NCBI RefSeq assembly: GCF_041295575.1
Contig: NZ_CP160452.1
Location: forward strand, 2,852,001-2,916,000
Source of the DNA: Sporosarcina pasteurii
GTDB taxonomy: Bacteria; Bacillota; Bacilli; Bacillales_A; Planococcaceae
Length of the DNA: 64,000 bases
Direction of reading: 5' to 3'
This document shows positions 1-64,000 of this stretch, one piece after another. The notes below the pieces were generated by a model. It was not told the origin of the DNA. It saw only the letters and a list, made by a program, of their open reading frames with translations, and did no database searches. The position numbers and the translations under genes were made by a program. The first letter of the stretch is position 1, and each line of letters starts with the position of its first letter.

Positions 1-4590
<4,590 letters not shown>

Positions 4591-4698
4591 GAGAAATTCG
4601 ATTAGCTCGATTTCTTTGCTGGCATCATTAAGATGTCCAATTTTGAATCCGAAGATTCACTCCCTACAAACCAACAAGTTGATTTGTAGTTGTTATAT

Positions 4699-4730
4699 CT
4701 TGACGTTTTGCTGTTCAGTTTTCAAGGTTC
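4699..4730 (-). other. pre-16S processing stem, leader side
   Basis: The leader sequence pairs almost completely with 2965-2995 in the spacer, so the 16S precursor would be enclosed in a long double-stranded stalk of the kind cut by RNase III. It includes the CCTTGAAAACTGAA motif typical of Bacillus rRNA leaders. Confidence 0.75.
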
Positions 4731-4795
4731 ATATTATAGAAGAAACTTTTGCAAGCCCCTCTGGCAACTTCGTTAAATTCCGAAGCAACTTTTAT

Positions 4796-4825
4796 ATCAT
4801 ACCACACCTCGAAACATCATGTCAA
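4796..4825 (-). promoter_or_regulatory. rrn promoter, proximal
   Basis: On the minus strand: -35 TTGACA (4820-4825), an 18-base spacer, and -10 TATGAT (4796-4801). It is the closest of three tandem sigma-A promoters to 16S. Confidence 0.7.
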
Positions 4826-4911
4826 CAACTTTTTTAAAGTTTCTTTTTTCGTTGTTTCAGACATTCGAATTGGTGAAGTTGATAACCACGCCACTCTTTA
4901 GCGTGCTTCTT

Positions 4912-4940
4912 ATTATAGCAGACGCCCCATCAGTCGTCAA
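4912..4940 (-). promoter_or_regulatory. rrn promoter, middle
   Basis: On the minus strand: -35 TTGACG (4935-4940), a 17-base spacer, and a perfect -10 TATAAT (4912-4917). It is the best match to consensus of the three. Confidence 0.8.
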
Positions 4941-5004
4941 CAACTTTCTAGAACTTTTTTATCTCAAGTTGTTTGATTACGTCGGTTTCGTTTGCCGGAT
5001 ATTT

Positions 5005-5033
5005 AATATACCGCACCTAAAAGATAATGTCAA
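5005..5033 (-). promoter_or_regulatory. rrn promoter, distal
   Basis: On the minus strand: -35 TTGACA (5028-5033), a 17-base spacer, and -10 TATATT (5005-5010). The remaining bases of the 4591-5265 gap hold no gene. Confidence 0.75.
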
Positions 5034-5265
5034 CACTTTTGTTGAACTTTGTCGAAAGCTTTATTAAATAGCGCAAAGGGTTGGATGAACTCTTCTTTAT
5101 ATACCGCGTTCTTAATGTTTAATTCATCTGAACGAAAACACCTATTATCCGGCCTATTTTTACGATCTATTTTGCATTCCTTCATTATATAGTAATTAGA
5201 ATGCCATTATCATTATTCTAAGGAACCTATCCACCTTACATCCACATTCATTTAATAGAACATTA

Positions 5266-5294
5266 AAAGCCACTCGATTTAACCGAGTGGCTTT
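5266..5294 (-). terminator. intrinsic terminator of pbuG
   Basis: An 11-bp stem (AAAGCCACTCG/CGAGTGGCTTT) with a 7-base loop is followed by a T tract on the minus strand, 17 bases after the pbuG stop. Confidence 0.85.
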
Positions 5295-5310
5295 AGTATT
5301 CCTAATGACA

Positions 5311-6645
5311 TTACTTAAGAAATATAAAGTAGAGAATAAAAATAACCCATAATCCATACATAATCGGATGAACTTCTTTTCTTCTTCCGCTTAGAATCAT
5401 TGTGATTGGATAGAAGATAAATCCAATTGCAATACCTGTCGCGATACTATAGCTAAGTGGCATACTAATAATCGTGAAAAATGCTGGAACCGCAATCTCG
5501 AAATTTTTCCATTCAATATTTCCTAATGAAGAAACCATTAGCACACCGACAATAATTAATGCTGGCGCGGTTACTTCGCTTGTCACGACCATTAACAATG
5601 GCGAGAAAAAGAGTGCGAGTAAAAAGAGACAGCCCGTTACTACCGATGCGAATCCAGTTCTCGCTCCCGCAGCTACACCTGAAGATGATTCAATATAAGA
5701 TGTCGTTGTCGATGTTCCAAAAACAGCACCGGTCACAGTAGCAAGTGAATCGGAAAGCAATGCCTTTCCAGCACGTGGCAATTTATCATTTTTCATAAGA
5801 CCTGCTTGATTTGCAACTGCAACCAGTGTACCTGCTGTATCAAAGAAGTCTACAAATAGAAAGGTAATGACAATGACTAAGAACTGAGCTGTAAATAGTG
5901 AAGCTGGGTCTTGGAAAATTGCATCGAATGCAACGCCGAATGTTGGCGCTACGCTTGGTATTCCAGAGACAACCTTTTCTGGTAAACCGATAAGTCCTAC
6001 AATCATTCCTAATACCGTCGTTGCAATCATTCCATAAAAAATTGCACCATTAATTTTTCGAACCATCATAATTACTGTAATCACAAGTCCAAAAATAGCT
6101 AATAAAGTAGATCCCTGAGTTAAGTCACCAAGTGCGACTAGTGTATTCGGGTCCCCTACAATAATGTTTGCATTTTGAAACCCTAAAAACGTAATAAACA
6201 AACCAATCCCTGCACCTACCGCATATTTAAGTTGTGCTGGAATGGCATTAATAATCGTTTCGCGTAAACCTGTTAAAGATAATACGATAAAAATAAGTCC
6301 TGAAAAAAGAACACCTGTTAAAGCTGTTGGCCATGGCACACCATACCCTAACACAACAGTGAATGCGAAAAATGCGTTTAATCCCATACCTGGTGCCAAT
6401 GCAATTGGGTATCTAGCGATAAATCCCATAAACAAGGAACCTACTGCTGCTGCTAATGCTGTTGCAACGAATACCGCTCCTTTATCCATCCGCATTGCGT
6501 CCGGAATACCTTCCACGCCATCTAATGACAACATGAGTGGGTTAACGATTAAAATATAGGCCATCGCCAAAAAGGTTGTGAGCCCACCGATGATTTCTCT
6601 ACGATAATTTGTACCTAACTCTTCAAATTGAAAATACTTTCTCAT
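5311..6645 (-). CDS. pbuG: guanine/hypoxanthine permease, NCS2 family
   Basis: This is a 444-residue polytopic membrane protein of the AzgA-like NCS2 branch that imports hypoxanthine and guanine. Visible family features are the N-terminal GLTTFLAMAYI segment, APGMGLNAFFAF near residue 85, and DFFDTAGTLVAVA near residue 265. The length matches Bacillus PbuG (about 440). It lies downstream of guaA with a guanine riboswitch and terminator in its leader, the same arrangement as B. subtilis guaA-pbuG. Expression should therefore fall when guanine is abundant. Substrate preference within the family is inferred from synteny and the riboswitch. Confidence 0.92.
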   Translation of the reverse strand: MRKYFQFEELGTNYRREIIGGLTTFLAMAYILIVNPLMLSLDGVEGIPDAMRMDKGAVFVATALAAAVGSLFMGFIARYPIALAPGMGLNAFFAFTVVLGYGVPWPTALTGVLFSGLIFIVLSLTGLRETIINAIPAQLKYAVGAGIGLFITFLGFQNANIIVGDPNTLVALGDLTQGSTLLAIFGLVITVIMMVRKINGAIFYGMIATTVLGMIVGLIGLPEKVVSGIPSVAPTFGVAFDAIFQDPASLFTAQFLVIVITFLFVDFFDTAGTLVAVANQAGLMKNDKLPRAGKALLSDSLATVTGAVFGTSTTTSYIESSSGVAAGARTGFASVVTGCLFLLALFFSPLLMVVTSEVTAPALIIVGVLMVSSLGNIEWKNFEIAVPAFFTIISMPLSYSIATGIAIGFIFYPITMILSGRRKEVHPIMYGLWVIFILYFIFLK

Positions 6646-6770
6646 AAGTTTACTTCCTTTTATTAGTTATTTTACAAAGAATGAATACGTCGAACATGAG
6701 ATTAGGTAGACTGATGTCTATGTTTGGTTACTTAATGAAAAGCCTTCCCGTCTTTCAGCCCAACAAAACA

Positions 6771-6802
6771 AAAAAAGAGCATATAGCTTTGTCGCCATAT
6801 GC
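6771..6802 (-). terminator. leader terminator of the pbuG riboswitch
   Basis: On the minus strand, a 9-bp stem (GCATATGGC/GCTATATGC, one G-U pair) is followed by TCTTTTTTT. It lies between the aptamer and the pbuG ribosome binding site, so it is the likely expression platform. A second hairpin (about 6812-6842) precedes it. Confidence 0.75.
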
Positions 6803-6918
6803 CCCCACTTCAAAGTAGAAAGGAAGGTCCCCTTCTACTTCGATTACAGATCAGTATTAAAATCAAATTCCGATTGATTTTTACCCGCCTATATATAATA
6901 GGCGGCAAACACTTTTCA

Positions 6919-6985
6919 TGCGTAGTCAGAACATTTAAGGTGTTCCGGTAGAAACGTCCAGGCCATATTCCCGGATATATACGAC
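6919..6985 (-). promoter_or_regulatory. guanine-sensing purine riboswitch (G-box)
   Basis: The minus strand carries the purine aptamer core: P2 CCGGG/CCTGG enclosing AATATGG, junction GTTTCTACC, L3-type CCTTAAATGT, and GACTACG closing P1 with CGTA at 6980-6983. The nucleotide equivalent to position 74 is C (GA-C-TA), which specifies guanine rather than adenine. A strong CCGCCTAT/ATAGGCGG hairpin (6885-6905) follows before the terminator at 6771-6802. The aptamer begins 14 bases after the guaA stop. Confidence 0.93.
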
Positions 6986-6998
6986 TCCATATTCACTT

Positions 6999-8552
6999 TT
7001 ATTCCCACTCAATTGTGGATGGTGGCTTGCTCGTCACATCAAAGAGTACACGGTTAACGTTTTGTACTTCAGTAGTAATTCGAGCACTGATTTTCTCGAG
7101 CACATCCCATGGGATTTTCGCCCAGTCGGATGTTACACCATCAACAGACGTCACCGCACGAATCCCGATTGCATAATCGTATGTTCTTTGGTCGTTTTTC
7201 ACACCAACACTTTGAATGTTCGGTAACACGGTGAAATATTGCCAAATATCACGATCTAGACCTGCATTTTTAATTTCTTCACGTAAAATTGCGTCGGATT
7301 CACGAACCATTTCTAGCTTTTCTCTCGTAACTTCTCCAAGTACACGAATACCTAGTCCCGGTCCTGGGAAAGGTTGACGCCAAACAATTTCGTCAGATAA
7401 ACCTAATTCTGTTCCTAGCGCACGAACTTCGTCTTTGAATAAAGCTTCTAGTGGTTCAATTAATTCAAATTCCATATCTTCTGGAAGTCCGCCGACGTTG
7501 TGATGCGATTTAATCGTTTGAGCTGTTAATGTTCCACTTTCAAGAATGTCTGTGTAAAGTGTTCCTTGTGCTAAAAAGTCAATGCCTTCTAGTTTTGCAG
7601 CTTCATCGTCAAACACGTAAATGAACTCATTCCCGATAATTTTACGTTTCTCTTCTGGATCAGAAACACCTTCCAGCTTATTTAAGAAACGATCTTGTGC
7701 ATCGATTTTGATAAAGTTCATGTTAAACTTCTCAGCAAATGTTTTAACAACACTTTCCGCTTCACCTTTTCGAAGAAGTCCATGGTCAACAAACATACAT
7801 GTTAACTGGTCACCAATTGCACGGTGAATTAACGCAGCCACTACTGAAGAATCTACCCCACCACTTAGCGCACATAGAACTTTCTTGTCGCCGACTGTAG
7901 CACGGATCTTTTCAATTTCGATTTCAGCAAAACTAGCCATCGTCCATTCATTTTCCACTCCACACACTTCATAAATAAAGTGTTTCAAGAAGTCGCGGCC
8001 ATTTACAGATTGCTCAACCTCTGGATGGTACATAATGCCATACACTTGACGGGCATCGTCACCGAATGCAACGATTTCATTTTCCTCTGTTGTCGCAAGT
8101 GAATCGAATCCTTCAGGTATATCAGTAATTGTATCACCAACACTTTGCCACACTGTTTGCTTTTCAGCTTGTCCCTGGAACAGTTTACGCGAAGCGTCGA
8201 TTGTGACTACCGACTCCTTATATGAACGGTCCGGGGAGTATTCTATCGTCCCACCAAAATGATTCACAATTAATTGTGTACCATAACAAATGCCCAATAA
8301 CGGAATGCCTGACGTCAAAATGTTCGGGTCGATGCCGTAAGCATCTTCTCCATTGACTGACAGTGGTCCTCCTGACAAAATAATGCCAGTCGCGTTCATC
8401 TGCTTTAGTTCTTCGGCCGTTATCGTATGTGGATGAAGTTCACTATACACACCAAGTTTACGAATCGTTCTTGTAAGAAGTTGGTTGTACGTACTTCCAT
8501 AATCAATAATGACAATCTTCTCTTGTTCAATTAATAAAGGAGCGGTTGACAC
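6999..8552 (-). CDS. guaA: GMP synthase (glutamine-hydrolysing)
   Basis: It converts XMP, ATP and glutamine to GMP in the cytosol. The 517-residue protein has a class I glutamine amidotransferase domain (Cys89 in GICYG, His176 and Glu178 in YHPEV), an ATP-pyrophosphatase P-loop SGGVDSS at 230-236, and the C-terminal dimerisation domain ending in [10 protein letters not shown] chose the GTG at 8552 because GAGGTGG lies five bases upstream; a GTG at 8561 overlaps that site. The amidotransferase half is more diverged than the synthetase half: DYGSTYNQ replaces the usual DFGSQY, and QSVGD (136-140) stands where Bacillus has MSHGD. pbuG follows. Confidence 0.96.
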
Positions 8553-8700
8553 AAATCCCACCTCATTCTATTTTTGCTTGAATCATTAACAGTCAATGCT
8601 GTTTCCACATCGTTGTCCAGCTTCAGCATTTCTCATGTTGAATAGGATTGTAATTCAAGCAATTCTTATTGTTTAATTTTACTGCTAACAAAACAGAAAA

Positions 8701-10896
8701 TCAATCAGAAGTCCTAAAGACTAAATCTTCCCACATCTCCTGTAAACGTTGCCAATCTTGACTTTCCTTTGTTTCACCGTAAATTCTTTTTTCATATGCA
8801 GTTGTCAATTTTTGCATTTGACTGCCACCAAAGTGGTGATCCACTCTTGCGGCATACGTCGACAACGTTTCACCTGGTTCTCGTTTTAATCCAAACCGAT
8901 CGAGTTGCTTTAATAAACTGTGGTATTGCTTAGCATATGAATCCCAGTTTCCATCCTTAGACCGATACAGCGGAATGATGATTTTGAGCATCCAACGTCT
9001 TCTGCGCGTATACAGATACCATCCAAGAATCAATAGTATGGCTGCACCTAGCAGCATCCGCCGAACATTGTCTTTGATCCATTCATTGATTGCGATTGAC
9101 ACTTTACGATCGTTTGCATTTCTCTTTTCCTGCGCTTCTTTCTCTTTAATTTCACGTTCAAGTTCTTCCCGCTTTTGTTCGGGCATTTCCCGAACTTCAG
9201 GATCATCCAAGTTCAGCTCGATGTCATAGTCTATGTCCGATACGCCACTAAATCCAATCGTTGGTTCAAAAGGGACCCATCCTACACCCGGCATATACGC
9301 CTCAACCCAGGAATGCGCTTCATTATTGGAGACACGATAAACACGTTCTCCCTCATCGTTTCGAGAAGCTTCCCCTGGTGCAAACCCCTTTACCCACCTA
9401 GCAGGAATGTCCAACGTTCGAAGCAGAATAACCATAGAGGATGAAAAATTATCACAATATCCTCTTTTCGTATCAAATAAAAATTGGTCTACGTAATCTT
9501 CTTCTTCACTCGGCACGGCGACGTTTTTCTGGTCGTAAACAAAGCCGCTTTTTCCAAAATAACGTTCCACTGCTTTCGCCTTATCATAAACGCTTTCACT
9601 CGATTCTGTAATCGATTCCGCAAGTTCACGAACTCTGTCCGGCAATCCGTCTGGGAGTTGTAAATACGCTGCAAACTCATTTGTCTTTGGCAACGCACTA
9701 ATTTTAGTATCTCGCAATTCCTTCAAACTATATGACTGCCCTATAAATTCATTATCGTATTGATCAAGGTTCCCGCTTTCACCTTCAATTTCCGTTCGGT
9801 ATTTACTAGCCTCGACATCGTGAATAATTGTCACATCTCGGTCTGTGTGGACTGCCGTCATCCCATACGGATAAATAATAAACGGAAACTTTTCAACCAT
9901 GTTCATTTTTGCAAATTTAGGTTCAGATGCCTCTGTTTGTTGTCGGGACATTCCATCCGCCATATTAGAACCAGAGGTGAAATTTGTTGGCGGCGTTTTA
10001 ACAATAGATTGTTCCCATCCTTTTGACGTATATGTGTCTTTTGTTTCTACTTTCCAATATTGTTTATTCGCAACAGTTGCTTCAAAAACGAGCGAGTTAT
10101 CCGGCAAAAAGGGACCGCCGAGTTGTGAATCATTCGGATCATAACCGCTTTTAGATACGGTTATCGGCCCATCTTCCCCACCTTCGGCCATCGATTTAAT
10201 AAAAGGGACGGGATCTGCCCATACCGGCGCGAACTTCGGTGAAAATATCATCAAAACCCCACTCATAATCAGTACAAATACGAGTGGAATAGAAACCAGC
10301 GTAATCTGCCGAAGTGAGATAAACGCTTGGTATTTGGCAGAGATTCTGGAAATCGAAAGAATACCAAGTAACAATAAACCAACGACCATAATCATAAAGA
10401 TGGAACTTTCCGCGGAATACGTGGTAAATGTATCTACCGTCGCGATAAAAGCAACCGTAATCACATAAAATAGAAAGATACTTCTTTTTACTTCTAACCA
10501 ATAACGAACCAAATACGTCATCATCCAAAGCAATAGGAAAAACAAGATCGTTCTTAATGTGTTGGATAGTTCTCCCCACTCCCCACTAATGATTAATGGA
10601 ATATTGGACATCATATCTTCAAAAACTAATGGAATCGTTTTTACTGGTATTGTGATTGTGCCTATGTAAATGTATTGAACAGCCCACAAAACATAAATCG
10701 TTTTTATTGGAATCGATAACCACCATCTTGCCTTCAAGAGTGCTAAGATAAAGGCGATGCCTATGAAAATTAAAAAAAGCGACAAGTAGCCAGTTTCAGT
10801 GAGTTCCATTACCGGCAACAACCATTCTCTTAATAAAATAAAGACCAAAAAATAAAGAAAAGTGAGCAGCCATTTATTCATCTGAATTTCTTTCAA
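8701..10896 (-). CDS. transglutaminase-like membrane protein (YebA/TgpA type)
   Basis: The 731-residue protein has about six N-terminal membrane segments (residues 8-225), an extracytoplasmic region with a transglutaminase core, another membrane segment near 615, and a cytoplasmic C-terminal DUF4129-like tail. The core shows Cys about 480 (GYCDNFSS), the His in NEAHSWVEAY, and FEPT where many homologues have DPT. The start is a TTG preceded by GAGGTGG; it overlaps the stop of the DUF58 gene by two bases. It is the last gene of a MoxR-DUF58-transglutaminase operon, a widespread trio whose cellular role is poorly defined. The order equals B. subtilis yeaC-yeaD-yebA. Confidence 0.88.
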   Translation of the reverse strand: MKEIQMNKWLLTFLYFLVFILLREWLLPVMELTETGYLSLFLIFIGIAFILALLKARWWLSIPIKTIYVLWAVQYIYIGTITIPVKTIPLVFEDMMSNIPLIISGEWGELSNTLRTILFFLLLWMMTYLVRYWLEVKRSIFLFYVITVAFIATVDTFTTYSAESSIFMIMVVGLLLLGILSISRISAKYQAFISLRQITLVSIPLVFVLIMSGVLMIFSPKFAPVWADPVPFIKSMAEGGEDGPITVSKSGYDPNDSQLGGPFLPDNSLVFEATVANKQYWKVETKDTYTSKGWEQSIVKTPPTNFTSGSNMADGMSRQQTEASEPKFAKMNMVEKFPFIIYPYGMTAVHTDRDVTIIHDVEASKYRTEIEGESGNLDQYDNEFIGQSYSLKELRDTKISALPKTNEFAAYLQLPDGLPDRVRELAESITESSESVYDKAKAVERYFGKSGFVYDQKNVAVPSEEEDYVDQFLFDTKRGYCDNFSSSMVILLRTLDIPARWVKGFAPGEASRNDEGERVYRVSNNEAHSWVEAYMPGVGWVPFEPTIGFSGVSDIDYDIELNLDDPEVREMPEQKREELEREIKEKEAQEKRNANDRKVSIAINEWIKDNVRRMLLGAAILLILGWYLYTRRRRWMLKIIIPLYRSKDGNWDSYAKQYHSLLKQLDRFGLKREPGETLSTYAARVDHHFGGSQMQKLTTAYEKRIYGETKESQDWQRLQEMWEDLVFRTSD

Positions 10897-12098
10897 GATT
10901 GTGCCACCTCACTAAACGCCTTGGAAAACTGTTGCCTGACTAGCGGATGAACAGTAACACCCTTCGACTCGGCATATTTTATTTCTTCTACTAGATTACC
11001 TGTAAACGAATCTTTATTTTTCATGACAACAAAACAGATAATGGTGCGTGTCCCCGTTACATTTGATAGAATTGCTTCAAGAAAATGCCAAGTTGGTCGC
11101 GCAGTAATGATGACGATACTGCCGCCGTTATCAAGTTCTTTTTTAAATTCCGTAGAGGGTATGAATTCATCTTGATTTACAGGTTGAATTTTTGCTAAAT
11201 AGGCTAGTGCCAGTCTAAATTGCTCTTCCGAATGCAATGCAGAAAAAGGCTCGTCCCGACCTATCGGTAATAAACGAATATTCGAGCGCTCTTTTATCGC
11301 TCCTTGCATAATCGATGCAGCAAACTCTATTTGTTCTTCGAATGTACTGGAAGCGCGATTGTCCAAAATGAGTGATAAATCTCGGGAACTTCGGTCGTCA
11401 AATTCTTTCGTCATTAAGGTTTGTGTTCTTGCGAAAGATTTCCAGTGTACCCATGAAACACGGTCACCAAATTGATAATCCCGAACACCCGTCACCATTG
11501 TTGTATCTTTTACAATATTGAAAGGAGAATTTACAAGTCCCCCGTCATATTGCGATTCAATAGGCATGTAATCGACGTCCATCGTTCGGGGATAAACTAA
11601 CACTGTATTTTTTGTCGATATCATAACAGTTTTTCGAATCCAACCAAAGAAATCAGTCACTTCCACCTGAATATGACGCGCGCTATGTTCTCCACGCGGC
11701 ATTTTGTCTATCGTATAATCCCATTCAAGTTGCTGTTTCCAGCCAAATACGAGCACTTTATTTACTCGTCCAATCGTTTTCTTCTTCCCTTCGTCCATCC
11801 ATTCATCACCTATGATGGTATATAGAAGTGGAAAAGGAAGTTTTCTTTTTATAAACACCTTCACCCTTAACTTTTCTCCATTTTGGAGATGTGTTACTTT
11901 TACGATACGTTTCACTTTGAAATTTGAAAGTGGATAGAGGAAGAGAAGAATTGAATAAATTGTAAACGGAAGAATTGCATAAAAGATTGTCCAACTGACA
12001 AGTCCCCCTTGAAACATCGCAAAAACAAAAGCGCCAACTAAAATAAGGAGCACAAATAATAATCGCCCTAAACTTGCGATAAATTTACGTAGCTTCAT
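10893..12098 (-). CDS. DUF58 domain protein (YeaD type)
   Basis: The 401-residue protein has two N-terminal hydrophobic segments (residues 8-55) and a C-terminal vWA-like DUF58 domain with the signature DYQFGDRVSWVHWKSFAR near residues 205-222. Its stop overlaps the start of the transglutaminase gene and its ATG overlaps the moxR stop, so the three are translationally coupled. DUF58 proteins act with MoxR ATPases. The substrate is not known. Confidence 0.88.
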   Translation of the reverse strand: MKLRKFIASLGRLLFVLLILVGAFVFAMFQGGLVSWTIFYAILPFTIYSILLFLYPLSNFKVKRIVKVTHLQNGEKLRVKVFIKRKLPFPLLYTIIGDEWMDEGKKKTIGRVNKVLVFGWKQQLEWDYTIDKMPRGEHSARHIQVEVTDFFGWIRKTVMISTKNTVLVYPRTMDVDYMPIESQYDGGLVNSPFNIVKDTTMVTGVRDYQFGDRVSWVHWKSFARTQTLMTKEFDDRSSRDLSLILDNRASSTFEEQIEFAASIMQGAIKERSNIRLLPIGRDEPFSALHSEEQFRLALAYLAKIQPVNQDEFIPSTEFKKELDNGGSIVIITARPTWHFLEAILSNVTGTRTIICFVVMKNKDSFTGNLVEEIKYAESKGVTVHPLVRQQFSKAFSEVAQS

Positions 12099-13045
12099 TA
12101 CAAAGAAACCCTATCAATGGGAACTGGTACTTTCGTTAAAATGCGTTCAATGATTTCTTCTGTTGTAACGCCTTCATACTTCGCTTCTGGTCGTAAAATC
12201 ATGCGATGACCAAAAACAAAAGGCACTAAATATTGAACATCGTCAGGAACGACATAATTTCTTCCACGCAAAATCGCATACGCCTGACAAGCTTTCATGA
12301 GTGCGACAGATCCCCTCGGACTCACCCCTAAATAAACGAATGAATGTTGTCGCGTTTCTGCTGCACAAGAAACGATGTACTCTTTTATCGCGTCGCTGAC
12401 AACAACTTTTTTAACCGCCTCTTGTAGTTCTCGCAATTTTTCTAATGAAATCACAGATGAAATTTTTTCAATCGGAACTTCTTTTTCAACACGTCTAAGC
12501 ACTTCAATCTCATCGCGTTTTTCCGGATAGCCCATTTCTAATTTAAATAAAAACCTATCCAGTTGCGCTTCCGGTAATGGATATGTTCCTTCGTATTCAA
12601 TTGGGTTTTGTGTGGCCATCACAAAAAATGGTTGTTTCAATTGAATTGTATTGCCGTCAATTGTGACAGAAGCCTCTTCTAACCCTTCCAACAATGCAGA
12701 CTGCGTTTTTGGCGATGTCCGGTTAATTTCATCAGCTAAAATAATATTCCCCATAATGGGCCCCGGTCTAAATTCAAATTCCATCGCTTTCGGATTGTAA
12801 ATCGAAACCCCTAACACGTCTGACGGTAATAAATCTGGCGTAAATTGGATTCGCTTAAAATCTGCACTAATCGATTTCGCTAACGCCCTCACCATCATTG
12901 TTTTCCCAACGCCAGGCACATCTTCGAGCAGAACATGTCCCCCCGCAAGAAGCGCAGTGATACTCAACTCTGCAATATTTCTTTTACCAATCATTACGCG
13001 ATCTATATTATTTAAGATTTTGGCAATCATCTCTTCATGTTTCAT
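12098..13045 (-). CDS. MoxR-family AAA+ ATPase (YeaC type)
   Basis: The 315-residue cytosolic ATPase has Walker A GVGKT at residues 45-49, Walker B ILADEIN near 102-108, sensor sequence MATQNPIEYEGTYPLPEAQLDRF, and the C-terminal lid region with SPRGS. It is thought to act as a chaperone-like remodeller for the vWA-type DUF58 partner encoded next. The start is supported by GGGGG five bases upstream. It is the first gene of the operon, with a promoter at 13103-13131. Confidence 0.92.
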   Translation of the reverse strand: MKHEEMIAKILNNIDRVMIGKRNIAELSITALLAGGHVLLEDVPGVGKTMMVRALAKSISADFKRIQFTPDLLPSDVLGVSIYNPKAMEFEFRPGPIMGNIILADEINRTSPKTQSALLEGLEEASVTIDGNTIQLKQPFFVMATQNPIEYEGTYPLPEAQLDRFLFKLEMGYPEKRDEIEVLRRVEKEVPIEKISSVISLEKLRELQEAVKKVVVSDAIKEYIVSCAAETRQHSFVYLGVSPRGSVALMKACQAYAILRGRNYVVPDDVQYLVPFVFGHRMILRPEAKYEGVTTEEIIERILTKVPVPIDRVSL

Positions 13046-13102
13046 AGTGTCCCCCTATCCCATTTAATCCACTTAAGTCCGAATATTAACAAAATCATCT
13101 TT

Positions 13103-13131
13103 ATCATACAGGATAACCGTTTTAGCGACAA
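13103..13131 (-). promoter_or_regulatory. sigma-A promoter of the moxR operon
   Basis: On the minus strand: -35 TTGTCG (13126-13131), a 17-base spacer, and -10 TATGAT (13103-13108). It lies 58 bases upstream of the moxR start. Confidence 0.55.
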
Positions 13132-13188
13132 CCTAGACAAAGAGACGGAATATGACGATGAATTATCGAGGTTCTTGAATTTAAAAAA

Positions 13189-13218
13189 CTATCCATTGAA
13201 TAAACATTCAATGGATAG
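13189..13218 (-). terminator. terminator of pncB-nadE
   Basis: A perfect 13-bp stem (CTATCCATTGAAT and its complement) with a 4-base loop is followed by TTTTTT on the minus strand, just after the nadE stop. Confidence 0.92.
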
Positions 13219-13230
13219 GTGGATTTGGGT

Positions 13231-14055
13231 TCATTTCCAAAAATCATCAAAAACTGTAATGGGCATATGTCTTTTATGCATGGAGCGAAGATAATGTTCT
13301 TCGAGTCGCGCTTGCGCTTCTTGTGGGATTTCTTTTCCTTCTAAGTAATCGTCGATATCATCGTAGCTGACGCCTAGTGCATCTTCGTCGGCGTATGCTG
13401 GCTTATCTTCTTCTAAATCGGCTGTCGGGATTTTTGTATAGAGATGCGGTGGACAGCCTAACGCTTTTAACAGCGCGGTGCCTTGCCTTTTATTCAAACG
13501 ATAAATTGGCATTAGATCTGCGCCGCCATCCCCGAATTTTGTGTAAAATCCAGTAATCGCCTCCGCCGCATGGTCACTTCCTAGCACGACACAGTGATGC
13601 ATTGCCGCAACTGAATATTGCGCCTTCATCCGTTCGCGTGCCTTTTCGTTTCCTTTTGCATAATCAGAGAGCGTGACGCCCGCTTCCGCAAGTGTCCGGG
13701 CACTTGCGTCAACGGCTTCTTTTATATTAATCGTATAAATCTTTGACGGACGAATAAAATCTAATGCGTCTTGACAGTCTTGTTCGTCAAATTGCGTGCC
13801 GTATGGAAGTCGTAGGGCAATAAATTGATAACGATTCCCTTCGTCTTCTTCATTCAACTCATCGACTGCTATTTGTGCGAGTTTCCCAACAAGCGTCGAG
13901 TCTTGGCCACCAGAAATGCCAAGGACAAAGCCATTTAAGAAAGAATTTTTTCTCGCATATGCTTTCATAAAATCAACGGACCCTCGAATTTCTGCTTGCA
14001 CGTCAATTTCTGGCTTCACTTTTAATTCTGCGATAATTCTCCCTTGCAATGTCAT
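13231..14055 (-). CDS. nadE: NAD synthetase, ammonia-dependent
   Basis: It performs the last step of NAD synthesis, amidating nicotinate adenine dinucleotide with ATP and ammonia. The 274 residues are a single synthetase domain without the N-terminal glutaminase domain, with the PP-loop SGGQDST at 48-54. [15 protein letters not shown] and the C-terminal HKRHMPI are typical of Bacillus NadE. AAGGAGAGG precedes the ATG. It follows pncB after a 3-base gap, so the two form a nicotinate salvage operon. Confidence 0.96.
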
Positions 14056-14058
14056 ATA

Positions 14059-15534
14059 TTACCTCTCCTTATTAATATATTCCTCGACCATTTCTTGTAC
14101 ATCTTGAATATGACGCATTTTATTATCCCAACACTTCTGGCTTAAATCGACTGGGTACTCTTCGGGATTTAATGATCGTTTATATTCATCCCATAATAAA
14201 TCTAAGCTTTCAGTAGCATACTTCTGAATTTCTTGAATCGTTGGGTTTTCATAAATGATCTCGCCACTTTTCACAACTTGTACGTGTAAATTTTTCGCCT
14301 CAAAGTTCGTGACAAATTTTGATATAAAAGTATGGACAGGGTGGAACATTTTAAGGCGCTCTTCCGACGCCGGATCCTCATCATGCATCGTAATATAGTC
14401 CCCTTCTGCCATACCATTTTCGCGATTAATGATTCGATAAACATTTTTTTGACCAGGTGTTGTTACTTTTTCGGCTGAAGAAGAGATTTTAATCGTATCT
14501 TCCATTACACCCTCTTCATTTTCAATTGAAACAATTTTATATACAGCACCGAGTGCAGGTTGGTCGTATGCGGTAATGAGTTTCGTCCCAATTCCCCATA
14601 CATCCACTTTTGCACCTTGTGCCTTCAGGTTTAAGATTGTGTATTCATCTAAATCATTGGAAACGACAATTTGTGCATCATGGAAACCAGCTTCATCTAA
14701 CATGCGACGAGCTTCTTTCGATAGAAATGCGATATCTCCACTATCTAAACGAATCCCGATAAAATTAATTTTATCGCCTAATTCTTTTGCAACTCGAATC
14801 GCAGTTGGTACACCTATTTTCAACGTATTGTATGTATCTACGAGAAATACGCAGTCTTTATGACGTTTCGCGTAAGCGTGAAATGCTTCATATTCACTTT
14901 TATACGCTTGTACGAGGGAGTGCGCATGTGTGCCGGCTACCGGAATTCCAAATTGTTTCCCAGCCCGTACGTTACTCGTTGCCTCAACCCCGCCAATAAA
15001 AGTAGCACGTGCGCCCCATAAAGCTGCATCCATTTCTTGTGCTCTTCGTGTACCAAATTCCATCACTGCTTCATCTTTTGCAACTTGTTTAATCCGGCTC
15101 GCTTTCGTTGCGATTAGTGTTTGGTAATTTACAATGTTTAAGAGAGCGGTTTCGACAAGCTGTGCTTCCGCTAAAGGTGCTTCGACCCGAATAATGGGTT
15201 CATTTGCAAAAACGAGTTCACCTTCTACCATTGAATAGACGTCTCCTGTAAAACGAAGGTCTTTTAAATACGCTAAAAAATCATCGCTGTAGCTTAGTTC
15301 TTCTTTTAAATAGGCAATGTCACTTTCGCTAAATTGGAAATTTCGAAGATAATCTAATATCCTTTCCAATCCCGCAAAAATAGCATAGCCATTGCCAAAG
15401 GGTAAACTTCTGAAAAATAATTCAAACACCGATTTTTTATTGTGAATGCCATCCGCCCAGTATGATTCTGCCATATTAATTTGATATAAATCGGTATGTA
15501 AAACCTTGCTGTCATCTACATAATTCGAACTCAT
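14059..15534 (-). CDS. pncB: nicotinate phosphoribosyltransferase
   Basis: It joins nicotinate to PRPP to give nicotinate mononucleotide, the entry step of the Preiss-Handler NAD pathway. The 491-residue protein shows TDLYQINMAESYW at the N-terminus, EFGTRRAQ and the central GTHAHS, and a phosphate-binding region around FIGIRLDSGDIAF. I chose the ATG at 15534 because GAAGAAGG lies upstream at good spacing; the frame is open seven codons further. It is co-transcribed with nadE. Confidence 0.95.
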   Translation of the reverse strand: MSSNYVDDSKVLHTDLYQINMAESYWADGIHNKKSVFELFFRSLPFGNGYAIFAGLERILDYLRNFQFSESDIAYLKEELSYSDDFLAYLKDLRFTGDVYSMVEGELVFANEPIIRVEAPLAEAQLVETALLNIVNYQTLIATKASRIKQVAKDEAVMEFGTRRAQEMDAALWGARATFIGGVEATSNVRAGKQFGIPVAGTHAHSLVQAYKSEYEAFHAYAKRHKDCVFLVDTYNTLKIGVPTAIRVAKELGDKINFIGIRLDSGDIAFLSKEARRMLDEAGFHDAQIVVSNDLDEYTILNLKAQGAKVDVWGIGTKLITAYDQPALGAVYKIVSIENEEGVMEDTIKISSSAEKVTTPGQKNVYRIINRENGMAEGDYITMHDEDPASEERLKMFHPVHTFISKFVTNFEAKNLHVQVVKSGEIIYENPTIQEIQKYATESLDLLWDEYKRSLNPEEYPVDLSQKCWDNKMRHIQDVQEMVEEYINKER

Positions 15535-15902
15535 CACAATTACCTTCTTCCACATTCTTAGATACTCTTAGTATACATCATTTAACCTTTTGCGACGCAT
15601 TTCAATCTTTTTCTTGTGTTTTAGACATGATTCCAACCCAATTTCGCAGAAAGTCCACACAATTTTATAGATTTTCAGCTCTTTCACACGAAATGCCCTC
15701 GCAATTCTTCCTTAATCTATCACCGCAAAAAACAGTTGCCTAAGCCAAGTTTCATGCTCTCCTCTCATTTCCTTATACTTCTAGCCTACCAAATATCCTA
15801 GAAACTGTAAGGTTATCTGCCCCCTATTAAGCACCCTCAGCCATTTTTTACGTTTACTTGGCAAACATAAATAAACATTGGATGTGCTGCTAGGTGAATA
15901 AA
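15535..15902. other. gene-free gap
   Basis: This stretch is the upstream region of pncB and the downstream side of the aldehyde dehydrogenase. I see no coding frame with a ribosome binding site, no RNA motif and no repeat. A TATACT hexamer at 15570-15575 on the minus strand could be the pncB -10 box, but no good -35 is visible. Confidence 0.5.
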
Positions 15903-15943
15903 AAAGATGCAACCGGAAAGTACATTTTCCCGATTGCATCTTT
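15903..15943 (-). terminator. terminator of the aldehyde dehydrogenase gene
   Basis: A 14-bp imperfect stem (AAAGATGCAATCGG/CCGGTTGCATCTTT) is followed by TTTTT on the minus strand. Confidence 0.88.
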
Positions 15944-15968
15944 GACTGCCTATTTTTAATTCGACTGT

Positions 15969-17309
15969 TTATCGCTCATAATGCGTCGCTACACGGCGAA
16001 TATTTAATAAATGTTCAACACTAATATTATCCGTCGTACTACTTCCGCCCGCAGTTCCACAACCTAGTGTTAAAGAAGGTGCGAGTAGTGTTGTCATGCC
16101 AATTCCACCGAATGTCCCGCCTGTATTCACCATAATACGAGATGCGTTAATGGCTAATCCAAATGCTTCAATCTTCTGTTGATCTGTCGTATGCAGCATT
16201 GCGGAGTGCCCGAGCCCTTGGTTATTTAACAACTGGCTCACTCTTTCAATGCCTTCTTCCCAATTATTCACTGTGTACATTGTAAGAATTGACGATAACT
16301 TTTCACCAGAATAAGGATTCTCTTTGGAAACGGTTGTTTGTTCTGCAACGAGCAATTTCGTATTTTCCGGTACATCGATTTCTGCCAACTGTGCAACAAC
16401 GGATGCAGATTTTCCGACTATTGCAGGATTCAATGTTCCGTTTTCGCGTAAAATCACTTTGCTCAATTGTTCTTGTTGCGCTTCATTTAAGAAATAGGCT
16501 CCTTTTACTTTCAGCGTTTCGATCACTTCTTCTTTTACTGAAACTTCCGCGATAATGGATTCCTCAGATGTACAAATCATGCCGTAGTCAAATAGCTTAC
16601 TTTCCATAATACGATCGATGGCTTGCGTTACATCCGCTGTCTTTTCAATAAGCGCTGGGCCATTTCCTGCTCCGACACCAATTGCAGGATTTCCTGAAGA
16701 ATACGCAGCCTTCACCATTGCGCTACCGCCCGTCGCTAAAATTAACGCCGTATCTTCATGATGCATCATCTGCTCTGTTTCTTTTAAGGACGGTTGCTCA
16801 ATCACTTGAATTAATCCTTCGGGCGCTCCTGCTTCCACTGCAGCCTTTTCTACACGACGAACTGTTTCAACAATACTTTTCACTGCCGAAGGGTGAGGTG
16901 AAAAGACAATTGCATTTCTTGTTTTCAGTGCAATTAATGCCTTGAAAATAACGGTAGATGTTGGATTCGTCATTGGAATTAAAGCTGCGATTACCCCCAT
17001 TGGCATCCCGACTTCCATCACACCTTCTTCTTTGTCATGTCGAAGGATTCCAACAGTACGCTTGTCTTTAATCGAATCATACACTACTTGACTTGCAAAT
17101 AAGTTTTTAGTCGTCTTATCTTCTACATTTCCAAATCCTGTTTCTTCGTGTGCCATTTGTGCCAGTACTGTTGCCGCTTCTGTTAATTCTGCTGCAATTG
17201 CACCGACAATCTGATCCACTTTCGCTTGATGATAGGTTTGATACTTTTCTTGCGCTACTTTCGCTTCGCTAATTAACACTTCTACTTCTGTACACTTAAT
17301 TTGTGGCAT
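15969..17309 (-). CDS. CoA-acylating aldehyde dehydrogenase
   Basis: The 446-residue enzyme belongs to the branch of aldehyde dehydrogenases that convert an aldehyde, CoA and NAD to acyl-CoA. The catalytic Cys is about residue 246 in [10 protein letters not shown]. The C-terminal [18 protein letters not shown] and HLLNIRR resemble the N-terminal domain of bifunctional AdhE. No alcohol dehydrogenase domain is fused. Acetaldehyde is the usual substrate, but sulfoacetaldehyde dehydrogenases look similar, so the substrate is open. AGGAGG precedes the ATG at 17309. A cre-like palindrome lies just upstream, and a receiver-AraC regulator is divergent. Confidence 0.85.
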
Positions 17310-17343
17310 GTCCATTCCTCCTCAGTATACTGTTCTTCTATAG

Positions 17344-17355
17344 TAAAGCGCTTTA
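17344..17355 (-). promoter_or_regulatory. cre-like catabolite operator
   Basis: TAAAGCGCTTTA is a perfect palindrome holding the AAAGCGCTTT core of CcpA sites. It lies 35 bases before the aldehyde dehydrogenase start, where CcpA binding would block transcription. Confidence 0.5.
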
Positions 17356-17414
17356 ATGGATGGACGTTAGGATTTTTTTAACTTGAATTAGTCTTTTCTT
17401 GCACTGCAAAGGCG

Positions 17415-17442
17415 AAAGTTTGTACAATCGTTCACAAACTTT
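17415..17442. promoter_or_regulatory. inverted repeat between divergent genes
   Basis: AAAGTTTGT-N10-ACAAACTTT is a perfect 9-bp inverted repeat about 105 bases from each flanking start. It could be the operator of the regulator at 17551-18336. Confidence 0.4.
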
Positions 17443-17550
17443 ATTTTCACCACCTACATTTCCACTAACTATTCAAGTATAATGATAGGCATGCAGAAGA
17501 ATTTGTTAACTTTATATCGTTCATTATGTAATTAGAAATGAGGGATCATC

Positions 17551-18336
17551 ATGTGTAATGTTCTATTAGCAATGTCTACTATAGACGAACGACAGTTTTT
17601 AAAGGACATGATCACGACCCATTTTTTCAACCTTACTTTTTTACCTGATGTGATAGATAGCGAAGCAGCATATCGATTAGCGAAAGAAGTACAAATCGAT
17701 ATTATGATTTTAGATTTAAGCGATTTTGCAAATTTAACGTTCGACTATAAAACAAAAATTATAAAACAACAGCCCAATGTAAAAGTTATTTTATTGGATA
17801 ATGAGAAAAATGCAGACCATTTACAAACCGCTTTACGTTGTGGTGTGATTGATTACTTAGTAAAACCTTTGAGGCTAGGAGAATGTCAAACGGCTATTCA
17901 CCGTGCCCTCGTTTCACTGAACCAAGTTTCATTGTTAAATGTTGAGCATTCTGCCGCAGAAAATGAAAAAGGAAAAAACGTCCACAAAATGATTCAATAT
18001 ATTCATCAACATTACAATGAAAAGTTATCTTTGGAACAACTCGCTAAACTGATGCACCTTCATCCATGTTATGTAAGCCGCTCCTTTACGGAGGTTGTCG
18101 GCATGTCATTTGTACAATATTTACAACACTATCGAATTGAGCAAGCGAAAAAGAAATTACAATTCACTCATTTACCAATTTCCGAGATTGCTGAACAAGT
18201 CGGCTATTCCAATTCAGCCTATTTCAGTAGAGTATTTAAAAGAACTACGACCTATACACCCAATCAATATAGACAGACATACGAAGGCTGTCATGTCCCA
18301 ACAGACTTTCAACATGTTCGGGAGTTTATTGAGTAA
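17551..18336 (+). CDS. response-regulator-like AraC-family transcription factor
   Basis: The 261-residue protein has an N-terminal receiver-like domain (residues 1-125) and a C-terminal AraC-type double helix-turn-helix (about 150-250, with LSLEQLAKLMHLHPCYVSR and ISEIAEQVGYSNSAYFSRVFK). The receiver keeps an acidic residue in MILDLSD (Asp about 56) and the lysine in DYLVKPL, so phosphorylation is possible. No histidine kinase is encoded nearby. GAGGGA precedes the ATG. Because it diverges from the acylating aldehyde dehydrogenase gene it probably controls it; this is inference from position. Confidence 0.85.
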   Translation: MCNVLLAMSTIDERQFLKDMITTHFFNLTFLPDVIDSEAAYRLAKEVQIDIMILDLSDFANLTFDYKTKIIKQQPNVKVILLDNEKNADHLQTALRCGVIDYLVKPLRLGECQTAIHRALVSLNQVSLLNVEHSAAENEKGKNVHKMIQYIHQHYNEKLSLEQLAKLMHLHPCYVSRSFTEVVGMSFVQYLQHYRIEQAKKKLQFTHLPISEIAEQVGYSNSAYFSRVFKRTTTYTPNQYRQTYEGCHVPTDFQHVREFIE

Positions 18337-18349
18337 AATAGTAGAAAAT

Positions 18350-18385
18350 AAAAACAATCGCTCTTACATGGAGACGATTGTTTTT
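18350..18385. terminator. bidirectional terminator
   Basis: An 11-bp stem AAAAACAATCG/CGATTGTTTTT is followed by a T-rich tract on the plus strand and A/T on the other side. It serves the regulator and possibly the convergent nucleotidyltransferase gene. Confidence 0.85.
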
Positions 18386-18396
18386 ATTTTTATACC

Positions 18397-19230
18397 TCAT
18401 AATACTTTTCTTATAATATTTTCCACCCAAGCCCGGTTTTCATCCAGCCCGACTTGGGCGCATAAAGATTGATGAACTTTTTTAAACGCTTCAACTACTT
18501 TTGGTACGACAATCATCATGTGATCGGGATTGCGGCTGCTATCCCAACTTGCCAACTCGTCTAACTGCCAGCTTTGCAATGGACTACGATGACCTTCGAT
18601 TTTTGCCCAATCCCCTAATGCGTTCGGCTGGATTCCCGCTTCCATATACCAACCCATCGCCATGAATAAACGCAGATGATCTAAGCAGTTCAGCGCATAA
18701 TAGTATTCCGAGCGCATCATGCCCCGATACCATTCATGTAAAGAGGCAAAAAACTTCGTGCGCCATAAGTCAATATCTTCAACGGAAGGTTTATATGTTA
18801 ATTGGCGAGATTTCGAAACAATATCAACCAAAATCCCGGTTGAATCATAAAAAACTTCAATATTCCTCAGCCAAAAAGAAGGAAGAATGTCTTTTAGCCG
18901 ATAATAAAAGATATCTACTTTGACGAATGGTTCGTAGTGAGCCGTACTATAATTTAAATGAGCAACTTCTTTAAAAAAAAGAATATTTCCCCATCGACCT
19001 GCACGGTTTTGTTTATCTGCCCAGTACTGGTCGAACGCTTCGTCGGCCACAATGATCCTAAGATCTATTGTCGAGTACTGATCAGCATCCCCATTGCCAA
19101 TCGAGCCGCCGTAAAAGACCGCTAAGATGCCTGGATCACCAGCTAAATCTTGCTCGATTGCTTCTTTAATTTCCTGTCGACATAACGGAATCTTTGCATC
19201 TCTTTGTACATGTTTAGATGGATCCATCAT
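18397..19230 (-). CDS. nucleotidyltransferase-fold protein, function unknown
   Basis: The 277-residue protein has the polymerase-beta-type signature FYGGSIGNGDADQYSTIDLR (about residues 39-58), with a possible third carboxylate in VKVDIFYY. It resembles the fold of aminoglycoside nucleotidyltransferases such as AadK and of antitoxin-like minimal nucleotidyltransferases, but I cannot assign a substrate. The spacing GGSxG followed by DLR rather than DxD is unusual, so activity is uncertain. AAAGGGGGG precedes the ATG. It converges with the AraC-type regulator and diverges from the lipid kinase gene. Confidence 0.65.
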   Translation of the reverse strand: MMDPSKHVQRDAKIPLCRQEIKEAIEQDLAGDPGILAVFYGGSIGNGDADQYSTIDLRIIVADEAFDQYWADKQNRAGRWGNILFFKEVAHLNYSTAHYEPFVKVDIFYYRLKDILPSFWLRNIEVFYDSTGILVDIVSKSRQLTYKPSVEDIDLWRTKFFASLHEWYRGMMRSEYYYALNCLDHLRLFMAMGWYMEAGIQPNALGDWAKIEGHRSPLQSWQLDELASWDSSRNPDHMMIVVPKVVEAFKKVHQSLCAQVGLDENRAWVENIIRKVL

Positions 19231-19359
19231 TCTTACCCCCCTTTTCTATCGAAATATGAAGGTTTTTATATTTTAGTATACCCGCGTCAACTAAATATTG
19301 TTACACTATTAGAAATAATATGTCTTTTGCAGGGGAGATTAAAGAGAAAGGAGGATATT

Positions 19360-20259
19360 ATGTTCATCTTTATTATAAATCCGTCTTCTGGTAATGGAAA
19401 ATCCACTACTTTTTGGCGAAGTTTGGAGAAAAAACTGCATACGGAAAATGTACCATTTAAGAAACTTGTGAGTACATCAACACATGAAACAAGACAATTT
19501 GTTAGCCATGCATTAAAAACTCATCAAGTGCGGGCCGTCGGCGTAATTGGAGGGGACGGGACAATTAGTTCAGTCATTCAAGAACTTGCGAATACATCGA
19601 TTCCACTCGCTATATTTCCGGCAGGTTCGGGAAATGACACCGCAAGAATGTTCAATCTGACGAACTGTCCAGAACAATTTATTCAAGGAATCCTACATGG
19701 AAAAACAACTTGTGTCGATTTACTCCAGTTAAATGATCGTTTCGGCATCACCGTTGCAGGAGTTGGCATCGATACGACGATAGAAGAAAAAGTTAAACAT
19801 GCATCTTATCTGCCATTTTTTAATAAGCTCGGATTGGTTTCACTCGCCTACCTAATTGCTTCAATCGGAACTGCACTTACCTTTAAACCCTTTAATGCCA
19901 AAATAACAATCGACCATCAAAAACAATTCGTCCCTCACGCTTGGTTAATTGTTTGTGGCAATACAACTTCGTATGGCGGCGGATTAAAGATTTGTCCAGA
20001 TGCAAATCCGGCAGACGGGCAATTCAATCTCACAATGTTTCACGGGATTAACCGTTTTAAAGCAATGACTCGCGTCTTTCCTGCTTTATTAAGCGGAAAA
20101 CCTATTCGTAAAAACGGGATAACATACGCGGTTGGAAAAGAGCTTACAATTTCAACAGATAGACCTATTCCAGTAATTTTTGATGGAGAAATCATTCAAG
20201 CGATGCCGCTACATATTAAAATTCAGCCACATGCACTTCAATTACTTATAACAACGTAA
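19360..20259 (+). CDS. diacylglycerol kinase-family lipid kinase
   Basis: The 299-residue protein has the DAGK catalytic domain: INPSSGNGK at residues 6-14, the nucleotide-binding GGDGT at 64-68, PAGSGNDTAR near 85-94, and FDGE near the C-terminus. The family (DgkB, YegS, BmrU-like) phosphorylates diacylglycerol or related lipids at the inner membrane face. The exact substrate cannot be told from sequence. I chose the ATG at 19360 because AAAGGAGG lies directly upstream. The gene has its own terminator. Confidence 0.88.
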   Translation: MFIFIINPSSGNGKSTTFWRSLEKKLHTENVPFKKLVSTSTHETRQFVSHALKTHQVRAVGVIGGDGTISSVIQELANTSIPLAIFPAGSGNDTARMFNLTNCPEQFIQGILHGKTTCVDLLQLNDRFGITVAGVGIDTTIEEKVKHASYLPFFNKLGLVSLAYLIASIGTALTFKPFNAKITIDHQKQFVPHAWLIVCGNTTSYGGGLKICPDANPADGQFNLTMFHGINRFKAMTRVFPALLSGKPIRKNGITYAVGKELTISTDRPIPVIFDGEIIQAMPLHIKIQPHALQLLITT

Positions 20260-20297
20260 GGCTTTCCACACTTGGAACTAAAATGTAGAAAGCCTTT
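20258..20297 (+). terminator. terminator of the lipid kinase gene
   Basis: The stem AAGGCTTTC/GAAAGCCTT overlaps the stop codon and is followed by a T/A-rich tract. Confidence 0.7.
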
Positions 20298-20410
20298 AAA
20301 ATAAAAAAGAACCTTTGCTAATGAACCTAAATTGCTTCAAATCTTTGAATTAACTCCGTTCCATAAACATAGCTTTGTGCAAAGATTCCCTCAATAATAC
20401 GCGCAACACA

Positions 20411-20452
20411 AAAAGCGCCCATTGTAGATCAAGAGAATTCAACAATGGACGC
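20411..20452 (-). terminator. terminator of phnA
   Basis: On the minus strand, GCGTCCATTGT pairs with ACAATGGGCGC (one G-U) and is followed by TTTTT. It lies just after the phnA stop. Confidence 0.8.
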
Positions 20453-20458
20453 CATGAA

Positions 20459-20800
20459 TTATAATTTTTTCACAAACTCTGTTTTCAACTGCATCGCACC
20501 AATGCCATCGATTTTACAATCGATGTCATGGTCTCCTTCGACGAGGCGAATCCCTTTTACTTTTGTTCCTTTTTTAACGACGAGAGAACTTCCCTTTACT
20601 TTCAGGTCTTTAATGACTGTGACCGTATCTCCGTCTACTAATATATTCCCATGCGCATCTTTAAAGACTCTTTCCTCTTCAGCTGGTTCATTTTCTTCCC
20701 CTAATGTCCATTCATGTGCACATTCTGGACAAACTATGAGGTTGCCATCTTCATACGTATACTCCGAATGACATTTCGGGCAATTTGGTAAATCGTTCAT
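20459..20800 (-). CDS. phnA: PhnA-family zinc-ribbon protein
   Basis: The 113-residue protein has an N-terminal zinc ribbon (CPKC at 7-10 and CPEC at about 25-28) and the PhnA domain with [21 protein letters not shown]. It was named for its place in the E. coli phosphonate locus, but it is not needed for phosphonate breakdown and its role is unclear. No phosphonate genes are nearby. The ATG at 20800 is preceded by GGAGG; an upstream in-frame ATG at 20824 lacks one. Confidence 0.92.
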
Positions 20801-20834
20801 ATGATTTTTCCTCCAATTTCTCAATTCATCTTCT

Positions 20835-22169
20835 TTAATTTATCACTTTCGCGCGTCTCCAACGACCAAAACGGTAATACAAAAATGCAAACAGGCTGCT
20901 GATGACAAAGCTTATGCCAATCCCTAAAGCAATCCCCTTTTCACCGTAAATCGATGACATCGTATACGTGAGCGGGAAACGCAAGATCCAAAACGAAATG
21001 ATATTCAAAATGAGTACTTGGAACATGGCGCCTGCTGCACGAACCGCTCCATTTAAAATAAAGTTTATACCTAAAAACGGATAGAAGAAAGCAACCATTT
21101 TCAAATACTTTGTTCCGAATTCAACTGCGTCTGGTTCTTGGATAAATAAACGAATGCCATAAGTAGCAAATAAAAACATTATAGAAGCTAAAACAATCAT
21201 AACACCTAAATTATAAATGAATCCATAAAACGTAATTTTATGCACACGTTCCCATTTATTCGCGCCAATATTTTGCCCAGCCATACTATTCACGGCTACG
21301 CCAAGCGCCTGTGCCGGCAGCATAATTAAACTATCCAAACGTTGGGACGCCCCGTACCCCGCAACAACCGGCGCACCAAATGAAGCAACGACACTCATAA
21401 TGGCCATAGACCCTGCAGAGATGACACTCATTTGAAGCCCTGCTGGAATTCCCAGCTTCAAAATACTCCCTACTTCCTGCTTTGACGGCAACGAAGGTTT
21501 TGAAAAAGGGACAAGATTCTTCGTTACCGTGAAATAAACACCTAGGCCAAACGCTACACCTTGAGAAAGAATTGTCGCATAGGCCGCGCCTTCAATTCCC
21601 CAGCCGAATACGCTAATAAACACGGGATCTAAGATCGTATTTAAAATGACGGCTGTCAATACAAAATAGAGGGGCGTTTTTGAATCACCTACTGAGCGGT
21701 AGACCGTTCCAATGAAATTATAGCCAAATAAAAACAACATCCCGATGAAGTTAATTTTCAAATAAGCAGAAGCCATGGGGACCATTGTTTCGGGCGTCCC
21801 AAGCCAACTTAAAATATGTTCTGATAAGACATATCCGGCGATACCTAATGAAATTGACATCAATGTAAGCATGACGACAAAGGCATTTAAGTATCGTTTG
21901 AGTCCTTCTTCGCTTCCTTTCCCTTTTTGTTGGGATAAAATCGTCAAAGCGGCGTTGTTTAAACCGATGACAAAAGATAGGACGGTAAAAACAATTGTGC
22001 CTGAAATCGCCACAGCCCCCAGTGCATCCGCCCCGATTAAATTCCCAATCCATAAACTATCAATAAATTGATAAGAAATTTGGAGTAAATTTGTCAATAT
22101 AATAGGTGCTGAAGAAATGAACAGCTGTTTAACAATATTCCCTTCCGTAAAGTCATGTTGTTTTGCCAT
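20835..22169 (-). CDS. MATE-family multidrug efflux transporter
   Basis: The 444-residue inner-membrane protein has two MatE repeats of six segments each (about residues 10-220 and 230-440). Family cues are [21 protein letters not shown] near residue 32 and the matching [18 protein letters not shown] near 262. MATE proteins export cationic drugs or metabolites using a sodium or proton gradient. It lies 3 bases after ogt on the same strand, with GAGGGG before the ATG, so the two are probably one transcript. Confidence 0.92.
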
Positions 22170-22172
22170 GTC

Positions 22173-22694
22173 CTACTCCCCTCTTGTACCTCCCGACCGC
22201 TCTAATTCAAGCAATTGTTCTTTCATCGTCAAACCTGCACGAAAACCGCCTAGTTTACCATCTTTCGTCAACACCCGGTGACACGGAACGACGATTAAGA
22301 CCGGGTTTGCACCAATGGCTCCCCCAACCGCACGAACCGCTTTTGGTTTTTGAAGGCGTTCAGCAACGTCCGTATACGAAATCGTGTCTCCATAAGGGAT
22401 TGTTTGCAATACTTCCCATACACTTTGCTGAAAAGGTGTCCCATACAAATCAAGCTGACCTGTAAAAATTTGACCTTTTCCATCTATAGTAGCACGTAGT
22501 TCATTTACATAAGGCTCTATGACCTCCTGATTTTCTTCCATAAGCGCATTGCGAACACGCTTCGCCACCCAATTGGAGAGCTCTTCGAAAGGAGCATCCG
22601 GCGTTCCGATGTAACATAATCCTTTTTCTGTCGCAGCCATATACATGGACCATTCCGCAAGTTGCACCTCTAACCAATAAACCGTTTGTTTCAT
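22173..22694 (-). CDS. ogt: methylated-DNA--protein-cysteine methyltransferase
   Basis: It repairs O6-methylguanine by transferring the methyl group to its own cysteine. The 173-residue protein has the active site PCHRV with Cys138, the helix-turn-helix region QQSVWEVLQTIPYGDTISY, and an N-terminal ribonuclease-like domain. The length is normal for Ogt. GGGGGGG lies before the ATG. It shares a transcript with the MATE gene. Confidence 0.95.
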   Translation of the reverse strand: MKQTVYWLEVQLAEWSMYMAATEKGLCYIGTPDAPFEELSNWVAKRVRNALMEENQEVIEPYVNELRATIDGKGQIFTGQLDLYGTPFQQSVWEVLQTIPYGDTISYTDVAERLQKPKAVRAVGGAIGANPVLIVVPCHRVLTKDGKLGGFRAGLTMKEQLLELERSGGTRGE

Positions 22695-22830
22695 ATGTAC
22701 TCCCCCCCATTCCTATCCTCTAATTTATAATCATTTTACATGTTTAACAGAATCTCTGCTTGTTTAATTCATCAAGTCGTGATAGCATAAATATAAATCT
22801 GTATCTTCCAACAATTTAATATTTTCATTT

Positions 22831-22930
22831 CTTATCCAGAGAGACGGAGGGATTGGCCCGATGAAGTCTCAGCAACCAGCCAGATGGCATTGGTGCTAAT
22901 TCCAAAAGGTGTGATCGCCTTGAAGATAAG
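22831..22930 (+). promoter_or_regulatory. SAM-I (S-box) riboswitch
   Basis: Canonical S-box elements appear in order: CTTATCcAGAGA at the P1 and P2 start, GAGGGA, GGCCCGATGAA, CAGCAACC, GGTGCTAATTCC, and GAAGATAAG closing P1. High SAM should favour the terminator at 22954-22984 and switch off metI. Confidence 0.97.
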
Positions 22931-22953
22931 AAGATTGACTTCGTGATGATTAG

Positions 22954-22984
22954 GAGCACTCTTCTTATAGAGTGCTCTTTTTTT
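22954..22984 (+). terminator. S-box terminator upstream of metI
   Basis: A 9-bp stem GAGCACTCT/AGAGTGCTC with a 6-base loop is followed by TTTTTTT. Confidence 0.92.
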
Positions 22985-23006
22985 ATTATAGAAAGGGAGG
23001 ATTATA

Positions 23007-24140
23007 TTGAAAAACAATCAGTTAGCCACTCAACTTGTCCAATTAGGAAATCGCAGTGATGCTAAAACAGGTGCGGTGAGTGCCCCAATTTATTTATCGA
23101 CAGCTTTTGAACATACGGGCATTGGAGAATCCACGGGTTATGATTATTCTCGAACGAAAAACCCTACGCGTGCCCTTTTGGAAGAAGGTATCGCCAATTT
23201 AGAAAGTGGTGATGCAGGGTTTGCCTGTAGCTCCGGTATGGCCGCCATTCAGCTCGTCCTTTCAATATTTCGTTCGGGCGATGAACTCATTGTACCTGAA
23301 GATATTTACGGCGGCACATACCGTTTACTCGATGATTACGCGGATTTTTATTCAATTCAAACGACCTATACTGATTTTGCTAGCGTTGCCCAGGTAGAAG
23401 CATGTATTACACCAAAAACAAAAGCGCTATTTATTGAAACGCCAACAAATCCACTCATGGAAACGATTGATATTCAAGCATACGCGGCACTTGCTGAAAA
23501 GTATGAGTTACTCCTTATCGTAGACAATACGTTTCTAACGCCATATTTCCAAAGACCAATTGAGCTTGGTGCTCATATTGTTTTACACAGTGCTACTAAA
23601 TATATTGGCGGCCATAATGATGTACTCGCAGGACTCGTTGTTGCGAAAGGGGATGCACTTTGCCAGCAATTAGGCGAGAATCATAATACGATTGGCGCAG
23701 TTCTTTCTCCAACCGATGCCTGGCTAACGATTCGCGGACTAAAAACGCTCCACTTGAGAATGAAACAACATGATGAAAATGCGAAAGAAATTGTGGCTTA
23801 TTTAAAAACAGAGCCACTCGTGAAAGATGTGTTATATGCGGGGCAAGGCGGGATGGTATCTTTTCGTCTTCAAAAAAGCGAGTGGGTCAATCCGTTTCTG
23901 CAAAATCTCAACCTCATTACTTTCGCTGAAAGTCTTGGTGGCGTTGAAAGTTTTATCACGTATCCTGCCACACAAACCCATATGAGCATGCCGGAAGAAG
24001 ACCGATTACGTCGCGGGGTTTGTAATAAACTACTGCGCTTTTCTGTCGGTGTAGAAGATTGCGATGATCTAATCGCGGATTTGAAACAAGTCTTTGCGAA
24101 ATTAAAGCGCAAGGCCTATCAACAAACGGTCGTTAATTAG
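23007..24140 (+). CDS. metI: cystathionine gamma-synthase / O-acetylhomoserine thiolyase
   Basis: The 377-residue PLP enzyme joins an activated homoserine ester to cysteine or sulfide in methionine synthesis. It shows the gamma-family pattern YDYSRTKNPTR (45-55), FACSSGMAAI, DNTFLTP, and the PLP lysine 198 in SATKYIGGHND. It begins at TTG preceded by GGGAGG. In B. subtilis metI is followed by metC; here a terminator follows immediately and no metC is present. The S-box upstream fits methionine control. Confidence 0.93.
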   Translation: MKNNQLATQLVQLGNRSDAKTGAVSAPIYLSTAFEHTGIGESTGYDYSRTKNPTRALLEEGIANLESGDAGFACSSGMAAIQLVLSIFRSGDELIVPEDIYGGTYRLLDDYADFYSIQTTYTDFASVAQVEACITPKTKALFIETPTNPLMETIDIQAYAALAEKYELLLIVDNTFLTPYFQRPIELGAHIVLHSATKYIGGHNDVLAGLVVAKGDALCQQLGENHNTIGAVLSPTDAWLTIRGLKTLHLRMKQHDENAKEIVAYLKTEPLVKDVLYAGQGGMVSFRLQKSEWVNPFLQNLNLITFAESLGGVESFITYPATQTHMSMPEEDRLRRGVCNKLLRFSVGVEDCDDLIADLKQVFAKLKRKAYQQTVVN

Positions 24141-24166
24141 CAAACTTCGTTGTGCCTGCGAAATAA

Positions 24167-24209
24167 AAAGGCCGTCCAACCAGTCAAAATAGGCAGGTTG
24201 GACGGCTTT
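24167..24209. terminator. bidirectional terminator between metI and flavin reductase
   Basis: A long stem, GCCGTCCAACC/GGTTGGACGGC with flanking A and T runs on both sides, serves the two convergent genes. Confidence 0.88.
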
Positions 24210-24214
24210 GAAAG

Positions 24215-24709
24215 TTAAGATTGTGGATAAAACGTTTTAGGAATTTGGCCAAAAGTACGTTTATGATAGAGAAGAGGATCTTTCTCGTTATTTTGGATAT
24301 CTACTACTTCACCAATCATAATTGTATGGTCGCCAGCTTCAACTTTCTGATGAACTTTACATTGTAAAGTAGCTAATGAATCTTTCAGAACTGGTAAGCT
24401 TAGTTCGGACTTTTCCCACTCACATTGTGCAAAACGATCTGCAACACGACTTGCAAATAACTGACAGATGTCTCCTTGATCAGAAGCTAAAATATTCACT
24501 GAGAAACGCTCAACTTTTAAAAAGTCTTCATAGGATCCTGCATTTTTATCAATCGACCATAAAATAAGCAAAGGGTCTAGCGATACAGAAGCAAAAGAGT
24601 TCACCGTTAATCCCATCGGCTCATTTTGTTCGTTGAATGCTGTTACGACAGTGACACCCGTTGGATAATTTCCCATAACGGATTTGAAACTTTCTATCTT
24701 GTTGTCCAT
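24215..24709 (-). CDS. flavin reductase-domain protein
   Basis: The 164-residue protein has the FMN-binding split-barrel fold of the HpaC/NtaB flavin reductases: YPTGVTVVTA, MGLTVNSFASVSLDPLLILW, and the C-terminal GDHTIMIGEV. Such proteins reduce FMN or FAD with NAD(P)H for a partner monooxygenase. No monooxygenase is adjacent; the luciferase-like gene at 33064 is distant. GGAGG precedes the ATG. Confidence 0.85.
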   Translation of the reverse strand: MDNKIESFKSVMGNYPTGVTVVTAFNEQNEPMGLTVNSFASVSLDPLLILWSIDKNAGSYEDFLKVERFSVNILASDQGDICQLFASRVADRFAQCEWEKSELSLPVLKDSLATLQCKVHQKVEAGDHTIMIGEVVDIQNNEKDPLLYHKRTFGQIPKTFYPQS

Positions 24710-24965
24710 GATTCAAACCTCCATCATTATCTATCATCTATTATAGCGTACATGAAAATTGGCCAGTTGTGTCAATAAAATGCTTATTTTCGAATAAATC
24801 GACAACACCTTGTCAACTAAACTCGCACCTTGTCATTATTCTACTATACGAAGTACATGCAAGAGACGTTCCGATTTGTGAAAAACAAACGTGTAAAGTT
24901 GCGATTTACATATTAACTACCACACGTCTGTACACACCTTTTCCTGTACAGCGCAACTGCTCCCT

Positions 24966-25106
24966 TTATTTTGGTCTGCCTTTATACATAAAGATCCGGC
25001 GTCGTTTAAGTGCTGATTCTAGTTGTTGAATAAAGTTAGGATCAAGCCCTAATTTCTTAGCTTGATAATATGCCTTGATAAGTTCTTCATCTGTTAGACT
25101 TCTCAT
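24966..25106 (-). CDS. sda: Sda-like sporulation checkpoint protein (short gene)
   Basis: The 46-residue product begins MRSLTDEELIKAYYQAKKLG and ends in RRRIFMYKGRPK. It aligns by eye with B. subtilis Sda (LSDELLIESY...N.DFIELIENEIKRRS): an amphipathic helix, a turn at LDPNF, and a second helix ending in basic residues. Sda binds sporulation histidine kinases such as KinA and blocks autophosphorylation when replication is disturbed. No strong Shine-Dalgarno lies at ideal spacing (AAAGGGG is about 17 bases upstream), and I find no DnaA box in the upstream region. Confidence 0.8.
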   Translation of the reverse strand: MRSLTDEELIKAYYQAKKLGLDPNFIQQLESALKRRRIFMYKGRPK

Positions 25107-25268
25107 GATGCTGTACCGGAGTTCCCCTTTCTGGACGATTGTTAATGTCAGACAACGCGATAGTCCCTTACATTGATAAACCTGTTATACCAAGCCCCAT
25201 TAGGTTAGTAACAGGAAATATTAAGTTTTTATTTTATATCAAAATAAAAGGAATAGTCAAACAAAAAT

Positions 25269-25291
25269 AGAGCACAGCAATGATGTGCTCT
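25269..25291 (-). terminator. terminator of the FMN reductase gene
   Basis: An 8-bp stem AGAGCACA/TGTGCTCT with a 7-base loop is followed by ATTTTTG on the minus strand. Confidence 0.8.
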
Positions 25292-25349
25292 TTTGATTGT
25301 TATTCATTCCGGAACTAAAGCCGTTACAACTCAGGAAACCTGATTATAA

Positions 25350-25916
25350 TTATGCGTTTACTATTGTTTTTGTTTCGTTATAAAACGCCACAAAGCTTTC
25401 GACGACTTTGTCCAGGTAAGCGATTGTTGCTTCGTCTGTTAATTCTCCGGCTTCGTTGATTTTTTCATGAATTGAACCAATGTATACTTCATTTCCTGGT
25501 AAAATTTTCGGGGCTAATGCCGGGTTCGACAAGATTTCACGCAAGTGTAATTGGGCACGTACACTGCCTAAAACACCCATTGACGAGCCTACGATGAATG
25601 CAGGTTTATTTTGCAGCAAGTAGTCACCGCCGCGTGATAACCAATCAATTGCATTTTTCAATGGTGCTGGAATAGAGAAATTGTATTCAGGAACTGCAAA
25701 TAGAACTGCGTCGGAATCTTTAATTTCCGCTTTAAAATCTACTACGTCGTCTGATGGATTGTTTTCATTGTCGACTCCGTACATTTCCAAATTATTCAAG
25801 TAAACAGGTGTAATTTCTAATTTATCCGCATAACGTTGTCCCATATATTCAACCAACTTTAAGTTAAATGAACTTGAACTAGTACTCCCGATAATTGCTT
25901 TTATTTTAATTGTCAT
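25350..25916 (-). CDS. NAD(P)H-dependent FMN reductase / quinone reductase
   Basis: The 188-residue flavodoxin-fold protein shows the FMN phosphate loop GSTSSSSFN near 10-18, PEYNFSIPAPLKNAIDWLSR (about 96-115) and GSSMGVLGSVRAQLHLR. The family (PF03358) reduces quinones, azo dyes, chromate or free FMN. A TACT-N7-AGTA palindrome in its promoter resembles the operator of the YodB-type DUF24 repressors that control quinone reductases, which supports a quinone or thiol stress role. AAGGGAG precedes the ATG. Confidence 0.85.
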   Translation of the reverse strand: MTIKIKAIIGSTSSSSFNLKLVEYMGQRYADKLEITPVYLNNLEMYGVDNENNPSDDVVDFKAEIKDSDAVLFAVPEYNFSIPAPLKNAIDWLSRGGDYLLQNKPAFIVGSSMGVLGSVRAQLHLREILSNPALAPKILPGNEVYIGSIHEKINEAGELTDEATIAYLDKVVESFVAFYNETKTIVNA

Positions 25917-25973
25917 GTTACAAAACTCCCTTTTCTATTTATATATGATTCCTCGGAAAAACTGTCTTGAATT

Positions 25974-25992
25974 CATACTAATTAGTAGTATG
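25974..25992 (-). promoter_or_regulatory. YodB-like operator palindrome
   Basis: CATACTAATTAGTAGTATG contains TACT (25976-25979), seven bases, and AGTA (25987-25990). It lies 58-76 bases upstream of the FMN reductase start. The repressor gene is not in the window. Confidence 0.55.
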
Positions 25993-26063
25993 CAATATTA
26001 TTTTAGAAAAGGGAATTATTTTGCTCATTTATAGTCCCCATATTGATGCGCGAATTAAACGAA

Positions 26064-26098
26064 AAGACCTTTCACCAGTTTTATCGATGAAAGGCCTT
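26064..26098 (-). terminator. terminator of the CDF transporter gene
   Basis: The stem AAGGCCTTTCA/TGAAAGGTCTT (one G-U) is followed by a short T-rich tract on the minus strand. Confidence 0.75.
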
Positions 26099-26114
26099 GA
26101 GAGATTGCAAACGA

Positions 26115-27017
26115 TTATTCCTCTTTCTCATACCACGGATTTAAATGAATGAGTACCTCGTCCACATCTTCATTTTGTTCCATAATGGTTTTCTTGATTT
26201 CACGAATAATATCGTGTCCTTCTTGAATGGTTAACGTCCCATCGACACCAATCCGCAAATCGACCAAAACATAATGGCCGTGTTCCCTAGCGCGAAGTCG
26301 GTCAATTCTTTTCACTTCAGGAACCGACAGTATTAGCTCTGTAAAACTGTCCAATCGTTCTTGCTCCACACTTTTCTCCATTAATGTATCAAGTGCTTCT
26401 TTCCCCATGCCATAAGCAAGTTTGAAGACTAAAATCGTGACAATGATGCCGGCAATTGGATCCCCGTAAGATAGGATTTTAATCCCATAATGGTCACCAA
26501 CAAGTGCGAGTCCAATTCCTGCAACTGCGGCCAGTGATGCATACACATCCGCCAAATGGTCATAAGCCGTTGCGATTAACCCTTTACTATTGACCCTTTT
26601 ACCAATCCGAATTGTATATACGTATAAAACTTGTTTTGCCACAAGTGACACAATCGCTGTAATAAATGCAATAATACTCGCCTTTTCCGGTTCCGCAAAG
26701 AAAGCTGAAATCGACTCATAGGCAATATAAATTGCAGCCAATCCCAAGATAATCGCCACAATCGCAGAGCTAATCACTTCCGCTTTTCCGTGCCCATATG
26801 GATGGTCCTCATCCGCCGGGCGCTGAGAAATCCGCATCGATGTCAATGCAGCGCCACTCGCCACCACGTCCCCCGCATTATGATAACCGTCCGCAAGCAA
26901 TACTGGACTATTAAATAGCGTTCCAACAACAATCTTTACGATCGTCAGTACAATATTGCTAATTAAACTGATCCAACCCGCGAGAATCGGTGCCCGATCA
27001 TGGAATTCTTGCATCAT
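26115..27017 (-). CDS. cation diffusion facilitator transporter
   Basis: The 300-residue protein has six membrane segments and a C-terminal cytoplasmic domain (from about residue 210). The metal-site helices carry HNAGD in segment 2 (about residue 46-50) and DHLAD in segment 5 (about 152-156), and DEDHPYGHGKAE follows segment 2. CDF proteins export zinc, manganese, iron or cobalt in exchange for protons. His at the first site is common in zinc-type members, so zinc is a guess. A short leader frame and a hairpin lie just upstream. Confidence 0.88.
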   Translation of the reverse strand: MMQEFHDRAPILAGWISLISNIVLTIVKIVVGTLFNSPVLLADGYHNAGDVVASGAALTSMRISQRPADEDHPYGHGKAEVISSAIVAIILGLAAIYIAYESISAFFAEPEKASIIAFITAIVSLVAKQVLYVYTIRIGKRVNSKGLIATAYDHLADVYASLAAVAGIGLALVGDHYGIKILSYGDPIAGIIVTILVFKLAYGMGKEALDTLMEKSVEQERLDSFTELILSVPEVKRIDRLRAREHGHYVLVDLRIGVDGTLTIQEGHDIIREIKKTIMEQNEDVDEVLIHLNPWYEKEE

Positions 27018-27056
27018 TTATTAGCCCCCCTTTAAAAATTCTTTCCCTTAGGCAAC

Positions 27057-27088
27057 AAAACCCCTGACCGTCACCAGTCAAGGGTTTT
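27057..27088 (-). terminator. hairpin/terminator between symporter and CDF genes
   Basis: On the minus strand AAAACCCTTGAC pairs with GTCAGGGGTTTT (one mismatch). It is followed by only a weak T tract. It lies 123 bases after the symporter stop and 40 bases before the CDF start, so it may end the first or attenuate the second. Confidence 0.55.
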
Positions 27089-27130
27089 AGTGTAATTGTA
27101 TGTGTTATCAATCAATAAAGAACGATTCAT
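27071..27130 (-). CDS. possible leader peptide upstream of the CDF gene
   Basis: The frame encodes 19 residues, MNRSLLIDNTYNYTKTLDW. AAGGTG lies upstream at workable spacing, and a TACAAT -10-like box lies about 40 bases further up. Its last codons and stop lie inside the hairpin at 27057-27088, the geometry expected for translation-dependent attenuation. Nothing else supports expression. Confidence 0.3.
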   Translation of the reverse strand: MNRSLLIDNTYNYTKTLDW

Positions 27131-27210
27131 CTCGTCACCTTCTATAGTATTCGCTTCTTTTTATTGTACCATTAAATCATCCGCATCGTGAGAAGTACGA
27201 CATCGAAACG

Positions 27211-28554
27211 TCAAATAAAACCGAGCATATTCAAAAACACAATTGCAATCGTAAAAGGAACAACCCACTTCATCAAAAGCCGCCAAGTCCTATACAGCGA
27301 AGGCGAGCCTTTCGTATTCAAATAAAACTCTTCCTTCACTAGCTTCTTATCCATTTTATGAACAATAAACAGCGCAATTAGAAAACTGCCAAACGGAAGA
27401 AGAAGATTACTTACGAGGTAGTCTGTCCCATCGAAGATACTTTTATTAAAAATTGTAAATGTTGATAGGCTACTCGATGACAAAGCCGCTGGAATCGCAG
27501 CAATAAAGATGACAACGCCTGACATCCACGTCACCCATTTACGTGAACGTTTACCACTTTCGGTTGCAGCAGCCACGACAATTTCATATAAACTAAATGA
27601 GGACGTCAACGTCGCGAATAAAAATAATAATAAAAATAGCGCTAAAAATAGTTCCCCTAATGGAATTTGAGAAAAAATAGATGGTAACACAATAAATAAT
27701 AAACCTGGTCCTTCTGCCGGCTCATAACCAAATGCGAAGACGACAGGGAAAATCGCCAAACCAGCCAACAACGATACGAAAATATTTAAACCGACGACTG
27801 TGCCCGCGGAAGATGGTAGGCTGACATCTTTCTTCAAATAAGAGCTATACGTCACCATACAAGAAAATCCAACAGCTAACGAGAAAAACGATTGGCCTAA
27901 TGCATACAATAACGATTCACCCGTGATGTTTGAAAAGTCAGGCGCTAAGAAAAACTTTACGCCTTCCCATGCACCGTCCAACGTTAACGCGCGGATGACA
28001 AGAATGACAAAGAAGATAAATAATAAGGGCATCATATATTTATTCGCTTTTTCAATTCCCGCTTGAATGCCCGACGACACCACAAAAATGTTCGCCAATG
28101 TAAAAGCAACCAAACCGACAATAGTAATCCACGGCGTTCCAATGACAGTTTCAAACAACACAGGATAATCCGCCCCGCCGCCAATCACTTTTCCAAAAAC
28201 AGACATCACACTGTAGACGAGCACCCAACCGCCAACAACGCTATAAAAGGATAATAATAAAAAACACCCGACAACGCCGAGCCTTCCAATCCAAACCGAC
28301 AAACTTTCCGGGGCAAGCTTTTTATACGCACTAATCGCCTCTTTACCTGCCCCTCTGCCGATAATAAACTCTGAAATCAGCATCGGCAAACCAATTAGGA
28401 CTGTAAACGCGACAAAAATAAGGAAGAATGCGCCTCCGCCACTCATTCCAGTGACATATGGAAACTTCCAAATGGCCCCCAATCCGATGGCCGCTCCAGC
28501 GGAAGATAAAATAAACCCTAACTTAGAGGACCACTGCTCTGTTTTCTCATTCAT
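27211..28554 (-). CDS. neurotransmitter:sodium symporter-family transporter
   Basis: The 447-residue membrane protein belongs to the SNF/NSS family (LeuT-like, YocR-like). The first segment carries the sodium/substrate loop SSAGAAIGLGAIWKFPYVTG, and GGGAFFLIF follows. Bacterial members co-transport amino acids with sodium; the substrate is unknown. I chose the ATG at 28554 because a G-rich ribosome binding site lies just before it; an in-frame start at 28587 lacks one. About 11 segments are visible. Confidence 0.88.
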   Translation of the reverse strand: MNEKTEQWSSKLGFILSSAGAAIGLGAIWKFPYVTGMSGGGAFFLIFVAFTVLIGLPMLISEFIIGRGAGKEAISAYKKLAPESLSVWIGRLGVVGCFLLLSFYSVVGGWVLVYSVMSVFGKVIGGGADYPVLFETVIGTPWITIVGLVAFTLANIFVVSSGIQAGIEKANKYMMPLLFIFFVILVIRALTLDGAWEGVKFFLAPDFSNITGESLLYALGQSFFSLAVGFSCMVTYSSYLKKDVSLPSSAGTVVGLNIFVSLLAGLAIFPVVFAFGYEPAEGPGLLFIVLPSIFSQIPLGELFLALFLLLFLFATLTSSFSLYEIVVAAATESGKRSRKWVTWMSGVVIFIAAIPAALSSSSLSTFTIFNKSIFDGTDYLVSNLLLPFGSFLIALFIVHKMDKKLVKEEFYLNTKGSPSLYRTWRLLMKWVVPFTIAIVFLNMLGFI

Positions 28555-28714
28555 ACCTATCCCCCCCCTGTTATCAATGATATGCAATCATTCACATCAC
28601 AACGATCAATTTTAATCTAATAGTTTATTTTAACATCCTTAATACTTTATAAGCAATTAATTGGATGAAGTACTGTTTTATCCATTTATTTGGGTTTTTT
28701 AGCCAGGGGGAGGG

Positions 28715-28845
28715 GGAATTCCTAAGGCCGAGCGTGGAATTCGATTGACGTGGAGAGGAATTCACGACGAGGAGCGGAGTTCACGTGCGATTGCGCGGAA
28801 TTCAAAAGGCCGGGCGCGGTGTTCTAGAGCGGTTGCGGGGCATTC
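28715..28845. repeat. degenerate GC-rich 21-bp tandem repeat array
   Basis: Seven units each begin with GGAATTC or a one- or two-base variant (GGAGTTC, GGTGTTC, GGCATTC). They start at 28715, 28736, 28757, 28776, 28797, 28818 and 28839. The period is 21 except one 19-base unit. The 14 bases between cores are GC-rich and degenerate, unlike the AT-rich surroundings. The rest of the 28555-28898 gap holds no gene. Confidence 0.8.
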
Positions 28846-28898
28846 ACCGGATATCCCAAAAGCAAGCTTAGCAGAAATAATTTGAAGGCAAAATAAAA

Positions 28899-28921
28899 CC
28901 GCCAGTTTCCATAACTGACGG
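28899..28921 (-). terminator. terminator of the bioY-hotdog operon
   Basis: A 9-bp stem CCGTCAGTT/AACTGGCGG is followed by TTTTATTTT on the minus strand, directly after the last gene. Confidence 0.88.
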
Positions 28922-28924
28922 CGC

Positions 28925-29266
28925 TTACCCCACAACAATTCCCCTCACAACAAGTTCTCCCCGACAAATCCCACTAACACGGTATTCCTTTCCTTTAGGA
29001 ACGACTTGCACCGTGACAAAATCATCCACATAAACGGGCGCTAAGAAGGTAAATTCATAGCTTTGCATAAATTGATGTGGCTCTAAACATTCATTCACCA
29101 CGATGCTCACCATTTTTGCCATCGTTAGCATCCCATGTGCGATTTCCCCTGAAAAACCGGCCGCTTTCGCAGATGCTTCATTAAGATGAATCGGATTTCG
29201 ATCATGTGACACGTCGGCATAACGTTCAATATCACCTCTAGTTACTTGAAATTGAAACTTCATCAT
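28925..29266 (-). CDS. MaoC-like hotdog dehydratase, catalytic-type subunit
   Basis: The 113-residue single hotdog domain carries the hydratase-2 signature YADVSHDRNPIHLNEASAKA followed by GFSGEIAHGM (residues about 17-45). The Asp and His of DRNPIH are the expected catalytic pair for hydration of trans-2-enoyl thioesters. The ATG overlaps the stop of the preceding gene (ATGA). With that neighbour it resembles the HadA/HadB pairs of actinobacteria, where one subunit is catalytic and the other supports substrate binding. The substrate in this operon is unknown. Confidence 0.82.
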   Translation of the reverse strand: MMKFQFQVTRGDIERYADVSHDRNPIHLNEASAKAAGFSGEIAHGMLTMAKMVSIVVNECLEPHQFMQSYEFTFLAPVYVDDFVTVQVVPKGKEYRVSGICRGELVVRGIVVG

Positions 29267-29661
29267 GTTGTATCCCCTACCACAAGATGCGAAGTCCCTT
29301 GAAAGCAAAGTTCGCCAGACTTGTCGTAAATCGACAAAGTTTCTTCACGAAACGTATACGACTTTCTCGATACAACATTGGTAAGTGTGATATCGCCCGT
29401 ATATTCTTCGTCAATAAACATCCGCCGAAAAGTAGAACATTCTTGTTTCCGATGAATCATGACGCCGCCGTCATGTTCCCAAGGAATCGTAAACAATCGA
29501 TACATTATCAGCGGCATCGTCGATGGAAGTGGAATCGTTTGGAATCCGTGCGATTTCGCATAGTCCCCACATGTATATAACTTATTTTCCTCGCCGATTG
29601 CTTCACAATACTGCAGCACATCTTCTTTCGTAAAGACAATTGATTCTGTCGATGTTTTCAC
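29263..29661 (-). CDS. MaoC N-terminal-like hotdog protein, partner subunit
   Basis: The 132-residue protein matches the HadA/FAS1-dehydratase-region type: FTKEDVLQYCEAIGEENKLYT, GFQTIPLPSTMP, a hydrophobic helix, and GGVMIHRKQECSTFRRMFIDEEY. It lacks the Asp/His pair of its neighbour, so it is probably the non-catalytic half of a heterodimeric hydratase. The genes overlap at both ends (4 bases each with the thiolase-like gene and the catalytic subunit), which indicates coupled translation. Confidence 0.75.
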   Translation of the reverse strand: MKTSTESIVFTKEDVLQYCEAIGEENKLYTCGDYAKSHGFQTIPLPSTMPLIMYRLFTIPWEHDGGVMIHRKQECSTFRRMFIDEEYTGDITLTNVVSRKSYTFREETLSIYDKSGELCFQGTSHLVVGDTT

Positions 29662-30755
29662 TGAATCACCTCGAATAAAACAGCAAGTCCGACGCCGCCC
29701 GCACTGCCAATTGCCGCAAGCACATACCGGACATCTTTCCTTCTCTGCACTTCATAAAAAAGGCGTGTTACGAGTATCGCCCCCGATGCACCGTATGGAT
29801 GACCTGTCGTTAACGCACCGCCCGATACATTTAACTTTTCAACTGGAATTGTTAATTCATCCTGACAAGCAACTATTTTGGAGGCAAATGCTTCATTAAT
29901 TTCAATTAAATCAATATCATCTATCGTTAACTGATTGCGTTGCAATAGTTTTGTAATCGCCGGAACTGGAGTGATGCCTGGATAATTTGGATGAATCCCG
30001 CTCACTTCGCTATCTTGAAAACGAAGAATCAGTTGCATGCCGAGTTCATTCGCCAACTGCTCATCCATCACAACGACGGCCGCCGCCCCGTCATGAATGC
30101 CACAACTGTTGGCCGCTGTCACCGTTCCATTTTCCAAATCAAAAATCGGCTTCGCACGGTTTACGATGCGCGCCATATCACGTTTTTTCCGAAAAACTTC
30201 ATCATGCGTAATGCCATCATAAGCAATGATTTCCTCAGTATAGAAGCCTTCATCGTATGCCGACCAACTTCGCCTGTAACTTTCCAACGCGTAGTCATCT
30301 TGCACAGCTTTCGTCATCCCATACTTTTGGGCAACGTTCTCCGCGCCAACGCCCATATCCGGATCCCCAATATGCGTCGGCGCAAATTGGGCACGTTTAG
30401 GAAATGGCGACGTACTCGCACTTTCAACGCCACCCGCAACATAGCAATCCCCTGCCCCACCTTGAATAAATAGGGAAGCCGTTCGAATCGCTTCAAGCCC
30501 CGCGCTACATTGCCGGTCAATTGTCATGCCCGAAATCGATAACGGAAGTCCAGCTTCCAAAGCTGATAAACGAGCGATATTCCCGCCAGGTCCAACCACA
30601 TTACCCAAAATGACTTCGTCAATCCAGTCTTCAATGCCAGTGGATAAACCTTGTAGCAACGGCGCGGCCATTTTATGGGGAGGTACATCTTTAAACATGC
30701 CACCTTTCCTACCTATGGGTGTTCGTTTCGCTCTCACAATCACTGCACGTTTAAT
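29658..30755 (-). CDS. thiolase-like protein lacking the second catalytic cysteine
   Basis: The thiolase fold is clear: nucleophile Cys in DRQCSAGLEA (about residue 83), NEAFA, and GGALTTGHPYGASGA. At the C-terminus the usual CIGGG motif is replaced by AIGSAGGVG, so the acid/base Cys is Ala. That would impair ordinary acyl-CoA acetyltransfer. Homology (KRAVIVRAKRTPIG) and GGAGGTGGG seven bases upstream point to an ATT start at 30755; the first conventional start is GTG at 30743, 17 bases from that site. The homologue in B. subtilis yhfUTS is yhfS. Confidence 0.8.
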   Translation of the reverse strand: MKRAVIVRAKRTPIGRKGGMFKDVPPHKMAAPLLQGLSTGIEDWIDEVILGNVVGPGGNIARLSALEAGLPLSISGMTIDRQCSAGLEAIRTASLFIQGGAGDCYVAGGVESASTSPFPKRAQFAPTHIGDPDMGVGAENVAQKYGMTKAVQDDYALESYRRSWSAYDEGFYTEEIIAYDGITHDEVFRKKRDMARIVNRAKPIFDLENGTVTAANSCGIHDGAAAVVVMDEQLANELGMQLILRFQDSEVSGIHPNYPGITPVPAITKLLQRNQLTIDDIDLIEINEAFASKIVACQDELTIPVEKLNVSGGALTTGHPYGASGAILVTRLFYEVQRRKDVRYVLAAIGSAGGVGLAVLFEVIQ

Positions 30756-32217
30756 GTTGACCCACCTCCGCCGGTAAAAGCTTTTCTAATGCATGCCGTG
30801 CAATTTTTCCACTCGTTGTATAGTCGAATGCCTCAACAAAATACCACTTCTTTGGCACTTTGAAGGTTGATAATTGATCACGACAAAGCTTTCGCAATTC
30901 ACTTCTGGGCACATCTCCTTGAATAAATGCAACCGGAACTTGTCCCCAGTAACGATTTTCAACACCAATGACCGCGGCTTCTTCTACATCGGGATGTGTA
31001 AGCAACACTGCTTCTACTTCTTCGGGATAAACATTTTCTCCGCCGCAAATTATCATACTCTTTTCACGGCCGACCAAATAAAGGAACCCCTCATCGTCCA
31101 AGTAGCCCAGATCATCAACCGTAACCCAACCATTCTCATCTTGAAGTGTTTGTAAAACGTCGGTATTCGGTTGAACATAACCCGCAAACAGCAACGGACT
31201 TTTCACATAGATTTTTCCAATCACACCGTTTTCAACTTCATTTCCGTTTGCATCTCGGATTTCAAGGTGAACACCATCACAAGCCTTTCCAACAGACATC
31301 GGCTTTTCTTGATTCCACGCATCATGTAAATAGGTTACAAAACTTAATTCACTTGCTCCGTAAAATTCATACATCATCATATTCGGAAACCGCTTACGAA
31401 TTTTATTCTTCGACGCTTCATTCCATTTGGCACCAGAAGAAATGATTTTAAATGGCTGTTTCATTTGAATACTTTGCGCAACAATAGCTTCATTCATCGT
31501 CGGCACTGTATAAATTACCGTAATAGGCAAACGTTGCATCCAATCCAATACGTTGCGCGGCGAAAATGTAGGTTGTAAATAAACTGTCCCGCCCAAATAC
31601 AACGTGCAAATTGCACCGTATAAAAAATGAGAATGAACGAGTGCCCCTGGAATGAGCACATGGTCTGTTCCTGACAATTCCAAATTATTTCGGCTACTCG
31701 AGAAACTTTTGATCCACGACTGATGATGACGGACAAATGCTTTCGGTACACCCGTCGTTCCCGATGTAAAGCCCATATAAAACAGCGTTTCTTCAACACT
31801 CTGTACTTGCATCACCGTTTCTGCCTCTTGAATGTTTTCCGCAATCTCTTCCCAAATCAAAACCTCATGGGAATTCAACCCAAAACGTTGCGATAAAGCC
31901 TTCGTAGTGATAACAATCGACGGTTTCGCTAACGCTAGGCGCTGTTCAAGTTCGCCGCGTTTCCATTTCACATCGAGCGGAACCACAATTAAACCCGCTG
32001 CCGATGCACCCGCAAACAACTGTAAAAAAGGAATGCCATTCGGTAATAAAATACCGACATTCCCTTCTTTACCTACTGAGTTAGTTAACCAATTCGCAGT
32101 TTTTTGAATCAGTTCTGCCCAATCGCGATAATTTATTGCCAGATTTTCTGTATAAACCGCGATTTTTTCTGGATGATTCTTGACATGCATTTCATATGTA
32201 CTCGTAATAAAAGCCAT
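30751..32217 (-). CDS. acyl-CoA synthetase, AMP-binding family
   Basis: The 488-residue enzyme activates a carboxylic acid as acyl-AMP and then acyl-CoA. It shows the P-loop MGFTSGTTGVPKAF (about 148-161), EFYGASELSF, the TVDDLGYLDDEGFLYLVGR hinge region, and the catalytic lysine in TTSGKIARHAL near the C-terminus. It follows bioY by 13 bases under a BirA operator, as yhfT does in B. subtilis. A dicarboxylate such as pimelate, or a fatty acid that supplies pimeloyl groups, is a reasonable but unproven substrate. GAGGTG precedes the ATG. Confidence 0.88.
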   Translation of the reverse strand: MAFITSTYEMHVKNHPEKIAVYTENLAINYRDWAELIQKTANWLTNSVGKEGNVGILLPNGIPFLQLFAGASAAGLIVVPLDVKWKRGELEQRLALAKPSIVITTKALSQRFGLNSHEVLIWEEIAENIQEAETVMQVQSVEETLFYMGFTSGTTGVPKAFVRHHQSWIKSFSSSRNNLELSGTDHVLIPGALVHSHFLYGAICTLYLGGTVYLQPTFSPRNVLDWMQRLPITVIYTVPTMNEAIVAQSIQMKQPFKIISSGAKWNEASKNKIRKRFPNMMMYEFYGASELSFVTYLHDAWNQEKPMSVGKACDGVHLEIRDANGNEVENGVIGKIYVKSPLLFAGYVQPNTDVLQTLQDENGWVTVDDLGYLDDEGFLYLVGREKSMIICGGENVYPEEVEAVLLTHPDVEEAAVIGVENRYWGQVPVAFIQGDVPRSELRKLCRDQLSTFKVPKKWYFVEAFDYTTSGKIARHALEKLLPAEVGQH

Positions 32218-32230
32218 GAAATCACCTCAA

Positions 32231-32785
32231 TTAACTCGGCAACATTCTCCGATTATTAAATACTGGGTATTTTTGTAAATTAATAATTAAGAAAGAAGCA
32301 ATCGTCGCCTTAATAATGTCTCCAGGTAAAAATAGTAAACTAGCTTTTGCAACATCTAACACACCCAGGTCCATGACAAAGGCTTGTACAGGGACACCAA
32401 TTAAATAGATGGCAAAAATACCGACCGTCAAATTTAATGGCAATACGTTACCTAGACGTATTTTAGAAAAACGTGACTGAATCGTACCGATTAAAAATGC
32501 CGTAATTGGCCAAGAAAGTAAGTAACCTGCACTCGGACCTACAAAAACGCCTATTCCTCCGCGGCCACCTGACAACAACGGCATGCCCGTTGCAACAATT
32601 AGCAAAAACACAATTTGACTCATCGCCCCTAAACGAGCACCTAAAATACCCCCAGCTAAAATAACGCCTAACGTTTGTAACGTAATTGGCACGGGCATAA
32701 CCCCAATTGGAATTGGTGGCATTAAACCTAAAACCCCCATCACTGCTGCAAACAATGCGACATATGTTAAATCCCTAACATTCAT
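32231..32785 (-). CDS. bioY: biotin uptake protein BioY
   Basis: The 184-residue membrane protein is the substrate-binding S component of an ECF-type biotin transporter. It has the BioY pattern PIPIGVMPVPITLQTLGVILAGGILGARLG near the N-terminus and SGGRGGIGVFVGPSAGYLLSWP in the middle. It can work alone or with a shared ECF module, which is not encoded here. GGTGGGGG decides the ATG at 32785. A BirA operator overlaps its promoter, so biotin should repress it and the four genes behind it. Confidence 0.95.
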   Translation of the reverse strand: MNVRDLTYVALFAAVMGVLGLMPPIPIGVMPVPITLQTLGVILAGGILGARLGAMSQIVFLLIVATGMPLLSGGRGGIGVFVGPSAGYLLSWPITAFLIGTIQSRFSKIRLGNVLPLNLTVGIFAIYLIGVPVQAFVMDLGVLDVAKASLLFLPGDIIKATIASFLIINLQKYPVFNNRRMLPS

Positions 32786-32821
32786 ACTTTCCCCCACCAA
32801 TCTATTACGATAATATTCACA

Positions 32822-32850
32822 ATAATACGGTGAACAGCCATTTGTGTCAA
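32822..32850 (-). promoter_or_regulatory. promoter of the bioY operon
   Basis: On the minus strand: -35 TTGACA (32845-32850), a 17-base spacer, and -10 TATTAT (32822-32827). Confidence 0.85.
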
Positions 32851-32872
32851 CTGTTTTTCTGGTGAAGTTAAC
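32846..32872 (-). promoter_or_regulatory. BirA operator
   Basis: On the minus strand GTTAAC-N15-GTTGAC matches the Bacillus BirA operator architecture (GTTAAC-N15-GTTAAC) with one mismatch. It overlaps the -35 box, which fits repression by biotinyl-AMP-loaded BirA. Confidence 0.88.
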
Positions 32873-32896
32873 GATAGAGTTAGTGGAATTGGCCGC

Positions 32897-32976
32897 GTGC
32901 CAGTCACTCAAACAAACATGAATTTCACGACATTCATATTTATTGCGATTAACTCGATAGTTTGGGTGACTGGCAC
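32897..32976. repeat. dispersed palindromic repeat, family A copy 1
   Basis: The 80-bp element has near-perfect 17-bp terminal inverted repeats: GTGCCAGTCACTCAAAC at the left and GTTTGGGTGACTGGCAC at the right. An internal inverted repeat (ACATGAAT/ATTCATATT) makes a nested hairpin. Related copies lie at 35583-35656 and 61936-62014. No transposase is encoded. Confidence 0.85.
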
Positions 32977-33063
32977 CTTATTACCGCGTCTGCTATTCTC
33001 TTGTATGAAACATGTATACTTATTGAACTTGTTATTAATAAATACATACTAAGGAGAGGTTAC

Positions 33064-34035
33064 ATGTCTACATTTAACAATCATCGTGGATATGCAAGAA
33101 CTTTTGAGGAAAAGAAACTGACATTAGGCTTAATTTTTCCAATCGAAGCTTACGAAAGCAGTATTCCTGAAATGGATTTAGAACAGCAAATTCAATTAGC
33201 AAAACTTGCTGAAAAACAGCAATTTGCTTCTTTATTCGTCCGGGATGTGCCGTTAAATGATCCAACTTTTGGAGATGCAGGGCAAATGTATGACCCCTGG
33301 GTATATCTGAGCCATATTGCCGCACATACAAATGACATTGCGTTAGGTACCGCAAGTGCAATCACGTCTTTCCAACATCCATTAAACCTTGCTAAATCTG
33401 CCGCTTCCTTTGATAGAATTTCAGGGGAGAGACTATTACTCGGCCTTGCAACTGGAGATCGTCCAATCGAATTTAATGTTTTCGGTGCGGACCGTGAAAA
33501 TAGAGCTGAATTATTCCAAGAAACTTTTTATGCAGCAAAGAAAGCTTGGTCAACATCTTACCCAACAATCAATACAGAACGTGTATCACTAAATGGCGAA
33601 GCGGATATTTTACCAAAACCGATGTTAAAAGATATCCCAACATTTGTTACGGGACGTTCTGGGCAATCACTTGAGTGGATTGCGGAAAATGGTGACGGAT
33701 GGATTGGGTACCCGCGTGGAATCCATGAACAAGCTAAAATCATCCGCGACTGGAGAGCATTCACGGATAAATTCAAACCTTTTACACAATCTCTTTACAT
33801 AGATTTATTGGATGACCCGGATGCTGATCCGACGCCAATCCACTTAGGCTTCAGAAGCGGCCATCGATTTTTAATTGAATTTTTAAAAGGTCTTGAAGCG
33901 GTCGGTGTCAATCATGTCATTATCGCGCTCAAATTTGCAACAAGACCAATGGAAGATGTGCTTCAAGAGTTAGGCGAATACGTCATCCCGCATTTTCCCG
34001 CCTTGCAAATTCAAAGCGATCGCACACAACAATAA
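33064..34035 (+). CDS. luciferase-like flavin-dependent oxidoreductase
   Basis: The 323-residue TIM-barrel protein belongs to the LLM class. Cues are LTLGLIFPIEAYE at the N-terminus, the central FDRISGERLLLGLATGDRP, and GRSGQSLEWIAENGDGWIGYPRG. It resembles the BA3436-type Bacillus subfamily. The substrate is unknown. I chose the ATG at 33064 because AAGGAGAGG lies just before it. A terminator follows. Confidence 0.85.
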   Translation: MSTFNNHRGYARTFEEKKLTLGLIFPIEAYESSIPEMDLEQQIQLAKLAEKQQFASLFVRDVPLNDPTFGDAGQMYDPWVYLSHIAAHTNDIALGTASAITSFQHPLNLAKSAASFDRISGERLLLGLATGDRPIEFNVFGADRENRAELFQETFYAAKKAWSTSYPTINTERVSLNGEADILPKPMLKDIPTFVTGRSGQSLEWIAENGDGWIGYPRGIHEQAKIIRDWRAFTDKFKPFTQSLYIDLLDDPDADPTPIHLGFRSGHRFLIEFLKGLEAVGVNHVIIALKFATRPMEDVLQELGEYVIPHFPALQIQSDRTQQ

Positions 34036-34044
34036 GAATTTAAA

Positions 34045-34082
34045 AAAGGGAACGGGTCGTCTTAGACGTACCCGTTCCCTTT
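34045..34082 (+). terminator. terminator of the luciferase-like gene
   Basis: A 13-bp perfect stem AAAGGGAACGGGT/ACCCGTTCCCTTT is followed by a T-rich tract; the A run in front makes it usable on the other strand too. Confidence 0.88.
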
Positions 34083-34112
34083 CTACCTATTTAAAATCTA
34101 ATTTAAAGTTTC

Positions 34113-35492
34113 CTAGCTCCCTAAAGCGTTGTACCCGCCATCAAGTTGCACGACATCCTTGAAACCACGTGCTTTTAACACAGTCGCGGCAATTGCGGAT
34201 CTCACACCACTTTGACAATGAATGAGCAGTTTTTTCTGCGCTGGAATTTCAGTCGTACGTAATTTCCCAAGAAACAGATGGTTCGCTTCTTCTAAATGGC
34301 CGTCATGCCACTCAGCATCGTTTCTCACATCCACTACAAATGTGTTCGGTGCTTTCATTTCTTCCATAAATGCCTCAACAGACAGTGTGTCATAGGATTG
34401 CAACGTCAACCCTTCCAATGCGATTGGGTCAACGATAGCCACAATATTATCCAGTCCGATAGACTGTAATGCAATCACGACTTTTTCACGATTTTCTTCC
34501 TCTGCAATTAAAAGCAATTGCTCATCGTATTTTGCTAACCAGCCCGCCCAATTTGTAAATGATTTATTGAAAGGAATGTTAATGGATCCTGGTACAAGGT
34601 TTTTCTCCACGACAGCAGCCGCTCTTGTATCAATGACAAGGGTATTGTCTTGGACCATTGCAGCTTCAAATGATGCCGTATCTGACAGCACATCAATGTC
34701 TTCATGCTTTAAAACAGCAGGGCCAACCTTGTTTAGCTTTTTCATTTCTGCAAAATAAACAGGTGCTTCTGGCTGATCTTTCAACAATTCCTTCACGAAC
34801 AATTCTTCATCGTCAAACTGAAGTGCCCAGTTGAATTGTTTTTCGTATCCTACTGTTGAAATCGGAACAGACCCAAGTGACTTTCCGCAAGCAGAACCTG
34901 CACCATGGCCCGGCCAGACAACTAAATGATCTGGTAACTCTTTAAAGCGTTCAATTGACTGGAACATGTCACGCGCCCCACTATCAGCCGTTCCCATAAT
35001 GCCTGCCGCCTCTTCCAATAAATCCGGGCGTCCTACATCGCCAACGAAAACGAAGTCACCAGTGAAAATCCCCATCGGCCCCGTCGCACCGCCACCACGG
35101 TCCGTTAAGATGAACGAAATACTCTCCGGGGTATGTCCTGGCGTATGCCATACTTCAAAGTCGATGTTCCCAACAGAAAATGTAGACCCCTCTTTTACCA
35201 ATTCCACATCGATGCCATCTGTGTATTCGTACTTCCAGTTTTTATCCCCTTCATCAGACAAATACAATTTCGCTCCATGTTCAACAGCGAGCTGACGTGC
35301 ACCCGAAATATAATCCGCATGAATATGTGTATCTGCTGCAGCTGTCACACGTAAACCTTCCTCTTTGGCAACAGCTAAAATATGATCAAACTCACGTGGA
35401 GGGTCAATAATCACCGCATCACCTGTTCTCTGACAACCTACCAAGTAAGCATTTTGCGCTAAGTTTTGATCTGTGAATGATTTAAAAAACAT
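34113..35492 (-). CDS. cstB: persulfide dioxygenase-rhodanese fusion (CstB type)
   Basis: It detoxifies sulfide-derived persulfides. The 459-residue protein has a metallo-beta-lactamase domain (His56, His58, Asp60 in THIHADYISG; His116 and His120 in HTPGH; FTGDFVFVGDVGRPDL), a middle rhodanese-like domain without a cysteine (about 270-355), and a C-terminal rhodanese with Cys426 in HCQSGVRS. This three-part layout matches Staphylococcus CstB, which turns persulfide to thiosulfate. The usual DH after the metal motif is DY here, as tolerated in single-iron dioxygenases. A CsoR/CstR-like operator sits in its promoter. Confidence 0.88.
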   Translation of the reverse strand: MFFKSFTDQNLAQNAYLVGCQRTGDAVIIDPPREFDHILAVAKEEGLRVTAAADTHIHADYISGARQLAVEHGAKLYLSDEGDKNWKYEYTDGIDVELVKEGSTFSVGNIDFEVWHTPGHTPESISFILTDRGGGATGPMGIFTGDFVFVGDVGRPDLLEEAAGIMGTADSGARDMFQSIERFKELPDHLVVWPGHGAGSACGKSLGSVPISTVGYEKQFNWALQFDDEELFVKELLKDQPEAPVYFAEMKKLNKVGPAVLKHEDIDVLSDTASFEAAMVQDNTLVIDTRAAAVVEKNLVPGSINIPFNKSFTNWAGWLAKYDEQLLLIAEEENREKVVIALQSIGLDNIVAIVDPIALEGLTLQSYDTLSVEAFMEEMKAPNTFVVDVRNDAEWHDGHLEEANHLFLGKLRTTEIPAQKKLLIHCQSGVRSAIAATVLKARGFKDVVQLDGGYNALGS

Positions 35493-35535
35493 TTTTTCTC
35501 CGCCTCCAATTTAGTTGTTTTTTTATGTTAAACTT

Positions 35536-35564
35536 AATATACCATAGGGGGTATACTTTCGCAA
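35536..35564 (-). promoter_or_regulatory. cstB promoter with CsoR/CstR-like operator
   Basis: On the minus strand: -35 TTGCGA (35559-35564), a 17-base spacer, and -10 TATATT (35536-35541). The spacer and -10 hold TATACCCCCTATGGTATA (35538-35555), a quasi-palindrome with the C/G tract typical of CsoR-family operators. A persulfide-sensing CstR is the likely repressor; its gene is not in the window. Confidence 0.7.
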
Positions 35565-35582
35565 GTAGTCAGTCTCAGTCTC

Positions 35583-35656
35583 GTGCCAGTCACCCAAACA
35601 AACATGAATTTCACGATATTCACGTTTATTGCGATTAACTCGAATGTTTGGGTCGC
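35583..35656. repeat. dispersed palindromic repeat, family A copy 2
   Basis: The left end and interior are nearly identical to the copy at 32897-32976 (GTGCCAGTCACCCAAAC, then the ATGAATTTCACGA interior). The right terminal repeat has decayed after GTTTGGGT. Confidence 0.8.
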
Positions 35657-35710
35657 CATAGCCATCCACACAAAATAACCGTCAACGTCTTATTCGCAAC
35701 GTTTATAATC

Positions 35711-35736
35711 AAAAATGATATACTTGTTATACAAAG
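35711..35736 (+). promoter_or_regulatory. shared upstream motif, copy 1
   Basis: AATGATATACTTGTTATACA and its flanks are almost identical to 42831-42856. Both lie 71-75 bases before a start codon. A TATACA-like -10 may be part of it. An inverted repeat ATGATTC-N8-GAATCAT follows at about 35753-35774. Confidence 0.45.
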
Positions 35737-35806
35737 ATTAATTATTTCGATAAATGATTCCGTCCGATGAATCATCATACAAGGATTTAATCAGGAGGTG
35801 CTTATT

Positions 35807-36526
35807 ATGAAAGTTGAGGTTTGGTCAGATGTAGCATGTCCATTTTGTTATATTGGAAAGCGTAAATTTGAAGAGGCGTTGGATCAATTCCCCCATAAGA
35901 ATCAAGTGCATATAGTGTTTAAAAGCTTTGAACTAGATCCACATGCACAATTATACGATGGGAAAAGCTATTTCGAAAAACTATCCTCGAAGTCTGGCAT
36001 GAGAATTGGACAGGCAAAACACTTTTCTGCAAGTATCGCCCTACAAGCAGAGAATATTGGCTTAAAGTTCAATTTTGAAGAGCTGAAATCAACGAATACG
36101 TTCGATGCCCATCGTTTAATAAAGTTCGGCAAGTTTCATGGAATAGAAACAACGATTATAGAAAAATTATATTATGCCTACTTCACTGAATCCAAGGACA
36201 TCGGGGATATTGAAATACTTGCGGATATCGCGGAAGCATCAGGTTTAGAAAGAAGTGAAGCTTTAGAGGTTCTACGTGACAAGACTCTTTATGCAAATGA
36301 CGTCAGGTTAGACGAGAGTGATGCGAAGCAATCTGGGATTACCGGAGTTCCTTATTACATTTTCAATCAAAAACATACGATTTCAGGTGCACAGCCGACA
36401 CAAGCATTTGTGAGGATACTTCAAAAAGTTTGGGAAGAGGAAAATGCTGAACCAAATTTGGAGAGCATTTCATCAGACAGTGATGGGGCGTTTTGTACTG
36501 ATGACAGTAACAGCTGTCTTCCCTGA
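35807..36526 (+). CDS. DsbA-family oxidoreductase, FrnE type
   Basis: The 239-residue thioredoxin-fold protein has the redox motif CPFC at residues 11-14 in WSDVACPFCYIGKRKFEEAL and the cis-proline loop GITGVPYYIFN near 185. A helical insertion between them is typical of FrnE. The C-terminal tail carries two more cysteines (FCTDDSNSC). There is no signal peptide, so it is cytosolic. FrnE-like proteins act in disulfide exchange and oxidative stress. AGGAGG before the ATG at 35807 decides the start. Confidence 0.88.
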   Translation: MKVEVWSDVACPFCYIGKRKFEEALDQFPHKNQVHIVFKSFELDPHAQLYDGKSYFEKLSSKSGMRIGQAKHFSASIALQAENIGLKFNFEELKSTNTFDAHRLIKFGKFHGIETTIIEKLYYAYFTESKDIGDIEILADIAEASGLERSEALEVLRDKTLYANDVRLDESDAKQSGITGVPYYIFNQKHTISGAQPTQAFVRILQKVWEEENAEPNLESISSDSDGAFCTDDSNSCLP

Positions 36527-36717
36527 AACAAGGGCGTCCGAGGGTAAACAATTCCCTTATATTCTTTATTGGGAGTAAGGATTAAAAGACCACAATGCGA
36601 TAATGGGATAAATATTGCTTTGAAATAAGCAAATCTTACGCCAATTATTTTACAGGCGCTAGCGGGATTGTTTGAGGTTTTAGAGATTACGCTCATATAA
36701 CTGTCCTTTCGTCACAT

Positions 36718-36742
36718 AAAAAAACGCCTAAAATTAGGCGTT
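36718..36742 (-). terminator. terminator of the short gene at 36743
   Basis: A stem AACGCCTA/TAGGCGTT is followed by TTTTT on the minus strand. Confidence 0.8.
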
Positions 36743-36895
36743 TCATTTACTCTCATTTTTTACTTTACCATCATTCCCCTTGTCAATACCCGTTGCATTA
36801 TTCACTACTTGAGCAACTAAGTTTAACCCCTGATCCACAGTATTCATTTCGCTGGATTTTTGACCGACAGCTTTTGATTTTTCTGGTTTCTTCAT
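36743..36895 (-). CDS. short hypothetical protein, 50 residues
   Basis: The frame opens with MKKPEKSKAVGQKSSEMNTV and ends GNDGKVKNESK. It is hydrophilic and lysine-rich, with one apolar helix (LNLVAQVVNNATGI). A full-strength Shine-Dalgarno GGAGGTGA lies five bases before the ATG and a clean terminator follows, so it is probably a real gene. Small basic proteins of this style are common in spore-formers, but I do not recognise the family. Confidence 0.65.
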   Translation of the reverse strand: MKKPEKSKAVGQKSSEMNTVDQGLNLVAQVVNNATGIDKGNDGKVKNESK

Positions 36896-37035
36896 TTTGT
36901 CACCTCCAAAAGCTAGGATGAGTAGTCAGTCAAAAAATATTACAGCATATTTTATTAATTACCTGATACCTAGATATGGAATATTAGGCTATTAGAGAAA
37001 CTAGGCAGATTATTATCTAACAAGGAGGGATTCAA

Positions 37036-37335
37036 ATGCCTGTCTGTGAAAATTGCAAGAGCAAGTGGAGCTGGAAACAAACGATTAAAAAGACGACAAC
37101 ATTGAACCCTGCAATGGCTTGTCCTAATTGCAGGGAAAAACAATATCAAACACAATCGTCAAAAAACAAAGTGAGCCTCTTAACTGCTATTGTTTTATTG
37201 CCACTTCTACTTCGTAGTTTCTTTGATATTCCAAAAATTGTACTTCTGAGCTCAATCCCTCTTTTAGCCGTGATTGTCTTACTTCTGTTTCCATTTTTAG
37301 TGAAGCTTAGTAGCGAGGAAGAATATATTATATGA
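37036..37335 (+). CDS. membrane zinc-finger protein, cxxc_20_cxxc type
   Basis: The 99-residue protein has two CxxC pairs (CENC at 4-7 and CPNC at 29-32) separated by about 20 residues, then two membrane segments (about 48-63 and 68-90). This matches the TIGR04104 family of small Bacillales membrane proteins of unknown role. AAGGAGG precedes the ATG. It lies 23 bases before the Nudix gene on the same strand and may share its transcript. Confidence 0.8.
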   Translation: MPVCENCKSKWSWKQTIKKTTTLNPAMACPNCREKQYQTQSSKNKVSLLTAIVLLPLLLRSFFDIPKIVLLSSIPLLAVIVLLLFPFLVKLSSEEEYII

Positions 37336-37358
37336 GTAAATGATAAGGAGGCTGTCTA

Positions 37359-37790
37359 GTGGAACAACAAACAAAAATGGTTTACACACCGCCAAAACAT
37401 ATCCTCTCAGCAGCAACCATTGTGCTGAATGAAGAAAATGAGATTCTATTAATTAAAGGACCGCGAAGAGGATGGGAAATGCCAGGTGGTCAGGTTGAGG
37501 AAGGAGAATCTTTGAAAGACGCCGCCATTAGAGAAACGAAAGAAGAGTCTGGGATTGATGTGGAGATTTTGAAGTTTTGTGGCATATTTCAAAACGTAGA
37601 ACGATCCATTTGTAATACCCTGTTCCTTGCAAAACCTATTGGCGGCAAGCCGACAACTTCCCCAGAAAGCTTGGAAGTGGGGTATTTCCCTATCGAAAAA
37701 GCACTAGCAATAGTTAACGTAAGCAACTTTAGACAAAGGATTGAATATTGTTTGGATGAAAGTATGCATCCATTTTACGTTGCATTTTAA
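37359..37790 (+). CDS. Nudix hydrolase
   Basis: The 143-residue protein has a complete Nudix box, GGQVEEGESLKDAAIRETKE followed by ESGI (about residues 44-67), so it should hydrolyse a nucleoside diphosphate linked to another group with a divalent metal. The substrate cannot be predicted. It starts at GTG with AAGGAGG seven bases upstream. Neighbouring small membrane genes on both sides are on the same strand. Confidence 0.85.
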   Translation: MEQQTKMVYTPPKHILSAATIVLNEENEILLIKGPRRGWEMPGGQVEEGESLKDAAIRETKEESGIDVEILKFCGIFQNVERSICNTLFLAKPIGGKPTTSPESLEVGYFPIEKALAIVNVSNFRQRIEYCLDESMHPFYVAF

Positions 37791-37814
37791 ATAAAACAGG
37801 CCTCGGAGGTAATG

Positions 37815-37997
37815 ATGAAAAAACCTTTAGTACTTTGGAGAATTTTTTTATCTATCGTCACTTTGACTTTGTACCTTTTCAATGTGATTAGTGGTGCAAC
37901 GCTATTGTCATTGGCAATCGGTGTCCTGGTCTTCGTGATGCTCCCTGAAATAATCATCAAAACATGGAAGAAGTCTCACAACAAAGTTGAGGAGTGA
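37815..37997 (+). CDS. small two-segment membrane protein, unknown
   Basis: The 60-residue product has two hydrophobic segments (about 6-24 and 27-45) and a basic C-terminal tail KTWKKSHNK. GGAGGT lies four bases before the ATG at 37815; an adjacent ATG at 37812 is too close to it. I do not recognise a family. It ends the plus-strand run that begins at 37036. Confidence 0.6.
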   Translation: MKKPLVLWRIFLSIVTLTLYLFNVISGATLLSLAIGVLVFVMLPEIIIKTWKKSHNKVEE

Positions 37998-38005
37998 AAA
38001 TACAC

Positions 38006-38038
38006 CCCAAAAGTTAGTTTTCAACTCTAACTTTTGGG
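38006..38038. terminator. terminator hairpin
   Basis: A perfect 12-bp stem CCCAAAAGTTAG/CTAACTTTTGGG lies between convergent genes. The stem sequence is nearly the same as the terminator at 52841-52886. Confidence 0.65.
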
Positions 38039-38063
38039 CGCAAGAACTACAGTTACGTGATTT

Positions 38064-38879
38064 TCACCCATGTCTATACTTCTTCTTTATCTGTTTTAAC
38101 GTAGCCACAATAAGAAAACTAACAATAACTAATAATACCCACGAACTCATTTTTCCCAGATGGACTAGACTCCATGCGTCGGCTTGATTCGGGTATTCCC
38201 AAGCATTAAAGAATGTCGCAATGTTTTCCGCCACCCATATGAAAAATCCGATGAGCACAAATGATAGGGCAAGCGGCATACGATAACGAGCTCCATTAAC
38301 CTCATACAAAACCCAGGACCGTAAAAAGACAATCATGACAAGCCCAGCTAACCACCATCGAATGTCAACCCAGAAGTGGTGAATGAAAAAATTCAAGTAT
38401 ATCGCGGTTGCAAGGGGAACGACGACGAAAAAAGGCGGCCACTTAACGAGTTCAACGTTCAAACGCCTCCATGCCTGACAAAGATAACTCGCCACACTTG
38501 CGTACATAAATCCGCTATACAAAGGCACGCCAAAAACTTTGAAAAACCCTTCCTCGGGATAGGACCAGGAGCCCATATTCACTTTAAAAATTTCAAGTGC
38601 TAAACCAATGATATGAAACAACGTAATCACTTTTAATTCATCTTTCGTTTCAAGCCGAGAACGCACCATCCACCATTGCATGAAAAGAAAGATAATCAGC
38701 AGCCAATCATACCTTGGCAAAAAAGGAAGGGAGATTACTTTCGTTAAAGCTAGACTCCCGAAAATCACAACAGGAAATACACAAGACAAAGCCTGCTCCC
38801 AACCGAAATGAAAAAGTTGTTTGAATGCGCCCACAAATCGTGCCTTTTTTCTACTAGCATTTTGTATTGTCACAGCCAT
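38064..38879 (-). CDS. DUF817 membrane protein (YoaT type)
   Basis: The 271-residue protein has about eight membrane segments and the DUF817 signature GSWSYPEEGFFKVFGVPLYS near residues 103-122. Histidines and tryptophans in FIHHFWVDIRWWLAG and WVAENIATFFNAWEYP are conserved in the family. The function is unknown. The gene stands alone between a terminator and an XRE regulator on the same strand. Confidence 0.85.
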   Translation of the reverse strand: MAVTIQNASRKKARFVGAFKQLFHFGWEQALSCVFPVVIFGSLALTKVISLPFLPRYDWLLIIFLFMQWWMVRSRLETKDELKVITLFHIIGLALEIFKVNMGSWSYPEEGFFKVFGVPLYSGFMYASVASYLCQAWRRLNVELVKWPPFFVVVPLATAIYLNFFIHHFWVDIRWWLAGLVMIVFLRSWVLYEVNGARYRMPLALSFVLIGFFIWVAENIATFFNAWEYPNQADAWSLVHLGKMSSWVLLVIVSFLIVATLKQIKKKYRHG

Positions 38880-38900
38880 AAGTAGTGCCCCATCTCGTAT

Positions 38901-39128
38901 TTATTTTTCGCCCGCAATCTCTTCCTCCACTTTATATTCCAAAATATCACCTGGCTGACAGTCCAAAGCTTTACAGATCTTATCCAATGTTGATAAACGG
39001 ACTGCCTTTGCCTTGCCATTTTTCAAAATAGAAATATTCGCCATCGTGAGGCCAACTCTCTCTGTAAGTTCGGTAACACTCATTTTTCTTTTGGCTAACA
39101 TCACATCTATTTTAATCACAATCGCCAT
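38901..39128 (-). CDS. XRE-family helix-turn-helix regulator
   Basis: The 75-residue protein is a single Cro/CI domain with LAKRKMSVTELTERVGLTMANISILKNGKA and LSTLDKICKALDCQPGDILEY. GAGGTGAGAGAA before the ATG at 38901-39128 decides the start. It follows a DUF2975 membrane gene by 10 bases. This DUF2975-XRE pair is common in Firmicutes; the membrane protein may modulate the regulator, but that is inference. Confidence 0.88.
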   Translation of the reverse strand: MAIVIKIDVMLAKRKMSVTELTERVGLTMANISILKNGKAKAVRLSTLDKICKALDCQPGDILEYKVEEEIAGEK

Positions 39129-39138
39129 TTCTCTCACC

Positions 39139-39621
39139 TCAGACCGTTAAATCATTTTCAGATTTTATTTGAATTGCTTCTTGTAAAAGCCTCTGTAAAA
39201 CAGCCGCAAAGACAGCGATAATCATCGAAGCAAACGGAACAACTACCCCTACAAAAATGACTCCCGGGGCATCATCCATTTCGGCAAATAAATAAAAAAG
39301 TGGCAGAAGAAGCACATGGAAACTACTTATCGAAATGGCACAGTATTTTATTTTCTTTAAAGCTTCTACGGAGATTTGCGAGAAGGCTTTACCCTTGTCA
39401 ATGTAACTTAATAGTTTCAGCGCCTGATACAAGGCAAAGTAAAAAGGTAGCGCAGAACCATAAAAAAGAAAGAACACGAAGTATTTAACAGATGCAAATT
39501 CCGGTAATAACTGTCCTGCAACATTCCCAATTCCAGGCACTAAAAATATACACATCGCGAGAACTGGAAGCCCAATAAAAATAACGGCAATTCGTAAAAA
39601 AAGTGTTGATACTTGTTTCAT
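39139..39621 (-). CDS. DUF2975 membrane protein
   Basis: The 160-residue protein has four membrane segments (about 8-30, 48-68, 93-113, 122-145) and the family motif LLSYIDKGKAFSQISVEALKKIKYCAI between the second and third. GAGGTG lies six bases before the ATG at 39621. It forms an operon with the following XRE regulator. The function is unknown. Confidence 0.85.
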   Translation of the reverse strand: MKQVSTLFLRIAVIFIGLPVLAMCIFLVPGIGNVAGQLLPEFASVKYFVFFLFYGSALPFYFALYQALKLLSYIDKGKAFSQISVEALKKIKYCAISISSFHVLLLPLFYLFAEMDDAPGVIFVGVVVPFASMIIAVFAAVLQRLLQEAIQIKSENDLTV

Positions 39622-39754
39622 AAAAAGCACCTCAATTCATTTTTACATCACAACGACACTTATTGAATATCGATAAACTTTTATTGTTTTGTAATGTTAT
39701 GATTGGGACGGTTCGACTATCATTTGGGTTTCCAATTACATATATAATCCACGA

Positions 39755-39787
39755 AAAAAAAGCGACTATCTGGGATAGTCACTTTTT
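39755..39787. terminator. bidirectional terminator
   Basis: A stem AAAGCGACTATC/GATAGTCACTTT with a 3-base loop has A and T runs on each side. It probably ends the ferritin-like transcript. Confidence 0.75.
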
Positions 39788-39866
39788 AAAATTATTTATT
39801 GGAGTGAACGTTATCAGGTTCTAATAACAATTCAAAGTCGTTTTAGCGATTTTGCAGGTAGAAATA

Positions 39867-40574
39867 TCAGGTTCTATCCTTACTCTCCTGTAGGAGCTTA
39901 GATTCTCCCGTTCGCTCCCAAGTTTCTACAGTTTCATATGCTTGCTGGGGTGAATATCCTTTGCCCACGAGTACCCCCATCAAGATAAACTCTTGCAAAA
40001 TGTGGGTTAAATTAATCCCCCTATTTACATCTTCTTGCGCTTTCTCGACTAAATATGCTGTGTATCTAACCCAATCATCAGGTGTTTTTTCGGCATTTGG
40101 TTCATTTTGGACACGACCATTCGTCCGATTTTCCGTGTAGAGAAAGTTATATTTGGACGCATGTTTCAGTTCATCAGTTAGTATTTCAAATACTAAATCC
40201 CGATGATGACGATCTGGCAAACCTTTTCGTATCTCCCTATACTTTTCTACCGCTTTTAACTCGCCAAAAAGAGCTTGTTGAATTCCGTCTACATAGGATG
40301 CTGGCTTCTTAAAATCTTCTTCAGTGATATCCGTTATTTCTTGACCCGTATAATATAAATACATTTGCTTGAACATTAAATTGTGTCTAATTTCATCATC
40401 TCGAATGGATGCAATTATCTCTTTATCTGCCTGTTTCGGAGCGATGGATATCAAATACTCGTAAAAGAGCCGGTCTTCCTTTTCTCCCTGAACTGCCTCA
40501 AACATCAATTCCAATGACTTTTGAAACTCTTGCGGATTGTATCCTGGATAAACACAGTTCCCTAAATAGTACAC
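39867..40574 (-). CDS. ferritin-like domain protein
   Basis: The 235-residue protein is helical with paired metal-ligand motifs RDDEIRHN (about 58-65) and a second EILTDELKHAS (about 128-138), the ExxH pattern of the ferritin/rubrerythrin superfamily. The C-terminal part (ILQEFILMGVLVGKGYSPQQAYETVE) is shared with Bacillus proteins of this type. The role may be oxidative stress or iron handling. The start is a GTG with AGGAGG six bases upstream; the ATG codons before it have no such site. Confidence 0.78.
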   Translation of the reverse strand: MYYLGNCVYPGYNPQEFQKSLELMFEAVQGEKEDRLFYEYLISIAPKQADKEIIASIRDDEIRHNLMFKQMYLYYTGQEITDITEEDFKKPASYVDGIQQALFGELKAVEKYREIRKGLPDRHHRDLVFEILTDELKHASKYNFLYTENRTNGRVQNEPNAEKTPDDWVRYTAYLVEKAQEDVNRGINLTHILQEFILMGVLVGKGYSPQQAYETVETWERTGESKLLQESKDRT

Positions 40575-40924
40575 TGTTGTCCTCCTAAACATCATTTTTT
40601 CATCGTATTAGGCTATGCAAGGAATTTCGAATTGGGAACTATTGCATTTAATATGGACCATTTTGAATTAAAGAATTCTCACATTAGAAGTGCAAAACAG
40701 ATTACCTCTTTACAATTGCTCGTCCAAAAACCGCCTCAAAATGAAATCGTCGCATATTTCGCATAAAATAAGCTGCTGTTATCATACTAAAATTTATAAG
40801 TTATCATTTCCTCTGTTTTCTCCCGCACATGTCGACTTTGAGCAATTGAGCTTGCTCGAATTTACCGTGACTTAGAGGGTCATATTAACACATCATTAAC
40901 ATCATTTTACTTGGAGTGAAACGT
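40575..40924. other. gene-free gap
   Basis: This is the divergent upstream region of the ferritin-like and EamA genes. I see no frame with a ribosome binding site, no riboswitch and no repeat. Confidence 0.5.
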
Positions 40925-41941
40925 ATGGTTAATAAAAGTGGGTCAACTGGTAAGGCGTACTTGCTCCTTATCATTGGTATCATCTTTCTCGCGTTTACTG
41001 CCCCTTGGGTGAAACAATCGAATTTCGACCCAGCAACGTCCGTTATCCTACGATGTTCAATTGGGGGGCTAGCTCTACTTCCATTCGCCATTAGAGAGGC
41101 AAAAAAACTCGGTCCGCTCAATAGAACCGGGGTCATTCTATCCCTTGTCGCAGGTCTGTTTCTCGGAATAGACTTTACGGCCTGGAACTATTCCATCTAC
41201 TACGTTGGCTCAGGTATCGCCTCAATCCTGCTCAATCTACAGATCATTATTTTACCTGCACTTGCATTTCTAATTGACAAGGAAAGAGTTCCAAGAAGCT
41301 TCTTTATTATTGCACCGATTATGATACTAGGCATTGTTTTGTCTGGTGGCATCATTGGCGGCGGTGGGGAAACAGGAGGACCAACCACCATACACGGAAT
41401 GCCTATTGCCCTTATCGGGACCCTTGAAGGTAGTTTATCCGGCATCTGCTACGGGATCTACCTCTATACGAGCCGTAAAGCAACCAAGGTGAACAGGGGA
41501 CAGTTTATCCAACCAATGCTATGGGCGAGTATTGCCCAACTAGTAGCCCCTGCGTTTGTCATGTTATTTTTATCCCACCGCGGCTTCGATGTGACGCACG
41601 GTGTGATGGTTAATGGTGTGCTTCCAATGAATCCAGAAACCACCCTTGGTGATCCAATCACCGCCATGAACTGGTTTTGGATGTTTGTCTTAGCTATAGC
41701 GGGACAAGCTATGGCGTGGACGTTTGTCCAGTATGGTTCCGTTCGGTTGAATTCTACAATTGTCGCAGGACTCTTGTTGCTCAGTCCGATTTCTACGGTC
41801 GCGATCATTGCCGTCGTTCTCTTCGGTGAAATCCCGAACTTTATTCAGGTCATTGGTATTATTATTGTTCTCGGAGCAGTTGCCTATCAGAATGGGCTCT
41901 TGAGTAAGTTGAAAGGCGTAAAATCGACTGGAGAACCTTAA
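40925..41941 (+). CDS. EamA-family (DMT) transporter
   Basis: The 338-residue membrane protein has two five-segment EamA repeats (about 10-150 and 180-330). Cues are the FAFTAPWVK-like first segment, DFTAWNYSIYYVGSGIASILLNLQ near residue 80, and PISTVAIIAVVLFGEIPNFIQVIGIIIVL at the end. The glycine-rich loop GGIIGGGGETGGPT at about 143 is unusual. The substrate is unknown; the family exports amino acids or other metabolites. TTGGAGTG decides the ATG at 40925. Confidence 0.85.
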   Translation: MVNKSGSTGKAYLLLIIGIIFLAFTAPWVKQSNFDPATSVILRCSIGGLALLPFAIREAKKLGPLNRTGVILSLVAGLFLGIDFTAWNYSIYYVGSGIASILLNLQIIILPALAFLIDKERVPRSFFIIAPIMILGIVLSGGIIGGGGETGGPTTIHGMPIALIGTLEGSLSGICYGIYLYTSRKATKVNRGQFIQPMLWASIAQLVAPAFVMLFLSHRGFDVTHGVMVNGVLPMNPETTLGDPITAMNWFWMFVLAIAGQAMAWTFVQYGSVRLNSTIVAGLLLLSPISTVAIIAVVLFGEIPNFIQVIGIIIVLGAVAYQNGLLSKLKGVKSTGEP

Positions 41942-41948
41942 CTCTTTT

Positions 41949-41986
41949 GGTGCCAGGTCCTAACAATTGTGTTGGAACCTGGCACC
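41949..41986. repeat. dispersed palindrome, family B copy 1
   Basis: GGTGCCAGGTCC and GGAACCTGGCACC flank TAACAATTGTGTT. It directly follows the EamA stop and may also act as its terminator. Related copies are at 43298-43340, 54712-54754 and 56233-56270. Confidence 0.7.
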
Positions 41987-42004
41987 ACTTTAATTTTGTT
42001 AGCG

Positions 42005-42736
42005 TTACTCATTGCCAAAAATCGCCATCCATTGCTGCCATATTGCAAACTTTTGTCCATCCCATTGCAATGTATTAATGACATACCCAAATGAATCTGC
42101 ATGGTAAAGCCCGCTAATTTTTTGATAGGCCTGAACTTCATACACACCATCGCGGTCCATATCAACTGGATAGAATCCACTAACCCCATCAGCCATACCT
42201 GTAATTGGTTCTTTTAACATCCCATCTTCATTGTAAATTCGCGAAAGATAATCAGCACCTCTGCCACTAATATCAATTAAATACGTTTGCCCTGTTGCTA
42301 AACTTTGAACACTGATTTTATATTGATTCAAATAAGTGACGGTGTACTGATTTAGCTGATTATATTGCTCAAAGTCAAACAATTTCCTAGCTCGATTATT
42401 AACGAATGAATAAATATAATTAAACGTAAATGCGCCGGATCCGCCTGATTGAATGGAAATCAGAATATCCATGATGCCATCCTTCGTAAAATCCCCAAGG
42501 AAGACAGTTGGTTCGTAACCTGAATTACCGCTTTCATCTAGCGGAATGACATATACATTTTTTGTTAAACCATCTTGAATATTTAATGTAATCTGCTCGA
42601 CATAGGGACTCGACGGATCTACCGACTGTACTGCCGTCAAATATACGTAATCTGTCACCCCATCACCATTCACATCACCATAAGCACCGCTAACTATTTC
42701 CCCTTGTCTGTAGCCATAGGGATTATTTACATACAC
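42005..42736 (-). CDS. FG-GAP/VCBS-repeat protein
   Basis: The 243-residue protein has calcium-loop repeats of FG-GAP type: GDVNGDGVTDYVYL (about 20-33), GDFTKDGIMDILISIQ (about 80-95) and VDMDRDGVYEVQAYQ (about 190-204). There is no signal peptide or anchor, so it may be a cytosolic or spore-associated beta-propeller fragment; similar short VCBS proteins occur in spore-forming Bacillales. It starts at GTG, with AGGAG nine bases upstream. The function is unknown. Confidence 0.75.
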   Translation of the reverse strand: MYVNNPYGYRQGEIVSGAYGDVNGDGVTDYVYLTAVQSVDPSSPYVEQITLNIQDGLTKNVYVIPLDESGNSGYEPTVFLGDFTKDGIMDILISIQSGGSGAFTFNYIYSFVNNRARKLFDFEQYNQLNQYTVTYLNQYKISVQSLATGQTYLIDISGRGADYLSRIYNEDGMLKEPITGMADGVSGFYPVDMDRDGVYEVQAYQKISGLYHADSFGYVINTLQWDGQKFAIWQQWMAIFGNE

Positions 42737-42830
42737 ACCTCACCACTCCTACCTAATCTTTTATATCAATATATTCACCCAAGCGGTTTGGTGATTGTTC
42801 GATACCTGATTTATTCATACTTCTAGAATT

Positions 42831-42856
42831 GAAAATGATACACTTGTTATACAAAC
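42831..42856 (+). promoter_or_regulatory. shared upstream motif, copy 2
   Basis: AATGATACACTTGTTATACA and its flanks match 35711-35736 with very few differences. It lies 75 bases before the start at 42931. Confidence 0.45.
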
Positions 42857-42930
42857 ATTTTTTATTTTTAGGGTAATCAATCTTCTACAAACAGCTTATG
42901 GTGTTAAAGAATTAATGAGGAGGTCTTTTT

Positions 42931-43242
42931 TTGACAAAAGAAGTGAGTATATCCAAAAAACATGGTGTAATTAGCTATACAGCTTTATTTATCGGTATCG
43001 TTTGTTTTTTTATTGTGTTTGTAGAACCTACAAAAATAGCGAACGTAGGTTATTTAATCGGGGATACGATCACGTTTTTCCTTACGGGTGCAGGGATTAT
43101 ATTGTCGGTTATTGGGTTAGTTAAGAAAACGAAGAAAAATATACTTCCAATGATTTCACTGATTCTTTCATCCTCTTTCATTGCATTTTGGATCATCACA
43201 ATCTTTTTATTGTTTACTGGTAAAATTCCTTTTGGTCCGTAA
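42931..43242 (+). CDS. small membrane protein, unknown
   Basis: The 103-residue protein has three hydrophobic segments (about 15-32, 38-60, 70-95) and a basic loop VKKTKKN between the second and third. It starts at TTG with AGGAGG seven bases upstream. I do not recognise the family; it resembles the DUF4064/YqhR style of small Bacillus membrane proteins only in topology. It shares an upstream motif with the FrnE-like gene. Confidence 0.65.
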   Translation: MTKEVSISKKHGVISYTALFIGIVCFFIVFVEPTKIANVGYLIGDTITFFLTGAGIILSVIGLVKKTKKNILPMISLILSSSFIAFWIITIFLLFTGKIPFGP

Positions 43243-43297
43243 TGCAAAGACGCGGATTCATGAGGTTACTAAAAGCCAGTACTATGAGCGAGAGACT

Positions 43298-43340
43298 GCC
43301 AAGTTCTAAAACAATTCGAATGGTATTGGAACCTAGCGGC
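43298..43340. repeat. dispersed palindrome, family B copy 2
   Basis: GCCAAGTTCTAAAACAATTC followed by GAATGGTATTGGAACCTAGC forms an imperfect hairpin similar to 54712-54754. Confidence 0.7.
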
Positions 43341-43438
43341 CAAAATTAACTGATTGATTGAACCGCTATAGTTTCTTTCAAAGTAAAACCAGTAATCTCT
43401 CAAATGGGGTTTCAAGGCCTTTATTATATAGTGCTAAT

Positions 43439-44833
43439 TTATTTAATTGCCAAAGTCTTCCTTAACGGCTCAGTCCCTTCCCACGTAGCCCCGACTTGCA
43501 GCAACTTCTTCTCAGAAAGATGCTTTCCAATAAACTGCATGCCAGCAGGTAATCCTTCCCGGTCAACTCCCATCGGAACTGCCAGACTTGGTACGCCTGT
43601 TAGGTTGATAGGTGCGGTGAATGGCATGATTCGTTTCACAATTTCTAAGTTTTGGTCGACCCAATGCTCGCTGTAAGGCGGCGTTGCAATCGGTATCGTC
43701 GGTCCAAGTAAAATATCAACATTAAAAAATGCTTGTTCAAATGCTTGTGTCATTTTTCTTCTAATTTGCTGGGCCCTATTATATTGCGGACTCATTGTCA
43801 TCGCGCCTGTTAGAAAAAATGTTCGGATATCTTGAGAATAGTCTTCGGCGTAACTCTTTAACCACTCTTCATGAAAAGTAGCGGCTTCTCCAGTAACCGT
43901 CGCATAGCCTGCGAATGTCGATAATGTTAGTTCTGGTATCTCTATTTCTTTTATTTCAGCTCCTAAACCGTTTAGAGTTTCCATTGCATGTTGAAAAAGT
44001 TTTTCTACATCAGCATCTAAACCCTCCATATAATGAGTCGGCACGCCGATCTTGATTCCGCTCATATCCTTCTTTAAATCTGCTTCATAATTTATCATCG
44101 GCACATGCAAGCTTGCCGGATCGTTTGGATCAAAACCCGCCATGTAATTGAGCATGATGGCTAAATCTGCAACTGACCTCGCCATTGGGCCAGCGGTATC
44201 CATTGACCAAGCAGTCGGGAAAACCCCGTAGGTGCTAACTAATCCATACGTCGGCTTCAAACCATACACACCGCACATAGCTGCCGGCAAGCGTATCGAA
44301 CCGAAAGTGTCTGTACCCGTTGCGAGCGTTGCTAACCCAGCTGCTAAAGAAGCGGCACTTCCACCGCTCGAACCACCAGGCATATACTCTAAATTCCACG
44401 GATTTCGCGTATTCCCGAAAAATGGATTCGTACCTGTTGAACCAGCAGCAAGTTCATGCATATTCAATTTTCCAAGCATGATTCCCCCTGCCCCTAGTAG
44501 CTTCTCTGCAGCTGTCGCCGTTTGCCCAGGGATAAAATTCATAAAAAGTTTTGAACCGTTAGTCGTGTGTATGTCTTTTGTATAAAAATTATCTTTAATA
44601 CCCATTGGGATTCCATGCAGAGCTCCCTTGTAAATCCCTGACATAATTTCACGCTCCGCTAGTCTCGCTTGCGCAAGTGCATGTTCGGGAAGAGGCGTAA
44701 TATAGGCCCTAATATCCCCGTCGTATTGGTCGATACGTTCTAACATTAAGCGTGTCAACTCTACCGGAGAGAGTTGTTTTGATTCTATTAACGGAGCAAG
44801 CTTAGCGGCAGGCATAAATGCTAATTCTGCCAT
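43439..44833 (-). CDS. amidase-signature family hydrolase
   Basis: The 464-residue enzyme has the Ser-cisSer-Lys triad of the amidase-signature family: Lys in GIKDNF (about 79), the glycine-serine loop MPGGSSGGSAAS (about 150-161), and the nucleophile Ser in GTDTFGSIRLPA (about 175-186). The common motif has GTDTGGS, so Phe replaces Gly beside the nucleophile. A GatC/AtzG-like small gene overlaps it by 13 bases upstream, which suggests a two-subunit hydrolase of the AtzE kind rather than a tRNA amidotransferase (no GatB here). The substrate is unknown. GGAGTG precedes the ATG. Confidence 0.88.
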   Translation of the reverse strand: MAELAFMPAAKLAPLIESKQLSPVELTRLMLERIDQYDGDIRAYITPLPEHALAQARLAEREIMSGIYKGALHGIPMGIKDNFYTKDIHTTNGSKLFMNFIPGQTATAAEKLLGAGGIMLGKLNMHELAAGSTGTNPFFGNTRNPWNLEYMPGGSSGGSAASLAAGLATLATGTDTFGSIRLPAAMCGVYGLKPTYGLVSTYGVFPTAWSMDTAGPMARSVADLAIMLNYMAGFDPNDPASLHVPMINYEADLKKDMSGIKIGVPTHYMEGLDADVEKLFQHAMETLNGLGAEIKEIEIPELTLSTFAGYATVTGEAATFHEEWLKSYAEDYSQDIRTFFLTGAMTMSPQYNRAQQIRRKMTQAFEQAFFNVDILLGPTIPIATPPYSEHWVDQNLEIVKRIMPFTAPINLTGVPSLAVPMGVDREGLPAGMQFIGKHLSEKKLLQVGATWEGTEPLRKTLAIK

Positions 44834-45012
44834 CCAATCACTCCTTTATCAAAAACTGTTATCGGCACTTCGAAGTTTACATAAGGAAAGTTTTCAAGCA
44901 AAGCTTCTTGCTGATGAATGAGGTTGAGCATATCAGCAATATAAGGAATGTCATCCTCATAAACCGGATAGCCTTGATGCTCCAGTCCTGTCTTGATAAA
45001 AGTTGCGTCCAA
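44821..45012 (-). CDS. GatC/AtzG-like small subunit (DUF4089-like)
   Basis: The 63-residue protein has a short helical domain and an extended C-terminal tail, following the pattern hGY..YEDDIPYIADMLNLIHQQE..L..FP....E.P..VFDKG. This resembles AtzG and DUF4089 proteins, which wrap around an amidase partner like GatC around GatA. It starts at TTG with AAGGAGG eight bases upstream and overlaps the amidase start, so the two are coupled. Confidence 0.7.
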   Translation of the reverse strand: MDATFIKTGLEHQGYPVYEDDIPYIADMLNLIHQQEALLENFPYVNFEVPITVFDKGVIGWQN

Positions 45013-45143
45013 TTATCCTGCCTCCTTTTTGGGCGTCTGTATGTACTATATGAAATCTTTCATAAAAAGTTCAGGGATGTAAATGCTCTCCTCTGGCAGC
45101 GCTACAGACTTCCCGTTTGCAGAATGGCATGATCTTTTAAAAA

Positions 45144-45761
45144 TCAATCAAAATATATAGCTTCTTGTGAATTATATAAATGTTTAAAAGCCAATTGAAT
45201 TTGTGATTTGGTATTTCTAGCTACTGATAATGACGGTAGTTCATTTTCAGCAAAAAACTCAACCGCACTTGTTTCGATTCCTTCTTTTGGTTGACCTCCG
45301 ATAATTTCACATTGGATAAATATTTTATAAACGTGATATGGAGAAGGAGGATGTGGGTGGCACTTCTTATCAAGTATACCTATCAATTTTACTGCTTTAA
45401 CATCAAACCCTGATTCTTCTTTTGTTTCTTTGACCGCAACTTCACTTGGAGTTAATCCAATATCGCCCCAACCACCCGGTAAAGACCAATCTCCGTCAGT
45501 ATTTTCCCTAACCATTAAAATCTTATTATCCTTAAATACAACAGATCTAATATCAACTTTTGGGGTAGCATAGCCAGTTTCATTAGCAAACAAATCTTTT
45601 ATTACTGTCTTGTCTATTTCCGTTTGTTGCGACATCATTTCAACGCTTATATTCCTGATCAACTCAAATCTTTCCAAATCAAAAACGTCTTTGGAATAAG
45701 TTAATCCTACCTGTGCAATAGATTGTAGCTGTTTTGCCCATTCAAGCCATTTAGGTTCCAT
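45144..45761 (-). CDS. Nudix hydrolase with N-terminal helical domain
   Basis: The 205-residue protein has an N-terminal helical domain (EWAKQLQSIAQVGLTYSKDVFDLERFELIR, about 6-35) and a Nudix domain with GGWGDIGLTPSEVAVKETKE then ESGF (about 100-123). This architecture is that of Bacillus ADP-ribose pyrophosphatase-like YjhB proteins. The ATG at 45761 follows AAAGGGG. The substrate is inferred only from resemblance. Confidence 0.85.
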   Translation of the reverse strand: MEPKWLEWAKQLQSIAQVGLTYSKDVFDLERFELIRNISVEMMSQQTEIDKTVIKDLFANETGYATPKVDIRSVVFKDNKILMVRENTDGDWSLPGGWGDIGLTPSEVAVKETKEESGFDVKAVKLIGILDKKCHPHPPSPYHVYKIFIQCEIIGGQPKEGIETSAVEFFAENELPSLSVARNTKSQIQLAFKHLYNSQEAIYFD

Positions 45762-45846
45762 CAGGTATACCCCTTTCCCAATCAATATGGTTTTATCTAC
45801 GTTAAAGATCAATTTAACATCTTCATTACTCCATTAAATGGCCCGA

Positions 45847-45983
45847 TTATTGAGCATTTAAAGTTTCCTGTCCTTTACTTTTTTTAACAATAAATGTTGC
45901 AATAAAAAATGCAATTGCGTTAATTACCGTAAGCACACTAAATGTAAATCCCGCTACAGCACCTGCACAAAAAGTATTACCAC
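45847..45983 (-). pseudogene. remnant of a small membrane protein gene
   Basis: On the minus strand a frame of about 45 codons reads a hydrophobic helix (AGAVAGFTFSVLTVINAIAF), then IVKKSKGQETLNAQ and a stop. It has no start codon after the upstream in-frame TGA. The composition is that of a real membrane helix with a basic anchor, so this is probably a gene fragment. I do not recognise its parent. Confidence 0.35.
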
Positions 45984-46039
45984 CCTTTCAAATTACACCA
46001 GTTTTCTTACATCACTCAGTTAATTTCACTTATGCAACT

Positions 46040-46549
46040 TCACTTTATAGGGGTCAACCTGTTCATCAAATTTTCATCATCACGGTATCGATCAACTTTT
46101 AACCCGTCACCTGTATTGACAATAGTCATCTGCCCTTTTATTTCTATCTCATCCACTTTATTTTCATCTTCATCTTTAAATATCAAAGTGAAAGAATGGT
46201 CAAAATAAAGTGATTCACCTTTTTCTTGGACTCCGCCTTCTTCTAATGAAATACTCTGAACGGAAATCGTATTATTTAGCGCAAACGCAACTTCCCTTGG
46301 GGTTATAAGAGTTCTTTTGAGTGATAGGTCTTGAAGTGCATCTGTTGTCAGGTAAGGTGAAAATCCATCTTGAAATTCAATATGCTGTTCGGTACTCATC
46401 TTGCTTACATCCATATCTGAATTATCAACAGTGTATAGTTTTTTGATAAATTCCTCTCCAAACTTCACAGCATTGTCTACGTTTCTATCACAACCACTAA
46501 GTAAAACTACGAAAACAAAACACCCCATTAATAAAAATAACTTTCGCAT
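46040..46549 (-). CDS. putative lipoprotein, unknown
   Basis: The 169-residue protein has a lipoprotein signal MRKLFLLMGCFVFVVLLSGC with lipobox LLSGC (Cys20). The mature part is hydrophilic and mixed alpha/beta (FKDEDENKVDEIEIKGQMTIV near the end) without a family I recognise. GGAGGGG lies four bases before the ATG. It is predicted to be anchored on the outer face of the membrane. Confidence 0.75.
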   Translation of the reverse strand: MRKLFLLMGCFVFVVLLSGCDRNVDNAVKFGEEFIKKLYTVDNSDMDVSKMSTEQHIEFQDGFSPYLTTDALQDLSLKRTLITPREVAFALNNTISVQSISLEEGGVQEKGESLYFDHSFTLIFKDEDENKVDEIEIKGQMTIVNTGDGLKVDRYRDDENLMNRLTPIK

Positions 46550-46840
46550 ATGGCCCCTCCAATTTAATAATTATTTTTATTCCTCCCAAAGAAAAGATAT
46601 CCTGGCATCTTGTTCAGCAATACTGGCCTGCCATATTAATAATTCCCCTCTAATTACCATACTTTGTTCATTTCACTATTCATCTTATACGAGCTAATAA
46701 AAAAACTCTCAGTAATAGATACGGAATAATCCGAAAAAGGATTCGTTCATTTCACAATATGGCAACGTAACTCCTAAGTATGTTTGAAGGGATAACACGT
46801 ACAATGAGCGCGCATCTTTTCCGAAAAACTTTTTTGAACA
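46550..46840. other. gene-free gap
   Basis: This covers the lipoprotein promoter region and the trailing part of the SLC13 transcript; with the terminator at 46841 and the stretch to 47008 it forms a 459-base gap. A short GC-rich hairpin AGAGAAGCG/CGCTTCTCT lies at about 46938-46961. No gene is visible. Confidence 0.45.
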
Positions 46841-46881
46841 AAAAGAAAACCACCCTAGCCGTCGGAAGCGAAAGGATGGTT
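46841..46881 (-). terminator. probable terminator of the SLC13 gene
   Basis: On the minus strand AACCATCC pairs with GGGTGGTT and is followed by TTCTTTTTG. Confidence 0.6.
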
Positions 46882-47008
46882 CACACAACTTAAATAATTT
46901 TCGACAACCACCCACCCTGACGGTAGAGGTTGCAAGAGAGAAGCGTTAGCGCGCTTCTCTTCAATATTTTACACGAAATCAAAATGCGTATGCATGTATC
47001 GAACAGAG

Positions 47009-48856
47009 CTACAACGGAAACAAAAGCGGCACCGCAATCATCATGACGATGAACATAATAAGTTGTAACGGAACACCTATTTTTGCAAAGTCGCGGAATG
47101 AATAGCCACCTGCAGTCATGACAAGTGCATTCGTCGGTGAGGCGACCGGTGTTGCAAATGACATGCTTGCGCCAACCGCCACGATAATCAGAAACGCATA
47201 TGGATTTGCACCGAGCGCCATCGCGGCATTCAAAGCAATCGGGGCAAATAAAACCGCGGTTGCCGTGTTACTAATGAATTGACCAAACAGCATTGTCATA
47301 AAATAAATTCCGGCAAGGACCCCAATCGCCCCGAATCCGCCGAGCAACTGAATGATCCCATCCGCCAATAACTGCATCCCGCCTGACTTCTCAAGTGCCG
47401 TCGCCATTGGCAGCATGGCCGCAATTAACACAATACTTTCCCAGTTAATTTGCCCGTAAGCATCGTTCATATTTCGCACGCAGCCTGTTAACACCATCAG
47501 TACAGCAGCGATGAGTACTGTGACGAATGCCGGAAATACTTCAGCAATCATCAGCACAACCATAAGAACCATAATCATGCCCGCAACCCATGCTTTTCCG
47601 TTCGCCGAAGCAGTACTCGCATGTTCTTGCGGCTGTCCGACAACAACGACATCATTCGTTTCACGCGCTAGCAACTCAATCGCATCCCAAGTTCCTTGAA
47701 CAAGTAAAGCGTCACCAAATCGCAGGCGCAATTTCGTCACGTCTTGCATCACTTGTTTACCTTGTCTTTTCAAGCCGATAATATTCAAATTGTATTTTTC
47801 TCGGAATCCAACTGCACGTATGTCTTGATTGATCAGGCTGGAGTTTGGCGTTAATAACACTTCCGCAATCCCCAATTCCTTGGATACCAATTCCTCCGGC
47901 TCCGACGGTTCCCCCAACAGTTCAAGTCCATACGCCTCTGCAAAATGCGTTGCCTGTTCTTTCGTTCCTTGTATGTACAAAATATCATTGCCCTCGATTG
48001 CACTTAATGGCCCTGCCATTTCGTGAAACGTCATCGGTAAAAATTTCAACGTTCCTTCAAGTGATTTTCGTTTAATTTTCAACACACATAGCTGAAAACG
48101 AACAGGAATTTTCAACTGCGTCAACCGCTTTCCGACAATTGCAGACGCAGGCGGCACCTTCACGACCAACAATTTGCCACCTAGCGCATAGTCCCTAGCC
48201 AATCGCTTCGGCGATAAAGTATGCGACGATTGACCACTTCCTTTGCGCGCCTCTTTCGGAACGACTCGATTCCGAACCATGTACAAATACATAATGCCAA
48301 TCGCGACGCCGATTAAGCCAATCGGTGTAATTTGAAAAAAGCTAAGTCGCTCAAAACCGTTTTCCAGTAACATTTGCGAAACGATTAAGTTTGGCGGTGA
48401 AGCAATCAAGGTCAATAAACCTGAAAAGCTGGCAACGTACGACAGTGGCAGCAAATATTTCGAAGGGCTGCTTCCGATGCGAATCGCAATGCTAACAACA
48501 ATCGGCATCATCAATGCAACTGTACCCGTGTTACTCATAAATGCACCGACAAAGGCGACAATTAATAAAAGCAACAAAAATAATCGTTTTTCACTATCTC
48601 CCGCATACCGAAGTAAAAGGTTGCCCGCCATTTGCGCGAGCCCTGTACGTAAAATGCCCGCACCCACAACAAAAAGTGCAGCAATCATAATGACGACGGA
48701 ATTCGAAAAACCCGATAACGCCTCTGCCGGCTGCAAAATCCCTGTCACAACAAACGCCAACAGTGCAAGTAATGCAACAAGATCGGCGCGTAACCGATTC
48801 GTCATGAACAATACAATCGTAACGCCTAAAATGCTAAACGTAAGTAGTAATTGCAA
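47009..48856 (-). CDS. SLC13-family permease with two TrkA-C domains
   Basis: The 615-residue membrane protein has two halves of SLC13/DASS type separated by a cytoplasmic region (about 205-410) with two TrkA-C regulatory domains (LTQLKIPVRFQLCVLKIKR... and IRAVGFREKYNLNIIGLKRQ...). Hairpin motifs SNTGTVALMMPIV, ASPPNLIVSQ, SNTATAVLFAPIA and ATPVASPTNALVM are visible. Such proteins carry sulfate, dicarboxylates or other anions. The start is TTG preceded by AAAGGA; the frame is open 15 codons further. Confidence 0.85.
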   Translation of the reverse strand: MQLLLTFSILGVTIVLFMTNRLRADLVALLALLAFVVTGILQPAEALSGFSNSVVIMIAALFVVGAGILRTGLAQMAGNLLLRYAGDSEKRLFLLLLLIVAFVGAFMSNTGTVALMMPIVVSIAIRIGSSPSKYLLPLSYVASFSGLLTLIASPPNLIVSQMLLENGFERLSFFQITPIGLIGVAIGIMYLYMVRNRVVPKEARKGSGQSSHTLSPKRLARDYALGGKLLVVKVPPASAIVGKRLTQLKIPVRFQLCVLKIKRKSLEGTLKFLPMTFHEMAGPLSAIEGNDILYIQGTKEQATHFAEAYGLELLGEPSEPEELVSKELGIAEVLLTPNSSLINQDIRAVGFREKYNLNIIGLKRQGKQVMQDVTKLRLRFGDALLVQGTWDAIELLARETNDVVVVGQPQEHASTASANGKAWVAGMIMVLMVVLMIAEVFPAFVTVLIAAVLMVLTGCVRNMNDAYGQINWESIVLIAAMLPMATALEKSGGMQLLADGIIQLLGGFGAIGVLAGIYFMTMLFGQFISNTATAVLFAPIALNAAMALGANPYAFLIIVAVGASMSFATPVASPTNALVMTAGGYSFRDFAKIGVPLQLIMFIVMMIAVPLLFPL

Positions 48857-49233
48857 TTTAAAGGTTCCTTTCTGCCTTCGTTTTTGCGTATCTGTACACA
48901 CTAGATAATCTTTATTATAGAACGGGAAAATTTATTCCACCATTTGTTTTTGGCGCCAGTTGTTTATATTCATGTATGTTTTAACCATCCAATAAAAGAA
49001 TGGCAATACTACTTACATAACCAATGTGTTCAATACAATTGCAGCTTATTTTCGGAACAGTTTCTTGCACAGGAATAGAAAATTGTTTTCATCTGATGCT
49101 CTTATTTTTATAATTTGAATTCCCTCTTTAAATATGTTCAGAATTCAATCATGAATATTTAGCGGAATTCCACACTGGTCAATATCTGTATCTTATAGTA
49201 CTATAGAATTACTATGTTTAGGAGGGGATCTTT
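48857..49233. other. gene-free gap
   Basis: This is a divergent intergenic region between the SLC13 gene and the lipoprotein at 49234. No RNA motif, repeat or plausible short gene is visible. Confidence 0.5.
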
Positions 49234-49779
49234 TTGAAAAGATTAGTTTTTAGTAGTGCACTAATTCTATCTCTAGTACTTGCAGGTTGTGGAGAAACTG
49301 AAACAGAAAACCTAGGTGGTACTGTTGAAAATAATGTCTCAGAAAACGCTGACAACACAGGCACAGAAAATGAAAAAACCGATAACACTGAAGGGGAAAC
49401 AGAAGAAAACGAATTTAACCAAGTGATTGTCGATAACGAAAATTATAAAGCGACATTGCTTGAAATTGTAAAAAAGAAAGACCCTATATTCGGTGAATCA
49501 ATCCAAGTTGTTTTCGAGATTGAAAATAAACTAGATTATGCTATCGGAGTACAAGCACGTAGCGTATCAGCTGACGGTTATATGGTCGACGAAACGATTT
49601 TAAGTATGTCTCAAGAGGTGGCAGCTGGCAAAAAAGCGAAAGCCGTTTTATCTATCGAGGATTTTGAGGGATATGATTTCCCTGAATTAAAAGAGGACTT
49701 TGAAATGGATTTACACGTATTTAACTATGATTCATTTGAAGATATTGCTCAACATGAGGTAAAAGTGTCATTTGAATAA
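49234..49779 (+). CDS. putative lipoprotein, DUF4352/DUF5067-like
   Basis: The 181-residue protein has a lipoprotein signal with lipobox LVLAGC (Cys19), an acidic Asn/Glu/Thr-rich linker (about 20-62), and a beta-sandwich-like domain with VFEIENKLDYAIGVQARSVS and DGYMVDETILSMSQEVAAGKK. This pattern resembles DUF4352/DUF5067 extracellular domains of Bacillales. It starts at TTG with AGGAGGGG upstream. The function is unknown. Confidence 0.78.
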   Translation: MKRLVFSSALILSLVLAGCGETETENLGGTVENNVSENADNTGTENEKTDNTEGETEENEFNQVIVDNENYKATLLEIVKKKDPIFGESIQVVFEIENKLDYAIGVQARSVSADGYMVDETILSMSQEVAAGKKAKAVLSIEDFEGYDFPELKEDFEMDLHVFNYDSFEDIAQHEVKVSFE

Positions 49780-49793
49780 TTTAAATTAATCCC

Positions 49794-49843
49794 AAAACGT
49801 AAAACGACTTCTTGATAAATCGAGCTATCGTTTTACGTTTTTT
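49794..49843 (+). terminator. terminator of the lipoprotein gene
   Basis: A 14-bp perfect stem AAAACGTAAAACGA/TCGTTTTACGTTTT is followed by TT. The following 49844-50130 holds nothing I can assign. Confidence 0.85.
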
Positions 49844-50130
49844 GCGCTCTATTCACGGAAATAAATCTGCTTATGATGAGTACCGGTTCAAAGATACCTG
49901 GTTCTAAATCCACATTTCGTTGGATACTCGTGTTACATGCAATTATAAATATTCAACAAGTAAATAGTCCCAAAATACGACTACAATACAAATCAACGGC
50001 AACACTACATACTATCCAATATATCCCTCACAATTGTAATTTATTGTCAGAATAATTCTGTACGCAGGTAAGCGGCACTTAATATATCGTGTCCGGAAAA
50101 TAGGGGCTTGATCATGGGCACCTATCCAAT

Positions 50131-50601
50131 CTAATACATACGATACACCCTCCGTTCCCCCGCCCACGCATGCCCCAAATAAAACGGAAATGCCACAACC
50201 TCCTTCCGCTGAACATACAAAATCTCAGACTTACCCGTTTCATTAAAATCAAAGCTCTTCCCCATCAGATGGGAAGCATTTGTTAACCGCCTCGGCTTTT
50301 CACGATACATTTCCTGATGAAGCGAATAGGCGTCCAATACATCTTCACTGTAGTAGAAGGCAAACAAGCCTGGTTGGTTCGTTTGGACGGCATACAGCTT
50401 TATTTTCCCGATGTTCAACAAGTTCCGCTCCACCATGTCCGAAATCGCTTGTTCATCATATTCAATCTCATCCAGCTTTTCGGAAGCGTCGTCTGCATAC
50501 ACTTTACCTTCTGAAACGGCCCAGAAAACGCGATGTGCGAGGCCAATCATATCGATTTCAATCGCTAAGGAAAGCACTTCTTGTACAGTTACCATCGTCA
50601 C
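50131..50601 (-). CDS. hypothetical protein of the phage-type replication module
   Basis: The product has about 156 residues: VQEVLSLAIEIDMIGLAHRVFWAVSEGKVYADDASEKLDEIEYDEQAI at the N-terminus, then a mixed region ending WAGERRVYRMY. I do not recognise the family. The GTG at 50601 overlaps the helicase stop (GTGA) with GGAAAGG five bases upstream; an ATG at 50595 is an alternative. It is the last gene of the block that holds a phage-type initiator and a broken helicase. Confidence 0.55.
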   Translation of the reverse strand: MTMVTVQEVLSLAIEIDMIGLAHRVFWAVSEGKVYADDASEKLDEIEYDEQAISDMVERNLLNIGKIKLYAVQTNQPGLFAFYYSEDVLDAYSLHQEMYREKPRRLTNASHLMGKSFDFNETGKSEILYVQRKEVVAFPFYLGHAWAGERRVYRMY

Positions 50602-51875
50602 GCCAACCTTTCCGCATTCCAATCGATATTGTAAAGAACACCCGTTTCTTTCACGTACCGGACAGCTACTGTTCCAGTTGGACCGTTGCGGTGTTTCGCA
50701 ATATTGATTTCCAATACATTCGGCTTTTCCGTATCTTTGTCATAGTAATCATCCCGGTATAAAAAGCCAATGACATCGGCGTCTTGTTCAATATTTCCGG
50801 AATCACGTAAGTCGCTCATGACCGGTCTTTTATCGTCTCTCACTTCGACACCACGATTCAGCTGGGATAGACAGACAACTGGACAGTTAAACTCCTTCGC
50901 CATTTGCTTTAAGTCGTTGCTAATTTGTCCCACGACTTCAGTCCGATTATTCTTTGGGTATTCACCCTGGATGATTTGCAAATAATCGATGAAAATGATG
51001 GGTTTCAGGTGTGGATCGGTGTTGATAATTTTTCTTGCTGTGGAACGCATTTGTGACACTTTAAGTCCCGCACGGTCATCGATATGGATATTGGTTGTAG
51101 CCAATTCACTGAGAGTAGGCATCCAGTTCGACTTTTGTTTCTCTGTAAAGTGCTGGTAAGGATCGCGCATGCGTAGTCGATTATAGCGCCCAGTTACGGC
51201 AATTAACCGATCTATCATGGACACCTTGCTCATTTCTAGTGAAAAGATGATTGGTTTATAGCCAGCGACTCCTGCATGCAATGCAAAATGGTTCAACGTA
51301 TCTGTCTTTCCCATAGAGGGCCTCGCTGCGATAATGATGAGTTCAGCAGGTTGAAAACCATCGAGGAGCTTGTCCAAAGCATTCAGTCCTGTCGAAACGC
51401 CTGGTACATGTGCCATCGGTTCGAAAGGCCTTTCAGCCATGCGAATTAAATCTGCTTGAATACTCGTTTCCATTCCCGCACTGCCCTCTTTTTCTAAATC
51501 CTCAAAAGCTTTTTGGATGGCTCCAATCTCCCAACCCCCTTCTTTCGCTTGGAAAAGTATTTTATTCTTCTCACGATTTTTCCACTCTTCCAGCATCATT
51601 TCCACATAACTATCAAACTTCGTTGGACTCGCAAAACTCGTCAAATCGGCCAAGTAATTCGCGCCGCCAAGTGCTGCCGGGTCCATCATCGTGAGGAGCG
51701 TAACATAATCGACGGGGCGTCTTTTGGCTAATCAATCTTGCATGCAACTGAAAATGTTTTTGTGGATATGGCTAATAAAGAAATCAATCTTCACTTCGCT
51801 ATCGGTGATTAAATAGTTTTCCGCTAACATCGTCCCTAACACGCTTTTTTCAATCTGCTCGCTACGTTCCGTCAT
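50598..51875 (-). pseudogene. DnaB-like replicative helicase, broken by in-frame TGA
   Basis: The frame from ATG 51875 encodes a DnaB N-terminal domain (TERSEQIEKSVLGTMLAENY...HKNIFSCMQD), then TGA at 51732-51734 (codon 48), and continues in the same frame with LAKRRPVDYVTLLTMMDPA and the RecA-like helicase domain (ARPSMGKTDTLN Walker A, IIFIDYLQII Walker B, LSQLNRGVE). Without the stop it would be about 425 residues, a normal length for phage DnaB. One base change (TTA to TGA) explains it. A product restarting at 51689 would lack the N-terminal domain. Confidence 0.82.
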
Positions 51876-52664
51876 TTACTCTTCCCCCTTGCTGAAGTCT
51901 AGTTCCGGTAGGATTGGCAGCCCATTATTTGTTGCACTTCGTGTTCCATTTGCACTTCTAAATTCTTCTAAGTAGTTTTCAAAGTTTGTCGCATTGAACA
52001 ATGTCGAAGGCCGTAAATATTTATTCCAATGCGTATTGTTTAGCCACATATTCACTTTCGTGTCGATGATATTTTTGAAATCGGCAAGTTCATACCCTTC
52101 ACGAAAACGTGCATTCACCAATCGCTCTGTTGCTTTTGAAGATGCCTTATATTGCTTGCCAGCTTTTTCATTTAAATAGTTAATCACAGCCACAGCATCG
52201 GGATGCTGCCCGACAGTATGTTTTTTAATACTCTTAACCTCTTTGGTTATTGCTAGTGACATTTTGTCATCGCTAGACATGACAGATTGGGCTTCCCCTT
52301 CAGGACTTTTTGTTACATTCGATAGGTCATTTTGTCCTGTTTGATGTTGAAGCATCGAATAATTAATTCGATACCATTTTGTCTTGTCCATTTTCATGCG
52401 ATTATAAGCATCTGTTGAAACGATAAACCCTTTTTCCTCCAGCCGATGAATTACTCTTTGGATTGTTCTTTCGGACCAAAAAAAGAATTCCTCGTTCTTC
52501 CATTCTTCATATGTCCTGTAAACCCACTTATACCCATCCCGAATGTTTTTTGAGATGAGCGATTTGTAATGTAGTTGCTGTAATAAAATCGCTTCGTTTA
52601 ACCCAACTTCCTTCACTAAAGATGGCAGTACGATTAGCGGAGATTCGTTAATTAATAAATTCAT
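51876..52664 (-). CDS. phage-type replication initiator (TIGR02220-like C-terminus)
   Basis: The 262-residue protein has an N-terminal winged-helix region (LLQQLHYKSLISK...YEEWKNEEFFFWSERTIQRVIHRLEEKGFI, about 27-82) and a C-terminal domain of the conserved phage type: VINYLNEKAGKQYKASSKATERLVNARFREGYELADFKNIID...WNKYLRPSTLFN..NFENYLEEF (about 160-240). Such proteins load the DnaB-like helicase at a phage origin. Its stop lies directly before the helicase ATG. No other phage genes are near, so this is a remnant. Confidence 0.78.
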   Translation of the reverse strand: MNLLINESPLIVLPSLVKEVGLNEAILLQQLHYKSLISKNIRDGYKWVYRTYEEWKNEEFFFWSERTIQRVIHRLEEKGFIVSTDAYNRMKMDKTKWYRINYSMLQHQTGQNDLSNVTKSPEGEAQSVMSSDDKMSLAITKEVKSIKKHTVGQHPDAVAVINYLNEKAGKQYKASSKATERLVNARFREGYELADFKNIIDTKVNMWLNNTHWNKYLRPSTLFNATNFENYLEEFRSANGTRSATNNGLPILPELDFSKGEE

Positions 52665-52840
52665 CCTTATTCCCCTTTCGATTGTAAAACCTCATGTATT
52701 TTGCCGTAGCAAATTTTTCATTGACGAGTAGTCCGTTCACTCTTTATATAGAGTGTTCATTCGAAAAAGGATACAAAAAGATGAAACTTTTTTTATTTGT
52801 ACAAAGTTGTCAAACACAGTTTCGGATTTTAGCCATATAA

Positions 52841-52886
52841 AAACACCCCAAAAGATAGGTTTTCAACACTAACTTTTGGGGTGTTT
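52841..52886 (-). terminator. terminator of the OFA-family MFS gene
   Basis: A 14-bp stem AAACACCCCAAAAG/CTTTTGGGGTGTTT is followed by a T-rich tract on the minus strand. Confidence 0.88.
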
Positions 52887-52890
52887 ATTG

Positions 52891-54174
52891 TTATTTACTA
52901 AATACTTTACTAGCTACCATTTCTTTTCCACGATCTACTTCTTCACTTTCCAAAAACACTTTATCCGGCTTCACGACAAACATACTTATGAAAGTAGCGA
53001 CTGTGAAGAGGGCCATAATGACATACAACACGACATCATACGAGTGTGTCTTTTCGAGAATAAGAGCGCTGAGCTGATTGCCTGATAGTCCTGCGATTGC
53101 CCAAGCAGATAAAGCCAATCCATGCACAGTCGAAATACTATTTAAACTGAAACGGTCCGACAAGAGTGGTGGCAATGATGAAAAACCTCCGCCGTAACCT
53201 GCATTGACAACACAAAGTAAGAGGATAATCAGAATTGCACTAGACTGCTGAATCCCATCAAGCACAATTGTTGCGAACAAGGCGGCAATCGATGATATAA
53301 AGATCATTTTATACACTGTATTACGATCTTGTAATCGGTCACCTAATGAAGAGAACATCAACCGTCCACCTGCATTGAAAACAGCTGTTAATGAACTTAC
53401 TAAGCCAATCGCCCCGAATCCAATGAACGCTAAAATCCCTTTTTCTTGTGAAATTAACGCCAATCCACATGTAATGTTTATGTAGAACATGAGCCAAATA
53501 CCAATAAATGTTTTATTAGTTAACACCTTTTTATAACTAAAACTTTGGCTTTGTACATTTTCTTCTTCAAACCCAGCAGGTTTCTTTAGCAACACATGCC
53601 CAATCACCATCATTACTAAATAGATACCCGCTAACATGTAAAACATGGTATAGACGTTCGCTGTATGTACTAACATCCCCTCATTGTTTCTTTCACCAAG
53701 GAGGTATTCCATGAGTGGGCTTGCAATGACTTTTGCTAAGCCGAAACCTGCAACCGCAAATCCCGTTGCCAACCCTTTTTGCTTCCAAAACCAAAGCATT
53801 AACGTTTTCACCGGCGTTAAATAACCAATCCCCAGACCAATGCCCATCACAATCCCGTAGGAAATATAAATACCAATCAGTGACTTTTGATAAATAAAGA
53901 AACCTGTTCCGGCCATTCCAACGACAAAAAATAGCGCCGCAAGCAGAGATGACTTATGAATGTCTTTTTCCACGAATCTTCCACCAAAAGCGGCGGACAT
54001 GCCCAGAACGAAAATCGCTAAACTAAATGCCCATTCCACTTCACCAATAGGTTTTCCAATGTAGGAAGCAATGTCATTCTTAAACAACGACCAGCAGTAA
54101 ACTGTACCAATACTACAGTGAATCAATAACGCAGGCAGTACAGCACGCATCCATTTATTCTCTAATCTACCCAT
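52891..54174 (-). CDS. MFS transporter, oxalate:formate antiporter (OFA) family
   Basis: The 427-residue protein has 12 membrane segments. OFA cues are the opening ENKWMRAVLPALLIHCSIGTVYCWSLFK, GIGLGIGYLTPVKTLMLWFWKQKGLATG (about 118-145), and the long central loop between segments 6 and 7. Family members exchange monocarboxylates; the substrate is unknown. The ATG at 54174 follows GAGGG; the upstream 34 codons of open frame lack a site and read as non-coding. Confidence 0.88.
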   Translation of the reverse strand: MGRLENKWMRAVLPALLIHCSIGTVYCWSLFKNDIASYIGKPIGEVEWAFSLAIFVLGMSAAFGGRFVEKDIHKSSLLAALFFVVGMAGTGFFIYQKSLIGIYISYGIVMGIGLGIGYLTPVKTLMLWFWKQKGLATGFAVAGFGLAKVIASPLMEYLLGERNNEGMLVHTANVYTMFYMLAGIYLVMMVIGHVLLKKPAGFEEENVQSQSFSYKKVLTNKTFIGIWLMFYINITCGLALISQEKGILAFIGFGAIGLVSSLTAVFNAGGRLMFSSLGDRLQDRNTVYKMIFISSIAALFATIVLDGIQQSSAILIILLLCVVNAGYGGGFSSLPPLLSDRFSLNSISTVHGLALSAWAIAGLSGNQLSALILEKTHSYDVVLYVIMALFTVATFISMFVVKPDKVFLESEEVDRGKEMVASKVFSK

Positions 54175-54337
54175 ATAACAATCCCTCTTCCTTCGCCATA
54201 ATAACGAACATAAATAATTAAAACTGTAAACTAATTCGCTTTTAGGGTGAAAATGAACATAAAAATAACCTTTCAACGTTACAATTAAACCTATTCACGA
54301 ATATAGATGGGATTATTATATATCATCTTCGCACAAA

Positions 54338-54362
54338 AAAACAGTCTAATTGTGACTGTTTT
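54338..54362 (-). terminator. terminator downstream of the GGDEF remnant
   Basis: A 9-bp stem AAAACAGTC/GACTGTTTT is followed by TTTG on the minus strand. Confidence 0.75.
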
Positions 54363-54399
54363 ACAACAGAGTGATTTTTTCTGAGAAGATTACCGGAAT

Positions 54400-54685
54400 T
54401 TAAAAGCGCACGCAGTTTCTGCCATCCTTTTTTGCTCTATACAAAGCCTGATCTGCTTTTCGAAATAATTCTTTCTCATTTGCATATTATAATGCCGTTT
54501 TGAATCTCTTGAGGACAAACAGCAATGTAATTAACGCCTACCCCAGTCTTGCGTAAATCACCGCCATTTTCATTGGAGAAACTAACCCACGATTGATTCT
54601 GGGCAATAATAACCCCTTCGTGATCCAATACAGCGATTTGATCTACTAGTGAATCGAGAACCGCTAGACTAAAAGGTTGCATCAT
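54400..54685 (-). pseudogene. PAS-GGDEF diguanylate cyclase remnant with internal deletion
   Basis: The 5' part (from ATG 54685) encodes a PAS-like start (LDSLVDQIAVLDHEGVIIAQ, NQSWVSFSNENGG) and runs into a stop near 54476. Downstream, in another frame, lies the end of a GGDEF domain: EKELFRKADQALYRAKKDGRNCVRF and a stop at 54400-54402. The middle of the PAS and nearly all of the GGDEF domain, including its catalytic loop, are missing. The junction is near 54476-54500. No enzyme can be made. Confidence 0.85.
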
Positions 54686-54711
54686 CTCATCTCCTTTCTC
54701 TATAAACTTAT

Positions 54712-54754
54712 GGCTAGGTTTTAGAACAGTTCGATATTCAATGGGAACCTAGCA
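54712..54754. repeat. dispersed palindrome, family B copy 3
   Basis: GGCTAGGTTTTAGAACAGTTC followed by GATATTCAATGGGAACCTAGC. It pairs at both ends and resembles the copy at 43298-43340. Confidence 0.7.
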
Positions 54755-54764
54755 CTTTTATCAA

Positions 54765-54800
54765 TAAAAAAGAGCCCTGTCCTCGTAAGGAGCATGGGCT
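54765..54800 (-). terminator. terminator of the homocysteine methyltransferase gene
   Basis: On the minus strand AGCCCATGCTC pairs imperfectly with GAGGACAGGGCT and is followed by CTTTTTTATT. Confidence 0.75.
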
Positions 54801-54897
54801 TGGTCGCTTGTCATTATAGTAGCATATTCTGTTGATTACTTATATCGATAAGAACTCTGTATTGCAGCATAAATCATGGATAGGTAACTACCCTCTC

Positions 54898-55947
54898 TTA
54901 AGCCTTTACGCGATACTCCAAATTATGCTTTTTCAGTGTTTCATCTTCACCGAATAGGAAATGTTTCTCCATATCTGGGGAGTATCTTGAGTTGATTGTT
55001 TCCACGCCGACCGCTTCCGCTACAGCGCGCAACATTGCCGGGGAGGCACCACAGCATAACCCAATATAATTTACACCAATTTCTTTTGCCGCTTTTGCCC
55101 ACTCAGCTAATTCATAACGGTTATGATAAAGCGGGTCTAGCGCAGTTGGGAATGTTGTTTCTAATGGGAGTTCACAACTGCAACCTGCATCTGGTAAATT
55201 GAAAAATGTAGGATTTTCTTCTGTCGTACGGTAAGGGATTGGCAATGCCCCAACATAGCCTTCCACGTTTTGTCGGATTTTTTCAAGGTATGGTTGCATC
55301 GTATCCGGACCACGGAAACAGTTCATCCCTACAACTAGCGCACCTTTTTCAGAAAGGATTCTACAAGATTCCTCCACCGTATAGCCATCTCTTAAAATAT
55401 TTTCTCCCATCAATCCTAACGTGATGACTGCAGGTAAATCATGCTTTAAAATCTCCTCTAAAGCAATCACAGCTTCTTCATGGTAATAAAACGTCTCACC
55501 ATTAATGAAGTCAACTTCCTCTTCCTTACACCATTTTACCATTTCAGCGAACATGCTTCTCACTTGGTCTTTTGATGCCGGATCTTCTGGGTCAAAAATA
55601 TTCGTATTTGAAATATTCCCCGCTACCAACGCTTCCTCTGTCGGATGTTCTTTGGCAACTTCTTTCGCCAAACGAATCGCATTTCTATTCAATGGTTCCA
55701 ATAATTCCTCTTTCCCAATAATACGCATTTTTTCTCTGTGGGCATTATACGTAAATGCCAACACAACATCTGAGCCAGCATTCATAAAATCCCTATAAGT
55801 CTGTTTCAGCGCATCGGGATTATCTAGCGCAACCTCGGGCACAAATGAACCTGCTTGTAAATAACCTCTTCGCTCTAATTCAAATAAATACCCTTCTCCT
55901 ACAATTACCGGACCGTCTTTTAACCTTTGCTCCAAACTGCGTTTCAT
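54898..55947 (-). CDS. homocysteine S-methyltransferase family protein (BHMT-like)
   Basis: The 349-residue TIM-barrel protein carries the zinc-ligand cysteines in VGMNCFRGPD (about residue 211) and the C-terminal GLCCGASP (about 299-300). The N-terminal ...GPVIVGEGYLFELERRGYLQ matches betaine-homocysteine methyltransferase more than MmuM. It would make methionine from homocysteine with a methyl donor such as betaine. An S-box riboswitch controls it, which fits methionine supply. GGAGG lies before the ATG. Confidence 0.88.
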   Translation of the reverse strand: MKRSLEQRLKDGPVIVGEGYLFELERRGYLQAGSFVPEVALDNPDALKQTYRDFMNAGSDVVLAFTYNAHREKMRIIGKEELLEPLNRNAIRLAKEVAKEHPTEEALVAGNISNTNIFDPEDPASKDQVRSMFAEMVKWCKEEEVDFINGETFYYHEEAVIALEEILKHDLPAVITLGLMGENILRDGYTVEESCRILSEKGALVVGMNCFRGPDTMQPYLEKIRQNVEGYVGALPIPYRTTEENPTFFNLPDAGCSCELPLETTFPTALDPLYHNRYELAEWAKAAKEIGVNYIGLCCGASPAMLRAVAEAVGVETINSRYSPDMEKHFLFGEDETLKKHNLEYRVKA

Positions 55948-55998
55948 TTCATTTCCTCCTCTTTAATAAGTCGTGCTTTTTATATTTACCAAAAATAA

Positions 55999-56025
55999 AA
56001 CCCCTTCTTTTGATAAGAAGAGGTT
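55999..56025 (-). terminator. S-box terminator upstream of the homocysteine methyltransferase gene
   Basis: On the minus strand AACCTCTTCTT pairs with AAGAAGGGGTT and is followed by TTATTTTTG. Confidence 0.88.
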
Positions 56026-56048
56026 GATGGTATCAATGTTTCACTCTT

Positions 56049-56145
56049 CTTATCTCCAAGCTGTACGCTACTGGAATTAGCACAGTACTTTAAAAGTCTG
56101 TTGCTGAGGCTTCAAAGGGCCAGTCCCTCCACCTCTCTGGATAAG
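56049..56145 (-). promoter_or_regulatory. SAM-I (S-box) riboswitch
   Basis: On the minus strand: CTTATCCAGAGAGGTGGAGG, GACTGGCCC, GAAGCCTCAGCAACAG, GTGCTAATTCCAG and GGAGATAAG, the complete S-box core. The second S-box in the window, controlling an alternative methionine-forming enzyme. Confidence 0.96.
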
Positions 56146-56232
56146 AAAGTTGCTTATTAAGTTGGTAATGAATACTTTACATATCTTTTAACTGAATGTC
56201 AATGTTATTCTGAATATACAAAAATTAACTCA

Positions 56233-56270
56233 CCTCTAAAACAATACAAAATTGCATTGGAACCAAGCAC
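56233..56270. repeat. dispersed palindrome, family B copy 4 (partial)
   Basis: CTCTAAAACAATACAAAATT followed by GCATTGGAACCAAGCAC matches the core and right half of family B. The 56146-56403 stretch holds nothing else. Confidence 0.6.
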
Positions 56271-56403
56271 TCAAAATCAACGTCATATGTTTTCGCCGAA
56301 AATCCCAGCTTTTGTTCATTGATTGGGTTGTTCATTATCTAGAGAGAAGTTCGTTTTAGAAAAGGATGAAACTTTTTTTGAAAAGGTATAAATTTCACGG
56401 ATT

Positions 56404-56446
56404 CTTGATATACATCAAGTCTAAATTTGGGTAATCTATATATACT
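56404..56446 (+). promoter_or_regulatory. FNR-type box and promoter of mvaK1
   Basis: CTTGATATACATCAAG (56404-56419) contains a perfect TTGAT-N4-ATCAA. A -10 TATACT lies at 56441-56446 with no -35 at the right distance. The box centre is about 41.5 bases before the expected start, the class II activator position. The regulator is unknown; Bacillus Fnr prefers TGTGA-N6-TCACA, so another Crp/Fnr member is possible. Confidence 0.65.
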
Positions 56447-56509
56447 ACTTCAGTTAAAATCAATTTATTAAATTTGCTGACGGCTGAAGCAAAGAAAAGG
56501 TGATTGTAG

Positions 56510-57454
56510 TTGGAAGATTTTTTAGCATCAAAAAGAAATACAAGTGGTTTCTCACATAGTAAAATCATTTTGACCGGAGAACATGCAGTTGTTTATGGAA
56601 ATCCGGCTATTGCGCTGCCATTTCCACTCAAAGTGGAGGCTATCATTGAAGAAATAACAAGTGACATCATCGTAGAATCTACGTTTTATACCGGACCGTT
56701 GGAACAGATTCCTACAAAATTAAAAGGAATCAGCGCCTGTATCCAACAAGTTTTGAGCGATTTAAATCGTCCTTGTGACAAACTAAAGATAACGATTCAT
56801 TCCCAAATTCCTATTGGGAAAGGTCTTGGATCTAGTGCGGCGATTGCTGTCGCGATTGTCAGAGGATTATTTTCCTTTTTCGAAACGAAGTTAGATGACG
56901 AGACACTGGCAGCCTTTGTACATACTGCTGAAGTGTATGCTCACGGGAATCCAAGTGGCATCGATATGGCTACAGCGATGAGCGATACACCCATCTGGTT
57001 TCAAAACGGAGACATTGTTCGTCTCGAAGTCACTTCCCCTCTCCATTTTGTAATTGCTGATTCAGGAAGGATTGGTAATACGCAAAAAACAGTGAGTCGG
57101 GTCAGAGCGCTATACGATAAAGATGAAGTTTTAAAGGAAAACTCATTGAGAAGAATGAAAGAAATTGCTTTTGCCGCTAAATCTGCCATGGCCAAAGGGG
57201 ATATACTGGAACTCGGCAAACTCCTTAATAAAAATCATTCTGAATTGATTCGAATTGGCGTGAGTGATGATGGGTTGAATCAACTTGTCCATACTGCGAA
57301 AAAAGCGGGAGCGCTTGGGGCCAAATTAACAGGTGGCGGTGATGGGGGCTGTATGCTTGCTTTGACGGACTCAAAGGAGAAAGCGGAAGAAATTTCAAGT
57401 GCGCTAGCTTCTGCAGGCGCACATCAAACGTGGTGCTTTACAATTGAATCTTAG
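56510..57454 (+). CDS. mvaK1: mevalonate kinase
   Basis: It phosphorylates mevalonate with ATP. The 314-residue GHMP kinase shows SKIILTGEHAVVYGNPAIALP (about 17-37), the ATP loop PIGKGLGSSAA (101-111), HGNPSGIDMAT (about 145-155) with the catalytic Asp, and the third motif LTGGGDGGCMLAL near the end. It starts at TTG with AAAGGTG upstream. It has its own promoter with an FNR-type box and its own terminator, and is followed by the permease-mvaD-mvaK2 operon with a matching box. Confidence 0.93.
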   Translation: MEDFLASKRNTSGFSHSKIILTGEHAVVYGNPAIALPFPLKVEAIIEEITSDIIVESTFYTGPLEQIPTKLKGISACIQQVLSDLNRPCDKLKITIHSQIPIGKGLGSSAAIAVAIVRGLFSFFETKLDDETLAAFVHTAEVYAHGNPSGIDMATAMSDTPIWFQNGDIVRLEVTSPLHFVIADSGRIGNTQKTVSRVRALYDKDEVLKENSLRRMKEIAFAAKSAMAKGDILELGKLLNKNHSELIRIGVSDDGLNQLVHTAKKAGALGAKLTGGGDGGCMLALTDSKEKAEEISSALASAGAHQTWCFTIES

Positions 57455-57498
57455 GTAAATGATTTAATAGAATAGACAATACGTTTTACATTTATGGC

Positions 57499-57535
57499 GA
57501 ATCATTCATTCCTCCAAAATGGATGATTCTTTTTT
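57499..57535 (+). terminator. terminator of mvaK1
   Basis: A 12-bp stem GAATCATTCATT/AATGGATGATTC (one G-U) is followed by TTTTTT, so mvaK1 is monocistronic. Confidence 0.88.
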
Positions 57536-57539
57536 CAAA

Positions 57540-57581
57540 CTTGATGTACGTCAAGTTTTTTTGATGCCTTTCATGTAAACT
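57540..57581 (+). promoter_or_regulatory. FNR-like box and promoter of the permease-mvaD-mvaK2 operon
   Basis: CTTGATGTACGTCAAG (57540-57555) is a perfect palindrome with one change per... half limited to the second arm relative to TTGAT-N4-ATCAA (GTCAA). A -10-like ATGTAAACT with TAAACT at 57576-57581 puts the box centre again near -41.5. Confidence 0.55.
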
Positions 57582-57597
57582 ACACATATCTTCCCTC

Positions 57598-57627
57598 TTG
57601 AGAATGATTCTCAATTTCATTTACAAT
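57598..57627 (+). promoter_or_regulatory. second promoter with Fur-like box
   Basis: TTGAGA (57598-57603), an 18-base spacer and TACAAT (57622-57627) form a sigma-A promoter. TGAGAATGATTCTCA (57599-57613) covers its -35 and is a perfect 7-1-7 palindrome that differs from the Fur consensus TGATAATNATTATCA at two symmetric positions. Confidence 0.55.
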
Positions 57628-57658
57628 AGGATATATCATAGAAAGGATGTGTCATTTT

Positions 57659-57925
57659 ATGAGTCATCATAAAAAAGGACATCAAAATACCCAAGATCAT
57701 GAAAAAGAAAATATTGAGGTATGGGAAGATCTCGTTCATATAAAGGATTTGCTTTTAGCATTACTAATCTGTTCCGTCACGACACTCAGCGGTTATTTTA
57801 TTGCCCCAAGTGAACCCCCTAAACCATTATTTTTTGGTTTGTTCGGAGCCTTGATTGGCTTTTTAATTACGAGTATAATCATACAGCCGAAACGAACTTT
57901 TAATGGGACAAAGGAGGAGAAATAA
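57659..57925 (+). CDS. small His-rich two-segment membrane protein
   Basis: The 88-residue protein begins MSHHKKGHQNTQDHEKENIE, a hydrophilic His-rich tail, followed by two membrane segments (about 32-48 and 57-78) and a basic end. It lies one base before the permease start and is surely co-translated. TctA permeases normally pair with a four-segment TctB; this smaller protein could take that place, or the His tail could bind metal. I do not recognise a family. GAAAGGA lies 11 bases before the ATG at 57659; an ATG at 57647 is unlikely. Confidence 0.7.
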   Translation: MSHHKKGHQNTQDHEKENIEVWEDLVHIKDLLLALLICSVTTLSGYFIAPSEPPKPLFFGLFGALIGFLITSIIIQPKRTFNGTKEEK

Positions 57926-57926
57926 T

Positions 57927-59285
57927 ATGGATATAACCTTACTTTTGCAAATGGTTGGTATCGCAATGCTCGCGGCGATTATTTATACGATTATTGGCGT
58001 TGCGCCTGGAACGGATGAGACGGCAACCATTGCCCCAGTCATATTGGTCCTAGTATTATCCGGACTAGAGCCAATCCTTGTCCTTACTTTCTTTATGTCT
58101 GCCATTGTTTCTAGTAAATTGACAGATTCCATTCCTGTCGCTCTAGCTGGAATTCCCGGGGGCGTCATGGCGACCCCGCAAGTAGAGCATGCACTTATCT
58201 TAAAAAAACATGGCCTAACGGATGTAACGATTCGAAAAATGGCTTCGGGTTCTGTCATTGGGACACTCGTTTCTGTGCCTGTGAGTTTATTATTTGCTCA
58301 TGCACTCATCCCGTTCGCTGATGTCATTAAGGAATACGGGAGCTCATTGTTTTTTGCTGGCGCGATTATACTAGCACTCATAAGTAAAAATCGCTGGGTA
58401 GCACTAGTATCGATTCTCCCCTTCGCACTTTTAATCGAAGGGTTACGCCATCTCTATTGGGATACTGGCGTAGTACCAGCGGGAACGAATGTATTTATTT
58501 CTTTCTTCCTCGGCATTACAATTGGTCCAATGATCGTAACTTTGTTTGGATTGTTAAACAAGGAAAAAAGAGATCGATTAGAACGATTTGGGAAAAAAGA
58601 CATCTATTTTAAACAAGAGAAGATAGATGGAATAAAAGCAAATCCATTTACCATTTTAACTAAGAAGGAGATTGGATTCAGTTCTTTATCCTCAGCGATT
58701 GGCTCCATTGCGTTTATTCTGAGCCCTGTCGGTTTAACGACATTTCTCGGGGAAGTGTTTACGAGTAGAATAAAGGACCCGGTAAAGAAAGCGTCTCTTG
58801 CCATTGCCTCTATGGATGCATTGGCAAATGCCACTTATATTTCGGGTGTGTTGATCCCACTCATTGCGCTTGGAATTCCATTGTCTCCGACGGCAATGGG
58901 CCCTGGTAATCCTTTATTTAACGCACCACCCGTTTTCACCATCGATCATAATCTCCACCATATTCTTTCAAATGGTGACTTTATTTCGGCTACTTTAGTT
59001 GGTGCAATCGTTGCCCTGGCCATTACTTATTTCCTTACGATCAAATATTCTAGGCAAATTTGTATTTTTGTTTTCAAACGGATTCCACACGAAGCGATGC
59101 TCGGTTTATTCTTTAGTTTAGTCCTCCTTCTCGCCTTTATGGATGGCGGTTGGATGAATGTGGCCGGTGTTTTTCTTGTTGGATTTGTTGCGGGAACACT
59201 ACATCGTACAGGGGTCAATTACGGGGTACAATTTATGACACTTTATTCTGCACCGTGGATTATTTCACTGCTTGCAAATCTTTAA
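57927..59285 (+). CDS. TctA-like permease in the mevalonate cluster
   Basis: The 452-residue protein has about 11 membrane segments. It resembles the large TctA permease of tripartite tricarboxylate transporters: VALAGIPGGVMATPQVEHAL (about 67-86) in place of the GIPGT...A motif, and the second-half LIALGIPLSPTAMGPGNPLF (about 310-329). No TctC binding protein is encoded here. AAAGGAGG decides the ATG at 57927. It is followed by mvaD after 19 bases. Uptake or export of mevalonate or a related acid is an inference from context only. Confidence 0.75.
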   Translation: MDITLLLQMVGIAMLAAIIYTIIGVAPGTDETATIAPVILVLVLSGLEPILVLTFFMSAIVSSKLTDSIPVALAGIPGGVMATPQVEHALILKKHGLTDVTIRKMASGSVIGTLVSVPVSLLFAHALIPFADVIKEYGSSLFFAGAIILALISKNRWVALVSILPFALLIEGLRHLYWDTGVVPAGTNVFISFFLGITIGPMIVTLFGLLNKEKRDRLERFGKKDIYFKQEKIDGIKANPFTILTKKEIGFSSLSSAIGSIAFILSPVGLTTFLGEVFTSRIKDPVKKASLAIASMDALANATYISGVLIPLIALGIPLSPTAMGPGNPLFNAPPVFTIDHNLHHILSNGDFISATLVGAIVALAITYFLTIKYSRQICIFVFKRIPHEAMLGLFFSLVLLLAFMDGGWMNVAGVFLVGFVAGTLHRTGVNYGVQFMTLYSAPWIISLLANL

Positions 59286-59304
59286 TTTTGAAAGGAAAGA
59301 TGAC

Positions 59305-60306
59305 ATGCCTGAACATAGAAAGTTTGAACAGGTGACTGCTAAGGCGCATGCGAACATCGCCTTAATTAAATATTGGGGGAAACGGGATGAAGAATTATTT
59401 CTACCGATGAATTCCAGTCTTTCGGTCACACTAGACAAATTTTACACAGAAACTTCTGTACAGTTTTGTGGGAAATTAAAAAAAGATGTTTTTATCTTTA
59501 ACAACAATATTGCGGATGAAGCCGAAACGAATAAGGTTTCTAATTACTTAAACCAAATACGAAAAATGGCAGGAGTGGAGCGGTATGCAATGGTCCAGTC
59601 AGTTAACCACGTGCCAACCGCCGCTGGATTTGCTTCCTCGGCTTCTGGATATGCAGCACTTGCATCCGCTGCTGTACGAGCAATTGATTTAGATATCGAT
59701 CAGAAGAAACTGACGCAAGTGGCACGAATTGGGTCAGGTTCTGCCTGTCGTTCCATTTATGGCGGTTTTGTTGAATGGACAAAAGGAGATTTAGAAGATG
59801 GTTCTGATTGTTATGCTAGACAGCTTGAAAACGAAGACTATTGGGATTTAAGCATTCTTGCCATCCAATTATCTGCCGAAGAAAAGTCCCTTTCAAGCCG
59901 TGCGGGAATGAAACTTACAGTTGACACTTCCCCCTATTACGAACTATGGGTGAAAGAGGCCGGGAAGGATCTTGCGACACTAAAAGATGCGCTTCGTCAT
60001 AAGGATTTTGAACAACTTGGTCAAGTAACCGAATCCAATGCGTTAAAAATGCACGCAACTACCTTGGGCGCAAATCCTCCTCATTGGTACTGGGAACCAG
60101 GCACCATCTCCGTCATGAATCAAGTACGAAAACTGAGGGATTCTGGGATTCCGGCATATTTTACAATGGATGCAGGGCCAAATGTATTTGTTTTATGTCA
60201 GCAAAGAGATAAAGAAGTTGTTGAGCAAACGCTTCTTACCCTTAAAGAAGTTCAAAAAATATATGTTTGCCAGCCCGGCCCTGGGGTATCCTACTTGGCA
60301 AAATAA
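59305..60306 (+). CDS. mvaD: diphosphomevalonate decarboxylase
   Basis: It makes isopentenyl diphosphate by ATP-dependent decarboxylation. The 333-residue GHMP-fold enzyme has the family signature ANIALIKYWGKRDEELFLP (about 16-34) with MNSSLSVTL, the ATP loop VPTAAGFASSASGYAAL (about 103-119), and SGSACRSIYGGFVEW with the conserved Ser and Arg. The catalytic Asp is in TMDAGPNV near residue 288. AAAGGAAAG precedes the ATG at 59305. It lies between the permease and mvaK2. Confidence 0.95.
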   Translation: MPEHRKFEQVTAKAHANIALIKYWGKRDEELFLPMNSSLSVTLDKFYTETSVQFCGKLKKDVFIFNNNIADEAETNKVSNYLNQIRKMAGVERYAMVQSVNHVPTAAGFASSASGYAALASAAVRAIDLDIDQKKLTQVARIGSGSACRSIYGGFVEWTKGDLEDGSDCYARQLENEDYWDLSILAIQLSAEEKSLSSRAGMKLTVDTSPYYELWVKEAGKDLATLKDALRHKDFEQLGQVTESNALKMHATTLGANPPHWYWEPGTISVMNQVRKLRDSGIPAYFTMDAGPNVFVLCQQRDKEVVEQTLLTLKEVQKIYVCQPGPGVSYLAK

Positions 60307-60331
60307 CGATTGAAGATAAAGGTGGATAGAT

Positions 60332-61486
60332 ATGACTGTTTCAAGTTACCGGATAAAAGTTCCAGGTAAAATGATGATTGCTGGAGAATATGCAGTATTA
60401 GAACCTGGACAACTAGCGGTTGTGGGTGCCATTACCCGTTATGTGACTGTCAGGATTGAGGATGGGACGAAAAACGCCCTCTCCATACCAGCGTTTGGGC
60501 TAAAAGAGATTACATGGGGTGATGATTCTGAATGTCTATTGAGCACGAAGGATCATCGGCTTCGCTTCATTCAAAATGCGCTGGTTGTTGCGACTCGCTT
60601 TCTTCGCGAAAAGAATGTGCCCATTCAGAAGTGCTCGATAACCACCTTAAGTGAACTTGATGATAAAGACTCAGGGGTAAAATATGGGCTTGGTTCAAGT
60701 GCAGCAATCACAGTAGCGGTTGTGACCGCAATGATAAAATTCCATCTTAACGATGAGGATGACATATCGCAGGATAAAATTTTTAAATTAGCTGTGATTG
60801 CCCATTTCTTAACACAACAAAATGGATCGGGAGCAGATATTGCCGCGGCCGTTTATGGCGGACTCCTCGCCTATTGTACTTTTAATAGCGATTGGTTAAA
60901 GGAGAAATTGGAACATGACGAGCCATTCACGTCATTAGTCGAGCAGCATTGGCCGGATCTTATGATTGAGCGGCTGAATCCTTCCGAAGCGTTCTCCATG
61001 TCTGTCGGCTGGACAAAAGAGTCAGCTGCAACCGGGCCAATGGTCAATAAAATACAGACCTTTCAACTGGAAAGTCCGCTTATGTATGCGCGCTTTTTAG
61101 AGGAAAGCCATGCTGCTGTCACCCGTTTCATTCAGGGAATCAAAACAGATCATCAACAAGACGTGTTAGCAGCGATAAAGGAAAACCGTCTATTGCTGAA
61201 ACGTCTCGGTGAGGATGCAGGTGTACCAATTGAAACAGCGGAACTCACTAATTTATGTCAGATTGCTGAAAAGTTCGGGAGTGGCAAATTGTCTGGAGCA
61301 GGTGGCGGAGATTGCGGAATAGCTTTCTTAAACGACTCGGAGCAGAAGCATAACTTAATGGAGGCTTGGCAAGCCGCAGGGATTGAACCACTTGATCTGG
61401 AAATTTCAATTCCCGGTGTCACCTTCATTGAATATGATCGTAAACTAGCGTTAGGTCAATACTTACAAATCCAGCATCAAGAATAG
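60332..61486 (+). CDS. mvaK2: phosphomevalonate kinase
   Basis: It converts 5-phosphomevalonate to 5-diphosphomevalonate. The 384-residue GHMP kinase shows KVPGKMMIAGEYAVLEPGQLA (about 9-29), the ATP loop KYGLGSSAAITVAVV (about 117-131), NGSGADIAAAVYGG (about 168-181) and the third motif KLSGAGGGDCGIAFL (about 322-336). The length is typical of the Gram-positive enzyme. AAAGGTGG precedes the ATG. It ends the operon; the terminator overlaps its last codons. Confidence 0.95.
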   Translation: MTVSSYRIKVPGKMMIAGEYAVLEPGQLAVVGAITRYVTVRIEDGTKNALSIPAFGLKEITWGDDSECLLSTKDHRLRFIQNALVVATRFLREKNVPIQKCSITTLSELDDKDSGVKYGLGSSAAITVAVVTAMIKFHLNDEDDISQDKIFKLAVIAHFLTQQNGSGADIAAAVYGGLLAYCTFNSDWLKEKLEHDEPFTSLVEQHWPDLMIERLNPSEAFSMSVGWTKESAATGPMVNKIQTFQLESPLMYARFLEESHAAVTRFIQGIKTDHQQDVLAAIKENRLLLKRLGEDAGVPIETAELTNLCQIAEKFGSGKLSGAGGGDCGIAFLNDSEQKHNLMEAWQAAGIEPLDLEISIPGVTFIEYDRKLALGQYLQIQHQE

Positions 61487-61503
61487 ATGCTGGATTTTGT
61501 TTT
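61467..61503 (+). terminator. terminator of the mevalonate operon
   Basis: A 12-bp perfect stem AAATCCAGCATC/GATGCTGGATTT with a 7-base loop is followed by TGTTTTT. The stop codon of mvaK2 lies inside the hairpin. Confidence 0.9.
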
Positions 61504-61625
61504 TGTTTCTGCAAATCAAAAAACGCGTGCCTGTACACGGCACAATTCAGTCGCAATTATTGAGTTTTGTGGTGCAAAAACATACCAAAGGTTAAAGCTT
61601 ACACTCCAACACTTCTTTTCCATTA

Positions 61626-61808
61626 TCAATCATATCCTTTTAACAAACGACTTCTCCGTTCTCGTAGGTTCCTTGCCTCCCTCTTTCTGGCATTCAGTTC
61701 CCACTGTAATTCGCCATTGATTCGTGGATCTTGCCGGTCCATCGTACTCCTTCCTGTCGATCCAACTATCTTACGCACCTTCTCTATTTCATCTTCAAAA
61801 AATAACAT
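61626..61808 (-). CDS. small charged hypothetical protein
   Basis: The frame encodes about 60 residues rich in Arg and Glu: FFEDEIEKVRKIVGSTG near the N-terminus and ARKREARNLRERRSRLLKGY at the end. GGGAGGTGG lies about nine bases before the ATG at 61808. It looks helical and soluble. I do not recognise a family, and it could be spurious. Confidence 0.45.
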   Translation of the reverse strand: MLFFEDEIEKVRKIVGSTGRSTMDRQDPRINGELQWELNARKREARNLRERRSRLLKGYD

Positions 61809-61935
61809 GTCCATTCCACCTCCCTACACAATCATTAAAGAGAAAAAACACAACAATTCTCCTTTCTATAGAATACGCAAGTAAAGTAAGCCCGCAGAGG
61901 TTATGCGCACAACGGAAATATTTTTTGTTTTTTTG

Positions 61936-62014
61936 GTGCCATTCACTCAAAAAAACATGGATATTGTAATATTCATGTTTTTTGATTTAACGTGATTGTT
62001 TTAGTGACTGGAAC
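61936..62014. repeat. dispersed palindromic repeat, family A copy 3 (diverged)
   Basis: GTGCCATTCACTCAAAAAAAC at the left and GTTTTAGTGACTGGAAC at the right keep the terminal pairing of the 32897-32976 copy. The interior hairpin ACATGGATATTGTAATATTCATGT is also kept in outline. Confidence 0.6.
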
Positions 62015-62147
62015 CTAAGCCTTGAATTGTGTGCTAAACACGACCATTTTGACAATAAACCGTGACATTTCTCACAGTAGCCAATCCTTTTTTTATGTTA
62101 AAATCATTTCTATCAAATTTAAAGACTCATTGAAAAGAGGTTTGTGA

Positions 62148-63059
62148 ATGATTGAACTTACTGCAACTGCAGAGTCGGTTGATCAAGCGAAAGCGTTGGT
62201 CAATGCCGGGGTTGATACATTATATATTGGGGAAGAACAATTTGGGTTACGCTTACCTACCGCATTTTCCCTAGATGAAATTAAAGAAATTACATCGTTT
62301 GCACATATACACAATAAACGCGTTTGTGTAGCGGTAAATGCAATTATGCATAATGAACAGATTGAAGAAGTCATTCCGTATCTGGAGTTTTTACAACAGA
62401 TTGGCGTCGATGCCATTACGGTTGGTGACCCGGGTGTAATTCATTTATTAAAAAAACATGACATCGAAATTCCCTACGTTTACGATGCCCAAACATTGGT
62501 CACCAGTGCGAAACAAGTTAACTTTTGGGCAAAACGTGGTGCAGTCGGTGCTATTCTAGCAAGGGAAATTACATTTGAGGAATTAAAATCAATCCGTTCC
62601 CAAGTAACGGTTCCCGTTGAACTATTGGTATATGGTGCAACATGTATTCACCACTCCAAACGACCGCTTATTGAGAACTATTTTAATTTCACGAAAGAAA
62701 CTGGACCTACGGAGGAACTTTTCCTGTCTGAACCTAAAAAACCTGATACCCATTACTCAATTTTCGAGGATACAAACGGCACGCATGTTTTTGCCACAAA
62801 TGATATCAATCTGTTCCCCCATTTAGATGCATTAGTTGAAGCGGGACTGACACATTGGAAATTAGATGGCATCTTTACACGTGGGAACGATTTTGTTGAA
62901 ATCGCTCGACTGTTTATTGAAGCAAAACGAGCAATCGTAGCTAGTGACTGGACAACCGCCTTACAAGAAAGCTTAAACGAACAAATTATCGCTTTACATC
63001 CAAAGGAAAGAACACTAGATGAAGGATTTTTATTAAAAGATCCAAACGACGTAAAATAG
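62148..63059 (+). CDS. trhP1: U32-family tRNA hydroxylation protein, YrrN type
   Basis: The 303-residue protein is of the peptidase U32 family. In B. subtilis the paired YrrN and YrrO (TrhP1/TrhP2) take part in forming 5-hydroxyuridine at the tRNA wobble position. Visible cues are the N-terminal barrel repeats (ALVNAGVDTLYIGEEQFGLR), VYDAQTLVTSAKQVNFWAKRGA, and LLVYGATCIHHSKRPL with one of the family cysteines. It is shorter than YrrO and has fewer cysteines, as expected. trhP2 follows after 14 bases. Confidence 0.9.
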   Translation: MIELTATAESVDQAKALVNAGVDTLYIGEEQFGLRLPTAFSLDEIKEITSFAHIHNKRVCVAVNAIMHNEQIEEVIPYLEFLQQIGVDAITVGDPGVIHLLKKHDIEIPYVYDAQTLVTSAKQVNFWAKRGAVGAILAREITFEELKSIRSQVTVPVELLVYGATCIHHSKRPLIENYFNFTKETGPTEELFLSEPKKPDTHYSIFEDTNGTHVFATNDINLFPHLDALVEAGLTHWKLDGIFTRGNDFVEIARLFIEAKRAIVASDWTTALQESLNEQIIALHPKERTLDEGFLLKDPNDVK

Positions 63060-63073
63060 TTAGGGGAACCATA

Positions 63074-64000
63074 ATGAGAAAAATTACGAAAAAACCGGAA
63101 GTGTTAGCACCTGCTGGCACACTTGAAAAGTTAAAAACTGCCATAAGGTACGGTGCAGATGCGGTTTATATTGGTGGAAATCAGTACGGACTTAGAACCC
63201 GTGCAGGCAACTTTACGTATGATGAAATGCGCGAAGGTGTCGCATTTGCCAAATCACACAATGCAAAAGTGTATGTTGCGGCAAATATGGTGACGCATGA
63301 AGGAGATGCGGACGGTGCGGGTGAATTCTTTCAAACGCTCAGAGACATCGGCATTTCCGCCGTCATTGTGTCTGACCCAGCCTTAATCGAAATTTGTGCA
63401 ACTGAAGCGCCTGGTTTACCGATTCACTTATCCACACAAGCTTCTGCAACAAATTACGAAACACTGAATTTCTGGCAAGCTGAAGGATTAGAGCGTGTCG
63501 TGTTGGCAAGAGAAGTCGGGATGGAAGAAATTAAAAAAATCCAACAAAAAACAGATGTAGAAATTGAAGCATTTATTCACGGAGCGATGTGTATTTCCTA
63601 TTCAGGTCGTTGTACATTATCCAACCATATGTCTAACCGTGATGCGAATCGCGGCGGCTGCTCACAATCCTGTCGTTGGAAATACGGATTATTTGAAATG
63701 CCTCTACCAGACGAACGCAAATCCGTCCTTGCAGGTGAACCCGTTGAAGACTTTTCGATGAGTGCAGTGGACATGTCTATGATTCGCCATATTCCAGATT
63801 TGGTCGAAAACGGCGTAGATAGTTTAAAAATTGAAGGGCGAATGAAATCGATACATTATGTATCCACGGTTTCCAATGTTTATCGTCAAGCGATTGATGC
63901 GTATTGTAATGACCCGGATAACTATGAGTTCCAACAAGAGTGGGAAGATGAACTATGGAAAGTGGCGCAACGCGAATTATCAGTCGGATTTTATTACGGA
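63074..64000 (+). CDS. trhP2: U32-family tRNA hydroxylation protein, YrrO type (cut by window edge)
   Basis: About 309 codons are visible from ATG 63074 (GGGGAA upstream) and the frame is open at the right edge; full YrrO is about 420 residues. It shows PEVLAPAGTLEKLKTAIRYGADAVYIGG, HLSTQASATNYETLNFW, and the cysteine cluster GAMCISYSGRC...NRGGCSQSCRW expected to bind an iron-sulfur cluster, then VDSLKIEGRMKS. It works with the preceding trhP1 in tRNA 5-hydroxyuridine formation. Confidence 0.93.
   Translation, partial: MRKITKKPEVLAPAGTLEKLKTAIRYGADAVYIGGNQYGLRTRAGNFTYDEMREGVAFAKSHNAKVYVAANMVTHEGDADGAGEFFQTLRDIGISAVIVSDPALIEICATEAPGLPIHLSTQASATNYETLNFWQAEGLERVVLAREVGMEEIKKIQQKTDVEIEAFIHGAMCISYSGRCTLSNHMSNRDANRGGCSQSCRWKYGLFEMPLPDERKSVLAGEPVEDFSMSAVDMSMIRHIPDLVENGVDSLKIEGRMKSIHYVSTVSNVYRQAIDAYCNDPDNYEFQQEWEDELWKVAQRELSVGFYYG

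Follow-up and report, generated by a model that had tools for sequence, protein, structure and literature searches.

A five-gene module in a 64-kb window, the whole stretch of DNA analysed here, quite probably serves as an operon for mevalonate import and iron-sulphur-free synthesis of isopentenyl diphosphate (IPP), which would be derepressed under iron shortage when IspG and IspH falter. The module joins the lower mevalonate pathway to a TctA-like permease.

Gene content and transcription units

The genes mvaK1, a small membrane gene, a TctA-like permease gene, mvaD and mvaK2 all lie on the plus strand, at the positions given by the initial annotation. The mevalonate kinase gene mvaK1 (56510–57454 including the stop, TTG start) scores 277.9 bits against TIGR00549 (cut-off 163.05), and residues 9–309 of its product align with the solved mevalonate kinases 2oi2 and 2x7i, with GLGSSAA and PSGID retained. 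The diphosphomevalonate decarboxylase gene mvaD (59305–60306) reaches 350 bits with TIGR01240 (cut-off 171.35), residues 12–329 aligning with the solved enzyme 5v2l. The phosphomevalonate kinase gene mvaK2 (60332–61486) has 313.6 bits with TIGR01220 (cut-off 165.7); its product aligns with 3k17 and 1k47 and retains GLGSSAA and SGAGGGDCGIAF. The lower mevalonate pathway is complete in the window, all three enzymes being above the curated NCBIfam cut-offs.

The 452-residue permease (57927–59285), our proposed mevalonate importer, gives a match to the full TctA domain PF01970 with 104.7 bits against a cut-off of 28.9. At E 0.001 it matches none of the NCBIfam families. The 88-residue small membrane protein (57659–57925) precedes it and is TctB-like by position only. 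It has no Pfam family above cut-off, and its homologue stands immediately 5′ of the permease in all 20 fetched regions of order relatives. The gaps are 1 base from the small gene to the permease, 19 bases from the permease to mvaD, in agreement with the earlier count, and 25 bases from mvaD to mvaK2.

The genes probably form two transcription units, one of mvaK1 by itself and one of small gene-permease-mvaD-mvaK2, because a terminator-like hairpin of 12 pairs with a T run (57499–57529, plus strand) 3′ of mvaK1 and a promoter-like site, TTGAGA-18-TACAAT (57598–57627, plus strand), separate mvaK1 from the other genes. This site is a consensus match with the joint best promoter score in the region, 10 of 12, in a scan that yielded 16 sites overall versus 13.5 in shuffles, i.e. 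no excess. Another terminator-like hairpin of 12 pairs (61467–61497, plus strand) lies at the module end. The transcript proposed by the initial annotation is thus kept as probable for the permease with mvaD, and mvaK1 probably falls outside it.

The order mvaK1-mvaD-mvaK2, which is that of the staphylococcal operon, is indeed retained around the two membrane genes. The window shares with this Gram-positive lower mevalonate operon the three enzymes in the same relative order, but differs by the two inserted membrane genes and the presence of Fur-type and FNR-type sites. Its genome differs as well, with no upper pathway found and the MEP markers present.

Isoprenoid routes of the host

The lack of HMG-CoA synthase and reductase beside the module, previously noted, extends to the complete one-contig genome, where the synthase (mvaS) profile PF08540 gives 0 candidates and the reductase profile PF00368 no match. 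Both MEP markers, dxr and ispH, are found. The outcome that would speak against salvage, mvaS and mvaA elsewhere and no MEP genes, is the opposite of what the genome holds, and no complete mevalonate pathway is found in it. The PF08540 model is sensitive enough: of 50 permease-bearing relatives at greater distance, 16 give matches above its cut-off, and the seven inspected read by eye as mvaS.

IspG and IspH are the last two enzymes of the MEP pathway, and both are iron-sulphur enzymes. To our knowledge, MvaK1, MvaK2 and MvaD require no iron-sulphur cluster.

Relation to the tricarboxylate transporters

The TctA permease superfamily is best known for tricarboxylates. The window's permease shares the TctA-type large subunit with the tripartite tricarboxylate transporters, but no TctC binding protein is near it, and the two TctC genes of the host genome both adjoin its two other TctA loci. 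The small membrane protein occupies the TctB position but is not recognisable as TctB by sequence: 11 members were scanned and none matched TctB at E 1. Of the two canonical TctA proteins in the host genome, one is 28% identical to the permease across 319 residues; the other gives no match to it at 1e-3. The gene context of the permease is also distinct from theirs.

In a permease tree it groups with Neobacillus mesonae and Clostridium, and away from the genus members except the sister genome G232. Because of this grouping outside its own genus, the permease was probably acquired horizontally.

In the full-text articles searched, which include few subscription journals, we found no publication that connects a TctA or tripartite tricarboxylate transporter with mevalonate. 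MCT1 F360C and evolved yeast JEN1 are mutant mevalonate importers (PMC12405511). The substrate and direction proposed for the window's permease are the same, but these importers are mutants of eukaryotic transporters unrelated to it, whereas the present candidate is natural and of another superfamily.

Permease loci in the order and beyond

Across the 261 genomes of the order, mvaD is above cut-off in 13, all of them among the 44 permease-positive genomes and none among the 217 permease-negative ones (Fisher 1.7e-11 overall and, for the genus alone, 2.7e-10, with each genome taken as an independent sample). HMG-CoA reductase was sought in a hand-chosen set of 28 of the 44 and 4 of the 217. It occurs in 20/28 and 0/4, respectively, and in each of the 20 a distance of 405–957 bp separates it from the permease. 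Since mvaS is found in none of these 32 genomes, the permease-linked reductase is unlikely to be biosynthetic. The 8 of the 28 without reductase all carry mvaD.

Permease regions were fetched from 20 of the 44 genomes, plus four places in three genomes. Fifteen of the 20 regions have the reductase, and six have HMG-CoA lyase immediately 3′ of the permease, one lyase being verified by profile. All three reductases scanned match TIGR00532, the degradative type. The reductase and lyase operons with the permease make up a mevalonate-degrading set in some genomes.

The mevalonate-degrading operon of Pseudomonas mevalonii is mvaA-mvaB. The permease relatives likewise adjoin a degradative-type reductase, some with the lyase, but the window lacks both enzymes, no reductase being beside the permease in its genome, and mevalonate there would be phosphorylated, not oxidised.

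Among the best 80 of 355 permease relatives, taken from named genomes, 39 are mva-linked, 14 reductase-linked and 27 neither, and the genomes of these 27 all have mvaD elsewhere. Four gene orders, the window's included, place the permease inside or adjoining the mva genes. The linkage is more than chance, because it is seen at 39 of these best 80 loci and in four gene orders. At the loci, mvaS and reductase were recognised by eye in seven cases, and the isomerase by profile in two and by similarity in the others. Of the approximately 79 genomes behind the 80 loci, 50 were tested for mvaS; dxr was sought in these 50 and in the window's genome as well. The 16 of 50 above the PF08540 cut-off mean that salvage is not the permease's only setting.

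Proteobacterial plasmids carry permease relatives of 35.6–39.0% identity, and the reductase is beside the permease in 6/6. The lyase is directly 3′ in three of the six, nearby in one and not found in two; two of these loci came unannotated, and their genes were assigned with tblastn. The initial annotation's idea of mevalonate import gains support from the same permease family standing beside the reductase, partly with the lyase. Mevalonate is the compound common to both enzyme sets, phosphorylating and oxidising, that are found with the permease.

Fur-type boxes

A Fur-type 7-1-7 inverted repeat, TGAGAATGATTCTCA (57599–57613), overlaps the −35 element of the permease unit, in a promoter that is itself a consensus match. 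It has 2 mismatches to TGATAATNATTATCA, which we take to be the Fur consensus, as we do the PerR and Zur consensus sequences used below. It is the sole match at ≤2 mismatches in the 64-kb window, and the sister G232 has TGAGAATGATTATCA with 1 mismatch. Such a box before the window's permease unit and the related mva-linked operons is an observation new to this analysis.

Searched upstream of every operon gene at ≤2 mismatches, the boxes occur in 24 of the 39 mva-linked operons, window excluded, and in all four gene orders, but in 0/14 reductase-linked and 0/27 unlinked loci (best 80 of 355). The contrast of 24/39 with 0/41 gives Fisher 1.5e-10, related genomes not being independent samples and boxes being selected by consensus match. 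With the search confined to the 250 bp upstream of each block's first gene, the counts are 20/40 (window included), 0/14 and 0/27 among the same best 80, and 0/10 for the permease-free mva operons of the genus. The matches at ≤2 mismatches total 29 versus 0.5–0.9 expected.

Among the mva-linked operons of the best 80 loci, the box is found in 23/31 in genomes with dxr and without mvaS, being missing in the other 8, versus 0/7 in genomes with mvaS. It is absent at the permease loci of the five genus genomes that have the permease and the mva genes apart. The window's mvaK1 has no Fur box upstream, the best site having 5 mismatches; therefore, on the Fur reading, the first kinase would be controlled separately.

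All 26 boxes (the 24, the window's and the sister's) are closer to Fur than to PerR or Zur, though chosen by the Fur consensus. Counted independently of that choice, sites at ≤1 mismatch in the best 80 of 355 loci number 22 for Fur, 4 for PerR and 1 for Zur.

FNR/CRP-type palindromes

An FNR/CRP-type palindrome, CTTGATATACATCAAG (56404–56419), stands before mvaK1, and a TATACT hexamer (56441–56446) follows 29.5 bp downstream of its centre. A second, TTGATGTACGTCAA (57541–57554), has its centre 28.5 bp ahead of a TAAACT hexamer (57576–57581). The 3.3-Mb genome contains no other exact TTGATRTACRTCAA site, and the sister G232 has TTGACGTACATCAA at the first position and TTGACCTACATCAA at the second. 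The initial annotation had begun the module at 56404, the first base of the first palindrome, a site it does not mention.

One-mismatch relatives number 20 genome-wide, both strands of the palindrome counted, versus 3 in a reversed control. An FNR regulon was considered and dropped, as no clear regulon appears among the ten loci read with a one-mismatch palindrome. Upstream TTGA-N6-TCAA occurs in 6 of 81 tested stretches of mva loci (the rate in the loci predicts about 1.5), 0/27 of reductase loci and 1/27 of other loci. The genome G223 has no such site before its operon. As evidence, this site carries less weight than the Fur box.

Discussion

We infer mevalonate transport, its inward direction, the binding of Fur and the physiological benefit from genes and sites, as follows. 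The permease, probably aided by the small protein, would take up external mevalonate, and MvaK1, MvaK2 and MvaD would convert it to IPP. This salvage would by-pass the host MEP pathway including its iron-sulphur enzymes IspG and IspH. The permease-mvaD-mvaK2 unit would probably be repressed by Fur in plentiful iron and expressed in scarcity, and an FNR/CRP-type activator may supply a second signal.

The neighbour genes are the sole guide to the substrate, so the permease might carry another related acid, such as 3-hydroxy-3-methylglutarate or a branched hydroxy acid, whether derived from mevalonolactone or not, or it might export mevalonate, which the relatives with mvaS could produce on their own. 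We give this a small chance. The compound common to both linked enzyme sets is mevalonate and not HMG, and there is nothing to export in the window's genome because neither mvaS nor reductase is found in it.

A role of the permease in iron acquisition, for instance as transporter of a citrate-like iron chelate, with the mva genes as incidental neighbours, is improbable. Such a role would explain the Fur-type box in the promoter, and TctA homologues carry tricarboxylates. However, the 14 reductase-linked and 27 unlinked permeases of the same family (best 80 of 355) lack the box at ≤2 mismatches, the linkage recurs, across Bacillota and Proteobacteria, with enzymes from two distinct mevalonate pathways, and the TctC protein is not found beside the permease.

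It is very unlikely that the host makes mevalonate through a divergent synthase and reductase missed by the profiles, the permease being accessory. Each absence comes from a single profile per enzyme, but PF08540, with no candidate here, detects its target in relatives, as PF00368 does in 20 of 32, and the MEP route, seen by two markers, makes own mevalonate synthesis unnecessary. The probable horizontal acquisition would suit a recent non-functional passenger, which is hardly credible with all genes open, the active-site motifs retained and both palindromes and the Fur box conserved in the sister G232.

For mevalonate import under iron control, we hold with moderate confidence a broader proposal. 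A natural TctA-superfamily mevalonate importer would be widespread, occurring in Bacillota and Proteobacteria, coupled in MEP bacteria to a Fur-repressed pathway from mevalonate to IPP. Iron-starved cells may scavenge their neighbours' mevalonate to replace the iron-sulphur end of the MEP route, in an iron-sparing cross-feeding.

If true, this natural gene family for mevalonate import would offer a part for isoprenoid engineering, and the effect of MEP inhibitors such as fosmidomycin would depend on mevalonate in the surroundings. Mevalonate would be a nutrient traded among bacteria, and the Fur link would give a reason why MEP bacteria retain half a second pathway.

Results

The window carries mvaK1, a small membrane protein gene, a TctA-like permease gene, mvaD and mvaK2 at 56404-61503, all on a single strand (+), as the initial annotation had it. 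MvaK1, MvaD and MvaK2 score above their curated cut-offs, align over most of their length with experimentally determined structures of mevalonate kinase, the decarboxylase and phosphomevalonate kinase, respectively, and retain the glycine-rich motifs. The 452-aa permease (PF01970 over residues 20-439 of the scanned 460-aa frame) is distinct from both canonical TctA proteins of the genome, whose genes adjoin both TctC binding-protein genes found there. Because hairpins lie 3′ of mvaK1 and of mvaK2 and a promoter-like site lies 5′ of the small gene, the layout suggests two transcription units, mvaK1 alone and small-permease-mvaD-mvaK2. Elsewhere in the window, an ORF resembling a DnaB-type helicase by eye (50598-51689, -) adjoins a replication-like ORF (51876-52664), possibly as a mobile-element remnant.

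The permease had been proposed to import mevalonate for salvage, with no HMG-CoA synthase or reductase alongside. Profile searches of the whole genome (one contig, 3.3 Mb, 99.99% complete) found neither enzyme. Both dxr and ispH are present, and these two markers make a complete MEP route very probable. Together with the surveys below, the sequences support the uptake-and-use proposal and extend it.

A Fur-type box, TGAGAATGATTCTCA, lies at 57599-57613 between the second of two FNR-like palindromes and the small gene, overlapping the -35 element of the promoter-like site. It is the sole window match to TGATAATNATTATCA with at most two mismatches, and the corresponding box of the sister genome reads TGAGAATGATTATCA. 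This box over the -35 element of the permease unit is our main new result.

Named genomes were scanned and the best 80 of 355 permease relatives kept (59-80% identical). Among these 80, 39 are beside mvaK1, mvaD or mvaK2 (mva-linked), 14 are reductase-linked and 27 are neither, and all 27 unlinked ones come from genomes with mvaD above cut-off elsewhere. Boxes with at most two mismatches, five of them perfect, precede operon genes in 24 of the 39 mva-linked operons and span all four gene orders; none was found at the 14 reductase-linked or 27 unlinked permeases. The operons' intergenic stretches hold 29 sites, against 0.5 predicted from other sequence and 0.9 from other intergenic DNA. Within the genus, no box was found in any of 10 permease-less mva operons or at the unlinked permeases of five genomes.

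The four gene orders among these 80 are small-permease-K1-D-K2 (28 loci, one cut off by a contig end), K1-D-small-permease-K2 (6; Clostridium, Anaeromonas), K1-D-K2-isomerase-small-permease (4; Sporolactobacillus, Terrilactibacillus) and the window's K1-small-permease-D-K2 (1; Neobacillus mesonae), an arrangement that the sister genome also has. A relative of type 2 isopentenyl-diphosphate isomerase occurs in 12 of the 28 (TIGR02151 in two scanned). In the permease tree, the window's permease groups with those of its sister, N. mesonae, Clostridium and Anaeromonas in a nine-member mva-linked clade (support 99/97), so it probably came from a donor of another genus.

We typed the isoprenoid routes of 50 further permease-carrying genomes by mvaS and dxr. 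An mvaS match exceeded the cut-off in 16; in seven inspected by eye the gene reads as mvaS (390-412 aa), with a reductase close by in four. All 13 genomes lacking dxr are mvaS-positive. Another 34 share the state of the window's genome, dxr without mvaS, three have both markers and none lacks both. The box occurs in 23 of 31 mva-linked operons of mvaS-negative, dxr-positive genomes, the other eight having none, versus 0 of 7 in mvaS-positive genomes (Fisher 5e-4); the 24th box-bearing operon is from an untyped genome.

The two FNR/Anr-type palindromes (56405-56418 and 57541-57554) are the only exact TTGATRTACRTCAA sites in the 3.3-Mb genome. Each lies about 29 bp 5′ of a -10-like hexamer, which we take to be class II activator spacing. 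Looser FNR-like sites occur elsewhere in the genome. Two near-identical ones 111 bp apart (locus L206, 1501 and 1612; G000:C1:3058914, 3059025) lie 5′ of a 346-aa ORF that is encoded on the opposite strand. Another, TTGATTTACATCAA (locus L200, 1501; G000:C1:1713191), is just 5′ of a 114-aa ORF; the next ORF resembles hypA (hydrogenase nickel insertion) by eye.

Across the order, 44 of 261 genomes have a permease relative and 13 have mvaD above cut-off, all 13 permease-positive and in the window's genus. The association (Fisher 1.7e-11 over the order, 2.7e-10 among the genus's 68 genomes) is a guide only, the genomes being related. In a sample of 32 (28 permease-positive, 4 permease-negative), IspH is universal and HMG-CoA synthase was found in none. 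The reductase is in 20 of the 28 versus 0 of the 4, always 405-957 bp from the permease, and all 8 reductase-less permease genomes carry mvaD. One genome (G205) has a decayed second permease copy with several stops (L192) besides its intact one.

In 20 permease regions fetched from the order, the small-protein homologue always precedes the permease. In 15 of them a reductase starts no more than about 2.2 kb upstream of it, and six of these 15 have HMG-CoA lyase immediately downstream of the permease (6 of all 20). One reductase scores 445.6 bits with the 'degradative' model TIGR00532 (cut-off 259.95), and NF004283 gives 435 bits for one lyase (cut-off 246). As the 'degradative' label is in practice also applied to biosynthetic enzymes, the argument for mevalonate degradation rests on the absent synthase and, where present, the lyase. 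An XRE-cupin regulator lies within about 2.5 kb upstream of the permease in 13 regions. Such PuuR-like genes, within or just 5′ of the reductase-permease operons (L037, L039-L042, L044-L049, L051, L052), encode a candidate mevalonate sensor.

Reductase, small protein and permease recur on plasmids in four records, from Lichenicola, Rhizobium and two Roseomonas; three of these have the lyase directly 3′ of the permease and one has it close by. Two Burkholderia records also carry the three genes, but no lyase was found in the examined stretch. On the large proteobacterial plasmids (L220, L221, L223, L224), the set adjoins a gene whose annotation places it in the PLP-dependent aminotransferase family and which may encode a regulator; transposase genes lie near the set in three of the four.

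Discussion

Judged by its neighbours, the permease's substrate is probably mevalonate, the entry substrate common to the oxidising and the phosphorylating enzyme sets. Our literature search turned up no publication describing a mevalonate transporter of the TctA type. From sequence we infer mevalonate transport, Fur binding and a benefit to the cell.

IspG and IspH require 4Fe-4S clusters. Iron-replete cells would make isoprenoids by the MEP route, and both enzymes would become limiting as iron falls. Fur would then leave the box, and the permease and the iron-free mva enzymes would be made, turning external mevalonate, presumably from neighbouring cells, into isopentenyl diphosphate. In mvaS-positive, dxr-less genomes, no Fur boxes were seen 5′ of the permease operons, and isoprenoid synthesis would not be at risk from iron in the same manner.
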